Virus record (IMG/VR): IMGVR_UViG_3300043403_000051
Span: 1-64,000 of that record
Origin: a virus
DNA: 64,000 nucleotides
Strand: one strand, 5' to 3'
Every line of letters starts with the position of its first letter. Positions within the stretch are counted from its first letter, which is position 1. Below are positions 1 through 64,000 of the stretch, piece after piece. The notes under the pieces were generated by a model. That model worked only from the letters and a program-made list of their open reading frames with translations, was not told the origin of the DNA and made no database searches. The position numbers and the translations under genes were made by a program.

Positions 1-6586: not shown

Positions 6587-6850
6587 TTATTTATCCTCAG
6601 CAAGTAGTTCTTTAAACACTTTGTCAGATAACTCTCTTGCAATTTTTTGTTGCACAAGATTTCGAATAATCGAATCAGAAACATACTTACTTTTATCTAT
6701 AAGTGTTTTAATTCTTTCGTTAATAATTTGTTCAATATCTATTTTTTGTACAACTTCCTGAAAAGCCTTCTCTATCTTTTGTTTTAACAAGTCATTGATA
6801 GTACTTTTAACTTCGTTATCAAAGTCATTGATAGTTACGTGAATATGCAT
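6587..6850 (-). CDS. Hypothetical helical protein, 87 aa
   Basis: Almost entirely helix-forming, with heptad-like spacing of Ile, Leu and Val (DLLKQKIEKAFQEVVQKIDIEQII), so it may form a coiled coil or helical bundle. It directly follows the DUF2828 gene on the minus strand (9 bp gap) and may be co-expressed with it. No family is recognised. Confidence 0.65.
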   Translation of the reverse strand: MHIHVTINDFDNEVKSTINDLLKQKIEKAFQEVVQKIDIEQIINERIKTLIDKSKYVSDSIIRNLVQQKIARELSDKVFKELLAEDK

Positions 6851-6859
6851 AAAATTATT

Positions 6860-8536
6860 TTAGAGTGAAATATATTGCATTAATTCTTGATTAAGAGCTA
6901 TATCAACCACATCCTCAGCAGTTTGGGGTTTTTTATCATTTGATTTGGAACCTGTTAAAAATGTAATTACTGATGGGTCATAACCACCATAATAAAATAC
7001 ATTCTTTTCAGTAGATTTTGATTCAAACGTTGTCTTACGATTACCATAAAACGTGTTACGTATATCCCAAAAAACAAAAGAAAAATTATTAACAAAATGT
7101 TTACTAAACCCAACCTGATGTAGTTTATATTTAAAGGCATTAATGTTGGTGGTATCGTACATTTTTGTAGAGTCAAACTCCCCATCAGATATACAAATTA
7201 TACCTTTAGGAAAATCCTCTTCACGGAATCCTTTTTGCTTAATTATACACAGTAAATCAGCAACAGCAAGAAAGTTTGTATTAGCTGATGCAATCCGTGT
7301 TTCCGTGCGCCAAAGTTCAGTCACATTTTTGCCAGTTAATGTACGCAATATTGCAGTGCTTGCAAAGTCAATGTATGTTCCTGCAAACTGTCCTTTTAAC
7401 ATTTGTGCAAAAAAGATTGATAAAGTTTTTGCTATGTGGTAAGAGGAAACATTTGTGCCATATGCCATAGAATTCATGGATTCACTCGTGTCCTTCACTA
7501 CAATATATTCACCTGCTAATCCACCTGCCAATTGCAGCAAACCATCCCATTGTTTGTTAATGGTATCTGTTTGATACTTTTCAGCACTATGAGTAATTTT
7601 TGCAGTCAATTCATGAGGATAACCAGTGAATTTCGCTATTGGTTGCCCTGCAATCCACGTTTGGTATTTGCCCTGCAATCCCTGATTACTTAGGTATTTG
7701 GACTGTACCAATAATGATAAAGCTCGACCATGTATTTTACCAAAATCAATAGACTTGTGTTTACCCTGACTTATTAATTGTTGCCATTGGTGGGCAGTGC
7801 CTGATGTTTTTAATTTGCGGTATTGTTTGTATGTGTTGTAATTTTGTTTGAGTACACCCGAACCTTCCTTACCTCCAAACAATTTACTACATAACCATTT
7901 AGCAATTATATTATCAGCTTGTGCCTCAACAGTTTTACAGGCAGAATTGGCTTTGATTTGTGGTAGGTATTTTTTGATAAGATTAACCTGAAGGTCATCA
8001 CTTAATCCTTCAGCAATAAATGTAAAGAAAATATCCCATTGTAATTTTTTATCAGGCCACCCATGATATTGTAGGTCATACGATAACATTTGAATTAAAT
8101 CATTCCATGACCCTGCTGCAATAAACAAATAAATATTTTTCCAAAACAGTTCGGAGTGATTAATTTGTAACCACATCATTCTCATCAATGATTCATGCTT
8201 CAAACCTGCACCACGTTGAACTTCATTTGTTTGCTCACCATTAGACATTTTACACTTTCGTGTAATCAACCTGCAATAAAGTGTAAATGCAATTGCACTC
8301 CTTGCATCTTCTGCAAATAACACAATCATATCACGCTCAACCTCTGCATAATCACGAGGCTTTTTATATGAACCAATCTTTGCAAATTGGTCAACCAACA
8401 CAGAGCCCGTAGTATTAAACTTACGGGCACCATTACCAGACACATCTTCTGCTGCTATATTTTTAGCAGCATTAACAAAAACAGATGTCTTTTTTTCTTT
8501 TTCCATAAAGAGAGTTTTTTTCTTACTGTTAAACAT
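6860..8536 (-). CDS. DUF2828 protein (Ro60/TROVE-like, vWA domain)
   Basis: 558 residues. The N-terminal two thirds are helical and match the DUF2828 pattern (GNGARKFNTTGSVLVDQF, then AEDARSAIAFTLYCRLI). The C-terminal third is a von Willebrand A domain: EYIVVKDTSESM carries the DxSxS metal-site motif, with a later Thr at the expected MIDAS position and PKGIICISDGEFD carrying the last aspartate. This architecture is that of Ro60-type ring proteins, which bind misfolded RNAs and Y RNAs. Start at 8536; a second Met at 8506 is possible. RNA binding is an inference from family resemblance. Several tRNA-like RNAs occur in this window and are possible partners. Confidence 0.8.
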   Translation of the reverse strand: MFNSKKKTLFMEKEKKTSVFVNAAKNIAAEDVSGNGARKFNTTGSVLVDQFAKIGSYKKPRDYAEVERDMIVLFAEDARSAIAFTLYCRLITRKCKMSNGEQTNEVQRGAGLKHESLMRMMWLQINHSELFWKNIYLFIAAGSWNDLIQMLSYDLQYHGWPDKKLQWDIFFTFIAEGLSDDLQVNLIKKYLPQIKANSACKTVEAQADNIIAKWLCSKLFGGKEGSGVLKQNYNTYKQYRKLKTSGTAHQWQQLISQGKHKSIDFGKIHGRALSLLVQSKYLSNQGLQGKYQTWIAGQPIAKFTGYPHELTAKITHSAEKYQTDTINKQWDGLLQLAGGLAGEYIVVKDTSESMNSMAYGTNVSSYHIAKTLSIFFAQMLKGQFAGTYIDFASTAILRTLTGKNVTELWRTETRIASANTNFLAVADLLCIIKQKGFREEDFPKGIICISDGEFDSTKMYDTTNINAFKYKLHQVGFSKHFVNNFSFVFWDIRNTFYGNRKTTFESKSTEKNVFYYGGYDPSVITFLTGSKSNDKKPQTAEDVVDIALNQELMQYISL

Positions 8537-8542
8537 CTTATC

Positions 8543-9205
8543 TTATTTTAAATATAATTTAATTAGCGGTATAACAAAGTAATAATCTGATTTTTTATTA
8601 GTGTATTTTACTCGCACGGCTTTCTCAAATTCTTTTATTGAACCGTAAAAACAACCAGCTTTTATTTTTTTATTAGATTTTGTTATGGTAACAAATCTAT
8701 TATCACCAATGGGGCCAATATTTAAATAATCTTTTGTTTTTATAACCTGCGCATCACCAGAAACCCACGCATTACCAGAAACCTGCGCATTACCAGAAAC
8801 CCACGCATTACCAGAAACCCACGCATTACCAGAAACCTGCGCATTACCATAAACCTGCGCATCACCAGAAACCCACGCATTACCAGAAACCTGCGCATTA
8901 CCAGAAACCCACGCATTACCAGAAACCTGCGCATTACCATAAACCTGCGCATCACCAGAAACCTGCGCATCAGCAGAAACCCGCGCATCAGCAGAAACCC
9001 GCGCATTACCATAAACCTGCGCATTACCATAAACCTGCGCATCATCATAAACCCACGCATCACCCTTTTGTGAAAGATTGGTTTCTTTTTCAATCCATCC
9101 TCCAAGAGTATTCTTTTTTATATCGTCAAAAGTTTCTAATGCTTTTATTTGATATAAAATAACACCATTTATGTTTTTATTGTTTTTAGTTAATATGTAT
9201 TTCAT
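8543..9205 (-). CDS. Hexapeptide-repeat left-handed beta-helix protein
   Basis: The 220-residue protein has a short N-terminal domain ending GGWIEKETNLSQ, then 18 six-residue units of the type G(N/D)A(Q/W)V(S/Y) from about residue 48 to 154, then a C-terminal domain of mixed sequence. This is the fold of the YdcK-like and acyltransferase left-handed beta-helix proteins; the GGWIE lead-in is common in phage versions. No acetyltransferase active-site residues can be assigned. It lies 7 bp upstream of the DUF2828 gene and is probably co-transcribed with it. Confidence 0.8.
   Translation of the reverse strand: MKYILTKNNKNINGVILYQIKALETFDDIKKNTLGGWIEKETNLSQKGDAWVYDDAQVYGNAQVYGNARVSADARVSADAQVSGDAQVYGNAQVSGNAWVSGNAQVSGNAWVSGDAQVYGNAQVSGNAWVSGNAWVSGNAQVSGNAWVSGDAQVIKTKDYLNIGPIGDNRFVTITKSNKKIKAGCFYGSIKEFEKAVRVKYTNKKSDYYFVIPLIKLYLK
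8744..9064 (-). repeat. 18-bp tandem repeat array
   Basis: About 18 units of an 18 bp repeat, each encoding one hexapeptide turn of the beta-helix. Units are very similar at DNA level and differ mainly by G-N/G-D, Q/W and S/Y swaps. Such arrays expand and shrink by slippage or recombination, so copy number is likely variable between relatives. Confidence 0.95.
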
Positions 9206-9226
9206 TTGAAAACTTTGGTTTTTAGA

Positions 9227-9460
9227 TTATTTCTTTTTAGTTAACTCAACCTGAACTATTTTACGTTTTCCTATTTTAAACTGTACACCAATCAACTTTT
9301 TCCTTTCTTTTTGGGAAATTTTTACTTTCCCCTTTGCCTCCTTTTTTAAATCTTTTTTTATACCTTTCAACCCTTCGTGGTATATCTGTCCTCCAATGGC
9401 GTAAAACCCTTTTTTTACATCAACTACTAACTTTTCTTTTGTTGTTCCAACTAATGACAT
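9227..9460 (-). CDS. Small basic protein, 77 aa
   Basis: Begins MSLVGTTKEKLVVDVKKGFY. Very Lys-rich in its second half (KKDLKKEAKGKVKISQKERKK). No domain is recognised; the charge suggests nucleic-acid contact. It sits in the minus-strand run upstream of the beta-helix gene. Confidence 0.65.
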   Translation of the reverse strand: MSLVGTTKEKLVVDVKKGFYAIGGQIYHEGLKGIKKDLKKEAKGKVKISQKERKKLIGVQFKIGKRKIVQVELTKKK

Positions 9461-9502
9461 AATAGTAAATTTAAAACATTAAAAAATAATCGTAATCTAC
9501 TC

Positions 9503-9730
9503 TTATAAAGAGTGTACTACAATTTCAAAGTTATTTTGAAAATATTCTTTTGCCACAAGCCATTGGTCATCGTGGTTTTTAGGATTTCGAGCAATCATAT
9601 CCCCAACTTTAGGACTTCCCGCTTCTTTATCGGCTTGTGATACGGAAACCCTTTCTGATAATTGTTCACCATTTTTATAAGGTCGCAGTTCTGCGATTTG
9701 TTTTCTGCGGAATTGTTTGAATTCTGACAT
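9503..9730 (-). CDS. Conserved phage hypothetical protein, 75 aa
   Basis: Contains AELRPYKNGEQLS, VSVSQADKEAGSPKVGDMI and ARNPKNHDDQWLVAKEYF, a pattern I associate with a small protein found in many phages and bacteria but without known function. It is soluble, with mixed charge. Confidence 0.7.
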   Translation of the reverse strand: MSEFKQFRRKQIAELRPYKNGEQLSERVSVSQADKEAGSPKVGDMIARNPKNHDDQWLVAKEYFQNNFEIVVHSL

Positions 9731-9749
9731 AGTTTTAAATTTAAAATTG

Positions 9750-9959
9750 TTATTTAATTATTGCTGAATCTTGAATTTTATTTAGTAATACAATTTTTTC
9801 ATAATCATAAACTATTGTATCATCAATTGCATATCCTTTTTTTAAATATATAACTTTAATAGTTCCATTTAACAATAGTTTTGCTCTCCAACTTTCAGCC
9901 ATCTCTGATTCGTTGCATGATATAACAAGTACTAATAAAGCAAATAAAAACTTTTTCAT
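9750..9959 (-). CDS. Small lipoprotein, 69 aa
   Basis: The N-terminus MKKFLFALLVLVISC is a short lipoprotein signal peptide with a lipobox-type LVIS-C site at Cys15, followed by an acidic NESEMAES spacer. The mature part is small and probably beta-rich. It overlaps the end of the preceding gene by one base. Role unknown; a surface lipoprotein made by a phage could act in superinfection exclusion, which is speculation. Confidence 0.65.
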   Translation of the reverse strand: MKKFLFALLVLVISCNESEMAESWRAKLLLNGTIKVIYLKKGYAIDDTIVYDYEKIVLLNKIQDSAIIK

Positions 9960-10228
9960 TACTTAAATATTTTTGGTATAAATGATTGATTCATCTTAAC
10001 GCCTTGTGATACGCCCGTACCAGCGCGTCGTGAAAGCTTTTCAAATCTTTCGGCTTGTTCAGGTGTGCAGATTTCCAAGCCACGCTCAGTCTTTCCTGAT
10101 ATAACTTGTACCCCTGCTAACTTAACTACCTTACCCTCAGCACATGGAATACACTGAATTTTCATCCCTTTTTTCTGTAGAAACTCTACACGTTTAGGAT
10201 GAATTTCATTAGAACATGAACACATCAT
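9959..10228 (-). CDS. Zinc-finger protein, DksA/TraR-like
   Basis: The first 32 residues hold CSCSNEIHPKRVEFLQKKG and CIPCAEG, a four-cysteine pattern with the spacing and Arg-Val residues of the C-terminal zinc finger of DksA/TraR proteins. The rest (VKLAGVQVISGKTERGLEIC) is not the usual coiled coil, so a function through RNA polymerase cannot be assumed. It lies directly downstream of the tRNA-Arg gene. Confidence 0.55.
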   Translation of the reverse strand: MMCSCSNEIHPKRVEFLQKKGMKIQCIPCAEGKVVKLAGVQVISGKTERGLEICTPEQAERFEKLSRRAGTGVSQGVKMNQSFIPKIFK

Positions 10229-10254
10229 AAGGTATTATTTAAATGTTATTTTTG

Positions 10255-10328
10255 TGAACGGGATTGGATTCAAACCAATGACCTACTGCTTAGAAGGCAG
10301 TTGCTCTATTCAACTGAGCTACCCATCC
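10255..10328 (-). tRNA. tRNA-Arg (TCT)
   Basis: Complete cloverleaf on the minus strand: acceptor GGATGGG with CCCGTTC (two wobbles), D arm GCTC/GAGC, anticodon arm ACTGC-CTTCTAA-GCAGT with anticodon TCT, and T arm ATTGG-TTTGAAT-CCAAT. The 3' flank is A-CA. It duplicates the Arg-TCT specificity present in cluster 1. Confidence 0.9.
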
Positions 10329-10537
10329 GTGTAAAAAAAAGGATATTTTTTGTGGCACCCGACCAGGCCACATCAGACCTACCTTATGAGGGGCAAAACT
10401 TATAGCTGATAAAATTGTGCACATCTATCAAACTTTTCATTTTACGCTACAACGCACCAGAATCACGCGTTACTGGATTTTTTTGCTGCTATCTAAACCC
10501 AAACGTCTTTGGGTCGTCATATCCTTTTTTATTTTTT
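10329..10537. other. Non-coding stretch with small hairpins
   Basis: No gene is evident. Short inverted repeats are present at 10354-10373 (GTGGC/GCCAC) and 10497-10512 (CCCAAA/TTTGGG). The second lies just after the stop of the gene at 10538 and may be a weak minus-strand terminator. Confidence 0.35.
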
Positions 10538-10723
10538 TTAACGATTTAACTTATCAACCACCGCACAGGCTTCTGCGTAGTTGTCGGGGTGTTTCTTATA
10601 CCATTTATTATCAAAGCAATATTGATTTTTCAATACACTTCTGTGGCAATTTGACCCCTTACTTCTACCTGGAGTTGATGATTTTTTAGTGCTAAACCGA
10701 TTTTTTTTGCTACCTTGCGCCAT
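10538..10723 (-). CDS. Small basic protein, 61 aa
   Basis: The start MAQGSKKNRFSTKKSSTPGRSKG at 10723 is preferred; an upstream Met would overlap the LemA-like gene. Basic, Ser/Lys-rich N-terminus followed by NCHRSVLKNQYCFDNKWYKKHP. No domain is recognised. Confidence 0.65.
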   Translation of the reverse strand: MAQGSKKNRFSTKKSSTPGRSKGSNCHRSVLKNQYCFDNKWYKKHPDNYAEACAVVDKLNR

Positions 10724-10724
10724 A

Positions 10725-11273
10725 TTATTCTGTTTTTGGTTTAAATTTTTGAGTTGATTCAGGAGAGATATACCCAAAACTATATTTTATATCGGGTAAT
10801 TTTAAATACCAATTAATAACATTATTAGGGAATGTCCTTAACAATAGTTGTTGTTTGGCCACAATATCCTGTTTACTATTTTCAATTGCTGAATACTTAC
10901 TGTACTGTTCAGCAACGAATGAAGAGAGGCTTGCATAAAACGTAGTAAATTGTTCATACGGTATATAGGTATTTTCCTGCACCCATTTCCATGAAACAGT
11001 CGGGCCATCCTTTCTATTAGACATTATAATTTGCGTTACCTCAACGAACACATCCTTACTAATGTTAGCAATTTTTGATTGCTCCACGAAGGATAGATAA
11101 TCAGCATCAAACGTGCTGATTTGATTACGGGTTTGTTGTTGATACCCAACTACAAGTTGAGTATTTTGGTTATATACATCTATGGTGGTATTTACCACCC
11201 AATTACAACCTTTCCATAGTGATACTGTTAGTACTATGCTAATAAGTATCCAAATTTTTGTTTTCAGTCCCAT
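10725..11273 (-). CDS. LemA-like membrane-anchored protein
   Basis: 182 residues. One N-terminal transmembrane helix (about 5-28) is followed by a helical domain. Features typical of LemA proteins are the YNQNTQLVVGYQQQTRNQIS segment after the membrane helix and the end motif RTFPNNVINWYLKLPDIKYSF (Phe-Pro-Asn-Asn region). LemA proteins are membrane proteins with a periplasm-facing four-helix bundle; their role is poorly known, and phage copies are common. It ends one base before the small basic gene. Confidence 0.65.
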   Translation of the reverse strand: MGLKTKIWILISIVLTVSLWKGCNWVVNTTIDVYNQNTQLVVGYQQQTRNQISTFDADYLSFVEQSKIANISKDVFVEVTQIIMSNRKDGPTVSWKWVQENTYIPYEQFTTFYASLSSFVAEQYSKYSAIENSKQDIVAKQQLLLRTFPNNVINWYLKLPDIKYSFGYISPESTQKFKPKTE

Positions 11274-11299
11274 TTTATTTTATTTTAGTTTTTGTTATT

Positions 11300-11728
11300 T
11301 TAATTTGTTATGGATGCTTCCCTTTTTATTATAAGGCACCTATCATCTATTTGCGCTACATGTATGCTACCTTGTTTATAAGGGTCTCCATTGAAAGCCT
11401 GCCTTATATCTGAGATAAGAACATCATTAAAGTTTGAATTATTCCTCGCTACTTTCCACTCAAAGTCATTTTTTTTTATCGCTTTAAATCGTTCTTCAGA
11501 CTTTAATTCTTTAACGTACTTTTCAAAGAATGTACACCACAGTATAATCTCTGCCAAAAAGGCAATGATTCGAAAAATGGCAGCACCTGTATTTTCTGAT
11601 GTTACAAACGCAACAAATTTTGTCACGTTAAAAAACCAGAAGAACAAGAGTAACAACAATGCCACTGTGGGCATAAACAAAAACTTTGCGGCTTTTATAC
11701 CCGCTTCAAGATGGATTGATTTTTTCAT
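11300..11728 (-). CDS. Membrane protein, 142 aa
   Basis: Two hydrophobic segments, about residues 16-38 and 48-66, are followed by a soluble charged domain of about 70 residues with EKYVKELKSEERFKAIKKN. The protein is probably anchored in the inner membrane with a cytoplasmic domain. It precedes the LemA-like gene. No family is recognised. Confidence 0.65.
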   Translation of the reverse strand: MKKSIHLEAGIKAAKFLFMPTVALLLLLFFWFFNVTKFVAFVTSENTGAAIFRIIAFLAEIILWCTFFEKYVKELKSEERFKAIKKNDFEWKVARNNSNFNDVLISDIRQAFNGDPYKQGSIHVAQIDDRCLIIKREASITN

Positions 11729-11752
11729 TATTATTGTTTTTAATTAACAAAA

Positions 11753-11884
11753 GTGCCTTAGGCAGGACTCGAACCCGCACTCTAAAAGAACTGAATGTTT
11801 AGTTCAGCGTGTATTCCGAGTTTAATCAAGCGCTAGGTTTGGAAGCTAACAGACCCCTTGATTAAACATTTCACCACTAAGGCA
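11753..11884 (-). tRNA. tRNA-like RNA (class II type) with 48-nt hairpin in the D loop
   Basis: Perfect acceptor stem TGCCTTA/TAAGGCA, anticodon arm CTGAA-CTAAACA-TTCAG, variable region of about 12 nt and T arm GCGGG-TTCGAGT-CCTGC. The D arm carries an insertion, 11820-11867, that is a perfect 11 bp inverted repeat (GTTTAATCAAG/CTTGATTAAAC) with a structured loop; removing it restores a Leu-type D arm. By standard numbering the anticodon would be AAA, which is unusual. The discriminator is C and the 3' flank is TT, unlike the working tRNAs. It could be a tRNA with an inserted element or a specialised tRNA-like RNA. Confidence 0.65.
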
Positions 11885-11889
11885 AATGG

Positions 11890-12225
11890 AAAAGGTAACC
11901 CATTTAAAAAACAAGTGTAATTGTTAATAAAATAAATGAGTTACCTTTTATAATTGAATTTTTTGCTATGATTCACATAATTTAGGAAATTGCTAACCTG
12001 TTAGACAGCAGCAAATAATCGCCGTCAATTGGAAAGTAGCCAATATTCCCACCTTCAACACGGAAAAGAACAACTTGTATTTATTTTCTGAAGTTATGTC
12101 TCTTTTCCAAAGGTATTGTGTCATTGCAGTACCGGCTTTCTTATGTATATGTTTTTGTCATTTGCCACTCTCAAGTGACAAGACGATAATTGCAGGTAAG
12201 TAGTCAGCCAAAAGTACACTTACCG
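11890..12225. other. Non-coding stretch with several perfect hairpins
   Basis: No gene is seen. It holds a series of perfect inverted repeats: 11890-11949 (10 bp, AAAAGGTAAC/GTTACCTTTT), a GGAAAAGA/TCTTTTCC pair near 12075-12111, a TTGTCA/TGACAA pair near 12155-12183 and GGTAAGT/ACTTACC near 12195-12222. They may be small RNAs or parts of a structured leader. Confidence 0.35.
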
Positions 12226-12250
12226 AAAAAAGAATAGCGTGGCATAGGGC

Positions 12251-12451
12251 TTATTTTGCAAAATAATTGTTAGCTAATTTTATTCCATTTATATACAACG
12301 CAACATCTTTGTGCCATAATGGAACTTCGATGTCACCATTTTGAGTCATTGCACGCTTCATATATTGCGTGCTTACTTTGTTTAGTGCAAACCATGCCTG
12401 TATAGGTAATGGTTGGTCGGGATTAACTGTTTTTACTGTTGTTGCGGCCAT
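12251..12451 (-). CDS. Hypothetical protein, 66 aa
   Basis: The start MAATTVKTVNPDQPLPIQAW at 12451 is preferred over a Met at 12502 that would reach into the upstream membrane-protein gene. A small soluble protein (FALNKVSTQYMKRAMTQNG). No domain is recognised. Confidence 0.6.
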   Translation of the reverse strand: MAATTVKTVNPDQPLPIQAWFALNKVSTQYMKRAMTQNGDIEVPLWHKDVALYINGIKLANNYFAK

Positions 12452-12456
12452 TGTAT

Positions 12457-12681
12457 TTACTTTAAAAGTGAAATAATCCATAAACCATACACTAAAAAAC
12501 ACAAAAGTAATGCTTGAATAGCATATTTTTGCTGCTTTTTATTATCTGTATCAAGATGAGCTATACAGAATAACCCCGCACCAACGAATAGAAAGTGCCA
12601 AGAATTCTGTTGATATTTGTCGAGTGAGATAAAACACAGACAAAAGAGTATTCCTATTATGATTGCTATTTTTTGTACCAT
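12457..12681 (-). CDS. Small membrane protein, 74 aa
   Basis: Three hydrophobic segments with short polar links (residues about 4-20, 28-42 and 54-72) leave almost no soluble part. Its start overlaps the stop of the gene upstream by one base, indicating translational coupling. Function unknown. Confidence 0.65.
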   Translation of the reverse strand: MVQKIAIIIGILFCLCFISLDKYQQNSWHFLFVGAGLFCIAHLDTDNKKQQKYAIQALLLCFLVYGLWIISLLK

Positions 12682-12950
12682 TATATGTTTATTTTTAGTT
12701 GCACCCTGTCGTCAAGGGTAAATTTTGTTAAGATAAATGAACCTGTCACATTGGCAGCCCTCATATCATGGATAATTTCCCATAATGAGGTTCCGCATTT
12801 TTTATTATATACCAATTCCCCATTATAAAAAACAGAAAAGCCACTCAATTCTTCTTTTTTAAATGGCATATAGTCTATTACTTTTATACGAGGTCGAGAA
12901 TGCAATTTTCCTTTTGGCTTATATTCAATAAAGAATTCTTTTACATCCAT
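12681..12950 (-). CDS. Hypothetical protein, 89 aa
   Basis: The start MDVKEFFIEYKPKGK at 12950 is preferred because it follows the previous stop by 4 bp; an earlier Met at 12971 lies inside that gene. Beta-rich soluble protein. No family is recognised. Confidence 0.65.
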   Translation of the reverse strand: MDVKEFFIEYKPKGKLHSRPRIKVIDYMPFKKEELSGFSVFYNGELVYNKKCGTSLWEIIHDMRAANVTGSFILTKFTLDDRVQLKINI

Positions 12951-12954
12951 ATAA

Positions 12955-13125
12955 TTATTTAACAGGTACAATTACGTTTGCTCCAATCATTCTTAATGAT
13001 TCCACATCTTCATCGGAAAGAGTTTCATTAAGAACTACCGAGATAGTTACTTTTACCATTTCTTTACCCACGATGATATTTAATACATCGTTTTCTAAGG
13101 TAGCATTGTAATTTATTACCGTCAT
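12955..13125 (-). CDS. Hypothetical protein, 56 aa
   Basis: A short acidic protein starting MTVINYNATLENDVLNIIVG and ending SLRMIGANVIVPVK. Good spacing with both neighbours supports it. No family is recognised. Confidence 0.55.
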   Translation of the reverse strand: MTVINYNATLENDVLNIIVGKEMVKVTISVVLNETLSDEDVESLRMIGANVIVPVK

Positions 13126-13206
13126 TTCTATTATAATTTAAATGAATTAATAAAACACCTCACGTCATAGAAATAACTGAGGGGCTCTAACCAAAAAAAA
13201 ATTACT

Positions 13207-13332
13207 TTAATATGACTTAGGTATCACCTTGCTTTTAGCTTTGGAGTTGGGGTGTACACAAGAATGTGTGGGCGCACAAGAAATCATTCCAACAAGAAAT
13301 GTAATGATAAGAAACAGTTTAATCTTTCTCAT
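13207..13332 (-). CDS. Tiny lipoprotein, 41 aa
   Basis: MRKIKLFLIITFLVGMISC is a lipoprotein signal peptide with the lipidated Cys at position 19, leaving a mature peptide of about 23 residues rich in Lys and Ser. Its start overlaps the end of the gene upstream by 14 bp. Small phage lipoproteins often act in lysis or superinfection exclusion; which applies here cannot be told. Confidence 0.5.
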   Translation of the reverse strand: MRKIKLFLIITFLVGMISCAPTHSCVHPNSKAKSKVIPKSY

Positions 13333-13546
13333 AAAATGTTAATTTTTTATTAAATATAATATTTGCTTCAATTGGGCAGGTTTCTGTAAATTTAACAGTT
13401 TTCTTTTTGAAGTGGCTGGGTGGTATTATGGTAACCACGAACAACAATTTTCTTTTAACAGGCTCCCTCTTAGAAGACACAATATTATTAGTTTCAACAA
13501 GAGTAATGGTAAAACCCATCTCTTTTCGTGATTGTTTTACTGGCAT
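13319..13546 (-). CDS. Hypothetical protein, 75 aa (paralog of 14616 gene)
   Basis: GFTITLVETNNIVSSKREPVKRK followed by LFVVTIIPPSHFKKKT aligns with the product at 14616-14867 (KRKQVFVVAVVPPDNYKEKN), so the two are diverged copies. The shared pattern is a short beta-rich domain with VKRK, FVV and IPP/VPP signatures. Function unknown. Confidence 0.65.
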   Translation of the reverse strand: MPVKQSRKEMGFTITLVETNNIVSSKREPVKRKLLFVVTIIPPSHFKKKTVKFTETCPIEANIIFNKKLTFYEKD

Positions 13547-13548
13547 AT

Positions 13549-13737
13549 TTAATCAATTAATTTTGAATAAAAAGTCATAATATTACGCCTAAGATAGGTT
13601 TTACCCTCTATTGTTATTACATCTTTATCACGATAAAAATCAGGGGACGTTAAATTACCTACTGTTTTACAGGGCACTTTAAACTCCAATGATGTAGGAG
13701 CATATTTTAAACGTAATTTAACAATATAATAAGCCAT
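13549..13737 (-). CDS. Hypothetical protein, 62 aa
   Basis: The start MAYYIVKLRLKYAPTSLEF at 13737 is preferred over a Met at 13788 that falls inside the upstream membrane-protein gene. Small beta-rich protein with DVITIEGKTYLRR. No family is recognised. Confidence 0.6.
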   Translation of the reverse strand: MAYYIVKLRLKYAPTSLEFKVPCKTVGNLTSPDFYRDKDVITIEGKTYLRRNIMTFYSKLID

Positions 13738-13738
13738 A

Positions 13739-13921
13739 CTATTTATTTTTAATTCTATCAATAAAACAAAAAAGAAAAAACAAACCAAACATAGGTGTCA
13801 TTACCCATTGGTGGGGTTTAACTACACTAATGTTATAGCTTACATGGGTTATGTATGCCCCTATTGTAAGACAACTCATTGCAAAAAGAAGTATACACCC
13901 AATAGTTTTTAACTTTTCCAT
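13739..13921 (-). CDS. Small membrane protein, 60 aa
   Basis: The start MEKLKTIGCILLFAMSC at 13921 gives a two-helix membrane protein (about residues 7-26 and 40-56) with a basic end DRIKNK. An upstream Met at 14005 is judged spurious. Function unknown. Confidence 0.6.
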   Translation of the reverse strand: MEKLKTIGCILLFAMSCLTIGAYITHVSYNISVVKPHQWVMTPMFGLFFLFCFIDRIKNK

Positions 13922-14201
13922 TTTGGTTAGATTAGATAAATAAAAAAATGAGTGTGCAAACATCACAAAAGGGTTACCACCCATCAATTGGGGTGACAGA
14001 ATCATACATCCTTCCCTAATGTTAGTTTATTGGGGGTTTGTGATAAAATATATTATGGGTGTGTGAGTGTCCATAATACCACTATTAAGAGACGCAGGCA
14101 CCAACGCCAAAACGCCACGTTCACTATATAATGAAAGGCTTGAAACCTAATAGCGATAAGGGTTTCAGCCCATCATATAGCACAAAATAAAACAATGGAT
14201 A
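13922..14201. other. Non-coding stretch, no gene seen
   Basis: No supported frame on either strand. The sequence has a higher GC content around 14090-14130 and a few short complementary stretches, but nothing that can be named. Confidence 0.3.
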
Positions 14202-14333
14202 TTATCCATCTTTTAGTTTCTTAACAAGAAGAGCACGTTCTTCAAGTAATTTTATACGCTCTTCTAATTTCTTTTTTATCTCATTTAATTCAGTAAGGTT
14301 GCAATAACCTATACCGTTTAATACTTCTTCCAG
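14202..14333 (-). other. Coiled-coil ORF without a standard start codon
   Basis: The frame reads LEEVLNGIGYCNLTELNEI then KKKLEERIKLLEERALLVKK, a clear amphipathic coiled coil, and ends in TAA. No ATG, GTG or TTG is found in frame at the expected position; a CTG at 14333 lies just after a leader that resembles those of its neighbours. It may use CTG, or have lost its start. Confidence 0.35.
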
Positions 14334-14389
14334 TGTATAATTATTTTATTTATTAAACAATATGATGTTAGGGTGTTGGGGTAAGCGAA

Positions 14390-14653
14390 CTAAGAGAACA
14401 ACGATTCACTCAAATCTAAAATCTCTTTTTTACCTTTAAGGTGTAATGGTGGATTGATAAGTTTAACACGTATCTTTTTCAAACGTGTTTGACCCTTACC
14501 TTGAATGCACACAACTAACCCATGCTTTTTTGCCATGTATTCAGACATCTTTGTTCCATCCAATGTCTTAATTACTTTAGCGGCCTGACCTTTAGCCAAA
14601 CCTTCAATGGTTCGGTTAAGATACACTGTTTGATTGTCCTGAAATAAAGCCAT
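14390..14653 (-). CDS. Hypothetical protein, 87 aa
   Basis: MALFQDNQTVYLNRTIEGLAKGQAAKVIKTLDG suggests a small beta-barrel (SH3/KOW-like) protein: a start, a KGQ turn, then RLKKIRVKLINPP. It overlaps the upstream gene by 38 bp. The exact family is not recognised. Confidence 0.6.
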   Translation of the reverse strand: MALFQDNQTVYLNRTIEGLAKGQAAKVIKTLDGTKMSEYMAKKHGLVVCIQGKGQTRLKKIRVKLINPPLHLKGKKEILDLSESLFS

Positions 14654-14867
14654 GTTTTTCTATTTTTTTAGTGTATAATTTTAATGCAGCACTCTTTGTT
14701 TTCCTAATAAAAGTTTCGTTCTTTTCCTTGTAGTTATCAGGTGGTACAACTGCCACAACGAACACTTGTTTCCTTTTTACGATTTCCCCGTTAGATATAA
14801 AGGATAATTTTGTATTAAGGGCAATATAAAAGCCCTTTGATGTTGTTGTTGCCAATAACAATGCCAT
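14616..14867 (-). CDS. Hypothetical protein, 83 aa (paralog of 13319 gene)
   Basis: The start MALLLATTTSKGFYIALNTK at 14867 is preferred over a Met at 14915. The core KRKQVFVVAVVPPDNYKEKNETF resembles the 13319 product, indicating a local duplication followed by divergence. The 3' end overlaps the next gene by 38 bp. Confidence 0.6.
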   Translation of the reverse strand: MALLLATTTSKGFYIALNTKLSFISNGEIVKRKQVFVVAVVPPDNYKEKNETFIRKTKSAALKLYTKKIEKHGFISGQSNSVS

Positions 14868-14936
14868 AATTGTACTTTTTAATATGCTTTCTTCGTGGGT
14901 TACAAATCCACCCAATATATTACTACATGGGTAATG

Positions 14937-14980
14937 TATAAAAGAAAAGCCCCAACCCTACACTAAATGTAGGATTGGGG
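14937..14980 (-). terminator. Intrinsic terminator (minus strand)
   Basis: A 13 bp stem (CCCCAATCCTACA with TGTAGGGTTGGGG, one mismatch) is followed on the minus strand by CTTTTCTTTTATA. It lies 20 bp after the stop of the 15001 gene and isolates that gene from those downstream. Confidence 0.8.
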
Positions 14981-15000
14981 AAAGTAGGATACTAACCTAA

Positions 15001-15594
15001 TTAGTTAGCAAGTAATTTTTGACGGGTTGCGTTCAATTGATTAACTCGCTTAGCTGTAATTGCGGCAAGGTATTCTTTCTGCTTTAAATTTACAGATTTC
15101 ACCGCTGCGTCAATACCCTTTGCCCACGATTTCACCGAACCCTGCATGGACTCAGTATCACCACCGAACAATTCAACAGGCAGTCCCAGTGCCCTTAACA
15201 CGTTTGCACCCACAATATTAGCGGGTTCCTCACCTTCAATTACATCCATTAGGTTTGGATTTTTTTCACCGCCTGCTTCAATGAAAGCCACGGCCACTTC
15301 AGCTACTGCCCTTGCTGAAGTTGTTGCGCTACCTGCCTCAAAGGTAACATTAACATCCTTTGAGATGATAGACACGATTTTTTTACCCTTGATATCTTTA
15401 ATATAACGGCCAACAACACCTACAATTTGCCGAAGGGCACGCATGGTATTAGGCTCAATATCAGGGTAAGTAAATAAATTTTCGGTTGTAACAGGGCCAT
15501 CCTTTTTTTCCTGTGTTGCTTTGATACCGAAAACCAACCCCGTTTTAACCTCTTCAGTTGGGGTTGCGGTTGGAGTTGCAATTTTGTTTGCCAT
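15001..15594 (-). CDS. Hypothetical protein, 197 aa
   Basis: The first gene of the leftward region, with its own terminator. The N-terminus is a low-complexity Thr/Pro linker (ATPTATPTEEVKTGL); the remainder is alpha/beta with Ala-rich helices (TTSARAVAEVAVAFIEAGG). It is noticeably richer in GC than its neighbours. Its position next to the divergent control region suggests it is made early and strongly, but its function is unknown. Confidence 0.7.
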   Translation of the reverse strand: MANKIATPTATPTEEVKTGLVFGIKATQEKKDGPVTTENLFTYPDIEPNTMRALRQIVGVVGRYIKDIKGKKIVSIISKDVNVTFEAGSATTSARAVAEVAVAFIEAGGEKNPNLMDVIEGEEPANIVGANVLRALGLPVELFGGDTESMQGSVKSWAKGIDAAVKSVNLKQKEYLAAITAKRVNQLNATRQKLLAN

Positions 15595-16455
15595 AACAAT
15601 TTGATTTTTTTACTTTTTGAATAAATGAATAGTTTAAACATCCTACACAATGGTGTAAGTTGTACCACTCATATCAGAACAAAAGCCCCAACAAAGGGCG
15701 CAATTAACAAATTAGACGGTTAATTTTATATATGTTATGGGTTGACTTATGGTTGCAACCCTATTTTAACGTCTGCAATGCAACTTACTTTTGTTTGTTC
15801 CTATTTGTTCCTATTTGTACCTTCGTGCCACATAAATATATACGTGGAAAGTACAGGAAACTATTTTTGAAGTAATTTTCATTTTGTCAAATATACATTA
15901 CACACTTGTATATGCATATTTGGGTATCTGTTATTTTGTATCCTTTACAAAACAGTGCATTGATACCGATATCTTTGGGATGGCCATGTATTATCCCTGT
16001 TTCATAATGTGCTAATAGGCGTCCTTACTGATTTTCAGAACTCTATAAAATGCAGTGCATAATATAGCCATAAGAAATTCACACATTTACCTTCGTGCCA
16101 TGCTTTTTTTGCAGTTTACACCACTTAAAAGCACCAATATGTCAAAGTTTCACCCTTATTGCCTGCCATCCCTAAATTTACTTACTATTCACAAAGGTTT
16201 GTAATATCATAGCTTGCGGCTCATTACCTTACTTTGTGCCTTTCGGCGACCTTAGTGGCTTTTGCGGGTTGTGTACCGCTTTGGTACTCTTCAAAGGTGG
16301 CTTACTTTACCCCTACACTCCTATTTATTTTGCAGATATTAGCCGACGGCAAAGGCGGGGGATACCATAATGCCCCCACATGACCGGGGGAGTAGTTATA
16401 ACTGAGTCTACCCTGGAGTGTATTTATACCATTTTAGTTTTTTTAGAAAAAAAAA
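15595..16455. other. Divergent non-coding control region
   Basis: About 860 bp separates the leftward and rightward gene blocks and holds no convincing gene. Visible features are a triplicated TATTTGTTCC-type repeat at about 15797-15821, which places TTTG 20 nt before TACCTTCG (a promoter-like pair one base off consensus), a second TACCTTCGTGCCA near 16090, a TATCTTTG at about 15971, a minus-strand TATATTTG at 15888-15895 and GC-rich hairpins near 16355-16395. Confidence 0.4.
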
Positions 16456-16487
16456 TTTGGTGGTCTCCTTTCTTTTCCTTATCTTTG
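16456..16487 (+). promoter_or_regulatory. Bacteroidota-type promoter
   Basis: TTTG (16456-16459), exactly 20 nt, TATCTTTG (16480-16487). First of a series with the same spacing; it drives the gene at 16521. Confidence 0.85.
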
Positions 16488-16520
16488 CTTATTGTTTCCT
16501 CTTATAAAATAAATTAGAAA

Positions 16521-16793
16521 ATGGAGAAATTGAAAAAGATTGATTGTCCAATGCTTGAACTTGAGCAATATAAAAAACTTACAATAGGTGAAATTGAGGA
16601 TGCTATGAAAGAATATCGTAAAGATAATCCTAACACATTCAGGCATCCTATTCATTATAGTGGCCCAGGATATTCATATTGGGATTTTGGTGGCCTTATA
16701 ACAGGAGATGGGGGGAAGATACTTTATGATGAAGCTATGAAAAAGGCGGCTGAAGTTTATTTGGAGAAATTTGGGGAAGCTTATAATAAATAA
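16521..16793 (+). CDS. Hypothetical protein, 90 aa
   Basis: MEKLKKIDCPMLELEQYKKL begins a soluble protein with a Gly/Tyr/His-rich middle (HPIHYSGPGYSYWDFGG) and a helical end. No family is recognised. It has its own promoter with a 33 nt leader and is followed immediately by the next promoter. Confidence 0.65.
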   Translation: MEKLKKIDCPMLELEQYKKLTIGEIEDAMKEYRKDNPNTFRHPIHYSGPGYSYWDFGGLITGDGGKILYDEAMKKAAEVYLEKFGEAYNK

Positions 16794-16794
16794 A

Positions 16795-16826
16795 TTTGGT
16801 AGTTTCAAAAATTTAACGTATCTTTG
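16795..16826 (+). promoter_or_regulatory. Bacteroidota-type promoter
   Basis: TTTGGTAGT start at 16795, 20 nt spacer, TATCTTTG at 16819-16826. The downstream ATG is only 5 nt after the -7 box, so the mRNA is probably leaderless. Confidence 0.85.
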
Positions 16827-16831
16827 TATTC

Positions 16832-17053
16832 ATGAAGGATGTTATAGAGAATACTTTTTTAGATTTACCTCTTATGAGGAGAGCTATTGTTTATGGTATT
16901 GCTTTGTATGATGAAAAATATGAGTTATTGAAGGTTATTGACCCCCTTATAAAAGAAGATAGGGATGAATTTTTAAAAGCGGCAGAACTCATTAAAGATA
17001 TATGTACACTGTCAGGTGGTGAAATTGGTATACGCGCTGCCTCGTCTCGGTAG
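16832..17053 (+). CDS. Hypothetical protein, 73 aa, 3' end overlapping a tRNA-like RNA
   Basis: A helical protein (MKDVIENTFLDLPLMRRAIV, then KYELLKVIDPLIKEDRDEFLKAAELI). The last 15 codons lie inside the tRNA-like gene at 17010, and the TAG stop falls in its anticodon-stem region. Translation and folding of the RNA would compete. No family is recognised. Confidence 0.55.
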   Translation: MKDVIENTFLDLPLMRRAIVYGIALYDEKYELLKVIDPLIKEDRDEFLKAAELIKDICTLSGGEIGIRAASSR

Positions 17054-17134
17054 TGCAATTCTTGATAAGGACAGTCATTTAAACATATTGGACGCTTATA
17101 GAGTTGCTTGTAGGTTCGAATCCTACCCTGACAG
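17010..17134 (+). tRNA. tRNA-like RNA (Leu-type) with greatly enlarged variable arm
   Basis: Perfect acceptor TGTCAGG/CCTGACA, Leu-type D arm (GTG-AAATTGGTATA-CGC), anticodon stem CTGCC/GGTAG and perfect T arm GTAGG-TTCGAAT-CCTAC. The anticodon loop TCGTCTC lacks the invariant U33, so no amino acid is assigned. The variable arm is about 55 nt and forms a long stem (GCAATTCT with AGAGTTGC, then ATAAG/CTTAT). The 3' flank is G-CT. The well-kept acceptor and T arms suggest selection for tRNA-like shape rather than decoding. Confidence 0.65.
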
Positions 17135-17150
17135 CTTAAAATTATTAATT

Positions 17151-17486
17151 ATGAATGTGGAATTTATAGTACGATTTGATAAAGAATTAACCGCAGAGCA
17201 AAAGAGAGAACGTAAAGAGGCTCAACAATTACATAAAATGGTTAATCCTAATGATTATGAAGGCCCTGTATATGAAAAGGAGTATGAGTACTTGCCTATT
17301 ACATTACCTATTACTGATAAGGTGATTTTTAATGTGTATGATAAAAACCATACAACCGTATATATACCTAAAATAGCAACATATATGCTTAAAATAAAGT
17401 ATGATGATTTTAAACAAGTCTTTGGTATTGCAACAGGAAATCTATTAATTCCAAAAGCTGAAAGCTTAATTCCCCCGACCCCATAA
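17151..17486 (+). CDS. Hypothetical protein, 111 aa
   Basis: The start MNVEFIVRFDKELTAEQKRE at 17151 is chosen because upstream starts lie inside the tRNA-like gene. It is a soluble protein with a helical N-terminal part and a beta-rich end (NHTTVYIPKIATYMLKIK). No family is recognised. It is followed by the promoter of tRNA cluster 1. Confidence 0.65.
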   Translation: MNVEFIVRFDKELTAEQKRERKEAQQLHKMVNPNDYEGPVYEKEYEYLPITLPITDKVIFNVYDKNHTTVYIPKIATYMLKIKYDDFKQVFGIATGNLLIPKAESLIPPTP

Positions 17487-17514
17487 TTAAATTTGATTAA
17501 TTTCTAAAAATAAA

Positions 17515-17546
17515 TTTGGTAGTTTCAAAAAAGTTACTTACCTTTG
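17515..17546 (+). promoter_or_regulatory. Promoter of tRNA cluster 1
   Basis: TTTGGTAGT (from 17515), 20 nt spacer and TACCTTTG (17539-17546). The first 13 bases are identical to the promoter at 16795. It drives leader peptide 1, the attenuator and the 12-tRNA operon. Confidence 0.9.
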
Positions 17547-17564
17547 TATTTCAATAAAAGAAAA

Positions 17565-17669
17565 ATGAATTCAAGAACTGTCATAGATAATATTAGAAAC
17601 GCGGAGGGCTGTAAAAAGGCTCTTGTGGGTAATGTATGTTTTTATGACGGAGGTTGCGGATGTAACTAA
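17565..17669 (+). CDS. Leader peptide 1 (34 aa) of tRNA cluster 1
   Basis: The ORF starts 18 nt after the -7 box. Residues 4-19 read RTVIDNIRNAEGCKKA. The codons include AGA twice (tRNA-Arg TCT), ATA (Ile TAT), ATT (Ile GAT), AAA/AAG (Lys), TGT/TGC (Cys), GTN (Val), AAY (Asn), GAY (Asp), GAG (Glu), GCN (Ala) and GGN (Gly). Every one of the 12 tRNAs in the downstream cluster has at least one codon here (Met only as the start codon), and 29 of 34 residues belong to that set. This is the composition expected of an attenuation leader whose translation rate reports on these tRNAs. A Cys-rich functional peptide is an alternative but would not explain the match in all three clusters. Confidence 0.8.
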   Translation: MNSRTVIDNIRNAEGCKKALVGNVCFYDGGCGCN

Positions 17670-17707
17670 AGACAGATAAAATAAAATATATGAACCCCTC
17701 AAGAGCC
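17618..17707 (+). promoter_or_regulatory. Antiterminator pairing of attenuator 1
   Basis: Segment 17618-17629 (GGCTCTTGTGGG) is complementary to 17696-17707 (CCCTCAAGAGCC) at 11 of 12 positions. The second segment is the 5' arm and start of the loop of terminator 1, so the two structures exclude each other. The first segment begins at the last of the control codons of leader 1. Confidence 0.75.
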
Positions 17708-17732
17708 AAAGCTTCTGAGGGGTTTCTTTTTT
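17694..17732 (+). terminator. Terminator 1, directly before tRNA-Lys
   Basis: Stem ACCCCTCA/TGAGGGGT plus GAGC/GCTT around loop CAAA, followed by TTCTTTTTT. The tRNA-Lys acceptor begins at the next base, so the tRNA operon is made only if this terminator is read through, or from processing of longer transcripts. Confidence 0.9.
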
Positions 17733-17806
17733 CCCCTTATAGCTCAATTGGTTAGAGTACCAGACTTTTAATCTGGGTGTTCAGAGTTCGAGTCTCTGTG
17801 GGGGGA
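17733..17806 (+). tRNA. tRNA-Lys (TTT)
   Basis: Acceptor CCCCTTA/TGGGGGG, anticodon arm CCAGA-CTTTTAA-TCTGG, T arm CAGAG-TTCGAGT-CTCTG, discriminator A, flank CA. First tRNA of cluster 1. Confidence 0.95.
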
Positions 17807-17819
17807 CATAAAATAATAA

Positions 17820-17891
17820 GGGCGTGTGGCCGAGTGATTCAGGTAGTGGTCTGCAACACCATTGACACAGGTTTGAATCCTGTCATGCCCT
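17820..17891 (+). tRNA. tRNA-Cys (GCA)
   Basis: Acceptor GGGCGTG/CATGCCC, anticodon arm GTGGT-CTGCAAC-ACCAT, T arm ACAGG-TTTGAAT-CCTGT, discriminator T, flank CT. Confidence 0.93.
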
Positions 17892-17901
17892 CTTAATATA
17901 T

Positions 17902-17976
17902 GCATCGGTAGCTCAGTTGGTTTAGAGCAGGGTCTTTACACGGCTCTGGTCGGGGGTTCGAATCCCTCTCGATGTA
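17902..17976 (+). tRNA. tRNA-Val (TAC)
   Basis: Acceptor GCATCGG/TCGATGT, anticodon loop TTTACAC, T arm GGGGG-TTCGAAT-CCCTC, discriminator A, flank CA. Confidence 0.93.
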
Positions 17977-17982
17977 CATTCT

Positions 17983-18053
17983 CCACCTGTCGTTCAATGG
18001 AAGGACAACATGCTTCTAACTTGTTTACAGAGGTTCGACTCCTCTCAGGTGGT
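17983..18053 (+). tRNA. tRNA-Arg (TCT)
   Basis: Perfect acceptor CCACCTG/CAGGTGG, anticodon loop CTTCTAA (stem with one mismatch), T arm GAGG-TTCGACT-CCTC, discriminator T, flank CT. It reads AGA/AGG; leader 1 uses AGA for both arginines. Confidence 0.92.
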
Positions 18054-18072
18054 CTAACAAAATTTTAACAAT

Positions 18073-18405
18073 ATGATTAAGTTTTTATCAGCTATATTTC
18101 TTATCTTTGTAGTTGCTACAATGTCAAAGACAGGAACAGCAAGTTTTTATCACTCTAAGTTCGAAGGTAGGAAAACAGCAAACGGTGAAGTATTTAGAAA
18201 TAATGGGTATACGGCAGCATCAAATCAGTTCAAGCTTGGTGATAGTGTAAGAGTTACTAACCTTGAAAATATGAGGAAAGTAAATGTGAAGATTAATGAT
18301 AGAATGGCTGATGGTATAAGATTGATTGATTTAACACAAAAAGTAGCAAGAGATTTAGGTTACTATAAAAAAGGTATAACAAAAGTAAAAGTAGAAAAAA
18401 TATAA
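18073..18405 (+). CDS. RlpA-like double-psi beta-barrel protein, secreted
   Basis: N-terminal signal sequence (residues about 1-17, MIKFLSAIFLIFVVATM), then GTASFYHSKFEGRKTANGE, YTAASNQFKLGDSVRVTN and VKINDRM, the hallmarks of the RlpA/expansin-like DPBB domain. The family binds or cleaves naked peptidoglycan glycan strands; the conserved acidic residue in the NDRM region is present. The 110 aa length is a single domain without the SPOR module. It sits between tRNA genes in the cluster 1 operon. A role in lysis or in altering the host envelope is inference. Confidence 0.85.
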   Translation: MIKFLSAIFLIFVVATMSKTGTASFYHSKFEGRKTANGEVFRNNGYTAASNQFKLGDSVRVTNLENMRKVNVKINDRMADGIRLIDLTQKVARDLGYYKKGITKVKVEKI

Positions 18406-18411
18406 ATAAAT

Positions 18412-18483
18412 TCCCCTTTAGCTCAACGGAAGAGCAACACCCTGTTAAGGTGAAGGTTGAGATATCGTAATTCTCAGGGGGAG
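18412..18483 (+). tRNA. tRNA-Asn (GTT)
   Basis: Acceptor TCCCCTT/AGGGGGA, anticodon loop CTGTTAA. The T arm GAGAT-ATCGTAA-TTCTC has an atypical loop start and a mismatched closing pair. Discriminator G, flank CA. Confidence 0.85.
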
Positions 18484-18490
18484 CATATAT

Positions 18491-18563
18491 TGTGGGGTGC
18501 AAGTAATGGTAACTGGTCGGTCTCATAAGCCGTACGATAATGGTTCGACTCCATTCTCCGCAA
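18491..18563 (+). tRNA. tRNA-Met (CAT)
   Basis: Acceptor TGTGGGG/CTCCGCA, anticodon loop CTCATAA, T arm AATGG-TTCGACT-CCATT, discriminator A, flank CA. Initiator, elongator or lysidine-modified Ile identity cannot be settled by eye. Confidence 0.9.
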
Positions 18564-18570
18564 CAGAAAC

Positions 18571-18597
18571 GCTTTATATCTCGGCTCGTATATAAAG
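18571..18597 (+). other. Hairpin in tRNA spacer
   Basis: Between tRNA-Met and tRNA-Gly a perfect 8 bp hairpin (CTTTATAT/ATATAAAG) lies in an otherwise uncommitted spacer of about 64 nt. It may be a processing or stability element. Confidence 0.4.
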
Positions 18598-18627
18598 GGA
18601 AGATTCTTGAAATAAACGGGCCCTCAC

Positions 18628-18701
18628 GCAGTATACGCATAATTGGTGGTGCATCTTCCTTCCACGTAGAAATAGAGTCGGTTCGATTCCGACATACTGC
18701 T
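18628..18701 (+). tRNA. tRNA-Gly (TCC)
   Basis: Acceptor GCAGTAT/ATACTGC, anticodon loop CTTCCAC, T arm GTCGG-TTCGATT-CCGAC, discriminator T, flank CA. Confidence 0.9.
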
Positions 18702-18745
18702 CAGGGGGTTTTATCAGTTTCCCGTGACAAAAAAACTGGTGTTAT

Positions 18746-18821
18746 ATCCCTGTTGACAAAATTGGAGTAAGTCCCTTCCCTTTCAAGGAAGTTATTGCGA
18801 GTTCGAGCCTCGTCGGGGATA
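18746..18821 (+). tRNA. tRNA-Glu (TTC)
   Basis: Acceptor ATCCCTG/CGGGGAT, anticodon arm CTTCC-CTTTCAA-GGAAG, T arm GCGAG-TTCGAGC-CTCGT, discriminator A, flank CA. Confidence 0.93.
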
Positions 18822-18826
18822 CAGTA

Positions 18827-18917
18827 AAAGTAGTTGGCGTAATTGGGAATGAATACCAACAATAGTTAACGCCCTATATCAGTATAGGAGATGCGGGTGG
18901 AAGTCCTGTACTACTTT
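18827..18917 (+). ncRNA. tRNA-like RNA without an anticodon loop
   Basis: Perfect 7 bp acceptor-like stem AAAGTAG/CTACTTT. A D-like arm GGCGT/ACGCC holds an extra inner hairpin (TTGG/CCAA). The position of the anticodon arm is a 6 bp hairpin with a four-base loop (CCTATA-TCAG-TATAGG), too small for an anticodon. The T-like arm GCGGG/CCTGT has loop TGGAAGT. It lies in line with genuine tRNAs in cluster 1, so it would be co-transcribed. A tRNA-shaped non-decoding RNA is the best description. Confidence 0.6.
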
Positions 18918-18924
18918 AACATAC

Positions 18925-18998
18925 GGAATTGCAGCATATTTGGCGTATGCAACTCACTGTCTATGAGTTGATTGCGGGTTCGAGTCCCGTCTTTTCCG
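18925..18998 (+). tRNA. tRNA-Asp (GTC)
   Basis: Anticodon arm ACTCA-CTGTCTA-TGAGT, T arm GCGGG-TTCGAGT-CCCGT, 5 bp D stem. The acceptor GGAATTG/CTTTTCC contains two T-T mismatches. Discriminator G, flank CA. Confidence 0.88.
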
Positions 18999-19068
18999 CA
19001 GTAGTTTGGGAAACGAAGGCATGTAAAACTGAAAAGTGTCTACTCAAACAGCCCTTAACGGGGCATCT

Positions 19069-19141
19069 GCTTTCTTAGCTCAACGGTGAGAGCAGGACGC
19101 TTATATCGTCAAGGTTACAGGTTCGAATCCTGTAGGAAGTA
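19069..19141 (+). tRNA. tRNA-Ile (TAT)
   Basis: Acceptor GCTTTCT/AGGAAGT, anticodon loop CTTATAT, T arm ACAGG-TTCGAAT-CCTGT, discriminator A, flank CA. It reads the AUA codon directly; leader 1 contains one ATA. Confidence 0.9.
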
Positions 19142-19146
19142 CATAT

Positions 19147-19220
19147 TGAGATGTAGCTCAATTGGTGAGAGCATATGACTGATACTCATAAGGTTGAAGG
19201 TTCGACCCCTTTCATCTCAA
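19147..19220 (+). tRNA. tRNA-Ile (GAT)
   Basis: Perfect acceptor TGAGATG/CATCTCA, anticodon arm TATGA-CTGATAC-TCATA, T loop TTCGACC, discriminator A, flank CA. Confidence 0.93.
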
Positions 19221-19225
19221 CACAC

Positions 19226-19299
19226 GGGGCAATAGTTTAAGCGGCTTAAAACAATTGATTTGCAATCAGTAGTTCCGATTTCGAGTATCGGTGGCTCCA
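19226..19299 (+). tRNA. tRNA-Ala (TGC)
   Basis: Acceptor GGGGCAA/TGGCTCC (one mismatch), anticodon arm ATTGA-TTTGCAA-TCAGT, T arm CCGAT-TTCGAGT-ATCGG, discriminator A, flank CA. Last tRNA of cluster 1. Confidence 0.92.
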
Positions 19300-19313
19300 C
19301 ACAAAGAACAACA

Positions 19314-19793
19314 ATGGACAAATATTTTAAAACTGAGACTGGTAAAATAGTTGATATAATAGAATACACGGCCCAACAAATAAAAGACAATCCCTCTGTT
19401 AAGATATACATAGGTGCTGATAGCCAAGTCTACGGCCCTAAGATTAAGTTTATCTTAGCTATTGTATATAGGGTTGGTAATAGGGGTGGGCACTGTATTC
19501 ATAAGCTTATAAAGACTGAAAGACCACCCAAAGGGATTCCTGATGAAATTCAGGTTAATAACAGGCTTACAGAGGAAGTTTACTTAACTATGGAGCTTGC
19601 CCAATATTTTATTGATAATAGTTCTTTTAAACTGGAGGCAGTTGAATTTGACTTTAATCAAGAGGAAAGTTACCTAAGTAACAAGCTAATAAACTTATCA
19701 ACAGGTTGGGCTAAAGGACTTGGTTTTAAAGCACGTACTAAGCCTGATGAACTGATAGCTTGCAAGTATGCAGACCATCTCGTAAGATTTTAA
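19314..19793 (+). CDS. RNase H-like protein (DUF458/YkuK-like)
   Basis: The start MDKYFKTETGKIVDIIEY at 19314 is chosen; longer versions run into tRNA-Ala. KIYIGADSQVYGPKIKFILAIVYR is the first strand pair with the catalytic-type Asp of the RNase H fold, LEAVEFDFNQ supplies a second acidic strand and KPDELIACKYADHLV a final Asp near the C-terminus. This matches the predicted RNase H-like DUF458 family; the substrate is unknown. Being in the tRNA operon, a role in RNA handling is possible but unproven. Confidence 0.75.
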   Translation: MDKYFKTETGKIVDIIEYTAQQIKDNPSVKIYIGADSQVYGPKIKFILAIVYRVGNRGGHCIHKLIKTERPPKGIPDEIQVNNRLTEEVYLTMELAQYFIDNSSFKLEAVEFDFNQEESYLSNKLINLSTGWAKGLGFKARTKPDELIACKYADHLVRF

Positions 19794-19795
19794 TT

Positions 19796-20392
19796 ATGAT
19801 TGTAATATATAAAATAGAAAATCCAAAAGGTAAAGTTTATATTGGTCAAACCAAAAGACTTATTCAAAGAAAGTCTGCTTACAAAAATTTAAGATGTAAG
19901 AAACAAAGAAAACTTTATAGTTCTTTAAATAAATATGGTTGGGAAAATCATACACTTTGTGTTTTACATGAGTTACCTGATGATATAGAGCAAAGAGTAG
20001 TAGATGATTATGAAATTTTTTACTATGAACAATTTATTGCTTGTGGATTTGAAATGCTAAACCTAAAAACATGCGGAAACGGCGGAGGATTACACTCGGA
20101 GGAAACAAAGAGATTGATAGGAAAACAAAGTAAGGAAAGATTTAAAGCTAAATCTGGAATGAAAATAGCTCAGGTAAATCTTAATTTGGAAATTATTAAT
20201 TTTTGGGAGAACGGTTATACACTACAACAAGAAAGAAAGTATTACAATATATCAAGAAAATGCAGAGAATTTCCAAGTATAGCTTATGGATATTTTTGGT
20301 TATACGAAAAAGATTTACATAAATTAACGCAAATAGACAAGCTTAAAATAAAAAAAGACGGGAATGGTGTTTATAGTTATTTCAAAATGTAA
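19796..20392 (+). CDS. GIY-YIG homing endonuclease with NUMOD modules
   Basis: The start MIVIYKIENPKGKVYIGQTK at 19796 follows the previous stop by 2 bp. IYKIENPKGKVYIGQ is the GIY-YIG core (Tyr-Ile-Gly-Gln form). LHSEETKRLIGKQSKERFK is a NUMOD3-type segment, and VNLNLEIINFWENGYTLQQE, followed by CREFPSIAYGYFW, resembles a NUMOD1-type DNA-binding module. 198 aa is a normal length. It is probably a freestanding homing endonuclease that has settled in the tRNA array; its target cannot be seen here. Confidence 0.88.
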   Translation: MIVIYKIENPKGKVYIGQTKRLIQRKSAYKNLRCKKQRKLYSSLNKYGWENHTLCVLHELPDDIEQRVVDDYEIFYYEQFIACGFEMLNLKTCGNGGGLHSEETKRLIGKQSKERFKAKSGMKIAQVNLNLEIINFWENGYTLQQERKYYNISRKCREFPSIAYGYFWLYEKDLHKLTQIDKLKIKKDGNGVYSYFKM

Positions 20393-20431
20393 TAATCTCT
20401 GTAGAGTTTAGTAATTCATTAACATTATTTA

Positions 20432-20463
20432 TTTGGTAGATTAAAAAAAGATTTATACCTTTG
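20432..20463 (+). promoter_or_regulatory. Promoter of tRNA cluster 2
   Basis: TTTGGTAG (from 20432), 20 nt spacer, TACCTTTG (20456-20463). The leader ATG is 6 nt after the -7 box, so the transcript is probably leaderless. Confidence 0.9.
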
Positions 20464-20469
20464 TATCCC

Positions 20470-20547
20470 ATGAAGAATTTCAACACATATTATAGTCTCT
20501 CATTGTTATCCAGCCTAACGGGTCGGGAGCTAAAGGTATGGGTATAA
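20470..20547 (+). CDS. Leader peptide 2 (25 aa) of tRNA cluster 2
   Basis: Residues 7-16 are YYSLSLLSSL, codons TAT TAT AGT CTC TCA TTG TTA TCC AGC CTA (20488-20517). That is exactly two codons for each of the five tRNAs in the downstream cluster: Tyr (GTA), Ser-AGY (GCT), Ser-UCN (TGA), Leu-CUN (TAG) and Leu-UUR (TAA). No other amino acid interrupts the run. This agrees with tRNA identity down to isoacceptor level and is strong evidence for a regulatory leader peptide rather than a chance frame. Confidence 0.88.
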   Translation: MKNFNTYYSLSLLSSLTGRELKVWV

Positions 20548-20588
20548 TAAAGATAAACTCTTAAATCAAAACATATAAAAAAGCTCCC
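20525..20588 (+). promoter_or_regulatory. Antiterminator pairing of attenuator 2
   Basis: GGGAGCT at 20525-20531, 7 nt after the last control codon, is perfectly complementary to AGCTCCC at 20582-20588, the 5' arm of terminator 2. Confidence 0.7.
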
Positions 20589-20604
20589 TATTGGGGGCTT
20601 TTTT
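20583..20604 (+). terminator. Terminator 2, before tRNA-Leu
   Basis: GCTCCC-TATT-GGGGGC flanked by A and T runs, with six T after the stem. It lies 7 nt before the first tRNA of cluster 2. Confidence 0.88.
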
Positions 20605-20611
20605 AGTTTAT

Positions 20612-20684
20612 GGCTCTATGACGTAATTGGAAACCGTCTTGGCTTTAGAACCCAAGTTTCCGAGTTCGAGTCTCGGTAGAGCTA
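20612..20684 (+). tRNA. tRNA-Leu (TAG)
   Basis: Acceptor GGCTCTA/TAGAGCT, D stem GACG/CGTC, anticodon loop TTTAGAA, T arm CCGAG-TTCGAGT-CTCGG, discriminator A, flank CA. The variable region is short for a Leu tRNA. Confidence 0.88.
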
Positions 20685-20687
20685 CAT

Positions 20688-20760
20688 GCCTTTGTGATGA
20701 AACGGAATACATGTCAGACTTAAAATCTGAATTTTACGGGTTCGACTCCCGTCAGAGGTA
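20688..20760 (+). tRNA. tRNA-Leu (TAA)
   Basis: Acceptor GCCTTTG/CAGAGGT, anticodon arm TCAGA-CTTAAAA-TCTGA, T arm ACGGG-TTCGACT-CCCGT, discriminator A, flank CA. The variable region is about 5 nt, again short. Confidence 0.92.
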
Positions 20761-20765
20761 CATTT

Positions 20766-20850
20766 GGAAGCACGTAAAGTTGGCGTACTTATCCGTCTTG
20801 AAAACGGTGAAGAGGTAACACTTGTGCAGGTTCGACCCCTGCTGTTTCCG
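20766..20850 (+). tRNA. tRNA-Ser (TGA)
   Basis: Acceptor GGAAGCA/TGTTTCC, anticodon loop CTTGAAA, long variable arm, T arm GCAGG-TTCGACC-CCTGC, discriminator G, flank CA. Confidence 0.93.
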
Positions 20851-20853
20851 CAT

Positions 20854-20937
20854 AGAGAGGTGACTGAATGGTAAGGTACTGGTTTGCTAAACCAGGGTCA
20901 GATAAAACTGGAGTGGGTTCGATACCCATCCTCTCTG
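20854..20937 (+). tRNA. tRNA-Ser (GCT)
   Basis: Perfect acceptor AGAGAGG/CCTCTCT, anticodon arm CTGGT-TTGCTAA-ACCAG, long variable arm, T arm GTGGG-TTCGATA-CCCAT, discriminator G, flank CT. Confidence 0.93.
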
Positions 20938-20943
20938 CTAAAG

Positions 20944-20990
20944 GGTTCCTGTATCAGGCAAAATATAACCCCCGTTGTGGTATAGGAATC
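20944..20990 (+). ncRNA. 12-bp hairpin between tRNA-Ser and tRNA-Tyr
   Basis: GGTTCCTGTATC (20944-20955) pairs with GGTATAGGAATC (20979-20990) at all 12 positions allowing G-U, around a 23 nt loop with a C run. It is not a tRNA. It could be a stable small RNA or a processing signal within the cluster 2 transcript. Confidence 0.5.
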
Positions 20991-20998
20991 GTTTATTT

Positions 20999-21083
20999 GA
21001 GATAGCTGTCGTGATGGAGGAACGGCACTGGTCTGTAAAACCAGCACTATGAAACACAGTAGGTTCGAATCCCACCTATCTCA
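20999..21083 (+). tRNA. tRNA-Tyr (GTA)
   Basis: Perfect acceptor GAGATAG/CTATCTC, anticodon arm CTGGT-CTGTAAA-ACCAG, long variable arm, T loop TTCGAAT, discriminator A, flank CA. Confidence 0.93.
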
Positions 21084-21109
21084 CATTAACAATTAATTTT
21101 AATTATTTA

Positions 21110-21141
21110 TTTGGTAGTTAGATAAAAAGATACTACCTTTG
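21110..21141 (+). promoter_or_regulatory. Promoter of tRNA cluster 3
   Basis: TTTGGTAGT (from 21110), 20 nt spacer, TACCTTTG (21134-21141). The leader ATG begins 4 nt after the -7 box, so transcription probably starts at or next to the A of ATG. Confidence 0.9.
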
Positions 21142-21145
21142 CTTT

Positions 21146-21226
21146 ATGAATGTAACACGTACACATACGCAACAGTTTTGGTTCCCTACAAGGGCTGGGC
21201 TTGGTATGTGTGATAATAGAGGATAA
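21146..21226 (+). CDS. Leader peptide 3 (26 aa) of tRNA cluster 3
   Basis: Residues 4-16 are TRTHTQQFWFPTR (codons 21155-21193). The run contains only Thr, Arg, His, Gln, Phe, Trp and Pro, which are exactly the seven amino acids of the downstream tRNAs (Pro, Thr, Phe, Gln, His, Arg, Trp), and every one is represented. Codons include CGT, which fits tRNA-Arg ACG, both Gln and both Phe codons, and TGG for Trp. The match is the same principle as in leaders 1 and 2. Confidence 0.88.
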   Translation: MNVTRTHTQQFWFPTRAGLGMCDNRG

Positions 21227-21260
21227 ATTCCCCCAAACACTCACTCATTGAAAAGCCCAG
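21195..21260 (+). promoter_or_regulatory. Antiterminator pairing of attenuator 3
   Basis: CTGGGCTT at 21195-21202, just after the control codons, is perfectly complementary to AAGCCCAG at 21253-21260, which includes the 5' arm of terminator 3. Confidence 0.72.
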
Positions 21261-21282
21261 GACATAAAATCCTGGGTTTTTT
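21256..21282 (+). terminator. Terminator 3, before tRNA-Pro
   Basis: Perfect 7 bp stem CCCAGGA/TCCTGGG around CATAAAA, then TTTTTT. It ends 9 nt before tRNA-Pro. Confidence 0.92.
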
Positions 21283-21291
21283 ATTTTTAAT

Positions 21292-21365
21292 CGGGATGTG
21301 GACTAATGGCAAGTCACTTACTTTGGGAGTAAGGCATCATGGAGGTTCGAGTCCTCTCATCCCGA
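21292..21365 (+). tRNA. tRNA-Pro (TGG)
   Basis: Perfect acceptor CGGGATG/CATCCCG, anticodon arm CTTAC-TTTGGGA-GTAAG, T loop TTCGAGT, discriminator A, flank CA. Confidence 0.93.
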
Positions 21366-21370
21366 CATTT

Positions 21371-21442
21371 GCCTCGTAAGCATATATGGTGATGCAGCGC
21401 ACTTGTAATGCGCAGAATAGGTTTCGAGTACCTAACTTGGCT
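21371..21442 (+). tRNA. tRNA-Thr (TGT)
   Basis: Anticodon arm GCGCA-CTTGTAA-TGCGC, T arm TAGGT-TTCGAGT-ACCTA. Acceptor GCCTCGT/ACTTGGC has two mismatches. Discriminator T, flank CA. Confidence 0.87.
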
Positions 21443-21449
21443 CAGTAAT

Positions 21450-21521
21450 GGAGATATAGCTCAGTTGGAAGAGCAACGGATTGAAGCCCCGTGAGCACCA
21501 GTTCGACTCTGGTTATCTCCA
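21450..21521 (+). tRNA. tRNA-Phe (GAA)
   Basis: Perfect acceptor GGAGATA/TATCTCC, anticodon loop TTGAAGC (one mismatch in the stem), T arm ACCAG-TTCGACT-CTGGT, discriminator A, flank CA. Confidence 0.92.
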
Positions 21522-21528
21522 CATATAT

Positions 21529-21599
21529 TCCCATTTGGCGTAACGGAAGCGTAGGACTCTTTGAAAGTCTTGGAAATTGTTCGATTCAATTAATGGGAG
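21529..21599 (+). tRNA. tRNA-Gln (TTG)
   Basis: Perfect acceptor TCCCATT/AATGGGA, anticodon loop CTTTGAA, T arm AATTG-TTCGATT-CAATT, discriminator G, flank CA. Confidence 0.92.
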
Positions 21600-21604
21600 C
21601 ACAC

Positions 21605-21676
21605 GGGTTTATTGATGTAATGGAAGCATGGCAGTTTGTGAAGCTGCTCGTATGGGTTCGAACCCCATATCTACCC
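21605..21676 (+). tRNA. tRNA-His (GTG)
   Basis: Anticodon arm GCAGT-TTGTGAA-GCTGC, T arm ATGGG-TTCGAAC-CCCAT. The extra 5' G pairs with discriminator C (G-1:C73), the identity hallmark of tRNA-His. Two mismatches in the acceptor. Confidence 0.9.
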
Positions 21677-21681
21677 CTTTT

Positions 21682-21753
21682 ATCCTCTTAGCATAATGGA
21701 AGTGCAGCAAGCTACGAACTTGCGTTGTGTGAGTTCGAGTCTCATGGAGGATT
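21682..21753 (+). tRNA. tRNA-Arg (ACG)
   Basis: Acceptor ATCCTCT/GGAGGAT, anticodon arm GCAAG-CTACGAA-CTTGC, T arm GTGAG-TTCGAGT-CTCAT, discriminator T, flank CT. It serves CGN codons, matching CGT in leader 3. Confidence 0.93.
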
Positions 21754-21765
21754 CTTTTTATAACT

Positions 21766-21835
21766 GCGTATGCCTAAAGGAGTAGTAAGCGGTCTCCAAA
21801 ACCGTGATTTATCAGTTCGAGTCTGGTCATGCGTG
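21766..21835 (+). tRNA. tRNA-Trp (CCA)
   Basis: Acceptor GCGTATG/CATGCGT, anticodon arm GCGGT-CTCCAAA-ACCGT, T arm ATCAG-TTCGAGT-CTGGT, discriminator G, flank CT. Last of the array. Confidence 0.93.
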
Positions 21836-21847
21836 CTTAAATAGTAT

Positions 21848-21896
21848 ACCCAAGTTAATTATTTGTTAAAAGTAATTGATTTGGGTTATTTTTTTT
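21848..21896 (+). terminator. Terminator ending tRNA cluster 3
   Basis: A 14 bp stem (ACCCAAGTTAATTA with TAATTGATTTGGGT, two G-U pairs) and a T-rich tail. The tail overlaps the -33 element of the next promoter. Confidence 0.85.
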
Positions 21897-21925
21897 GGTA
21901 GTGTCATAAATTCTTGTTATTTTTG
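21894..21925 (+). promoter_or_regulatory. Promoter of the packaging/structural genes
   Basis: TTTGGTAGT (from 21894), 20 nt spacer, TATTTTTG (21918-21925). It shows that the next gene must start downstream of about 21930. Confidence 0.85.
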
Positions 21926-21940
21926 TATAAATTAATTACT

Positions 21941-22294
21941 GTGAGCAACCAAATACCTTTTATAAAGATTTCAAAGAACACAGACTCTAAAATAGAGATG
22001 GTTAAAAAGATTGTTTCTATCTATTGTGTGTTGTCTGATATTAAACTTTCTGAAACTGATATTATAGTTGTTTCATATTTCATTCTATATGGAATCAATG
22101 AAAAAACTAAAAAATTAATTATTGATAGCAAACTCCTTAATAGTGATAGTATCAAAAATACAATGTCAAAATTAAGAAAAGCAGGTATAATTAAAAAATC
22201 AGAATTCAGGAGAAAAGAAGATTATCTAAATGAAAACTTAAACATACCAATTAATAAAGTTGTTGGATTAATGATTAAAATAGATAACTCCTAA
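21941..22294 (+). CDS. Small HTH-like protein, 117 aa (GTG start)
   Basis: GTG at 21941 is chosen because an in-frame ATG at 21914 lies upstream of the likely transcription start. The segment DIIVVSYFILYGINEKTKKL, then SIKNTMSKLRKAGIIKKSE, reads like a winged-helix DNA-binding fold. It is the first gene of the packaging operon, and its stop overlaps the next start. It may be a regulator or packaging factor. Confidence 0.65.
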   Translation: MSNQIPFIKISKNTDSKIEMVKKIVSIYCVLSDIKLSETDIIVVSYFILYGINEKTKKLIIDSKLLNSDSIKNTMSKLRKAGIIKKSEFRRKEDYLNENLNIPINKVVGLMIKIDNS

Positions 22295-22614
22295 TGAAAA
22301 ATATAGATTATGTAACCAAGAAAGTAGCAAAAGAACTACAACTTAATGAAGACATTGTATCGAAAATTTATTATGATTTTTATTGGAAGAATGTAGTATT
22401 TCCAAAAATAAAATCTTTTGAGTATACGGCAATAACATTACCAAAGCTTGGTACATTATATCTATCATACTATAAACTAAGAAAAGAAATAACAGACATA
22501 ATATTTAGACTTAGACGAGTTAGAGATAATGACACACTTACAGATGGAAAAAGAAAACAATTAGATGACCATTATGTAAATTATCTTAGAAAATTATTAT
22601 TACGTAGAAACTAA
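22294..22614 (+). CDS. HU/IHF-like small protein
   Basis: 106 aa. VTKKVAKELQLNEDIVSKIYYDFYWKN followed by YTAITLPKLGTLYLS has the helix-helix-beta pattern of HU/IHF-type proteins (the LPKLGTL part matches the I-P-x-F-G-x-F signature). The basic helical tail DDHYVNYLRKLLLRRN is extra. crAss-like phages carry similar genes near packaging genes. DNA bending is inferred, not shown. Confidence 0.5.
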   Translation: MKNIDYVTKKVAKELQLNEDIVSKIYYDFYWKNVVFPKIKSFEYTAITLPKLGTLYLSYYKLRKEITDIIFRLRRVRDNDTLTDGKRKQLDDHYVNYLRKLLLRRN

Positions 22615-22636
22615 TTACTTTTAAAAAAATAATAAA

Positions 22637-22984
22637 ATGTTAAATGCATTAAAAGAATATGTAAAACTTTTACCCACAGCTATTGAAAATATTGATAGTG
22701 TAGCAGAGGGATTATGGAATAAGTTAAATCATGATTCTTTAACAGACCCACAAAAAGAAGAAATCGTAAAAAGAAAACTAATTTGTTTAGAATGCCCGTA
22801 TAATAGTAAGAATGCAAGTGATTTATTTAACTACATATCTTATAGAACAGACGACCATTGTATACATTGTAGCTGTAATATTGACTTAAAAACAGAATGT
22901 TTGTCTTGTAATTGTGGAATAGAAGTTTATAATCAAAACAATCCAACAAAAAAATTATCTCTTAACTGGGAAGCCTACAAATAA
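22637..22984 (+). CDS. Cysteine-rich zinc-ribbon-like protein
   Basis: 115 aa. The C-terminal half has at least four cysteine pairs: CLECPY, HCIHCSCN, ECLSCNCG, the look of one or two zinc ribbons. A common type of small gene before the terminase in Bacteroidota phages. Its role is unknown. Confidence 0.65.
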   Translation: MLNALKEYVKLLPTAIENIDSVAEGLWNKLNHDSLTDPQKEEIVKRKLICLECPYNSKNASDLFNYISYRTDDHCIHCSCNIDLKTECLSCNCGIEVYNQNNPTKKLSLNWEAYK

Positions 22985-22989
22985 TATAT

Positions 22990-23250
22990 ATGAACGACCA
23001 ACTACAATCAAACAACGCACCGTTTAACAAATACGATGTGAGATTACAAAAACATATTTTGTACCTACTTACGCAATCACTGGAATTATTCCCTCAGTAC
23101 ACAATTGCTCAACACCTTTGTCATATCCTTAGAAAAAAAGGTGATGTAAAAGAACCTTACTTTTGGGATGACTTAACGCTATTAAAAAAAGTAGAACATT
23201 ATTATGATGAATTACAAACTGAATTAGTTAACCAAATAGAAGAAGACTAA
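22990..23250 (+). CDS. Hypothetical protein, 86 aa
   Basis: A helical protein (QKHILYLLTQSLELFPQYTI then QHLCHILRKKGD). Its stop overlaps the next start (TAATG), so it is coupled to the terminase operon. No known domain. Confidence 0.65.
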   Translation: MNDQLQSNNAPFNKYDVRLQKHILYLLTQSLELFPQYTIAQHLCHILRKKGDVKEPYFWDDLTLLKKVEHYYDELQTELVNQIEED

Positions 23251-23516
23251 TGGCCGCAGCAAAAAAAGTGTCTGATAGTTTAATTGCAATTGAGTTATTA
23301 AAATTTGAGAAGAAAATTAATGAGTTCTTTGATTATCTTGATAAATCAAAATTAAACAAAATTGAGGACTTAAAGGAAATTGATACTCAAATAAAAATGA
23401 TTGATGCTTTGACAAGATGGTTACCAATTCTTGAAAAGTTAAGAGAAAATGAAATTTCTAAAAAAATGGAAACTCGTGGTGACCAAGAGGCTGGTGGAGC
23501 TTTTAAAGTATTATAA
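23250..23516 (+). CDS. Hypothetical protein before terminase, 88 aa (small-terminase candidate)
   Basis: An all-helical, charged protein (LLKFEKKINEFFDYLDKSK) with stop and start overlaps on both sides. Position and size allow a small terminase role, but no HTH DNA-binding domain is obvious, so this stays a guess from context. Confidence 0.55.
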   Translation: MAAAKKVSDSLIAIELLKFEKKINEFFDYLDKSKLNKIEDLKEIDTQIKMIDALTRWLPILEKLRENEISKKMETRGDQEAGGAFKVL

Positions 23517-25525
23517 TGATTACATCAACAGAATTTCTTAGAAATATAAAACAAACGCCCCCCAAAGATAGTATTGACTATGAGCAATTTTGGCAAAATG
23601 AATTAGCCAAAGTTAAGTATGGTGTAACAATAAACGGAACATATATACACGGATGGCTTTATTGGCATAGCAACCTCTGGAATATTTACATGGATGATTT
23701 AGACCCTGTAAATAATGAGGTTGTTCGTGTTTTACAGAATCCTGATTTACGTGATAATGAATGGATGATTGCAGAAAATTTAAAGTATGCAGAGGATGAG
23801 AAAAAAGGTTTATTTATAATCGGTGCAAGACGACTTGGTAAAACTATGTTTATTGCATCGTATATTGGTAGGTCTGCCACAATATACAAAGGTAGTGACA
23901 ATATTATTGTAGGAAATAATAAGGATGACATTAACAACATTACTGCTGCTTGTGACTTAGGATTAACCAGCATAAATCCATATTTTTACTCACCAAGAGT
24001 AGCGGATGACTGGAAAAAACATGTAAGCTTAGGGGTTAAAGAAAAAAGGACAAATGTACGTCATATTTTTTCAAACATATATATTAGGAATACAGAAGGG
24101 GGTATTAATACAGAAGTTATTGCGGGTCTTACCCCGAAGGCTCTTGTATTTGATGAAATTGGAAAAGGCCCTTTTTTAGAGTCATTTAACGCCGCTAAAA
24201 AATCTTTTGAATCTCCTTATGGTTGGAGATGTGTTCCTGTTCTGTTGGGGACGGGAGGTGCCTTTGATAAGGGTGCTGATGCGGAGAAGGTATTCTATGA
24301 ACCACAGGTGCATAATTTATTGGCTATTGAGTTGAAAGAGGAGCCTGGTAAAAAAACATCTGTTTTTATAGGTGGTACTTATAGTTTGGAATTTCCAAAA
24401 GTAAAACAATCCCTTTCAGATTTTCTATCTGTAGAAAAAGGAACTATCCTTGATACAATAAATATAGGTGTATCAACCCATGAAGAAAATCGTAGAATAA
24501 TAGAGGAAAAAAGAAAAATAACTGAAAAAAGTTCAGATATAAAAACTCACCTTAAAGAGATTATGTATCTACCTCTTACACCAAAAGAGGCATTCCTAAA
24601 AGATACAGAAAATGATTTCCCTGTTGAAGCTGCTCAAAAACATTTAGAGTATTTACTCTCAAATACGGATTCTACAGGAACTGCTGTATCTTTATATAGA
24701 GATATTGATGGGTCAATCAAACACTCGTTTGAGAATACTAAAAAACCAATATTCGATTATCCCGTTGACAAGAATGTAAGTAAGGATGCTCCTATTATGA
24801 TATATGAGTTTCCTATAAAAAATCCGCCTTACAATCTTTATATTGCGGGGGCTGACCCATATAACCAATCAGAATCATCTTGGTCAGCATCGTTGGGAAC
24901 AGTCTACATCTATAAAAGATTTTACGACCCCCTTGCAGGAACATATCAAAGAAGGATTGTTGCCTCTTATGCAGCAAGACCTAAAACAATGAAGGAGTGG
25001 CATGAGAATGTAGAACTCTTATTAGAGTTTTATAATGCTACGTGTATGCCTGAAAATGAAGGTGGTACATTTATTCAATATTTTGACCAGAAAAATAAAG
25101 GACATTTACTTGCAGATGGCTACAATATGTTAAAGGAAATTAGCCCTAACACATCAATTGTTGGTAGGGTAAAAGGATTACCTGCTACACCTAAAGTAAA
25201 AGGTTACTGGATGAATCTACTTGTACAGTACACATTGGAAGACATAGTTGTAGGCCAAGACCCCGTAACAAAGGAACCAATTAAGAAACTTGGCATATAT
25301 AGAATATCCGACCCTGCTTTATTAAGAGAAATGATTGCATATGATAAAGATGCAAACGTTGACCGTATCGTTGCGTTTGGTCATGCTTTAGCCTATGATG
25401 CATATCTTGAAAAGTATTTTCCTACAGTTGATGTACGACCAGAAAAAGAACAAACTAATAAAAAGAACTTTAAAGTAAGAAGCCCTTTTGCTTTAATTAA
25501 GTCAAATCCTTTCCGCCTCAAATAA
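23516..25525 (+). CDS. terL: Terminase large subunit
   Basis: 669 aa. Walker A is IIGARRLGKTMF (about residue 100), Walker B is ALVFDEIG (about 208), followed by a TGG coupling motif (LLGTGGAF). The nuclease domain includes LYIAGADPYNQ (first catalytic Asp) and a late acidic residue before the end (YDKDANVDRIVAFGHAL). TerL pumps DNA into the capsid and cuts it. Its start overlaps the stop of the previous gene. Confidence 0.93.
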   Translation: MITSTEFLRNIKQTPPKDSIDYEQFWQNELAKVKYGVTINGTYIHGWLYWHSNLWNIYMDDLDPVNNEVVRVLQNPDLRDNEWMIAENLKYAEDEKKGLFIIGARRLGKTMFIASYIGRSATIYKGSDNIIVGNNKDDINNITAACDLGLTSINPYFYSPRVADDWKKHVSLGVKEKRTNVRHIFSNIYIRNTEGGINTEVIAGLTPKALVFDEIGKGPFLESFNAAKKSFESPYGWRCVPVLLGTGGAFDKGADAEKVFYEPQVHNLLAIELKEEPGKKTSVFIGGTYSLEFPKVKQSLSDFLSVEKGTILDTINIGVSTHEENRRIIEEKRKITEKSSDIKTHLKEIMYLPLTPKEAFLKDTENDFPVEAAQKHLEYLLSNTDSTGTAVSLYRDIDGSIKHSFENTKKPIFDYPVDKNVSKDAPIMIYEFPIKNPPYNLYIAGADPYNQSESSWSASLGTVYIYKRFYDPLAGTYQRRIVASYAARPKTMKEWHENVELLLEFYNATCMPENEGGTFIQYFDQKNKGHLLADGYNMLKEISPNTSIVGRVKGLPATPKVKGYWMNLLVQYTLEDIVVGQDPVTKEPIKKLGIYRISDPALLREMIAYDKDANVDRIVAFGHALAYDAYLEKYFPTVDVRPEKEQTNKKNFKVRSPFALIKSNPFRLK

Positions 25526-25590
25526 CTTATTTTAGTTACTTAATGAGGAATTTTAACAAAATTCATTTACTTTTACATAAATTCTAATAA

Positions 25591-28266
25591 ATGGCATTAT
25601 ATAACGCTGCTGATAATTTTAATTCTTTAGTTATGCCCCCACAAATGGTATCTCTTTCTGATAAGATGAAGGATGATAGATTGTGGGGTAAAAAATGTAT
25701 GGATACTCTTGAACAAGTTGCTTATACACAAATTCAAGGAAACTACAAACTTGTTGAAAACTATGAGATGGTAAAAGGTCAGTTCATACCAACACATTAT
25801 TTTGGAGATGAAGGTTACCAAAGTATGTTAACCCAACTATCTTCTGAATTAGAACTACCAAATTATCTTAGACACTATGATATTATATCACCTGTATTAA
25901 ATACATTATCTGGAGAATTTCAAAAAAGACCAGACTTATTTAGAATTAAGGCATGGGATGAGAATAATAAAAATGAGTACTTAACTAAGAAAACAGAACT
26001 TATAAAAAACTTTATTTCATCTATCATAGAGAAGCAAGTAAACGATAAATTAATTGAGCAAGGTATTGATACCAATCAACAATTTCAGAGCCAAGAAGAG
26101 GCTGACAAGTACGAAGAATTCAAGAATACCATACGTACTGCACTCACTCCTCCTGAAATTGAGGAGTATATGACAACTGAGTTTAGAACAGCCGCAGAAA
26201 TTTGGGCAGAGTGTGTATTAGATATGGATAAGGAAAGATTTTCCTTAGATGAAAAAGAGAAAGTGGAGTTCGAAGACATGATTATTTCAGATAGATGTTT
26301 TCGACATTTTTATATTACAGGTAAAGGTTACGAACAAGAAACATGGAATCCTGTAAATGTATTCTACCACAAATCTGATGAAACCATATACATCGAAGAT
26401 GGTGATTATGTGGGTCGTCAATTCTATGGAACTCCCTCGGATATCATTGATAGATATGGATTTAGAATGAAAAAGTCTCAAATTGAGATGCTTGAAAAAT
26501 TTAAAGAAAACAACGATAGACGTTGGAATGAGACACCTGGCTCAGGGTATGTTTACCAAAACTACATGTTCCCTTTTAAAGGCTATCAGGGGTGGGATAT
26601 TGTAAACAAAGGAATGGGGGCAACTGACCCATCATCACCATATGGTATCCCAAAAATACCTGATAACTTCTTTGATAGCTTTGGTTCAAATATGTATTCA
26701 GAGAAACTCGGTATGTTTCTTATTACAGAGGGATATTGGATGTCACAAAAAAAAATAGGCTTATACACATACTTTGATGAAGAACTTGGGATAGTAACAA
26801 GCACTTTAGTGGATGAAAATGTTATTCTCCCTGATGATATTATAGTTATAGATGAAATTGAAGAAGGTAGTGAGGAAGAAAATATTAATACAATTGCTTG
26901 GACATATGTAAATGAAGTTTGGCAAGGTGTTAAAATAAATGTAAGAAACGCTGATGTGACAGATGAGCATAATACGGACGCAATCTATTTAGACTTACAA
27001 CCGTTGTCTTTTCAATTTAAAGGTGATATAAATCCCTATAATGCTAAACTACCCGTGTGTGGACAAATATTTAGTGTAAGGAATTCTAAATCTGCATCTC
27101 TTGTTGATTTAATGAAACCTTACCAGATTGGTTTTAATGTAGCAATGAATCAAGTCTATCAAATGATGGAGAAAGAAATTGGTGCATTTATGGTAATGGA
27201 TGTGAATATGTTTCCTGATAGTAAAGATTGGGGTGGAGAAGATGCTTGGGAGAAATGGATGCTTATTGCCAAAAACTTAGGTATGCTTCCCGCAGATACA
27301 TCACCCGCAAATACAAAAGGGGCAAGTGCCGCAGCAGGTGGTCAATTTCCAAAAATTCTTAATCTTGACTTAGCTGCTCAATTTACATCAAGAATAAATT
27401 TAGCACAAATCTTTAAAAAGTTTGCTTTAGAGCAAATAGGATTTAACGATTATCGTCTTGGTAATTTTAATCAAAGTTCTACAGCTACGGGTATTGAAGA
27501 AGGGCAACAACGTTCTTTTGCACAAACAGAGAGTTACTTTACAAATTTTTATAATTATTTAAAAAGATGTAAAAGAATGAATTTAGATATTGCACAGTTT
27601 GTTCAAGCTAAAGATGCTGATATAACTTTTAATTATGTTAAATCAGATTTATCTACGGCATATATAAAAATAGCAGGAACCGATTTAATGGGTTCTGACC
27701 TACATGTATTTGTTACAAACTCTCAAGAGCATCTAAGACAATTAGAGGCAAGCAGACAACTTGGTTTACAGAACACAACACAAATGACAGAAGACAACCT
27801 TCTTGAACTTATTACATCAAACTCTTTATCATCTATTAAAAAGAAAATTAAAGATGGTGTTAAGAAAAGACAAGAGAAAGAGCAACAAGCTTTAGATATG
27901 CAGCAACAACAAACAGAAGCAATGAAGGAAGTTGAGACAATGAAACAACAAAAAGAAGATGAACGTCTTGAAAAGAAACTTGCTTCAGCAGAGTATATTG
28001 CACAAATTCAACTTGAAGCTGCAAATGGTGGGGATATCCCTGATTCCATAAATATGCAAAATCAGTTAAAGAACCAAGAAATGACAAATAGACAATCTTC
28101 TGAATCAACTAAAAATCAGATTGCTAATCAACAACGTATTGATAATAGGCAACTCAAAGAAAAAGAACTTGCTTTAAAAAATAAGAAAATTGACACAGAT
28201 TTAGAGATTCAAAATAAAGAACTTGAAAGTGTAAAAATATTAAAAGATAAGACAGATAAAAAATAA
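25591..28266 (+). CDS. Portal protein
   Basis: 891 aa, placed directly after TerL. The N-terminal part has YDIISPVLNTLSGEFQKRPDLF and the middle LMKPYQIGFNVAMNQVYQMMEKEIGAF, typical of the large portals of crAss-like and related phages. The final 150 residues are a Gln/Lys/Glu-rich coiled coil (KQQKEDERLEKKLASAEYIA), probably facing the DNA or internal proteins. Confidence 0.85.
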   Translation: MALYNAADNFNSLVMPPQMVSLSDKMKDDRLWGKKCMDTLEQVAYTQIQGNYKLVENYEMVKGQFIPTHYFGDEGYQSMLTQLSSELELPNYLRHYDIISPVLNTLSGEFQKRPDLFRIKAWDENNKNEYLTKKTELIKNFISSIIEKQVNDKLIEQGIDTNQQFQSQEEADKYEEFKNTIRTALTPPEIEEYMTTEFRTAAEIWAECVLDMDKERFSLDEKEKVEFEDMIISDRCFRHFYITGKGYEQETWNPVNVFYHKSDETIYIEDGDYVGRQFYGTPSDIIDRYGFRMKKSQIEMLEKFKENNDRRWNETPGSGYVYQNYMFPFKGYQGWDIVNKGMGATDPSSPYGIPKIPDNFFDSFGSNMYSEKLGMFLITEGYWMSQKKIGLYTYFDEELGIVTSTLVDENVILPDDIIVIDEIEEGSEEENINTIAWTYVNEVWQGVKINVRNADVTDEHNTDAIYLDLQPLSFQFKGDINPYNAKLPVCGQIFSVRNSKSASLVDLMKPYQIGFNVAMNQVYQMMEKEIGAFMVMDVNMFPDSKDWGGEDAWEKWMLIAKNLGMLPADTSPANTKGASAAAGGQFPKILNLDLAAQFTSRINLAQIFKKFALEQIGFNDYRLGNFNQSSTATGIEEGQQRSFAQTESYFTNFYNYLKRCKRMNLDIAQFVQAKDADITFNYVKSDLSTAYIKIAGTDLMGSDLHVFVTNSQEHLRQLEASRQLGLQNTTQMTEDNLLELITSNSLSSIKKKIKDGVKKRQEKEQQALDMQQQQTEAMKEVETMKQQKEDERLEKKLASAEYIAQIQLEAANGGDIPDSINMQNQLKNQEMTNRQSSESTKNQIANQQRIDNRQLKEKELALKNKKIDTDLEIQNKELESVKILKDKTDKK

Positions 28267-28341
28267 TGCTATAGAAGTCAAAAAAAATTTAACAGTTTTT
28301 TTAATTCAAAATAATTACATAACTTTACAAAACAACCAATA

Positions 28342-29550
28342 ATGGATTTTCAATCACAAATTGCAACAATCTCACAAGAACAACTCGACAGTCTATTTAA
28401 CGATACTCCAGAAACAACAGTAACGGTAAATAACTTAGAGGCAACAACTAATCCTAATGTCCGTGATGAGGATAAAAAGGAAGTATCACCAAGAATAAAT
28501 ATGTCAGACAGAATTGATTTTGTTGACACCGATACAATAGATGTTGATGAGGAGGAAGAAAAAGAAGAAAAAATAGAGACTCCTATTATAGAGGAGGAGC
28601 CAAAACCCAAAAAAGATAAAAAACCAAAACCCGAAGAAGAGGAAATTCCTCCTGTAACTTCTGATGATGCTAAAGCCATTCTTAAAAATACAGTAGACTT
28701 TTTAATTCAATCTGGTAATTGGTCTGATTTTGAAGGACGAGAAGATATGGAGTTTGATGATGACTCCTTTGGAAAATTAGCACTTGCCCAAGACCAATCA
28801 AGAGTTCAAAGTATGTTTAGTGAGCTTCTTGATGAAACAGGTGAATACGGTAAAGCTATTATATCACATATTAAAAATGGTGGAAATCCAGATGAAGTAA
28901 TTGATATTTTCAAAGAACAAAAACAACTTGCCACAATAGACACTAATACTTTTGAAGGACGTGTTGAAAAAATAGAGGCATATTACACTGATGTAATAGG
29001 TTGGAAACCAGAAAAGATTAAAAGATATCTTGAAAGAATATCCCAAGACCAAGATGAATTCGATACAGAATTTACAGAGGTTGAGGAAAAATATAATGAG
29101 TATTATCAGGAAAAGCTTGATGAGATTAATGAAAGAACAAATACTCAGAAAAAAGAACAAGAGCAAAAAAAACAACAATTTGTTTCTAATATAAAAAATG
29201 TTTTAGAAGCAAGAACAGATTTAACTAAAAAAGACCAAGGTCTAATAGAATCTGCTCTATTTAACTATAAATATAAACTACCTAATGGTCAGCAAGTAAA
29301 CGAATTTTTTGTAAAATTTGCAGAACTTCAAAAAGACCCACAAGCTTACGTAGACTTAGTACTTTACGTAATGGATAAAAAAAGAGTAGTTGAAAAACAA
29401 AACCAAACTATTGCAAAAAAAGAATCTATAAAACAATTCAATTTTGTAAAAGGAAACACCGCAGTTAAGAAAAAAACTACAGGTGGGATAGTTAAAGAGA
29501 TAGATGATTCTAAGATAAATCGGACAGATTTTTCATCGCTATTTAAATAA
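28342..29550 (+). CDS. Acidic scaffold-like protein
   Basis: 402 aa between portal and capsid genes. Residues about 60-105 are strongly acidic and Pro/Lys-rich (EEEEKEEKIETPIIEEEPKP), and the C-terminal half is helical with Gln/Lys coiled coil. Size, charge and position are those of a scaffold protein that guides capsid assembly. No protease is seen in the window. Confidence 0.65.
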   Translation: MDFQSQIATISQEQLDSLFNDTPETTVTVNNLEATTNPNVRDEDKKEVSPRINMSDRIDFVDTDTIDVDEEEEKEEKIETPIIEEEPKPKKDKKPKPEEEEIPPVTSDDAKAILKNTVDFLIQSGNWSDFEGREDMEFDDDSFGKLALAQDQSRVQSMFSELLDETGEYGKAIISHIKNGGNPDEVIDIFKEQKQLATIDTNTFEGRVEKIEAYYTDVIGWKPEKIKRYLERISQDQDEFDTEFTEVEEKYNEYYQEKLDEINERTNTQKKEQEQKKQQFVSNIKNVLEARTDLTKKDQGLIESALFNYKYKLPNGQQVNEFFVKFAELQKDPQAYVDLVLYVMDKKRVVEKQNQTIAKKESIKQFNFVKGNTAVKKKTTGGIVKEIDDSKINRTDFSSLFK

Positions 29551-29559
29551 TAAAATAAA

Positions 29560-31236
29560 ATGACAGATTTCAAAGTACCAAGTTTGAATCAACTGAATAA
29601 CGGAGTAGTTATTGGTCAATCTCGTTTTGACCCCCGTAAGTTTACAGATTTAAACTTCCTTTACACAAACTATTCCAAAGATGCCTTTACAGTATATAAG
29701 GGTCTTCTTGCATTGTGGAATCAAAGGAGCATAATTAATACTCCATTGATTAATAGCACATTGCTAAAAAACAACGTAATGTATGTTCCTAATCAGGAAG
29801 GTAAGTTCCGTTTTGATGTTCCTTATGAATTGGGACTTCCTTATATTGTAGAAAATCTTGAGGTTGATACAGACAAGCCTGGTCTTGATGGTCAAAAATT
29901 CAAAATTAAACTTAATGAAGATTGTTATACTAACACTGACCGTTTGATTGCAGACTATCGTGATGGTATTGAACTTTATATTACGGAAGATGAAATCATT
30001 CAAGAAGCTGATGGATTTGTATATACAGTAGAAATTGTAAGTAACAATCGTAGAGGTACTTTCTATCCTAAAGAATGGTTAGAGCCTGGTACACAATACA
30101 TGAAACTTTCTAATATCAATGGTGAATATGATACACAAAAATCATCTATTTCATCAGAAGGTCTTCGTACTGGTATTATGAATCTTGAAATGGAACTTGG
30201 TGGTGGTCACCGTTCCGTAACTCACTGGATTACTGGTTATGCTGATATGGCTCGTGTTGATGAAAACAAACACCCTAACTTAGCGTTTATTAACCAACGT
30301 CTTGAGAGCATGGGTTCAACAATGCTTTACTACAATACTAATCCTAAAACAGGAGCACCTCTTGCTAAAACTACTACATGGCAACCAACTGTGGAAGTAT
30401 TGCTTCGTGCAGAGATGGAGATGATGACTGAAAAGGACTTAATGTGGTCTAAAGGTGGTTTTATTACAGGTTCTGGTAGAAGACAAACTCGTGTAGGCCC
30501 TGGTCTTTATGAGCAACTTCGTAATGGTAACCGTTATCAATATAATAAGATTAGTCTTACCCTTATTGAGCGTGCTGTAGCCAATCTATTCTCTAAGTCA
30601 GGTATTCCTCTTGACCAACGTCGTACAAAGATTGTAACTGGTACAGGTGGTCTTATTCAAGTTTCGAAAGAAATTGAAGAAAAATACAAACAAGTAGTTC
30701 CATTTATGACTCAGGTTTCTGATGTTCCTGGTGGAGTACTTTATGGTGACCAAATGAATCTTGGTTATAAGTATCGTTTTACAAAATTCTTCTCTCCAAT
30801 TGCGGGTGAAATCGAATTCGAAATCAACCCTGCTCTTGATAACCTTAGTTCTAATCGTGTACAAGATAACTTCAACGGAGAATATCCTATTGAGTCTTTC
30901 ACATATATGATTCTTGACGTTACTGATAGTCGTTCTACAAATGCTGCGGCAAGAGTAAATACAACTAAGTATCGTGTACAAGACGGATTTAATTCAGACG
31001 CTAATATCGTTTTAGTTAAACCTGAAAACTACGGTGATTTATATTGGGGTTATATTGCAGGTACTCACCACCCACTTGGGCCTTCTTACATGAAGGGAAT
31101 GATGTCTGCTAACCAGTATGATGGTTATCAAATTTGGATGAAAGCGTTTGCAAATCTTTGGGTTAAAGACGTAACACGTACACTACTTATTGAGAAAGCT
31201 CGTCCGTTCTATAATGGATTATTTGCTCAACAATAA
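29560..31236 (+). CDS. Major capsid protein (probable)
   Basis: 558 aa, 10 bp after the scaffold-like gene. A long N-terminal arm is followed by a mixed alpha/beta protein (RTGIMNLEMELGGGHRSVTHWI, then YPIESFTYMILDVTDSRSTN and YWGYIAGTHHPLGP). The codons shift toward CGT/GGT compared with neighbours, as expected of a highly made protein. The HK97 fold is inferred from position and length. Confidence 0.75.
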   Translation: MTDFKVPSLNQLNNGVVIGQSRFDPRKFTDLNFLYTNYSKDAFTVYKGLLALWNQRSIINTPLINSTLLKNNVMYVPNQEGKFRFDVPYELGLPYIVENLEVDTDKPGLDGQKFKIKLNEDCYTNTDRLIADYRDGIELYITEDEIIQEADGFVYTVEIVSNNRRGTFYPKEWLEPGTQYMKLSNINGEYDTQKSSISSEGLRTGIMNLEMELGGGHRSVTHWITGYADMARVDENKHPNLAFINQRLESMGSTMLYYNTNPKTGAPLAKTTTWQPTVEVLLRAEMEMMTEKDLMWSKGGFITGSGRRQTRVGPGLYEQLRNGNRYQYNKISLTLIERAVANLFSKSGIPLDQRRTKIVTGTGGLIQVSKEIEEKYKQVVPFMTQVSDVPGGVLYGDQMNLGYKYRFTKFFSPIAGEIEFEINPALDNLSSNRVQDNFNGEYPIESFTYMILDVTDSRSTNAAARVNTTKYRVQDGFNSDANIVLVKPENYGDLYWGYIAGTHHPLGPSYMKGMMSANQYDGYQIWMKAFANLWVKDVTRTLLIEKARPFYNGLFAQQ

Positions 31237-31306
31237 TAGAAATACTAAGTTGGGTGACCAATAACTTTAAGCACAATATTTTTTAGAACAACAACAACAA
31301 AATAAT

Positions 31307-32194
31307 ATGATTGCAGAAAAAGTAATAATAAGACAGATATCTGATAAAAATGCTGAACTAACAGGTTTAGCAAAGTATAAAAGAAGTAAAATGCCTGGAA
31401 CATCTGATTGGCTACAAGTAGCAGAAGGTTTAGATGGTAGGTATATTACAGGTATTGATGAAGATTCTTACGAAATTAATTTAATTACTGACCCTTTAGA
31501 AAAAGAAAATAAACGTAATGAAATTAAACAACTTCGTGAATATCTTGAATCAAGAACAGGTAAAGACTTAAAAGCAAATAGTTCTTTTTGGGAAGAGTTT
31601 GGAGTTAGAATACAAGCTGATGAAGATTTGATTTTAAATAAATCAAACCCTATGCATCAAATTGTATATCATCTCCTTCTTGCAAATAAGTATGCGGCTC
31701 CTTCTGAAGAAGCGGCAGGTGACCCAAGATTTTTAGCTTGTAAGTATTATACCCACGTAGCAAGTTCTATTACAAAACAAAGTGTTTCATTAAGAAAACT
31801 AAGAGATAAAGCAACTAAGAAACTTATAGAAATTTCTGAAAAAGGAAAAGAATATATGGTTCTTATCGGACAATATCTTGATGGTAAAAAATTCCATAGT
31901 AAACTTAGTGAAGATGATTTGTATGAAATGTTTTCATCATTATATATTGATAGTAAAGATGAATCTGATATAAACAGATTTATAAAAGCTACTGATAAAT
32001 CAATTGAAGAAATTCAATTTAAAATAGTAATTGATAAAGCTGTAAGAAGTAAAATCATTAAATATGTAAATGGCTACTATCAAAGAGGTCAAGTAACAAT
32101 TGGAAAGACTCTTGATAACGTATATAACAATTTACAATCACCTGAATTTGCTACAGAATTTTTATCAATTAAAGAAGAGATTGAGACTAACTAA
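31307..32194 (+). CDS. Hypothetical virion protein, 295 aa
   Basis: A largely helical protein after the capsid gene, with KSNPMHQIVYHLLLANKYAA and many Lys/Glu pairs. Its stop overlaps the start of the next gene. Neck or head-completion function is inferred from position only. Confidence 0.65.
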   Translation: MIAEKVIIRQISDKNAELTGLAKYKRSKMPGTSDWLQVAEGLDGRYITGIDEDSYEINLITDPLEKENKRNEIKQLREYLESRTGKDLKANSSFWEEFGVRIQADEDLILNKSNPMHQIVYHLLLANKYAAPSEEAAGDPRFLACKYYTHVASSITKQSVSLRKLRDKATKKLIEISEKGKEYMVLIGQYLDGKKFHSKLSEDDLYEMFSSLYIDSKDESDINRFIKATDKSIEEIQFKIVIDKAVRSKIIKYVNGYYQRGQVTIGKTLDNVYNNLQSPEFATEFLSIKEEIETN

Positions 32195-32856
32195 TGACAT
32201 CACTTGAAGTATATAAAAGATTTCTTTTAAAGCTTAATAAAAATGATACAAACACTCGAATAAATATATCAAAAGGTGAATTTGTATTAGTTTTTAATGA
32301 GCAAAAAAGAATTTGGTTGAATGATGTATTGGATGAGCCATACTCATTTAAATCTCAAAATATATTATCTGACTTATATGTTCCTGATGTAGAAATTGAA
32401 AAAATAGAAGAACTAAAAGATAAAGACATTTTTAAAGTTCCTGAAAATTTTGAAGAACTAACATCGTCTTACTCAATAGCTAAACGTAGAGAGTGTATAA
32501 GAAAATTATACAACTTTCCAAAAAATCCTCGAAATAGAAATACTGTTCAACAAAATACTAATGATAATCCATCATTTGATTTTGAAGAAACATTCACAGA
32601 GGAGTCAAAGAAAAAATTAATTGTTTACAAAACAGATTTTTCAATTGACAAACAACTAATTAGTTATTATAGAGAACCTATTGATATTGATATAGAGGGA
32701 TATATAACGATAAGTGGTGAAAAATCTAAAACAATAAATCCTGATATAAAAGATGCATCCATAGATGATATATTAAACAGGTGTATTGTAGAAGTATCAA
32801 TTAATTACGAAAATGCTGAGCAAGCACAAATGTCAGCACAAAGAATACAAAAATAA
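32194..32856 (+). CDS. Hypothetical virion protein, 220 aa
   Basis: Mixed alpha/beta protein with FEEAVFxF-like segments (EFVLVFNEQKRIWLNDVLDE). Translationally coupled to the upstream gene. Probable head-tail connector or head protein by position; no sequence signature. Confidence 0.6.
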   Translation: MTSLEVYKRFLLKLNKNDTNTRINISKGEFVLVFNEQKRIWLNDVLDEPYSFKSQNILSDLYVPDVEIEKIEELKDKDIFKVPENFEELTSSYSIAKRRECIRKLYNFPKNPRNRNTVQQNTNDNPSFDFEETFTEESKKKLIVYKTDFSIDKQLISYYREPIDIDIEGYITISGEKSKTINPDIKDASIDDILNRCIVEVSINYENAEQAQMSAQRIQK

Positions 32857-32887
32857 TTTTTAAAAACAATAAACTAAAATTTTCAAA

Positions 32888-34786
32888 ATGGGTTTAAATC
32901 AATCGTTTAGGCAAGTATTTGTTGCAAACAATACAGCCTTACTCGCGCAAGGTAAAACCGTGGAGACTATTGCTGTTGGACAACTTGGTATCCTTGATAT
33001 CAGTACGTACAAGGCAGTAACCGCTCCCACTTACGCGACAACAAAAGCCTTACAATTCGTATGGGGTACTCCTAACATCGAAGGCAGAATGAGTCTTATG
33101 TCGGGTGTGCCGAATGAGAACATCTACTCTAAACCAATTAAGGGTAGAAAAATTAAAAACTTTAGAGGTAAAGCCGCAAAACGTGGTAGAACTCAAATAG
33201 TTGTAGTTGGTAATAGTGGAGATGTTACAGACACAGACACATTATTTGCTTATCCTGGTGATGTACGTCACGTATTTCTTAATTTATCTGGTGCACCAAT
33301 TGACAAGTTTTATACAAGACAAGGTCTAATGCGTCAATATTCTTATGAAGTTCCGTATACAGCAGAATGTGCAGATGATTGCGCAACTGTAAGCTGTGAA
33401 GGTATTGTTGATAATATCGTTGCACAAATCAATAGCGACCCACAAGTAAATCGTTTCGTTAAAGCATCTGTTATTAAAAGTTGCGCGCCAACTGGTGATA
33501 CAGAAGATTGCTACAGATTCGAGGCACGTCTTTGTGATACTCGTGATGATAATGCATTAGGTATAGTTCAAGCACAATATCCTGACTTTACAGTTACTCG
33601 TATTGGAGTAGAAGGAGCCGTATCAGTTTATCAGATTATAAAAGATACAGATACTCTTCCAACAGCAATTTCTAATGAAGGATTTGTAGTAATTCCAAAC
33701 TGTTCTGTTTGTCCTACAGGTTATACTAAAGAAACTGGTGGTTTTGTTTATGCTGTTGTAGCAGAAGATGCTAATGCTAATATTTCTGCAACGATTGTTT
33801 CAAAAGTTAATACTGCTAATGCTTTAGCCGCTGCATATGCAGTGAAAGTATCTAATGATAATTACATTGTAGTTTCACAAGTTGAATTTAGTATTGCTGC
33901 ACTCGAAGCTGCTATTGAAGCCTCATCAGGCCCAGCAGTATCATCGGTAACATTTAAATATGAAACAAATAGAGACCTTTGTGTATTAACCTCTGCAACA
34001 ACAAGTGCATGGGTAGAAGTAGAAACTTTGTTAAAGTATGCAAAAGTATTCAGACTTACAGTAGCTGACACAGTTTGTGGTACAACAAGACTTGCTGATA
34101 TTCAAGCAGCATATCCCGACCTAACTGTTAGTCTTGTAGATGCTGATGGAGACTGTGTTCACACATATGAAACTACAGTTTATTCACAATGCGTATCAGA
34201 AGGTTGTTCGTATAGCCAACTTGTATTCCCTAAACTTGACACATTTGAGCAAGTTCGTTGGATAGAAGTTCCTACTACACCTACCAATGGTTGTCTATGT
34301 GGTATTAAAATTGAAACAGCATTTGTAAATAGAATTACTAATGAATGTACTTTTGACCACTTCACTTATGAGGCTGACCCTGTACATATCACTGTTTCAT
34401 GTTTTGACCCGAACTATAATAATTTACCATCAAGACAAGAATGGAATGTTAAACAAATTCAAAGTATCCAATACCCTGCTGGACATGGTGTTGAAATTCG
34501 TAAACATGAGCAAGTATCTAAAAGCTACAATCTCAGAGAACGTTCTTTCAATCCTGTTGTAAGAGAGATTGAAGGATATGAATTTATAACAGACCCAAAT
34601 AAGTTCTATGATGAGTATGTTATAGAGTTTGATTTTGATTACAAAACTGGTGGATGGAGTGAAAAATATACAGATAGTTATCATGCGTTCTTCTACTTCC
34701 CAGAAGGAATGGGTAAAACGTTTGAGACAGCTATCAACGACTATATTGTTAGTGCTAACTTACCAATTGACCCTGTTGTTCTTTAA
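32888..34786 (+). CDS. Virion structural protein with duplicated Cys-containing domain
   Basis: 632 aa. The N-terminus (MGLNQSFRQVFVANN) and C-terminus (about 440-632) flank a central region with a diverged duplication: RLCDTRDDNALGIVQAQYPD, then FTVTRIGVEG, and later VADTVCGTTRLADIQAAYPD, then LTVSLVDADG. About 20 cysteines, unusual for a cytoplasmic product. The gene ends at a strong terminator, so it closes the capsid operon. Possible head decoration or tail protein. Confidence 0.65.
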   Translation: MGLNQSFRQVFVANNTALLAQGKTVETIAVGQLGILDISTYKAVTAPTYATTKALQFVWGTPNIEGRMSLMSGVPNENIYSKPIKGRKIKNFRGKAAKRGRTQIVVVGNSGDVTDTDTLFAYPGDVRHVFLNLSGAPIDKFYTRQGLMRQYSYEVPYTAECADDCATVSCEGIVDNIVAQINSDPQVNRFVKASVIKSCAPTGDTEDCYRFEARLCDTRDDNALGIVQAQYPDFTVTRIGVEGAVSVYQIIKDTDTLPTAISNEGFVVIPNCSVCPTGYTKETGGFVYAVVAEDANANISATIVSKVNTANALAAAYAVKVSNDNYIVVSQVEFSIAALEAAIEASSGPAVSSVTFKYETNRDLCVLTSATTSAWVEVETLLKYAKVFRLTVADTVCGTTRLADIQAAYPDLTVSLVDADGDCVHTYETTVYSQCVSEGCSYSQLVFPKLDTFEQVRWIEVPTTPTNGCLCGIKIETAFVNRITNECTFDHFTYEADPVHITVSCFDPNYNNLPSRQEWNVKQIQSIQYPAGHGVEIRKHEQVSKSYNLRERSFNPVVREIEGYEFITDPNKFYDEYVIEFDFDYKTGGWSEKYTDSYHAFFYFPEGMGKTFETAINDYIVSANLPIDPVVL

Positions 34787-34810
34787 TATAAAATCCTAAA
34801 CAAAAAAAAA

Positions 34811-34846
34811 GGGTAAGTAAGTTTAATACTTACTTACCCTTTTTTT
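34811..34846 (+). terminator. Strong intrinsic terminator
   Basis: Perfect 12 bp stem GGGTAAGTAAGT/ACTTACTTACCC around TTAAT, with A run before and T run after, so it can work in both directions. Confidence 0.95.
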
Positions 34847-34860
34847 AATATACATATATC

Positions 34861-35376
34861 ATGATTAAAAAAACAACACTCACATTTGATTATTTAGATG
34901 TAGATGATTTACACACAATTCCCTTATTGGATTTAAGTCAATATCATGAAAATCCTGATAGTCCTGTATTTATTGTTAAGACACCTGGAATAGAGTCTTC
35001 TGTGAAAGTTCCCTATAATCCAAACAAATTAAATATATTGAATTCTCATATTTTAGGCTTAACTTTGCATAACGGAGATTTTGCAATACTTCAAGATGGA
35101 GTATACGAAATTACACAAGCAATTTGCCCATATGAGTCTGTAAATTATACAAAATTTATATTTAGAGATTCTACATTAAAGCAAATTTTATATAAAAATC
35201 TTGAGCAAAAAACAATATGTTGTGATTGTCCAGATTCAGCAGTAATAGAATCAAAAGTATCAAAAATTAATTTTTTATTAGCATCTGCAAAAGCAAATGC
35301 AGTTTTTGGTAAAAAAGATATAGCAACAGAACTATATCAAAAAGCATTAAAAATTGTTAATAGTTTAACAGATTAA
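34861..35376 (+). CDS. Hypothetical virion-associated protein, 171 aa
   Basis: The first half is beta-rich (TLTFDYLDVDDLHTIPLLDL then LGLTLHNGDFAILQDGVYEI), followed by a CCDC motif and a helical C-terminal domain (NFLLASAKANAVFGKKDIA). The strand-rich start resembles adaptor proteins that seat fibres. First of a set of overlapping small genes before the fibre genes. Confidence 0.65.
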   Translation: MIKKTTLTFDYLDVDDLHTIPLLDLSQYHENPDSPVFIVKTPGIESSVKVPYNPNKLNILNSHILGLTLHNGDFAILQDGVYEITQAICPYESVNYTKFIFRDSTLKQILYKNLEQKTICCDCPDSAVIESKVSKINFLLASAKANAVFGKKDIATELYQKALKIVNSLTD

Positions 35377-35377
35377 T

Positions 35378-35653
35378 ATGTGTAGTAGTTGTGGAAAAAG
35401 TTCAACCCCTTACATTCAAACAATAGTACAACAAACTATTATAGAACCATGTAACTATGTATTAAATGATGCAATTTTTTTCTTTAACATATTAAAGTGT
35501 ATGAAAGAAAAAAGTTTAATTGATTCACAAACATTGAATTCATATAATGGTGTTTTAAAATCTGTATTTAATTCACCAACATATATATGTTCCTTTAAAA
35601 GGAATCTTGATATTATACAAAATCATATTTTAAGTTTAAACGATTGTTTATGA
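35378..35653 (+). CDS. Hypothetical Cys-rich protein, 91 aa
   Basis: MCSSCGKSSTPYIQTIVQQT has a CxxC start followed by a helical body. It ends with TGA overlapping the next start. It belongs to the fibre-adaptor gene group by position. Confidence 0.6.
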   Translation: MCSSCGKSSTPYIQTIVQQTIIEPCNYVLNDAIFFFNILKCMKEKSLIDSQTLNSYNGVLKSVFNSPTYICSFKRNLDIIQNHILSLNDCL

Positions 35654-35808
35654 ATAATAGATTAGAAAATTTATCGGTAAACGGCAAAAAACTTTTGGAT
35701 AATATAAAATATGGTTTGAAAAATAAAATTAACTATTGTTCTATTTATAAAGATATATATCTTGTAGAAAAAAGCAATAAACAAAAAAATAGAAAAGCAT
35801 TATACTAA
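35650..35808 (+). CDS. Small basic protein, 52 aa
   Basis: MNNRLENLSVNGKKLLDNIK begins a Lys/Asn-rich frame that overlaps the upstream stop (ATGA) and the downstream start (TAATG), which is strong evidence of translation. No family is recognised. Confidence 0.65.
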   Translation: MNNRLENLSVNGKKLLDNIKYGLKNKINYCSIYKDIYLVEKSNKQKNRKALY

Positions 35809-36272
35809 TGGAACCTTTCGTTTTTGCAAAAAATAAAAATACATGTTCTGCTGTCATATCAGCATCTTGTGTATTATGGCCTGGCTATAAGTTAGAATCT
35901 TTTGATTATACTAACGTGCAATGTGTGCTACAAGTAGATGATATTATACTAAGTATTGATAAACTATTAAACAAAATAAATAAGGCAATTTCCACAAATG
36001 ATTTAACAAGACAATGTTTAATTGTTGAAGATACTGAAAAATTAAATTCTTATGTTAAAAGTTTGGTTTCCAATTATTGTCAATTAAAAGAAGATTTTGA
36101 TACTTTAAAAGAAGATTTTGATAACTTAGACGTTTTTCAAAAAGTACTAAATATAGACTTATCATGTATTTTAGGACAATATAATTGTACTCCTGGTAAT
36201 GAACATAAACTTTCATTTATTTTGTCAACTCTTGCAAAGGAAATTTGTTCACTAAAAACACAAATTAACTAA
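35808..36272 (+). CDS. Hypothetical protein, 154 aa, coiled coil
   Basis: N-terminal Cys-containing segment, then a repeated helical unit (QLKEDFDTLKEDFDNLDV) that would form a coiled coil. It is coupled to the fibre gene that follows and is a candidate fibre adaptor or trimer base. Confidence 0.6.
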   Translation: MEPFVFAKNKNTCSAVISASCVLWPGYKLESFDYTNVQCVLQVDDIILSIDKLLNKINKAISTNDLTRQCLIVEDTEKLNSYVKSLVSNYCQLKEDFDTLKEDFDNLDVFQKVLNIDLSCILGQYNCTPGNEHKLSFILSTLAKEICSLKTQIN

Positions 36273-38173
36273 TGTCAACTACAAACTGTGGATGTCCTGA
36301 AACTCCATGTACTGCTACTATTGACCCTTGCACAAACAAAGGTTGTCCAATTCCGCCAACTGATGCGGAATGTATATATTTTAATTTATTTTCAGATAGT
36401 GGATTACCATGTATAGGTGTTACAGGTGGGACAAATTTAAAAACTATTTTAGAGAAAATAGATGTAAAATTATGTAGTATAAATCCATATGATTTTAGTG
36501 CTTATGATTTAAAATGTTTAGATGATACTACTACAATATTAACATTTAAAAATTTTGCAGAAGCTGTTGCAACACAATTGTGTCAGGCTAAAACAAATAT
36601 TGCAACTTTAACAAATACATTATCCGCTCTATCAACAACAGTTGACGTAAATAATGTTCCTGTTATTGCAGATAATTGTTCTATAGGGATATTACCAAAT
36701 GACACAGTAAAACAAGTTCTACAAAAACTTGTAAATAAAATTTGTACGTTAACTCCAACAGATGTCAGTCCATCAATAGGTGTATCAAGTACGAATAGTA
36801 TTTCATTTTTAGCGTCAGGTACAAAAAATCATAATATATCAGCAAATGTTAGAGTATCTCCAAATATTGGTAATACTTTACAAACATTAGTAAATGGATT
36901 ATATGTTGCCACACCTGCGTCAGTAGCTGCACAAACATTAAGTTATAATACACTATCAAGAGAATTAGCTATATCGGGTGGTAATTCGATAACACTTCCA
37001 CCAGACTTAGATAATCAAACACTTTCGTTAAATTTATTAACAAATATATTAACTATAAGCGGTGGTAACTCTGTTGATTTTACTCCATTATTTTCTGCAA
37101 TTTCTATAACAGAAACTGATATAACAGCAAACGATAGTCAAACAATTAATTTTACTACATCGGGAACAGCAGACCATACCTTAACAGGAAGTGTAATTGT
37201 TGACAATACTCAACCCAACGCTCTTATTGCAAATAGTAATGGTTTATATGTAGCCCCCGTTTCAGTTCCACTGCAAACAGGACAAAATGGTATTACAACA
37301 AATCTTGGATTAATTGAACTTGGCGGAAGCCTTATAAAAGATACGGTATTATCAGAAGTTACAGGAACTCATGAATTTGCGCTTGAGGCAAAAAATATTT
37401 GGTTTGGTAATGATTATCTTACATATCTAAATAATTTTGATATTACTCAATTTGGGGTTGTGTCAACAAAAAATGTTACAGATTTTTTAACATATAGTAA
37501 TATGTTAAGCTCATTTGACTTAACTATAGACGGTGGATTTTCAACAGGTAAGGTATTTACAGCAAGTAATAATGGATTAGTTTTAAATTTAGATAGTTCA
37601 TCAACTGTTCCCAACTCTACAGTTGTTGGTGCAAATGTCAGTACAGTTAATCTTAAAACAAATAACGAAAATTTAACATTTTCTCAAGCTACAGATTTAG
37701 TTGGTACATCAGTAAGAGCTTTATATACATCAAGATTATCTTTTCAAATTTTAGAGGAAACAACAACATCTTCTACAATCAGTCATGCAGCAACCCTTGC
37801 TATTGGCTCTCCTTATTATGTACCTGGTGGTGTAGATTTTGCTACAATAACAAATTACTATGGAATTTTATTAAATAGGTCTAATTCTTTTAATTTAAGT
37901 CTTATTACTAATAGATGGGGTATTTATCAAGAAGGAGAAAGTGATAATAACTATTTTGCAGGATTTACAAGTTTTGGAAATACAACTACGCCAACCTCTC
38001 AAATAGATATTGCTACAACAAATGGTTATCAAGCCCTTCGTTTAAGAAATGATTATACTCCAAGCGCAACAGGTGATACTAACGGAGAAATTGGTAATAT
38101 TACATGGGATGATAGCTTTATTTATATAAAGACATCCGTTGGTTGGAAAAAAGCAACATTAGCAGCAATATAA
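36272..38173 (+). CDS. Tail/head fibre protein A
   Basis: 633 aa. Cys-rich N-terminal module (NCGCPETPCTATIDPCTNKGC) followed by an ECIYFNLF segment and an adaptor with LKTILEKIDVKLC, then long beta-rich repeats (QTLSYNTLSRELAISGGNSI is repeated in modified form) and a C-terminal region WGIYQEGESDNNYFAG with an end like other fibres (IYIKTSVGWKKATL). The next gene encodes a relative. Probably a receptor-binding or decoration fibre. Confidence 0.75.
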   Translation: MSTTNCGCPETPCTATIDPCTNKGCPIPPTDAECIYFNLFSDSGLPCIGVTGGTNLKTILEKIDVKLCSINPYDFSAYDLKCLDDTTTILTFKNFAEAVATQLCQAKTNIATLTNTLSALSTTVDVNNVPVIADNCSIGILPNDTVKQVLQKLVNKICTLTPTDVSPSIGVSSTNSISFLASGTKNHNISANVRVSPNIGNTLQTLVNGLYVATPASVAAQTLSYNTLSRELAISGGNSITLPPDLDNQTLSLNLLTNILTISGGNSVDFTPLFSAISITETDITANDSQTINFTTSGTADHTLTGSVIVDNTQPNALIANSNGLYVAPVSVPLQTGQNGITTNLGLIELGGSLIKDTVLSEVTGTHEFALEAKNIWFGNDYLTYLNNFDITQFGVVSTKNVTDFLTYSNMLSSFDLTIDGGFSTGKVFTASNNGLVLNLDSSSTVPNSTVVGANVSTVNLKTNNENLTFSQATDLVGTSVRALYTSRLSFQILEETTTSSTISHAATLAIGSPYYVPGGVDFATITNYYGILLNRSNSFNLSLITNRWGIYQEGESDNNYFAGFTSFGNTTTPTSQIDIATTNGYQALRLRNDYTPSATGDTNGEIGNITWDDSFIYIKTSVGWKKATLAAI

Positions 38174-38184
38174 AATAATATATA

Positions 38185-39780
38185 ATGAATAATTGTGGGT
38201 GCAATAACTCAAGTTCTGTGTACAACTTAGATATAAACTGTTCACCATGTACATCAAAAAAATGTTCGTATTTTCTTGACTCAGCATGTGTTTACTTTAA
38301 ATTAGATGAACCATCTATTGCAAGGTTGTCCTGTTTAGATATTGGTGGTAACACATCACTTGAAGACATAATCGTTAAAATAAATACTTTATTGTGTGAT
38401 GGGGTAGATGTTAATATTCTTACAAGAAATGGAATATCACAGACTGATTCATATGTGGAACTTGGGGGTAATCTTACAAAAGATACTACTATAAACACAA
38501 CAATTTATGATTTTATCATATCAGGAGAGTTATTTAAATTACCCATGTACCCATCATCAAGAGATGACTTTGATGAAGATACCGTAAATTTTCTTTTTAC
38601 TCTACCAGATGGTAATATACAATCAGGTAGTTTATCAGAACTACAAGAAACTTTTTTTAGTAGTGTTTTAACATTTAATAATGGGTTAACAAGAACAAGT
38701 AATACTATAACACTTGGGGGAAATTTAATTGAACCTACTGTTATTGATGCTGCTACAGAAGGAGATTTAGTAACAAATACTCTTTGGATTAAGAATAATA
38801 CTGCCATAGGAGGATTTAATAATACAGATGTAGCAGTATTACAAGTTGTACATTCTGCAAATGCAACAAGATTTGATGTAAATCCTTTATATGTAAATAA
38901 AGTTTATATTGATGATAGTCCTACTGTAGATAGTTATGCTATTCTTGGATTTCAGTCAATGGCCACTGATGCTACAAATACATTAGACCTAACAGGAGTT
39001 TATAATGCCAGTATATCAGGTATTATATCACAACCGTCTAATGCTAATATTGATGGTAATATTAATTGCTTTGCAGCAAGATTAGGCGTTAATGCAGCTA
39101 TAGATGGAGAAGGTGGAGATATAGAATCAGTTACATTATATAGAGCAGTATCATCTGTTGATGCATATATACCCGAAAATTATGGGGGAACAATACCTAA
39201 TATATATGGTTTCTATTGTGAAGATTTATCTACTATTGTAAATAATGATGATACAGCAACTATAACTAATAGTTGGGGTATTTATCAAGCTGGAGCAAGT
39301 GATGTAAACTATTTTAATGGTAATACAGGATTTGGTACTACTACTCCTTCTGTACCAGTAGAAATATATGGAGTAGTTAATACTTCTACATTTACTGGTT
39401 TAAGAGTAGTAAATAATGCTCCCTCAAGTGGAAATGCTAAAATTGAAATAGTTGGTGGAAATGCAATGAACAGAACAGTAAGTATTAATGACCAAGGAAT
39501 AACTGCCAATCATGGAGCATTATTTATTGGTTCTACTGATAGAGTGTTAATTGATAATAGATTAGGAGTAGGAGTTTCATCTTTTCAAACAACTGCCGCA
39601 CTGCAAGTAGATAGTACAACTCAAGGATTTTTACCACCAAGAATGACAGCAACACAAGGTAGTGCAATAGCAAGTCCAGCAGAAGGATTATTAATTTACG
39701 TAACGAATACAAATGGTACTTTTACTTCAAAAGGATTTTGGGGATATACAGGTGCAGCTTGGGAAAAATTAAACAATTAA
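38185..39780 (+). CDS. Tail/head fibre protein B
   Basis: 531 aa, paralog of fibre A: same Cys-rich start (CGCNNSSSVYNLDINCSPC), ACVYFKLDEPS adaptor, and WGIYQAGASDVNYFNG near the C-terminus. The tip ALQVDSTTQGFLPPRMTATQ plus GFWGYTGAAWEKL is a common fibre ending in Bacteroidota phages and secreted proteins. Confidence 0.75.
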   Translation: MNNCGCNNSSSVYNLDINCSPCTSKKCSYFLDSACVYFKLDEPSIARLSCLDIGGNTSLEDIIVKINTLLCDGVDVNILTRNGISQTDSYVELGGNLTKDTTINTTIYDFIISGELFKLPMYPSSRDDFDEDTVNFLFTLPDGNIQSGSLSELQETFFSSVLTFNNGLTRTSNTITLGGNLIEPTVIDAATEGDLVTNTLWIKNNTAIGGFNNTDVAVLQVVHSANATRFDVNPLYVNKVYIDDSPTVDSYAILGFQSMATDATNTLDLTGVYNASISGIISQPSNANIDGNINCFAARLGVNAAIDGEGGDIESVTLYRAVSSVDAYIPENYGGTIPNIYGFYCEDLSTIVNNDDTATITNSWGIYQAGASDVNYFNGNTGFGTTTPSVPVEIYGVVNTSTFTGLRVVNNAPSSGNAKIEIVGGNAMNRTVSINDQGITANHGALFIGSTDRVLIDNRLGVGVSSFQTTAALQVDSTTQGFLPPRMTATQGSAIASPAEGLLIYVTNTNGTFTSKGFWGYTGAAWEKLNN

Positions 39781-39792
39781 AGAAGTAATAGA

Positions 39793-40383
39793 ATGGATTT
39801 TAATGCAGCAAAGGATATAGGAGAAACATTAACAATTTTAGTAATTGCTATTAGTGGTTCAATTAAGTGGTTTCAGGAGCACAAAAAGAAAAAAAATAAA
39901 CCAGATTTAAATGATGATGATTATGATGATATGATAGGTGATATCATGGAAGGAATCAAAGAAAGATTAAATTCTTATCGTTGTAGTTATTGGGCATTTA
40001 GCAATGGTAGTAAAACAGCAGATGGGTATAGTTTGAAGTATTTTAGTATTATGGCTGAACGTAATAGAGAAGATGCAGCAAGTGTATTACGTGAAATGCA
40101 AAACTTACCAGTAGCTGGATTTAAGAGAAATATGAATAGGTTAAAAGTAACTAAACGTTTCATATTTACAGATGAAACAAAAGAAAATGACGAATTATCA
40201 AAGTTTCATTTAGCATATAATGTAAAATCTGCTTTGTTTTATAAAATAAATACTCAAGGAAAATGGAATGGTATTTTAGGTATTACATTTGATGAAGTTA
40301 TCACTCTATCTGAAATAGATGAAGCGTGGCTTGAAAAACAAGTAGAGAGAATAGAGTATCAAGTTTCTAAAATGAATAAATGA
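39793..40383 (+). CDS. Membrane-anchored hypothetical protein, 196 aa
   Basis: One N-terminal transmembrane helix (about 8-26) followed by a Lys-rich stop, an acidic stretch (DLNDDDYDDMIGDIM) and a soluble domain. Its stop overlaps the start of the holin-like gene, so it is likely a partner in the lysis module. No known family. Confidence 0.6.
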   Translation: MDFNAAKDIGETLTILVIAISGSIKWFQEHKKKKNKPDLNDDDYDDMIGDIMEGIKERLNSYRCSYWAFSNGSKTADGYSLKYFSIMAERNREDAASVLREMQNLPVAGFKRNMNRLKVTKRFIFTDETKENDELSKFHLAYNVKSALFYKINTQGKWNGILGITFDEVITLSEIDEAWLEKQVERIEYQVSKMNK

Positions 40384-40673
40384 AAAAGTTTTTATTAAAC
40401 CTTTTAAAACCTAATTCAGGTACAAGTAGTAGAAGATTAATAGCATTAAGTTATTTAATTCCTTCTATTATTGGTGTTATGATAGGGTACTTTTCTAAGG
40501 ATTTTAGATATTTTTTAACATCTACAATATATACCTTTTTAGTATTATTTATGGCTTATTTTTCATTAAGTTGGGAAACTATTGTAAAATTAACAACTAA
40601 TATTAAAGATTTCTTTAAAAAAGAAGAATCTATTGTTGAGTCTACAACTAATCCTTTAGAACCTCCAATATGA
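40380..40673 (+). CDS. Holin-like protein, 97 aa
   Basis: Two transmembrane segments (about residues 22-41 and 47-67) between a basic start (LLKPNSGTSSRRL) and a charged tail (FFKKEES). Size and neighbours fit a class II holin, which makes lesions in the inner membrane at lysis. Assignment from topology and context only. Confidence 0.6.
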   Translation: MKKFLLNLLKPNSGTSSRRLIALSYLIPSIIGVMIGYFSKDFRYFLTSTIYTFLVLFMAYFSLSWETIVKLTTNIKDFFKKEESIVESTTNPLEPPI

Positions 40674-41767
40674 GAATAAAAACAATTTCAAGCATTTTTA
40701 ATAAGTGCTTAATACAATATCCTGATGCAATTTTAGTAAATGAATCAGCAGTAGTTAATATAGATATTGATTTATCATTAGATATTTATGAATTTAATTT
40801 AAGAATAATTAAAGGAATGTGTAATATCAAAGGTGGTTCAGAACAGTCTTGCTTATGGGGATATTATGAATACTTAGAAAGATTTTATGGTTATATTTGG
40901 AAATCTCCTACTATAACAGTAAAGAATAAAACTATAGTTACTCCTCTTAGAGATTTAAATGTTACATATGAGTTACCATATGTAATGTGTGAATGGAAGA
41001 AAGTATTAAATAAAGATGTTAGAGAATGGTTAAACATACATAGATGTATTTCAAGAAGAAATAGGGATACATTTATAGAAGTTTCCCTTCAAAAAGATTG
41101 GGCATTAGACCCAAATAACATTAATCTAATAGCAAGAGATACTAATGGAAGCCTTCAAAAAGTAAATGAAGATGGAGATTTTGTTAAGTTTCAATATGAT
41201 AATCCAATATTTATTAATAAAGTAATAGAGCAATTAAGTAATATTGATTTAGATATATTAAACTTATTTCCTCCTGATGGTACTAATTTTGATAGCTTTT
41301 CAATCCCTGCTAAAAATACACTTTATGTTAAAAGAGGATGGTATTCTTTAACAGAATATTTTTTACAATACTATACCAAAATAGCAAATGCTATACCAAA
41401 TAAAAGATTTGATATTTTAGCATATTCATCATATAAACAATTTCCTGATAAAACAAATTTTGATGGAAGCAGGTTTAATTGTTTTTTTGTTCCAACAAAT
41501 GATTATATTAATTATATAAGGTGGATGGAATCAGGATGTGATATGTATTATAGACCTAATTATTGGAACAAGCAAATAGATACAAAAGAAGATTTTATTG
41601 CTGAAGCAGATGGTTTTAGAAAAATGAAATCAATAGGGTTTAAAGGATATGTAATGGATGGATTTGAAAATGATTTTAACAAATATGGGTTAAGATATTA
41701 TTTACATGCTCGTCAAACATATAAGAACAAAAGCATAGAAGATTTAATAAAAGAATATGAGTCCTAG
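40670..41767 (+). CDS. DUF4838/alpha-glucuronidase-like glycoside hydrolase homolog
   Basis: 365 aa. IKGGSEQSCLWGYYEYLERFYGYIWKSP corresponds to the GG(S/T)xxGxxYxxYxFLExxxGxRW(Y/F)xP region of alpha-glucuronidase N-termini and DUF4838 proteins; LNVTYELPYVMCEW matches the following strand. The next domain has a barrel-like pattern (IFINKVIEQLSN, LNLFPPDG, YFLQYYTKIAN, FDILAYSSYK). A catalytic pair of acids is not assigned. The TAG stop lies inside the next gene's start. Probably a virion glycan-degrading or glycan-binding protein; enzymatic activity is inferred. Confidence 0.65.
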   Translation: MRIKTISSIFNKCLIQYPDAILVNESAVVNIDIDLSLDIYEFNLRIIKGMCNIKGGSEQSCLWGYYEYLERFYGYIWKSPTITVKNKTIVTPLRDLNVTYELPYVMCEWKKVLNKDVREWLNIHRCISRRNRDTFIEVSLQKDWALDPNNINLIARDTNGSLQKVNEDGDFVKFQYDNPIFINKVIEQLSNIDLDILNLFPPDGTNFDSFSIPAKNTLYVKRGWYSLTEYFLQYYTKIANAIPNKRFDILAYSSYKQFPDKTNFDGSRFNCFFVPTNDYINYIRWMESGCDMYYRPNYWNKQIDTKEDFIAEADGFRKMKSIGFKGYVMDGFENDFNKYGLRYYLHARQTYKNKSIEDLIKEYES

Positions 41768-44162
41768 AGAATTTGATATAGCAATTATGAACTTAAAGCG
41801 TAGGTTAAAATGCCTAAGCTGCGAAGACGTTGAGATAAATGCTCAAATTCAAGATATTCTTGATAGGTTAACTATTTTAGAAGAAGGTGGAGGTGGAGAT
41901 TTAACAGAAATCTTACAAAGACTTGATGATTTAGAAGCTGCTGTATCAATTATAGAAGGAGACATTACAACAATAAACTCTACCTTATTAACCAAGGCAG
42001 ATTTAGTATTAGGTGTAGTTCCTTTAGCTCAACTTCCAGTTCAAACATTTACTACATATGTAAATACATATGCTGATTTACCTGCTGCTAATACAGTAAC
42101 AGGTCAGAAATATGGAGTAATAAATTCACAAGGTACAAATTGGTTGCCGGGAACATTAGGTGGAACATATTATAGTAAAGGATATTATTATAGTGATGGT
42201 GCAGTTTGGATATTTATGGGTTCTTTCCCTTTCCAAGCAACACAAAGCGATGTAAATGCTGGAATAATAACAGACCAATTTGTTAGTCCTGCTACATTTG
42301 AAGGTGCAAGTAAATGGAGTACACATAATCAAGCATGGAGTACAATAATAAGTACACCAACTACATTAAGCGGTTATGGTATTACAGATGCTATTGATGG
42401 TAGTGGTACAACAAATCAATTATCTTATTGGGTTGATTCAAATACACTTGGTTCTCTTACTACTGCTACATATCCATCATTAACTGAACTATCCTATATT
42501 AAAGGACTTACATCTGCTATTCAAACTCAATTAAATAATAAATGGGGTAATACAGGAAATGCAGGAACAATAGCAGGTGCAAACTTTATTGGTACAATAG
42601 ATGATATAGATTTTGTAATAAAAAGAAATAATCAAAGTGCTGCTAGGTTTTATGAAAATTCACTTAGTTTAATTGCAGCAGGTACAGCACCTTATGGTTC
42701 ATTTTTTTTAGGTTCTAACTCAGGTAGTGCTGCAACAAATGCTTTATATTCAAACTTTTTAGGTTCTAACTCAGGTAATGCTGCAACAAATGCTTCTAAT
42801 TCAAATCTTTTTGGTTTTAATAGCGGTTATCAAGCAACAAATGCTTCATATTCAAATTTTATTGGAGCAAATACAGGATTCCAAGCAACAAATGCTTCAT
42901 ATTCAAATCTTTTTGGTTATCAAGTAGGTTATAGTTTTATTTCTAATAACATTGGTTCTAACAACATTATTATTGGTACAAATATTTCTTTACCTAATGC
43001 TACTGCAAATGCTATAAATTTAGGAGGAGTGCTATTTGGTACAGGAACATATGCAACTACAACAGGTAATCCATCTATTATAGGTAGTAGTGGTGGAAAA
43101 ATTGGCATTCTTACACCTACTCCCACTTCTACATTTTCTGTAGGAGCATCATCTCAATTCCAAGTAGATTCTTTAGGGGCTATTGCAGCAGCATTATCTC
43201 TTACTTTAACAGGTAATATTTCATCTACAGCATGGACAACTAATGGTATAAGAATAAGAGGAATATCCTCAACGTTCACTGACACAAGTTCAAGTGGTAC
43301 TGTAGCAACAGCATATACAAATGTATTAGGTGGAAACACAATTGCAGCAAGTAATTCAACAACCTTTACAAATTATATAACAACTTTTTTAAGAGACCCT
43401 GTAGCAGGTTCTTTAGTAACATTTACAAATAAATATGCATTAGGTGCAGAGAGTGCAATATTTGGAACAAGTAATCAAGTAGCTATATCAAATGCAGGTA
43501 TAATTACAGCAAACTCTTTAACAGCATCATTATTAATAGCAACAGATGCAAGTAAGAATTTAGTATCTTTAGCAACAGCTACATATCCTTCTCTAACTGA
43601 ATTAAGTTATGTTAAGGGTGTTACAAGTGCAATTCAAACTCAATTAAATACAAAAGCTGCTACATTAAGTGGAACAAATAATGAAATAGCATATTTCAAT
43701 AGTTCATCTACAATAGCATCTCTTGCAGTTTCTACATATCCAAATTTAACAGAACTTTCATATGTAAAAGGTGTAACTTCAGCAATTCAAACACAAATTA
43801 ACGCATTACCAGCAGCAAGTAGTACAACTACATTTACTAATAAAAGAATAACAAAAAGAACAGGAACTACAACATCTTCTGCTACACCAACTATAAATAC
43901 AGATAATGTTGATATGTATTTAATAACTGCTCAAACAGCAGATATTACTTCTTTCACAACAAATCTTTCAGGAACACCAACTGAAGGCCAAACATTATGG
44001 ATAGTTATAACTGGTACAGCAGCAAGAGCAATTACATGGGGTACTTCATTTGAAGCTTCAACAATAGCTTTACCAACAACGACTGTAAGTACTAATAGAT
44101 TAGATATAGGTTTTGTTTGGAATTCAGTAACATCAAAATGGAGATGTATAGCTTCAGCATAA
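41757..44162 (+). CDS. Tail fibre protein C with 17-residue repeats
   Basis: 801 aa. A helical coiled-coil start (IQDILDRLTILEEGGGG, DLEAAVSIIEGDITTIN) trimerises the shaft; TYVNTYADLPAANTVTGQ is a common phage-fibre segment. Four 17-residue repeats of the type SNFIGxNSGxxATNAxY (about 42697-42915) resemble YadA-head-like solenoids. A cap IGSNNIIIGTNISLPNATAN is shared with the fibre at 46945. The C-terminal part has a fibre-tip-like beta domain (ITSFTTNLSGTPTEGQTLW). Confidence 0.8.
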   Translation: MSPREFDIAIMNLKRRLKCLSCEDVEINAQIQDILDRLTILEEGGGGDLTEILQRLDDLEAAVSIIEGDITTINSTLLTKADLVLGVVPLAQLPVQTFTTYVNTYADLPAANTVTGQKYGVINSQGTNWLPGTLGGTYYSKGYYYSDGAVWIFMGSFPFQATQSDVNAGIITDQFVSPATFEGASKWSTHNQAWSTIISTPTTLSGYGITDAIDGSGTTNQLSYWVDSNTLGSLTTATYPSLTELSYIKGLTSAIQTQLNNKWGNTGNAGTIAGANFIGTIDDIDFVIKRNNQSAARFYENSLSLIAAGTAPYGSFFLGSNSGSAATNALYSNFLGSNSGNAATNASNSNLFGFNSGYQATNASYSNFIGANTGFQATNASYSNLFGYQVGYSFISNNIGSNNIIIGTNISLPNATANAINLGGVLFGTGTYATTTGNPSIIGSSGGKIGILTPTPTSTFSVGASSQFQVDSLGAIAAALSLTLTGNISSTAWTTNGIRIRGISSTFTDTSSSGTVATAYTNVLGGNTIAASNSTTFTNYITTFLRDPVAGSLVTFTNKYALGAESAIFGTSNQVAISNAGIITANSLTASLLIATDASKNLVSLATATYPSLTELSYVKGVTSAIQTQLNTKAATLSGTNNEIAYFNSSSTIASLAVSTYPNLTELSYVKGVTSAIQTQINALPAASSTTTFTNKRITKRTGTTTSSATPTINTDNVDMYLITAQTADITSFTTNLSGTPTEGQTLWIVITGTAARAITWGTSFEASTIALPTTTVSTNRLDIGFVWNSVTSKWRCIASA
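42697..42915 (+). repeat. 17-residue fibre repeats, four units
   Basis: Four 51 bp units, each coding S-x-(F/L)-x-G-x-x-x-G-x-x-A-T-N-A-x-x. Near-identical units also occur in the second fibre at 48494-49330. Confidence 0.85.
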
Positions 44163-44169
44163 TAAAATC

Positions 44170-44856
44170 ATGGCAGTAGAAACATTTACATCAAGTACAT
44201 CATGGGTATGCCCCGCAGGAGTAACATCTGTTACTGTTGAATTATGGGGAGGTGGTGGTGGTGGTGCGGGGTCAGGTGCTACCACTAATAGAGGTGGTGG
44301 TGGTGGAGCAGGTGGTGCTTATTCAATAAAAGTGATTTCTGTAACTCCAGGGAATAGTTATACTATTACTATTGGAGCAGGAGGTAGTGCAGGAGGTGCT
44401 AATACAAGTGGGGCAGTAGGAGGAGATAGTTGGTTTTCAGCCGTAGGAACTGCATTTGCTCAAGGTGGAGCGTTTGGTGTGGTTGGTTCAGGAACTCAAT
44501 TGGGTGGAGTAGGTTCATCAGCTTCTTCAATTGGAGACACCGTTTATAAAGGTGGAGATGGTGCAAATGGAACAAGTGCGTTATCAGGTGGTGGCGGTGG
44601 CGGTGCTGGTTCAACAGGTATTGGTAATAGTGCATCTGGTATAACAGCAGGAGCAGCTAAATCATTAAATGGTGGAGGCGGTGGTAATGGTAGAAATACT
44701 CAAGCCGCTGGTATAGCAGGAAATATATATGGTGGAGGCGGTGGAGCAGGATTCAATGTATCAGCTTCAAGAGGTGGAGCAGCAGGAGCACAAGGTTTTT
44801 GCCAATTAACTTATTTTTCAAGTGCAGCTAATAGTAACTTTTTTCAATTTATGTAA
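44170..44856 (+). CDS. Glycine-rich fibre adhesin
   Basis: 228 aa. TSSTSWVCPAGVTSVTVELW is the opening strand pair of the glycine-rich-domain fold found at phage fibre tips, followed by five or more poly-Gly stretches that could form a polyglycine-II sandwich as in the T4-like gp38 adhesins. The C-terminal GFCQLTYFSSAANSNFFQFM caps the fold. Probable host-recognition tip for the preceding fibre. Confidence 0.8.
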   Translation: MAVETFTSSTSWVCPAGVTSVTVELWGGGGGGAGSGATTNRGGGGGAGGAYSIKVISVTPGNSYTITIGAGGSAGGANTSGAVGGDSWFSAVGTAFAQGGAFGVVGSGTQLGGVGSSASSIGDTVYKGGDGANGTSALSGGGGGGAGSTGIGNSASGITAGAAKSLNGGGGGNGRNTQAAGIAGNIYGGGGGAGFNVSASRGGAAGAQGFCQLTYFSSAANSNFFQFM

Positions 44857-45032
44857 TGAGAATAGCATTAATTAAAAATAAAATCGTAGAAAATATTATC
44901 ATTTGTGATAGTATAGATTTTGCAAAGGTAATATTACCAGATTATGAATATGTAGATGTAACTAATCTATATGTATCAACTGAATTTATATATGAAAACA
45001 ACAAATTTACAAATCCTAATGAAGAAGTATAA
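44856..45032 (+). CDS. Small fibre-associated protein, 58 aa
   Basis: MRIALIKNKIVENIIICDS followed by DYEYVDVTNLYVSTEFIYEN is the pattern of small proteins encoded next to many phage fibre genes (I-x-N-x-x-V-x-N-I-I start). Coupled to the adhesin gene (TAATG). Possibly a fibre-assembly or tip protein. Confidence 0.65.
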   Translation: MRIALIKNKIVENIIICDSIDFAKVILPDYEYVDVTNLYVSTEFIYENNKFTNPNEEV

Positions 45033-45690
45033 ATACATAATATATAGTATCTTAGTACTATTTTTACTAAATATAGTAAATAAGTGCAATAAAGAGAAAT
45101 ATACAGAACTTGAAGATAAATATAAACTTACACAAATTGATAAACAAAAACTTGATTCTATTGTAAACAAACAAGGAGAAGTTATAAAAACTCAAGAAGT
45201 TACTATTTTAAGAGATAAGGAATCATTAAAAGAATACACGGATACAATCTTCAATCTTAAAAACAAACAGGAAAGAAAGATTAAGGAAGTAATTGCATAT
45301 TATAATAATAAAACAAGAGTGCAATTAGATAGCTTCTTTGTATATGAAGTGGATAGTATTCCATATCCATATGTTATTACAGAGCAATATATTAGTGATT
45401 CTATGATAAATGTACCTCGTACATATAGAGTAGATTCTCCTTATTTTAAGTTTGATGCTACAGTATTAAAGAAAGGAATGGTAATTAATTCATTAATTCT
45501 TCCTGATACAACATATGGAAGATTTATAGAATTAAAGCATGGAAAAATACAATATCAAATATTCAATAAAAATCCGTATATTAAGATTGAGAACAGTAAT
45601 TCAGCAATATACAAACCTAAAAAGAAAAGGCTAAAGTGGTTAATTCCATTGGGAATTGGAATTGCAACAGGTATAATAATAGCAAAATGA
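45019..45690 (+). CDS. Spanin-like membrane protein with coiled coil
   Basis: The start MKKYKYIIYSILVLFLLNIV at 45019 is preferred over an earlier Met. One N-terminal transmembrane helix is followed by a long charged coiled coil (about residues 25-100) and a beta-rich region, ending with a second hydrophobic segment (LIPLGIGIATGIIIAK). A single N-terminal anchor plus periplasmic coiled coil fits an i-spanin; the C-terminal membrane segment could make it a unimolecular bridge. It lies between adhesin and metallopeptidase genes in the lysis region. Confidence 0.6.
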   Translation: MKKYKYIIYSILVLFLLNIVNKCNKEKYTELEDKYKLTQIDKQKLDSIVNKQGEVIKTQEVTILRDKESLKEYTDTIFNLKNKQERKIKEVIAYYNNKTRVQLDSFFVYEVDSIPYPYVITEQYISDSMINVPRTYRVDSPYFKFDATVLKKGMVINSLILPDTTYGRFIELKHGKIQYQIFNKNPYIKIENSNSAIYKPKKKRLKWLIPLGIGIATGIIIAK

Positions 45691-46022
45691 GAGCAGCTAA
45701 TATAACAGTTGACATATACGAATGCTCTGTAGAATTACATATATTTAATACAGAAAATGAAATTAAAGATTTTGCTATATCCTTATGTAAAAAATATAAA
45801 TTGGATTCATCTATTATAGTGGATGCCAGTGGATGGACTATAAAAGGTTTAAATAAATATTTTATACTTTTGCATAATTACCAAATATGTAATACTTTCT
45901 TTCATGAATTATTTCATACAACAAATAGAATATGTAATGATAGAGGTATTCATAATGAAGAAGCAAAATGTTGGCTACATGGATATCTTGGTGAAAAATT
46001 AATAAAATTTATTAACACATGA
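45687..46022 (+). CDS. HExxH zinc-metallopeptidase-like protein
   Basis: The start MRAANITVDIYECSVE at 45687 overlaps the upstream TGA. TFFHELFHTTNRICNDRGIHNEEAKCWLHGY carries HExxH plus a downstream Glu-Glu, a gluzincin-like pattern. 111 aa is short but matches a family I associate with lysis/tail regions of Bacteroidota phages. Peptide substrate unknown. Confidence 0.7.
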   Translation: MRAANITVDIYECSVELHIFNTENEIKDFAISLCKKYKLDSSIIVDASGWTIKGLNKYFILLHNYQICNTFFHELFHTTNRICNDRGIHNEEAKCWLHGYLGEKLIKFINT

Positions 46023-46945
46023 ATTTAACATATATCAATCAAGTATTAAATAAAATACTTTGTGACATAAAAGATTTACAAGTAATCAAAAAACTTCGTA
46101 TCTTATCGGAAGGGATTATTATTGAAGAGGATACTAAATCTATTAATTTTACAGGTAATGTAGAGGTATCTACTGATATAAGTGGGAACACTACTGTGAA
46201 TATTCCACCTAATGATTTTGATGCAAATAGAGTTATCACAAGAGATGTAATAGGACTCTTAGGAGAAAATCTTGGTACACAAGGAGTTATTGATACATTA
46301 GAACAATTATTATATCCTTACTTGGCCCCAAGTATAGTTTTATCAGCACCTTCTAATAGCGTATTCGAAAAAACAACAGGGTCAACAAATATTACAATAA
46401 CAGGAACATCAACAAAAAATAGTTTAAATATTACTGAATTTTTATTCTTGTTAAATGATATAGAAATTAGTGATGTTGCTCCTGTTGATATAGGTGGAGA
46501 AACTGCTTCATATATTCATTCTACACCTAATACAGATAATACTTCAACAACACCAATATTACAAACCTTTAGTACAAGTGTATCAGATGGGACTACTACA
46601 ATAGAATCAAACACAAGAATAAGAACATTAGTATATCCTTATTATCGTGGAGTAGGAACAGCAGCATTAAATGAAGCTGGTATAAAAGGATTAACAAAAC
46701 TTGTTCAGACAAGTGGAGATAAAACTGCTACTTTCTCACCTTCAAATCAAAAGATATACTTTGCATATCCATCTACATATGGAGCATTAACGCAAATAGA
46801 TGATGGAGCATTCAATGTTACATCAGCATTCAGTTTAACTACTCCTACATTTACAATGTTAGATGGACAAAGTGTACAATATAATGTATATGAATCAAAC
46901 AATCTACTTACTGTAAGTGGATATATATTAAACTTTATTTTATAA
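46019..46945 (+). CDS. Hypothetical fibre/structural protein, 308 aa
   Basis: A helical start (LNKILCDIKDLQVIKKLRIL) leads into beta-rich Ser/Thr-rich domains (IVLSAPSNSVFEKTTGSTNI, then FSTSVSDGTTTIESNTRIRT), like Ig-type modules of phage fibre shafts. It is coupled to genes on both sides. Confidence 0.65.
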   Translation: MNLTYINQVLNKILCDIKDLQVIKKLRILSEGIIIEEDTKSINFTGNVEVSTDISGNTTVNIPPNDFDANRVITRDVIGLLGENLGTQGVIDTLEQLLYPYLAPSIVLSAPSNSVFEKTTGSTNITITGTSTKNSLNITEFLFLLNDIEISDVAPVDIGGETASYIHSTPNTDNTSTTPILQTFSTSVSDGTTTIESNTRIRTLVYPYYRGVGTAALNEAGIKGLTKLVQTSGDKTATFSPSNQKIYFAYPSTYGALTQIDDGAFNVTSAFSLTTPTFTMLDGQSVQYNVYESNNLLTVSGYILNFIL

Positions 46946-49695
46946 TGGCAATACCAATAATAGATAGTCTTGAAGTAGTTACTAATAAACCCATAGAAAC
47001 AAAAATGCAAGTTGCTACACTTGCAGAAAGAGATGCTATTCCATTAAATGAAAGATGGGAAGGCATGTCAACTTATGTTTTGGAAGATTCTACTACTTAT
47101 ACATTAGTAAGTGGAATTACAAATGGAAACTGGGCTACACAAGGAGGTGGAAATGCTTCTCTATGGTCTACTTTTCCAGCAATACAAGATGTTGATATAA
47201 ATGATGAAGACATAAATAATATCAATAATGCTACTATAAAAGGTAGTTTATATATTGGTAGATATGGGGAAGGTGACCCTGCCAATATAACATTTGACAG
47301 AGCAGATACCAAAATATATGTTGGTATGGGATTCCATATTCGTAGTGGAGAAGGAGTTGTATTAGAAGCACCTGATTTAACTGACCCTGAAGCTCCACTT
47401 GAAAGAGGTTTAATTTTTGGTACAGATGCTATAATGGGTGTTTATAATGATAGTGGTTTATTAGGAACAATTGATTTAGGAGGAGATGGTGGTTCAGTAT
47501 TGCTTAAATCAGGTGGTACAATGGATTTAAATGCTGCCATAGCATTTAATAATGGTAGTAGTATTCATCAAGGAACTACAGATGCAGGATATGGTGGTAA
47601 TGGAGGTATTGAATTAGAATGTAGTGTAGGATATAAGTTGAAATGGGATGCAGGTAGATTATTTACTATGCAACAAGATGGTTTTACTATACGAGAAGTT
47701 GCACACCAAGCTATAGCACCTACTTCAACAGATGATGATACAAAAGGATATGTAGTAGGTTCAAGATGGATAACTGATGCAGGGGAAACTTATAATTGTA
47801 TAGATGCTACTACAAGTGCAGCAGTTTGGGAACTTTTTATTCTAAGCTTATCAGGATGGGATTTAAATGGTAATAATGGAACAGACCCCGATATTAATAG
47901 TGCAGGTACTAATGATAATGTAGGATTTAGTATAAAAACAAATGATATCGAAAGAATATATATTTCCGAAGGTGGTAAAGTTGGAATTGGTAATAGGAAT
48001 AATACTTTTAATTTAGATGTTGGTGAAGTAGTTAGTGAAGATACTATTGAAGTAGTTACTGATATTGCTGCTCCTTATTTTGAAGCATATATAGCACCAC
48101 TTGACGATGCAACTATAGATTTTAGTACACACACTTTTACACCAGATTCATATATAAACTATGATTTTAATATTTCCTCTCTTTCACCAGATACAATTAA
48201 TTGGACAGATTATACTAATTCTGGTTCATTTATCATTACCCCAAATGTTCCTCAATTATTAAGTAATGGAGTTAAAGTAACTTTTGCTAACGATACTGGT
48301 CATGGCGGTGATGAATATTGGTCATTTGGTATTTCTATTTATAATAATACTATTACCACAACAACTCGTGTTAATGGTGTAATAAATGCTACTAATGAGT
48401 ATAGAATAAATGGTGATTTTTTTGCAACTCAAAAGAATAATTCTCTTTTTATTAATAATGAAAATGGAGCTTTATCAAATAATACTACCTATTCAAATTT
48501 CATTGGAATAAATGCAGGGAATCTTGCAACAGCAGCAAGTAGTTCTAATTTTATTGGTACAGATAGCGGAAATGGTGCAACTAATGCAAATAATTCAAAC
48601 TTTATAGGAAAAAATACTGGTGTAAGTGCAACTAATGCATATAATTCAGTTTTTATAGGCTCTGATGCAGGAAATGGAGCAACTAATGCAGACCATTCAC
48701 ATTTTATTGGAGGAGGTGCAGGTTATTTAGCAACAGGTGCAAATGATTCACAATTTATTGGACATCAGACAGGAGCCTATTCAACTAATGCTCACCAATC
48801 TCAATTTATAGGAAATGGAGCAGGTGGTGCTGCAACAGAAGCAAATAGTTCAGTTTTTATTGGTACAGATAGCGGAAATGGTGCAACTAATGCAAGTAAT
48901 TCAGTTTTTATTGGGGCTGTTTCAGGAACATACGCTACTAATGCTTCATATTCAAACTTTATAGGTGCATATGCAGCATACGGATTAGATGGATTTGGTA
49001 ATCAATCAACTAATGCTCATCATTCTAATTTCTTTGGATATTGGTCAGGTGGTTCTGCAATAGAAGCAAACAACTCTAATTTCTTTGGAAGCCAAACAGG
49101 GAATCGAGCAACAAATGCTTCATTTTCAAATTTTATTGGTTCAAGTGCAGGAGAATACGCTACTAATGCTAATAACTCAAACTTTATAGGGGCTGGAGTT
49201 ACTGGAATATATGGAACTGGTTATTTAGCAGTTAATGCAAGTTATTCAAACTTTATTGGTTATTCGGCAGGACAAGGAGCGACTAATGCAAGCTATTCAA
49301 ATCTTATTGGATATAAGGCAGGTATATATAATTATACTAATGCTCATACTATTGGTTCTAATAATATAATTATTGGTACAAATATTTCCCTTCCTAACAC
49401 AAGAGCAAATGGTATTAATATTGGAAGTATTATTTTTGGAATAAATACTTATGCAACTACAACAGGTGACCCTTCAATAGCAGGTACAGCTACAGGTCGT
49501 ATAGGAATAGGAACTGTAACTCCAACAGCAGTATTAGATTTAAGAGCAAGTACAACAGCAGATGCAGCATTAAGATTAAGAGTAGGTTCTGCTCCAACAA
49601 GTCCTAATGATGGTGATATTTGGCTAGAATCAAATACAAATACAGGATTAAAAATAAGAATTAATGGTGTAACAAAAACAATAACATTAATATAA
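46945..49695 (+). CDS. Tail fibre protein D with about 16 repeats
   Basis: 916 aa. The N-terminal AIPIIDSLEVVTNKPIETKM and TLAERDAIPLNERWEGMSTY are fibre-adaptor-like; residues about 515-800 form about 16 repeats of 17 residues (SNFIGTDSGNGATNANN and variants). The cap IGSNNIIIGTNISLPNTRAN is shared with fibre C. The end VGSAPTSPNDGDIWLES resembles many fibre tips. The repeat region probably forms a trimeric YadA-head-like rod for host binding. Confidence 0.82.
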   Translation: MAIPIIDSLEVVTNKPIETKMQVATLAERDAIPLNERWEGMSTYVLEDSTTYTLVSGITNGNWATQGGGNASLWSTFPAIQDVDINDEDINNINNATIKGSLYIGRYGEGDPANITFDRADTKIYVGMGFHIRSGEGVVLEAPDLTDPEAPLERGLIFGTDAIMGVYNDSGLLGTIDLGGDGGSVLLKSGGTMDLNAAIAFNNGSSIHQGTTDAGYGGNGGIELECSVGYKLKWDAGRLFTMQQDGFTIREVAHQAIAPTSTDDDTKGYVVGSRWITDAGETYNCIDATTSAAVWELFILSLSGWDLNGNNGTDPDINSAGTNDNVGFSIKTNDIERIYISEGGKVGIGNRNNTFNLDVGEVVSEDTIEVVTDIAAPYFEAYIAPLDDATIDFSTHTFTPDSYINYDFNISSLSPDTINWTDYTNSGSFIITPNVPQLLSNGVKVTFANDTGHGGDEYWSFGISIYNNTITTTTRVNGVINATNEYRINGDFFATQKNNSLFINNENGALSNNTTYSNFIGINAGNLATAASSSNFIGTDSGNGATNANNSNFIGKNTGVSATNAYNSVFIGSDAGNGATNADHSHFIGGGAGYLATGANDSQFIGHQTGAYSTNAHQSQFIGNGAGGAATEANSSVFIGTDSGNGATNASNSVFIGAVSGTYATNASYSNFIGAYAAYGLDGFGNQSTNAHHSNFFGYWSGGSAIEANNSNFFGSQTGNRATNASFSNFIGSSAGEYATNANNSNFIGAGVTGIYGTGYLAVNASYSNFIGYSAGQGATNASYSNLIGYKAGIYNYTNAHTIGSNNIIIGTNISLPNTRANGINIGSIIFGINTYATTTGDPSIAGTATGRIGIGTVTPTAVLDLRASTTADAALRLRVGSAPTSPNDGDIWLESNTNTGLKIRINGVTKTITLI
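48494..49330 (+). repeat. 17-residue fibre repeats, about 16 units
   Basis: About 16 units of 51 bp coding SxFIGxxxGxxATNAxx, two of them with short insertions (AYAAYGLDGFGNQ; AGVTGIYGTGYLA). The units are variable enough to have been kept under selection, but a shared core invites recombination with fibre C. Confidence 0.9.
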
Positions 49696-49731
49696 AACTT
49701 CAACAGGAGTATTAATGATAAAATATTAATT

Positions 49732-50316
49732 ATGAATTTACTTAACTTACCAGTACCACTTAGTATAAAAGAGGAATTACCCTTTGTAATGAAAACATTT
49801 GGTATTAACACAGAATTAAGATTAGCTCATTTTTTAGCACAATGCGCACATGAATCAGGCAACTTTAGAATGTTTACAGAAAATCTAAATTACTCTGAAC
49901 AAGGCTTATTAAATATTTTTAAAAAGTATTTTACACCTGCACAGGCTAAACAATACGCTCGTAAACCTGTAGCAATAGGTAGTAGAGTATATGCTAATAG
50001 AATGGGTAATGGAAACGAAGAAAGTAAAGATGGATTTAATTATAGAGGTAGGGGATGTATTCAACTAACAGGTAAATCTAATTATGCTGCTTTCAGTAAG
50101 TTTGTTCCTGATAATGTAGTAATAAGTCCTGATTTAGTATCAACTAAATACCCACTTAGTTCAGCAGGTTGGTTTTGGAGTATTAACAATATTAATGCTC
50201 TTGCTGATAAAGATGATATAATTTCAGTTACAAAAAGAATTAATGGTGGAACAAATGGAATAGAAGACAGAAAAAAATATTTAGCAATTTATAAAAAACA
50301 TTTTAATATAAACTAA
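49732..50316 (+). CDS. Endolysin, GH19 chitinase-like muramidase
   Basis: 194 aa. HFLAQCAHESGNFRMFTENL is the GH19 active-site start (catalytic Glu in AHESG), followed by YRGRGCIQLTGKSNYAAFSK, the substrate-binding loop, and SSAGWFWSINNINALAD. This fold degrades peptidoglycan in phage endolysins. No signal peptide, so release would depend on the holin. It lies after the fibre genes and before a strong control region. Confidence 0.92.
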   Translation: MNLLNLPVPLSIKEELPFVMKTFGINTELRLAHFLAQCAHESGNFRMFTENLNYSEQGLLNIFKKYFTPAQAKQYARKPVAIGSRVYANRMGNGNEESKDGFNYRGRGCIQLTGKSNYAAFSKFVPDNVVISPDLVSTKYPLSSAGWFWSINNINALADKDDIISVTKRINGGTNGIEDRKKYLAIYKKHFNIN

Positions 50317-50354
50317 AGCTTGTCCTATTGGCTTACAAATAGGTCATTAAAATT

Positions 50355-50906
50355 ATGAGAGATACAGTAATTCAAAAACACTTAGTAGAAACCGCAGAGG
50401 TAGATACTAAAAAATCAGCAAAATTTAACCTTACTAAATGGTTACGTGATTCTTTTAATAAAAGATTGAATGTTCCTTTTTATGATAAGTGTTGTCCCAC
50501 ATCAAGTCTCAGCCTACCAGTAAAAGCTGTTGTTGCAGACAATGTAGCCACATTAAAGTATTTTGATTCAACCACAGAAGATTGGGAAGAAGTTTCACCA
50601 GTTGTGGCAGCAGTTACAGCTACACAAATAACTTCTAAAACTACAGCCGTAGTAGCAAATGGTGTTAAAGGAGTAATTACAACAGTTGCTCTTACTGACG
50701 CATTAGACACCGCATTTACATTTACACTTACTAATAGTAAAATTGTTAGTACTTCTGTGATACAACTTACCGCATTAAACAGTGGTAATGGTATTGCGCA
50801 TGTATCTATTGTATCAATAGCAACAGGTAGTGCAGTAATTAGGGTTAGTAATGTTGGAGTAGCTGCATTTAATAGTTTGTTAAAAATACACTTTAATATT
50901 ACTTAA
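50355..50906 (+). CDS. Hypothetical virion protein, 183 aa
   Basis: A helical, positively charged start (SAKFNLTKWLRDSFNKRLNV), then CCPTSSLSLPVKAVVADNVA and Thr/Val/Ala-rich beta strands (TLKYFDSTTEDWEEV). The beta domain looks like an Ig- or decoration-type domain of fibres. Function inferred from context. Confidence 0.55.
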   Translation: MRDTVIQKHLVETAEVDTKKSAKFNLTKWLRDSFNKRLNVPFYDKCCPTSSLSLPVKAVVADNVATLKYFDSTTEDWEEVSPVVAAVTATQITSKTTAVVANGVKGVITTVALTDALDTAFTFTLTNSKIVSTSVIQLTALNSGNGIAHVSIVSIATGSAVIRVSNVGVAAFNSLLKIHFNIT

Positions 50907-51186
50907 TTTATTTTGTAGCCATATATAAAAAAGAGGTTATTATATTTGATACATTATTTAGTATACTATAGTATGTAAATCACAGATTAATAATTTATTT
51001 TTATATCAGGCTACTAAATAATTTGTCGAGCTTATTAATTTGTTGGTTACTATTTTAGTAGTTATATTTTGTATAGCTTCCTTTGGAACTCAAAGTTACG
51101 ATTTTTTTCGCACATTTCCAAATTTATAAACTATACTTAATGTTAAGATTATCTTAAAACAAGAAATTTGTTGGTTGTTCTATATA
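50907..51186. other. Non-coding stretch
   Basis: No supported gene; AT-rich, with a short palindrome-like TAGTATACTATAGTATG near 50960. It separates the fibre/lysis operon from the terminator at 51187. Confidence 0.3.
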
Positions 51187-51222
51187 AACCTTACTATTCT
51201 TAGTAGGGTTTTTATTTTTTTT
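51187..51222 (+). terminator. Intrinsic terminator
   Basis: AACCTTACTA/TAGTAGGGTT stem (one G-U pair), loop TTCT, followed by TTTATTTTTTTT. It ends the fibre and lysis transcription unit. Confidence 0.85.
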
Positions 51223-51233
51223 AACAAAAAAAA

Positions 51234-51265
51234 TTTCGCCATATCAAATAATAGTTGTATCTTTG
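51234..51265 (+). promoter_or_regulatory. Bacteroidota-type promoter (weak -33)
   Basis: TTTC at 51234-51237, 20 nt spacer, TATCTTTG at 51258-51265. It keeps the 20 nt spacing of the tRNA promoters. It drives the 55 aa HTH gene. Confidence 0.65.
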
Positions 51266-51297
51266 TATTCTATTATTAACAATCAAAAAAATCTGTC

Positions 51298-51465
51298 ATG
51301 AAAAAAACATCAATTAGTGCTTTTTTAAAAGCAAATCCTTCATATTTAAAGTGGGGTGCAGAAAGATTAGCTAACAAATTTAATGTTGAATTGGAAACAA
51401 TTGAAAGAATTTGTAAGCGTTTACGTAATGTTAAACGTGACTATATAGCAAGTCTCTCTGCGTAA
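51298..51465 (+). CDS. Small HTH protein, 55 aa
   Basis: MKKTSISAFLKANPSYLKWG then AERLANKFNVELETIERICK and RLRNVK. The helix-turn-helix resembles the N-terminal domain of the phosphoesterase encoded directly downstream (KDTAEKFGVSTEKIRSIYKR). It may be a stand-alone version of that domain, for example a regulator of the operon or of the protein. Confidence 0.65.
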   Translation: MKKTSISAFLKANPSYLKWGAERLANKFNVELETIERICKRLRNVKRDYIASLSA

Positions 51466-51517
51466 GAGATTTGACTATGGGTGGGTGGGTCGGTTAATTT
51501 AAAAACTACAATAATAT

Positions 51518-52783
51518 ATGAATTCAATACAAGAAATAAAAGATTATTTAATTAGTAATCCTATTGATAGAAGTAAACAATTCTGTTATAAGGATACTGC
51601 TGAAAAGTTTGGGGTTTCTACTGAAAAGATTAGGTCTATATATAAAAGATTGAGAAAGGCTAACTTGGTAGAAACTTCAATTAATTATCATCAAGTTCTT
51701 CCAATAGACCATATTCCTTACACTTATACTACAAGTAGTACTGATAATACAATGACTATTACTACTGGCACGGATGAAGAGGTACGGAGTCTTGAAGACC
51801 TTATCCGAGTTTGTGATATAGATGTTGAAGAGTGGATTATAAAAGGATGGGAGTGTTCAAACTCAAATGGTAGATATAGGGTATGTGCTAAACTAATTAA
51901 ACGTGGTATTGATACAGACGCATATGCTCAAAAGAATGAGTTAATTAAGGAGTTATATGCAAAATCTCCAAAAGCAGAAAAGATAGATAGAGTTAAATCT
52001 ACTTCTCCAAAACTTTTGGAAATATCAATTCCTGATATTCACTTTGGTAAAATGTCACATAGGGATGAAACAGGAGAGGATTATGATTTAAAAATTGCAG
52101 AAGCAAGATTTAAAACAGCTATAGATTCTTTACTTGAAAATATTAATATTGCAAATGTTGATAGAATTTTATTCCCAATAGGAAATGATTTAATTAACTT
52201 TGATAATAAAAATAATACAACTACACAAGGAACTCCACAAGATTCTGATTCAAGATTTCATAAAGTTGTAAAAACTGTTAAAAGAATCTTAATTGAAACA
52301 ATTGATTATCTTTCACAACTTGCACCTGTTGATATTGTAATAGTACCAGGTAATCATGATGAAACTATAACTTTTACAATTGGAGAAATATTGGATGCTT
52401 ACTATCATAACAATGATAATGTACGCATTGATAATTCTGCTAAACTTAGAAAATATTACTGTTACTATAATGTTGGTATACAGTTGACGCACGGTGATAA
52501 GGAAGCTCACTCAATGCTTGGTTTAATATTTGCAACAGAGAAGCCTCAAATATGGGGTTCAACAATTCACAGATATTGTCAACTTGGGCACTTCCATAAA
52601 ACCAAAAAACTGAATTTTGTATCTGTGGATGAATATCCTGGATTTCAAATTCAAATCATTCCTTCTTTATCAGGTACTGATGCATGGCATTATGGTAAAG
52701 GATACATGTCAAAGAAAACAGCAAAAGCTTTCTTATTTGACAAGAAGAACGGTCTTATTGCTGAGTTTAACCACAACATTTAA
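51518..52783 (+). CDS. Calcineurin-like metallophosphoesterase with N-terminal HTH
   Basis: 421 aa. The N-terminal ~50 residues form an HTH; from about 170 on are the metallophosphatase motifs: SIPDIHFG (DxH), PIGNDLINF (GND in place of GDxxD), VPGNHDET (GNHD/E), LTHGDKE (HGD) and LGHFHK (GHxH). This family uses two metals to hydrolyse phosphodiesters or monoesters, including Mre11/SbcD-like nucleases and small-molecule phosphatases. The substrate is unknown; the HTH suggests it acts at nucleic acid. It ends at a strong terminator. Confidence 0.88.
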   Translation: MNSIQEIKDYLISNPIDRSKQFCYKDTAEKFGVSTEKIRSIYKRLRKANLVETSINYHQVLPIDHIPYTYTTSSTDNTMTITTGTDEEVRSLEDLIRVCDIDVEEWIIKGWECSNSNGRYRVCAKLIKRGIDTDAYAQKNELIKELYAKSPKAEKIDRVKSTSPKLLEISIPDIHFGKMSHRDETGEDYDLKIAEARFKTAIDSLLENINIANVDRILFPIGNDLINFDNKNNTTTQGTPQDSDSRFHKVVKTVKRILIETIDYLSQLAPVDIVIVPGNHDETITFTIGEILDAYYHNNDNVRIDNSAKLRKYYCYYNVGIQLTHGDKEAHSMLGLIFATEKPQIWGSTIHRYCQLGHFHKTKKLNFVSVDEYPGFQIQIIPSLSGTDAWHYGKGYMSKKTAKAFLFDKKNGLIAEFNHNI

Positions 52784-52806
52784 AATTTTCATATTCGTAG
52801 TTTTTA

Positions 52807-52833
52807 AGCCCCTGTGTTTTCACAGGGGTTTTT
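52807..52833 (+). terminator. Intrinsic terminator
   Basis: Perfect 8 bp stem CCCCTGTG/CACAGGGG with loop TTTT and five T. It closes the phosphoesterase transcription unit. Confidence 0.93.
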
Positions 52834-52852
52834 AATTGTAAAGAATTACTGT

Positions 52853-52884
52853 TTTTTATATTTTAACTTTTATGTTTATCTTTG
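52853..52884 (+). promoter_or_regulatory. Bacteroidota-type promoter (weak -33)
   Basis: TTTT at 52853-52856, 20 nt, TATCTTTG at 52877-52884. It drives the neck/tail operon starting at 52902 with a short leader. Confidence 0.6.
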
Positions 52885-52901
52885 CGTATATTTAATTAAG
52901 T

Positions 52902-53570
52902 TTGATTATGCAAACATATAGAGAAGTGATAAGTGATATTGTATCGGAATTAAAAGCTGTAAATCTTGATGATAGATATAGCTATAGATTTCTATGCAAT
53001 AAACTACAAGATGCTGCAAATCAGTTTCTAAAAATTGATTCTGAGTATAGAAAAATATTTAAAAATAATTCATTCTTCTATAAAATAGATTGTTTCCCTC
53101 TTACCGAAATCCCTTTAATAGACTGTGGGTGTGACCTTAATTACATAGGAAAGGTAATGAAATCATGTAAACCTTTACCTGTAACATTCGAATCAACTTA
53201 TGGTAATATTGTCAAAATTTTAACATTAGACTTTTCAAAAGAGTTTACAAAGATTGAACCATTTACATATAAGGATTTTAAGAATAGAAAATATGGCCCT
53301 AAAAATTTTTATTGGATTATAGATAATTATGTTTATATCCCTGATTCTGAGATTGAGGATGTTTATGTTCTTGGAGCATTTAAATATAAAAACGATGTTG
53401 ATGTACTTAATGGTGTGTCAAATGAATGTTTTTCTTTTTTAGATTCTCCTTTTAATTTTCCTGATTACATGGTATCATTAATAAAAAATGAAACTATTAA
53501 AACTTTAGTTGCTGCAAATAAACAAATTATCGAAGACGTAAAACCTAATCTTAATCAAAACGATAAATAA
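52902..53570 (+). CDS. Putative neck/ring protein, 222 aa
   Basis: A helical start (MIMQTYREVISDIVSELKAVNLDDR) with YSYRFLCNKLQDAANQFLKI and a Cys-containing beta domain (PLIDCGCDLNYIG). It resembles a structural protein I associate with crAss-like phages, encoded just before the tail genes. Likely part of the head-tail connector; from context and resemblance. Confidence 0.6.
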   Translation: MIMQTYREVISDIVSELKAVNLDDRYSYRFLCNKLQDAANQFLKIDSEYRKIFKNNSFFYKIDCFPLTEIPLIDCGCDLNYIGKVMKSCKPLPVTFESTYGNIVKILTLDFSKEFTKIEPFTYKDFKNRKYGPKNFYWIIDNYVYIPDSEIEDVYVLGAFKYKNDVDVLNGVSNECFSFLDSPFNFPDYMVSLIKNETIKTLVAANKQIIEDVKPNLNQNDK

Positions 53571-53573
53571 TTT

Positions 53574-54065
53574 ATGCCAGCTAAAGGAAGTAAACTAAAA
53601 ATAAATAATCGAGAATCAACTATATCAAAAGAAATTTATTCTCAATATGTAGAAAAGTATGGAGACCTTGTAGATTATAAGACCTTTAAAAAAATAATAC
53701 AAACTTGCAATTTAGAAATTACAAATTGTGTATTAGATGATATATCAGGGTTTAAACTTCCTTTTAATCTTGGATATATAGTTGTTACAAAGTTTAAAGG
53801 TCGTTATACAAAACCCGATTATAAAAATAGTAAAATATATAATAAGACTATTCCTTTATTGAATCTACATTCTTTTGGTTTTATTTTTAATATTAAATGG
53901 TTTAAAACAACAAATGCAAAAGGTATATATAGTAACTCTAAACTATATCCTTATAAATTTAATTTTCATAGAGAGTTCAAAAGAGCATTAGCAAAAAAAA
54001 TAAAGAGTGGGAAAGTTTATGATTCTTGGGTTGCTTCTGATTTTTACTCAAAAAATAGATTATAA
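53574..54065 (+). CDS. Conserved structural protein, 163 aa
   Basis: MPAKGSKLKINNRESTISKE then DLVDYKTFKKIIQTCNLEIT. The ISxxxRxxKRxF(xx)KP-like pattern (YIVVTKFKGRYTKPDYKNSK) and basic C-terminal tail resemble a small protein shared by many crAss-like phages. Basic charge suggests DNA or capsid binding. Function unknown. Confidence 0.6.
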   Translation: MPAKGSKLKINNRESTISKEIYSQYVEKYGDLVDYKTFKKIIQTCNLEITNCVLDDISGFKLPFNLGYIVVTKFKGRYTKPDYKNSKIYNKTIPLLNLHSFGFIFNIKWFKTTNAKGIYSNSKLYPYKFNFHREFKRALAKKIKSGKVYDSWVASDFYSKNRL

Positions 54066-54067
54066 TA

Positions 54068-54949
54068 ATGTCTGTAATTAGTGGTGAACATATTGAATTT
54101 GTTTCAGCAACACCTATATTTTCAAAAGTTAAAAGATTTTTGAAATCATACGCTGGTACAAATATGCTTGATGAGGGTGAATTTCCTACATATTTATATG
54201 AGGTTTTAAGTACAATTGGTATAAACGTAATGGATGAAAGTGAAGCTATTATCCCAATTAATAATTATAAAGGATGTTTACCCAATGATTTTGTACAATT
54301 GTATTGTGCTTATAAATGTAAGCCAACACTTTCTACAAAGGGGGAACAACAACTTCAAAACGTGAGTTCTGTATATTATGAATTATCTAAAGAGTGTTAT
54401 CTTGCTGAAAAAAATTGTCAACTTAACTGTGACGCAACTGACCCTCTTTGTAAATGGACAATGACTACATACGTTAATGAGCTACCTATAACTCATCATT
54501 TAGAAAATCCTACACTATTAAGGCTTAGTCCAAATGTAAAAGAGAAAAGCAGTAAAGACTGTTTAAATCTTTTACATTCATCTCCTTATGAAATGAGATT
54601 TTCAGGTAGAGATATACTTGTTAATTTTACAGATGATTGTGTTTACATGAAGTATTACTCTATACCTGTAGATGAGGATAACATTCCATTAGTTCCTGAT
54701 ATTATACAATTACATAAAGCAATAGAGTGGTATATAATATATCAAATAAGTTTATCTTGGTGGATGAATAATGAAGCACCTGATATACAATCAAAATGGC
54801 AAAAAGCTGAACAAGAGTATTATGATGCTTTAGGTGGCATAAGACATAATAGAAAGCTACCAAGTTTCAGCAGACTTATTAATTACATCAGAAATAAAAG
54901 GAAATACAATATGGTATCTGTATTTTCTTCATCGGATAAATTTAGATAA
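54068..54949 (+). CDS. Putative neck/tail protein, 293 aa
   Basis: A helical N-terminal domain with FLKSYAGTNMLDEGEFPTYL, a central Cys-containing insert (ECYLAEKNCQLNCDATDPLC) and a C-terminal helical part (LHKAIEWYIIYQISLSWWMN). Coupled to the giant tail gene by a one-base overlap. Size and position fit a tail-tube or ring component. Confidence 0.6.
   Translation: MSVISGEHIEFVSATPIFSKVKRFLKSYAGTNMLDEGEFPTYLYEVLSTIGINVMDESEAIIPINNYKGCLPNDFVQLYCAYKCKPTLSTKGEQQLQNVSSVYYELSKECYLAEKNCQLNCDATDPLCKWTMTTYVNELPITHHLENPTLLRLSPNVKEKSSKDCLNLLHSSPYEMRFSGRDILVNFTDDCVYMKYYSIPVDEDNIPLVPDIIQLHKAIEWYIIYQISLSWWMNNEAPDIQSKWQKAEQEYYDALGGIRHNRKLPSFSRLINYIRNKRKYNMVSVFSSSDKFR

Positions 54950-64000: not shown

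What the first reader, a model, noticed from the sequence alone, without database searches (positions are those of the whole stretch)
6860..8536. Ro60-like DUF2828 protein in a phage that also encodes several tRNA-like RNAs
The protein has the HEAT-type plus vWA (DTSES MIDAS) architecture. Established: Ro60 proteins bind Y RNAs, and bacterial Y RNAs (YrlA) carry tRNA-like modules. Inference: the non-decoding tRNA-like RNAs at 1994, 11753, 17010 or 18827, or the ACAGCAAA elements just downstream, may be its ligands, forming a phage RNP for RNA quality control or for fighting RNA-targeting defences.
Basis: partly seen in the sequence, partly recalled or inferred. Interest (0 to 1): 0.75.

Follow-up and report, generated by a model that had tools for sequence, protein, structure and literature searches.

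The report
Phage Ro60-like protein with partner RNAs
A gut-type phage encodes a relative of the Ro60 RNA-handling protein next to a cluster of small hairpin RNAs that follow the same gene through many unrelated phages and bacteria and often imitate pieces of tRNA, which points to an unrecognised, widespread protein-RNA machine.

Summary
The ORF is real (558 aa, minus strand, 6860-8536). Its model (pLDDT 91) has the full Ro60 fold (HEAT ring plus vWA; DALI-scale Z 19 to Ro60), although the TROVE sequence profile does not match. The phage is crAss-like. Its second guess is strongly supported: the ACAGCAAA repeats beside the gene are small RNAs with an 8-bp covarying terminal stem, UUACAGCAA and a variable loop (5287-5352, 6311-6376, 6379-6495, 6501-6574). 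A fifth, weak copy (8480-8540) encloses the gene's start codon. A covariance model trained without this phage ranks these first in the record. The same RNAs flank DUF2828 genes in unrelated phages and in Clostridia. A DNA-only pattern scan recovered DUF2828 phages. In 200 family genomes, all 8 with the RNA were among the 14 with the protein (p about 5e-11). Many loops imitate tRNA parts: anticodon stem-loops (37 found, 1.2 expected), T-arms (46 found, 0.2 expected) or YrlA-like bodies. The RNAs resemble Dictyostelium Class I RNAs, reported as unique to dictyostelids. Best reading: a Ro60-like RNP displaying tRNA mimics. Binding is inferred; decoy, repair or quality control is open.

The parts
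6860..8536 (-). Ro60-superfamily protein gene (DUF7788/DUF2828 group, PHROG 850), 558 aa: HEAT-type ring (about residues 26-340) plus vWA domain with DTSES MIDAS
6501..6574 (-). ACAGCAA-stem RNA 1: GGTTGTTT-ACAGCAAA ... AAGCAACC-TGT
   Evidence: R1 28.5 bits, E 2e-4; stem score 19.0
6379..6495 (-). ACAGCAA-stem RNA 2: GAAGGGAT-ACAGCAAA ... GTCCCTTC; long loop with a T-arm-like hairpin GTTGGG-TTCGACT-CCTAAC
   Evidence: stem score 20.5; folding z -2.8; long loop, so only a weak, partial R1 hit
6311..6376 (-). ACAGCAA-stem RNA 3: AGTTTATGT-ACAGCAAA ... ACATAAACT
   Evidence: R1 32.8 bits, E 1.9e-5
5287..5352 (-). ACAGCAA-stem RNA 4: AAGGTGACA(C)-ACAGCAAA ... TGTCACCTGT; internal hairpin TTTCA-CTTTTAA-TGAAA has the form of a tRNA-Lys(UUU) anticodon stem-loop
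   Evidence: R1 40.9 bits, E 2e-7; Rfam Dicty_Class_I 27.8 bits
8480..8540 (-). Possible fifth, degenerate copy enclosing the start codon of the Ro60-like gene (ATG inside the stem AGATGTTT/AGACATCT, ACAGTAA motif); candidate autoregulatory element
   Evidence: R1 20.4 bits, E 0.02, fourth best in the window; perfect ACAGCAA versions at the same place in L028, L092, L138

Best explanation
The gene makes a Ro60-fold RNA-binding protein. Its cognate ligands are the small RNAs encoded beside it, each recognised by a terminal helix followed by UUACAGCAA, as Y RNAs are bound by Ro60. The variable loop is a display module that in many members imitates part of a tRNA: an anticodon stem-loop, a T-arm, or a permuted YrlA-like T-arm/acceptor/D-arm body. 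The RNP would therefore present tRNA mimics that occupy or recruit tRNA-acting enzymes. In phages the most likely benefit is protecting or repairing the tRNA pool against tRNA-cutting defences. A degenerate copy around the protein's own start codon suggests that free protein represses its own translation. Shown: the gene, the fold, the RNA family, its covariation, its linkage to the protein gene and the statistical tRNA mimicry. Inferred: direct binding, autoregulation and the protective role.
For: Fold: pLDDT 91.4; Foldseek top hits are Ro60 (E 3.4e-7); Z 19.2 over residues 26-537, while vWA-only proteins reach about 10. RNA family: 8 pairs all with double changes, 91% of cells paired against 60% shuffled, covariation 0.886 against 0.25 shuffled and 0.12-0.21 slid. 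Out-of-sample model: the top 4 hits in the record are at this locus. Linkage: stem elements sense vs antisense within 3 kb: 33:0, 40:0, 46:5, 90:8; all 107 model hits in 160 further loci are sense (part of the 46 training elements come from these loci). ACAGCAA is the most strand-biased of all 7-mers around bacterial DUF2828 genes. Reciprocal: contigs with real arrays found by DNA pattern alone all carry DUF2828; 8 of 8 RNA-positive genomes are among the 14 of 200 with the protein (p 5.5e-11). tRNA mimicry. Start-codon element. Expression in a relative: the Listeria P100-like phage CKA15 has three highly transcribed regions within 2 kb upstream of its DUF2828 gene, same direction, and the protein is in purified particles (PMC12282133). 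Repair context: RtcB beside DUF2828 in four bacterial loci; RNA ligases nearby in jumbo and Listeria phages.
Against: No binding data exist here. About half of the IMG/VR DUF2828 loci, and the jumbo phages fENko-Kae01 and Kaldavass, show no clear element, so the RNA may be absent, diverged or elsewhere. In this phage only one loop is a clean anticodon-loop mimic and one a T-arm. About 60% of all elements show neither. Avoidance of A at the wobble position is only modest (4 of 39 against a 27% background). Training elements were chosen for having a stem, which inflates the covariation counts. No RNA ligase was found in the 83-kb record.
Confidence: 0.78

Rival explanations
1. The elements are cis-acting signals (mRNA processing, stability or termination elements, or phage promoters) rather than protein-bound small RNAs.
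For: In this phage they lie just 3' of the gene in tandem, like 3'-UTR structures.
Against: They lie upstream in most bacteria, downstream in others, among tRNA genes in Bacillus phages and around the start codon here. They follow one protein family across phages and chromosomes. Some are complete tRNA-like bodies with the motif in the anticodon loop.
Confidence: 0.1
2. Same RNP, but its job is RNA quality control or repair as in the bacterial rsr-yrl-rtcBA operon: the mimics gate or tether nucleases and ligases rather than act as decoys.
For: RtcB next to DUF2828 in four bacterial loci; RtcB and RNA ligase downstream in Listeria phage CKA15; D. radiodurans Rsr-Y RNA-PNPase precedent as cited in PMC12282133.
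Against: Most loci show no ligase in the fetched flanks; none found in the window's record.
Confidence: 0.4
3. The ligands are the odd tRNA-like RNAs at 1994, 11753, 17010 and 18827, as first proposed.
For: They are tRNA-shaped and apparently non-decoding; YrlA mimics tRNA.
Against: No shared helix-ACAGCAA module and no YrlA match above noise; no relation to DUF2828 elsewhere was found.
Confidence: 0.05

Closest known systems
Ro60/Rsr (TROVE) with Y RNA or YrlA
   Same: Full-length Ro60 fold; partner RNAs encoded beside the gene; terminal binding stem plus tRNA-mimicking module, in Enterococcus phage EfV12 even in YrlA order.
   Different: The TROVE profile does not match; the helix is followed by UUACAGCAA; many short RNAs per locus, often with only one tRNA arm; none of 6 TROVE loci sampled had a model hit.
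Dictyostelium Class I RNAs (Rfam RF01414)
   Same: Start AAG, variable-sequence terminal stem, UUACAGCAA next to the 5' stem, A/U-rich variable middle, CUG(U) end, about 60 nt, many copies.
   Different: Best score 39.3 bits, just under the 41.5 cut-off; described as dictyostelid-specific and bound by an RRM protein (PMC7919456); no Dictyostelium DUF2828 link was tested.
CKA15_055 of Listeria P100-like phage (PMC12282133)
   Same: Same protein family; authors suggested Rsr plus Y RNAs from transcription data.
   Different: They defined no RNA family or motif; their strongest region (26,236-26,727) is a ROOL-type RNA, not the ACAGCAA array at about 25.3-25.6 kb.
Ro60 of Thermus phage phiLo (PDB 9l5y)
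   Same: Phage-encoded Ro60 fold, Z 14.9.
   Different: Titled as Ro60/TROVE; 14% identity to this protein.

Membership tests
Ro60 superfamily | HEAT-type ring closed by a vWA domain with MIDAS | tested here: met
   AF2 pLDDT 91.4; Z 19.2 to 1yvr, 415 residues aligned, 3.8 A; DTSES
Ro60 superfamily | TROVE sequence profile (PF05731) | tested here: not met
   No TROVE match at E up to 1
Ro60 superfamily | Binds Y RNA and misfolded RNA | not testable with these tools
   No binding data
DUF7788/DUF2828 proteins | Pfam profiles over cut-off | tested here: met
   DUF7788 52.8 bits (cut-off 27.1); DUF2828 profile not matched here but matched in relatives
YrlA (RF02553) | Covariance model over gathering score (69) | tested here: not met
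   Window at most 19.4 bits; best relative EfV12 45.2 bits
Dictyostelium Class I RNA (RF01414) | Terminal stem plus ACAGCAA motif plus CUG end | tested here: met
Dictyostelium Class I RNA (RF01414) | Score over gathering threshold (41.5) | tested here: not met
   27.8 bits in window, 39.3 in Lbo-JY46
Dictyostelium Class I RNA (RF01414) | DUSE promoter and dictyostelid genome | not tested
   These loci are phage and bacterial DNA; DUSE not searched

The most novel reading that the evidence does not exclude
DUF2828-group proteins and ACAGCAA-stem RNAs form one ancient RNP class shared by phages, bacteria and social amoebae. In phages and bacteria each RNA displays a tRNA part as a decoy or repair target, and Dictyostelium Class I RNAs are its eukaryotic branch, with a DUF2828 protein as their missing partner.
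Probability: 0.3. Interest if true: 0.95.

Novelty: new variant of a known kind. Interest (0 to 1): 0.87.

Why it matters
It gives a widespread 'domain of unknown function' a testable RNA partner, adds a Y-RNA-like family that Rfam does not detect in bacteria or phages at its thresholds, and suggests a mechanism (tRNA mimics on a Ro60 ring) relevant to tRNA-targeting antiphage defence. [quoted passage not shown]

Tried and rejected
Single-sequence and two-sequence protein searches of viral contigs found nothing; a 13-sequence alignment was needed. Direct YrlA membership in the window was rejected (noise-level scores). Chance stems were controlled with antisense-strand counts, dinucleotide shuffles, slid pairings and TROVE loci. 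A PADLOC defence annotation was sought and not found. RNA ligase in the window's record: none found, and the record is incomplete. Literature on DUF2828 in phages: none held; no useful Dictyostelium-Ro60 paper.

Full report
Observation. The ORF at 6860-8536 is real and lies on the minus strand. Pfam sees only the C-terminal DUF7788 half (E 4e-14); PHROG 850 'RNA-binding protein' covers residues 20-535. Relatives match both DUF2828 and DUF7788. The closest named relative is in Leptolyngbya phage Lbo-JY46, 63% identical; the other phage homologues aligned are 20-25% identical, and matches occur in Listeria, Campylobacter, Enterococcus, Staphylococcus, Mycobacterium, Vibrio and other phages. Tail ring and muzzle genes make the window phage crAss-like.

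Fold. AlphaFold2 on 60 session-derived sequences gave pLDDT 91.4 and pTM 0.90. Foldseek ranks Ro60 first (E 3.4e-7). VIA-align gives Z 19.2 to Ro60 (1yvr) over residues 26-537, 14.4 to Deinococcus Rsr and 14.9 to the Thermus phage phiLo Ro60, while proteins sharing only the vWA domain score about 10. Sequence profiles reach Ro60 only marginally (E 0.067). So this is a Ro60 fold outside the TROVE sequence family.

The RNAs. Downstream of the gene, in both the window and Lbo-JY46, is a tandem array: 5' stem, ACAGCAAA, variable loop, 3' stem, often followed by TGATAAG. The stem sequence differs between copies while pairing is kept. Rfam finds sub-threshold Dictyostelium Class I RNA matches exactly there: 39.3, 30.7 and 26.2 bits in Lbo-JY46, 27.8 and 22.3 in the window. 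The same elements sit beside DUF2828 genes, on the same strand, in most divergent phages examined.

Statistics. Within 3 kb of DUF2828 genes, stem-bearing elements are sense versus antisense 33:0, 40:0, 46:5 and 90:8 in four sets of loci. Around 80 bacterial chromosomal genes ACAGCAA is the most strand-biased of all heptamers (59 vs 11 loci), followed closely by tRNA T-arm and D-arm words. Forty-six elements, none from the window or Lbo-JY46, gave a model with eight pairs, all showing double changes. This model ranks 5287-5352, 6311-6376, 6501-6574 and 8480-8540 as the four best hits in the window and in the 83-kb record. In 13 of 14 phage records searched whole it finds hits, mostly near the gene. 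All 107 hits in 160 further loci are on the gene's strand; part of the training set comes from these loci.

Reciprocal tests. A pure DNA pattern scan of viral contigs returned many chance matches, but every contig with a genuine tandem array carries DUF2828. In 200 genomes of one bacterial family the RNA occurs in 8, all among the 14 with the protein (p 5.5e-11), mostly within 0.7 kb upstream on the same strand. Six TROVE loci gave no model hit.

tRNA mimicry. Of 206 elements, 37 contain a 5-bp, 7-nt-loop hairpin of the form YUNNNRA against 1.2 in shuffles, and 46 contain a T-arm against 0.2. The window's 5287-5352 element holds TTTCA-CTTTTAA-TGAAA, the form of a Lys(UUU) anticodon arm. In Enterococcus phage EfV12 the loop is a YrlA-like T-arm/acceptor/D-arm body (45 bits). 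In Clostridia some RNAs are whole tRNA-like molecules whose anticodon loop is replaced by a hairpin plus ACAGCAA. Thus helix plus ACAGCAA is the constant module and the tRNA part the variable one.

Start codon. In several of the window's close relatives the start codon lies inside a stem AAGATGTT...ACATCTG with ACAGCAA following it; in others the motif is degenerate, and in Lbo-JY46 and L045 it is absent. Free protein may bind there and shut off its own translation; this is inference.

Prior work. Jumbo-phage genomics already noted ROT/TROVE proteins (PMC7824862), and a Listeria phage study proposed that CKA15_055 is an Rsr with Y RNAs, found the protein in purified particles and saw very high transcription within 2 kb upstream (PMC12282133). 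The strongest of those regions corresponds to a ROOL RNA; the ACAGCAA array lies between it and the gene. The exact coordinates of the other two regions were not in the text read. I found no description of the RNA family.

Limits. No binding or expression data for this phage. Roughly half of the IMG/VR loci lack a detectable element. Stem-based selection inflates covariation counts. The Dictyostelium link could be convergence. The protective role is a hypothesis: phage tRNAs are reported to counter tRNA-cutting defences (PMC11555353, abstract), but nothing here tests this RNP.

Noticed in passing
window 54068-59886: CrAss_Ring_1 and crAss muzzle proteins: the phage is crAss-like, yet its nearest named record is called a Leptolyngbya (cyanobacterium) phage, Lbo-JY46.
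   Followed up: partly
window 11754-11883 (-): tRNA-shaped RNA (38.5 bits) with a perfect 11-bp extra hairpin, apparently non-decoding; further odd tRNAs near 1994, 17010, 18827 and 20766.
   Followed up: partly
L006 4465-5016 (Listeria P100): ROOL RNA (86 bits) within 1 kb of the DUF2828 RNA array; it matches the most abundant phage transcript region reported for the relative CKA15.
   Followed up: partly
window 489-1277 (-): NAMPT/NAPRTase ORF of only 262 aa, apparently truncated or frameshifted; NAD-salvage genes also lie near DUF2828 in other phages (L007, L018, L002).
   Followed up: no
window 8543-9205 (-): Beta-solenoid repeat protein (YdcK-like, phrog_7964) with a tandem repeat directly upstream of the Ro60-like gene.
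   Followed up: no
L231 2061-2714, L225 2592-2832, L238 2846-2966, L288 6141-7252: Complete tRNA-like genes with a hairpin-ACAGCAA insert in the anticodon loop next to bacterial DUF2828 genes; likely to be mis-annotated as tRNAs or missed.
   Followed up: partly
G010 C1 1056324-1058990: A second cluster of the RNAs about 40 kb from the DUF2828 gene in a Clostridiales genome.
   Followed up: no

What the first reader, a model, noticed from the sequence alone, without database searches (positions are those of the whole stretch)
18827..18917. tRNA-shaped RNA with no anticodon loop inside the tRNA array
It has a perfect acceptor-type stem, D-like arm with extra hairpin, T-like arm, but only a tetraloop hairpin where the anticodon should be. 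It is in register with real tRNAs and would be co-transcribed. It could be a decoy for a tRNA-cutting nuclease, a modification-enzyme sponge or a Y-RNA-like partner of the Ro60-type protein at 6860.
Basis: partly seen in the sequence, partly recalled or inferred. Interest (0 to 1): 0.75.

Follow-up and report, generated by a model that had tools for sequence, protein, structure and literature searches.

The report
Conserved anticodon-less tRNA-like phage RNA
Two unrelated groups of viruses that infect bacteria carry the same small RNA, folded like a transfer RNA but without the loop that reads the genetic code, so it must do something other than translation.

Summary
Window 18826-18920 is one member of a conserved structured RNA family absent from Rfam 15. 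A scan of viral contigs found 17 homologues in a group of small head-tailed phages that share no detectable protein with this crAss-like phage. A covariance model built from 15 of them, window excluded, scores the window element at 79.5 bits (E about 2e-17); the model's next-best hits are ordinary tRNAs. Across 18 sequences 99.8% of pair cells hold, and 9 pairs change on both sides (0 of 500 shuffles). Canonical tRNA-core bases (U8, A14, A15, G18, G19, A21, G46, U48, G53, U54, A58, C61) are 18/18. The RNA differs from a tRNA in three ways: a 5-6 bp hairpin closed by 3-4 nt replaces the anticodon arm, the D-loop carries a nearly invariant ~20-nt insertion, and 16/18 have G55. In the small phages it starts just after the stop codon of the MuF head gene, with no tRNA genes nearby. 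Ro60 does not co-occur with it, so the Y-RNA idea is not supported. Best reading: a processed, non-decoding tRNA mimic displaying its D-loop to an unknown partner. Function is inferred, not shown.

The parts
18826..18920 (+). whole tRNA-like RNA element (match to covariance model R1, positions 1-94)
   Evidence: R1, built from 15 homologues without the window, scores it 79.5 bits, E=1.8e-17
18827..18834 (+). acceptor-like stem, 5' strand AAAGTAGT (8 bp)
   Evidence: pairs 18910-18917; 4 of 8 pairs change on both sides across 16 distinct sequences, 100% paired
18835..18835 (+). U8 equivalent, invariant
   Evidence: 18/18
18837..18840 (+). D-stem 5' strand GCGT
   Evidence: pairs 18869-18872; 100% paired, only one-sided variation (G-C/G-U)
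18841..18868 (+). expanded D-loop: canonical AATTGG (A14 A15 U16 U17 G18 G19) followed by a nearly invariant insertion GAATGAATACCAACAATAG.., ending in A21
   Evidence: columns 10-34 average 99% identical over 136 sequence pairs while 4-fold sites of the flanking gene are 67%; canonical bases 18/18. The TTGG/CCAA hairpin (18843-18846 with 18856-18859) never varies, so it has no covariation support
18869..18872 (+). D-stem 3' strand ACGC
18873..18888 (+). short hairpin CCTATA-TCAG-TATAGG in place of the anticodon arm; no anticodon loop
   Evidence: 4 of 6 pairs change on both sides; homologues have a 3-nt loop (ATA or AAT)
18889..18892 (+). variable region AGAT (with 18888: 5 nt, positions 44-48; G46 and U48 invariant)
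   Evidence: 18/18
18893..18909 (+). T-like arm GCGGG-TGGAAGT-CCTGT, 5 bp, 7-nt loop, G55
   Evidence: stem 100% paired with a two-sided change against the homologues; loop U54, A58, C61 invariant, U55 only 2/18
18910..18917 (+). acceptor-like stem, 3' strand ACTACTTT; CCA not encoded
18746..18822 (+). upstream neighbour tRNA-Glu (ttc)
   Evidence: ARAGORN, Rfam
18925..18999 (+). downstream neighbour tRNA-Asp (gtc)
   Evidence: ARAGORN, Rfam

Best explanation
A conserved, non-decoding tRNA mimic. Shown by comparison: the RNA keeps the tRNA acceptor/T domain, the D-stem and the bases that build the tRNA core, has its anticodon arm cut down to a short closed hairpin, and carries a nearly invariant ~20-nt insertion in the D-loop; selection is strongest on the D-loop. 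Inferred: it is co-transcribed with neighbours (tRNAs here, the portal-MuF operon in the small phages), cut out by the host's tRNA 5'- and 3'-end enzymes (RNase P, RNase Z), and persists as a stable ~92-nt RNA. It then acts in trans by offering a tRNA-like surface plus the D-loop insertion to a protein that recognises the tRNA core, so that it competes with real tRNAs or recruits or blocks that protein during infection. The protein is not identified.
For: 17 homologues in a second phage lineage; independent covariance score for the window and true tRNAs as next-best hits; covariation 9 pairs, 0/500 shuffles, slid controls fail; RNAalifold on the gap-free 15-sequence alignment gives the same structure; cloverleaf is the MFE of 10 of 17 homologues; canonical tRNA-core bases 18/18; RNA 92% identical and D-loop block 99% where 4-fold sites are 67%; G-U pairs fix the sense strand; no protein shared and no tRNA genes in contigs of the second lineage; no complementary site of 11 nt or more other than itself in its own genomes, against a simple antisense role.
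Against: No expression, processing or binding data exist. All 17 homologues belong to one group of small phages, so the second lineage rests on the window alone, and the nearest relative of the window phage, Lbo-JY46, lacks the RNA. The search used exact core patterns and favours that core. The window copy has G56 and a less stable cloverleaf than its MFE. Conservation is equally compatible with a cis-acting processing signal that needs no partner.
Confidence: 0.5

Rival explanations
1. A processing punctuation signal: the tRNA fold is only a substrate for RNase P/RNase Z, which cut the transcript and make the 3' end of the TerL-portal-MuF mRNA; the excised RNA has no function of its own.
For: In the homologues the RNA starts 1-2 nt after the MuF stop codon in most contigs and the next gene has its own Bacteroidetes-type promoter after it; all features needed by end-processing enzymes are kept.
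Against: Processing needs only the acceptor/T domain, yet the most conserved part is the D-loop insertion. In the window it sits between tRNAs that already provide cuts.
Confidence: 0.22
2. An uncleavable competitor of an anticodon nuclease or other tRNA-targeting defence enzyme (a special case of the mimic).
For: It has the tRNA core but no cleavable anticodon loop; the same idea was proposed for the tRNA-like domain of Salmonella YrlA (PMC7790460). tRNA-cutting toxins that act on phage tRNAs are known (PMC13273310).
Against: No defence target known for these hosts; enzymes that read the anticodon loop would have little to bind; in the small phages it lies in the head-gene module and there are no tRNAs to protect.
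Confidence: 0.12
3. An RNA that serves head assembly or DNA packaging, like the phi29 packaging RNA.
For: In 17 homologues it lies between portal/MuF and prohead protease/capsid genes; in the window it is about 4.6 kb upstream of TerL.
Against: Gene neighbourhood only; the two phages have unrelated head proteins; no evidence of loop-loop pairing was sought or found.
Confidence: 0.05
4. A Y-RNA-like partner of the Ro60-like protein.
For: The window encodes a phrog_850/DUF7788 protein at 6860-8536; YrlA RNAs contain a tRNA-like domain (PMC7790460).
Against: No co-occurrence in either direction; no YrlA match; a hairpin array next to the Ro60-like gene is a better candidate.
Confidence: 0.04
5. 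A decayed tRNA or a chance fold.
For: Its T-arm resembles that of tRNA-Asp next to it (13 of 17 bases); MFE is not the cloverleaf.
Against: E=1.8e-17 with an independent model, covariation and purifying selection.
Confidence: 0.01

Closest known systems
Canonical bacterial tRNA (RF00005)
   Same: acceptor/T domain, D-stem, U8, A14, R15-Y48, G18, G19, A21, G46, U54, C56 (mostly), A58
   Different: no 7-nt anticodon loop, ~20-nt D-loop insertion, G55 in 16/18, no Rfam or ARAGORN call
YrlA / bacterial Y RNA tRNA-like domain (RF02553)
   Same: tRNA mimic without decoding function
   Different: no Rfam match, does not co-occur with Ro60-like genes, no separate Ro60-binding stem
T4 RNAC and RNAD
   Same: small phage RNAs of unknown function in a phage with its own tRNAs, late expressed (PMC9697503); from general knowledge they lie in the tRNA cluster
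   Different: not compared by sequence or structure here
mascRNA (RF01684)
   Same: tRNA-like RNA released by tRNA end-processing and not used in translation (general knowledge)
   Different: eukaryotic; only a 15-nt chance-level T-arm match in a homologue
skipping-rope RNA (RF02924)
   Same: phage-associated structured RNA; weak end-to-end match to the window element
   Different: 12.4 bits against a gathering score of 36.7 and no match in a homologue

Membership tests
tRNA (RF00005) | score above the Rfam gathering cut-off | tested here: not met
   no match for the element at E<=10; a homologue matches only over its T-arm, 14.0 bits against 29
tRNA (RF00005) | 7-nt anticodon loop with U33 | tested here: not met
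   6-bp hairpin with 3-4 nt loop in 18/18
tRNA (RF00005) | conserved tertiary-core bases | tested here: met
   U8, A14, A15, G18, G19, A21, G46, U48, G53, U54, A58, C61 in 18/18; U55 not
tRNA (RF00005) | aminoacylation and decoding | not testable with these tools
   decoding is excluded by the missing anticodon loop; charging is untested
YrlA Y RNA (RF02553) | covariance match | tested here: not met
   no match at the element; the one weak YrlA hit, 13.2 bits, lies at 18951-19041, over the neighbouring tRNA-Asp and the spacer after it
YrlA Y RNA (RF02553) | linkage or co-occurrence with a Ro60 gene | tested here: not met
skipping-rope RNA (RF02924) | gathering score 36.7 | tested here: not met
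   12.4 bits for the window, none for homologues
tmRNA | tRNA-like domain with a tag-peptide reading frame | tested here: not met
   ARAGORN reports no tmRNA; 92 nt leaves no room for a tag domain
Anticodon-nuclease decoy | binds and inhibits a tRNA-cutting enzyme | not testable with these tools
   needs biochemistry

The most novel reading that the evidence does not exclude
A phage-specific class of anticodon-less tRNA mimics, shared by unrelated phages of Bacteroidetes-type hosts, that uses the tRNA core to get processed and stabilised and uses an invariant D-loop insertion to capture a host protein, for instance to disarm a tRNA-targeting defence or to retune a tRNA enzyme.
Probability: 0.4. 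Interest if true: 0.88.

Novelty: new variant of a known kind. Interest (0 to 1): 0.74.

Why it matters
Phage tRNA arrays are read as a translation supplement. This family shows that evolution can keep the tRNA body while removing the part that reads codons, in phages that share no detectable proteins. That points to a trait useful in infection that depends on looking like a tRNA. It gives a defined, testable RNA (92 nt, known ends, one invariant loop) with which to ask what tRNA-shaped RNAs do besides decoding, a question open since the T4 RNAs C and D.

Tried and rejected
Relatives by protein: capsid-region, RNaseH-like and TerL queries in viral contigs returned nothing; only Lbo-JY46 is close. 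Stem-only pattern AAAGTAGT..ACTACTTT is unspecific. The hairpin pattern TTGGNAATGAATACCAA hit only the known set plus chance hits, many of them coding repeats of IGNEYQ-type peptides. The genome-contig hit L214 is a coding chance match. A sample of 395 genomes drawn from the phylum of L214 (Carboxylicivirga) gave one 77-nt match at 40 bits, the length of a tRNA and not examined further, and nothing near family scores, under strict filters. No homologue in INPHARED by BLAST: the only hits at E<=1 are four short partial ones, and none in ten related phage records by model, where matches are of tRNA length and score. Derivation from tRNA-Asp (best global alignment, z 4.3) was considered; the wholly different but perfectly paired acceptor stem and the homologues make a decayed copy untenable.

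Full report
What was checked. The window is a fragment of an 83-kb virus record of a crAss-like phage: its terminase is 75% identical to that of Leptolyngbya phage Lbo-JY46 and 23-35% to crAss-like phages such as csAssE-Sib and Cellulophaga phi4:1. It has a tRNA array at 17733-21836 covering all 20 amino acids. The reported element lies between tRNA-Glu and tRNA-Asp. ARAGORN and Rfam do not call it. Its minimum-energy fold is not the cloverleaf. A mechanical search for an acceptor stem, an abutting 5-bp/7-nt T-arm, a D-stem and a middle hairpin returns four places in 64 kb, the element and three true tRNAs, against 0.25 per strand in first-order random sequence. So it was worth pursuing, but from the sequence alone it was not proven.

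The family. The close relative Lbo-JY46 has a syntenic array but no such element there; in that phage tRNA-Glu is interrupted by a homing endonuclease gene and followed by a replacement tRNA. A pattern taken from the D-arm, GGCGTAATTGGNAATGNNTACC, hit 15 IMG/VR contigs, all of which carry a full-length homologue; a looser pattern added two more. None of the 15 reaches any Rfam gathering score. They are alignable over 94 columns without gaps.

Tests of homology and structure. A covariance model was built from the 15 homologues without the window. It finds the window element at 79.5 bits, E=1.8e-17; the next matches in 203 kb are at 29 bits and below and nearly all coincide with annotated or predicted tRNA genes, which is itself a measure of how tRNA-like the family is. 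On 18 sequences (16 distinct) 99.8% of pair cells are standard pairs; 9 of 27 pairs have changes on both sides, against a mean of 2.2 in shuffles and 1-3 in slid controls, 0 of 500 shuffles. This alignment was fitted to the model and leans towards it, but the gap-free MAFFT alignment of 15 gives the same structure by RNAalifold and 4 two-sided pairs, and the cloverleaf is the MFE of 10 of 17 homologues. Support is in the acceptor stem (4 two-sided pairs), the middle hairpin (4) and the T-stem (1). The D-stem varies on one side only and the TTGG/CCAA hairpin not at all, so that hairpin is unproven. G-U pairs in several stems would be A-C on the other strand, which fixes the sense strand.

It is a tRNA core. 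Counting seven acceptor pairs (columns 3-9 with the 3' strand; the extra pair is position -1 with 73), the alignment gives U8, A14, A15, U16, U17, G18, G19, A21, G46, U48, G53, U54, A58 and C61 in 18/18, C56 in 16/18 and R57 in all. A15-U48 is an accepted form of the Levitt pair, and the first pair of the middle hairpin corresponds to the 26-44 contact (general knowledge of tRNA structure). The departures are equally clear: the middle hairpin has 5-6 pairs and a 3-4 nt loop, so there is no anticodon loop; the D-loop carries a ~20-nt insertion after G19; position 55 is G in 16/18, so pseudouridine 55 cannot form in those. The window copy also has G56.

Selection. In the 17 homologues the RNA is 92% identical and the D-arm block (columns 10-34) 99% identical on average, while 4-fold degenerate sites in the following protease gene are 67% identical. 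The D-loop block is also nearly identical between the two lineages, whereas acceptor, middle and T stems differ with compensation. The D-loop insertion is therefore the best candidate for the functional site.

Context. In the homologues the RNA starts 1-2 nt after the stop codon of a MuF-like head gene in most contigs and is followed by a Bacteroidetes-type promoter and the prohead protease and capsid genes (the promoter is read by eye). No tRNA genes are present in the 15 loci or in three longer contigs, and no window protein of 60 aa or more matches those three. So the tRNA array is not essential to the element, and the two lineages share it by transfer or old descent.

Function. Decoding is excluded by the missing loop. 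Antisense action on its own phage is unlikely: no complement of 11 nt or more outside the element itself. A U55-enzyme sponge is unlikely (G55). A Ro60 partner is unlikely: Lbo-JY46 and csAssE-Sib have the Ro60-like protein without the RNA, and three small-phage contigs have the RNA without the protein (the contigs may be incomplete). Next to the Ro60-like gene the window phage and Lbo-JY46 instead carry a tandem hairpin array with the motif AG-N7-ACAGCAAA...N7'-CT-GATAAG, six of eight units with perfect 9-bp stems of differing sequence (stems of at least 8 bp start at 4% of random positions there). That array is the natural candidate for Ro60-associated RNA. What remains is a processed tRNA mimic with a partner for its D-loop (best), a pure processing signal (second), and special cases: competitor of an anticodon nuclease, as proposed for YrlA (PMC7790460), or a head/packaging RNA.

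Known relatives. The nearest parallels are YrlA-type tRNA mimics, mascRNA-like RNAs, and T4 RNAC/RNAD, phage RNAs still described as of unknown function and late expressed (PMC9697503). None of those tested is the same family; T4 RNAC/RNAD were not compared by sequence. Chen et al. 2014 on Y RNAs as tRNA mimics could not be read (not held).

Limits. One window copy and one group of homologues; covariance E-values are rough; patterns favour the conserved core; no expression data. The identity claim (conserved, tRNA-like, non-decoding RNA) I hold at about 0.95; the mechanism at about 0.4-0.5.

Noticed in passing
window 6300-6600 (-), and L132:6915-7280 (Lbo-JY46): Tandem array of hairpin RNAs directly downstream of the Ro60-like gene: AG-N7-ACAGCAAA ... 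N7'-CT-GATAAG, stems differ between units but stay complementary (six of eight units have 9 perfect pairs); one unit in each phage contains a tRNA T-arm GGGTTCGACTCC. Candidate Y-RNA array; no Rfam match at gathering. The ACAGCAAA motif is absent within about 1 kb of the csAssE-Sib Ro60-like gene.
   Followed up: partly
window 11754-11883 (-): tRNA-like gene (Rfam tRNA 38.5 bits) with a 54-nt D-loop insertion forming an 11-bp hairpin GTTTAATCAAG/CTTGATTAAAC that itself holds an anticodon-arm-like CCA loop; its own anticodon loop CTAAACA has C37 and looks non-decoding.
   Followed up: partly
window 17010-17135 (+): Leu-type (class II) tRNA-like gene with canonical T- and D-arms, an anticodon loop TCGTCTC lacking U33, and a ~55-nt variable arm (GCAATTC/GAGTTGC stem). 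ARAGORN only fits it with an intron.
   Followed up: partly
L002:3488-4479 (Lbo-JY46): tRNA-Glu is split in its D-arm region by a homing endonuclease gene whose end carries a complete replacement tRNA-Glu (4371-4443, Rfam 37.6 bits).
   Followed up: no
window 20764-20852 (+): A tRNA-Ser (tga) missed by ARAGORN and by the Rfam gathering cut-off lies between tRNA-Leu (taa) and tRNA-Ser (gct).
   Followed up: no
window 20939-20998, 18565-18627, 19000-19068 (+): Other array spacers hold hairpins, for example a 10-bp GGTTCCTGTA/TATAGGAATC stem, of unknown meaning.
   Followed up: no
L220:1627-1757 (-), L227:9677-9807, L232:4467-4597: 131-nt tRNA-like genes sharing GTTGGCGTAATTGG in the D-arm, with canonical T-loop and encoded CCA, in other viral contigs; possibly a tRNA with an insertion.
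   Followed up: no
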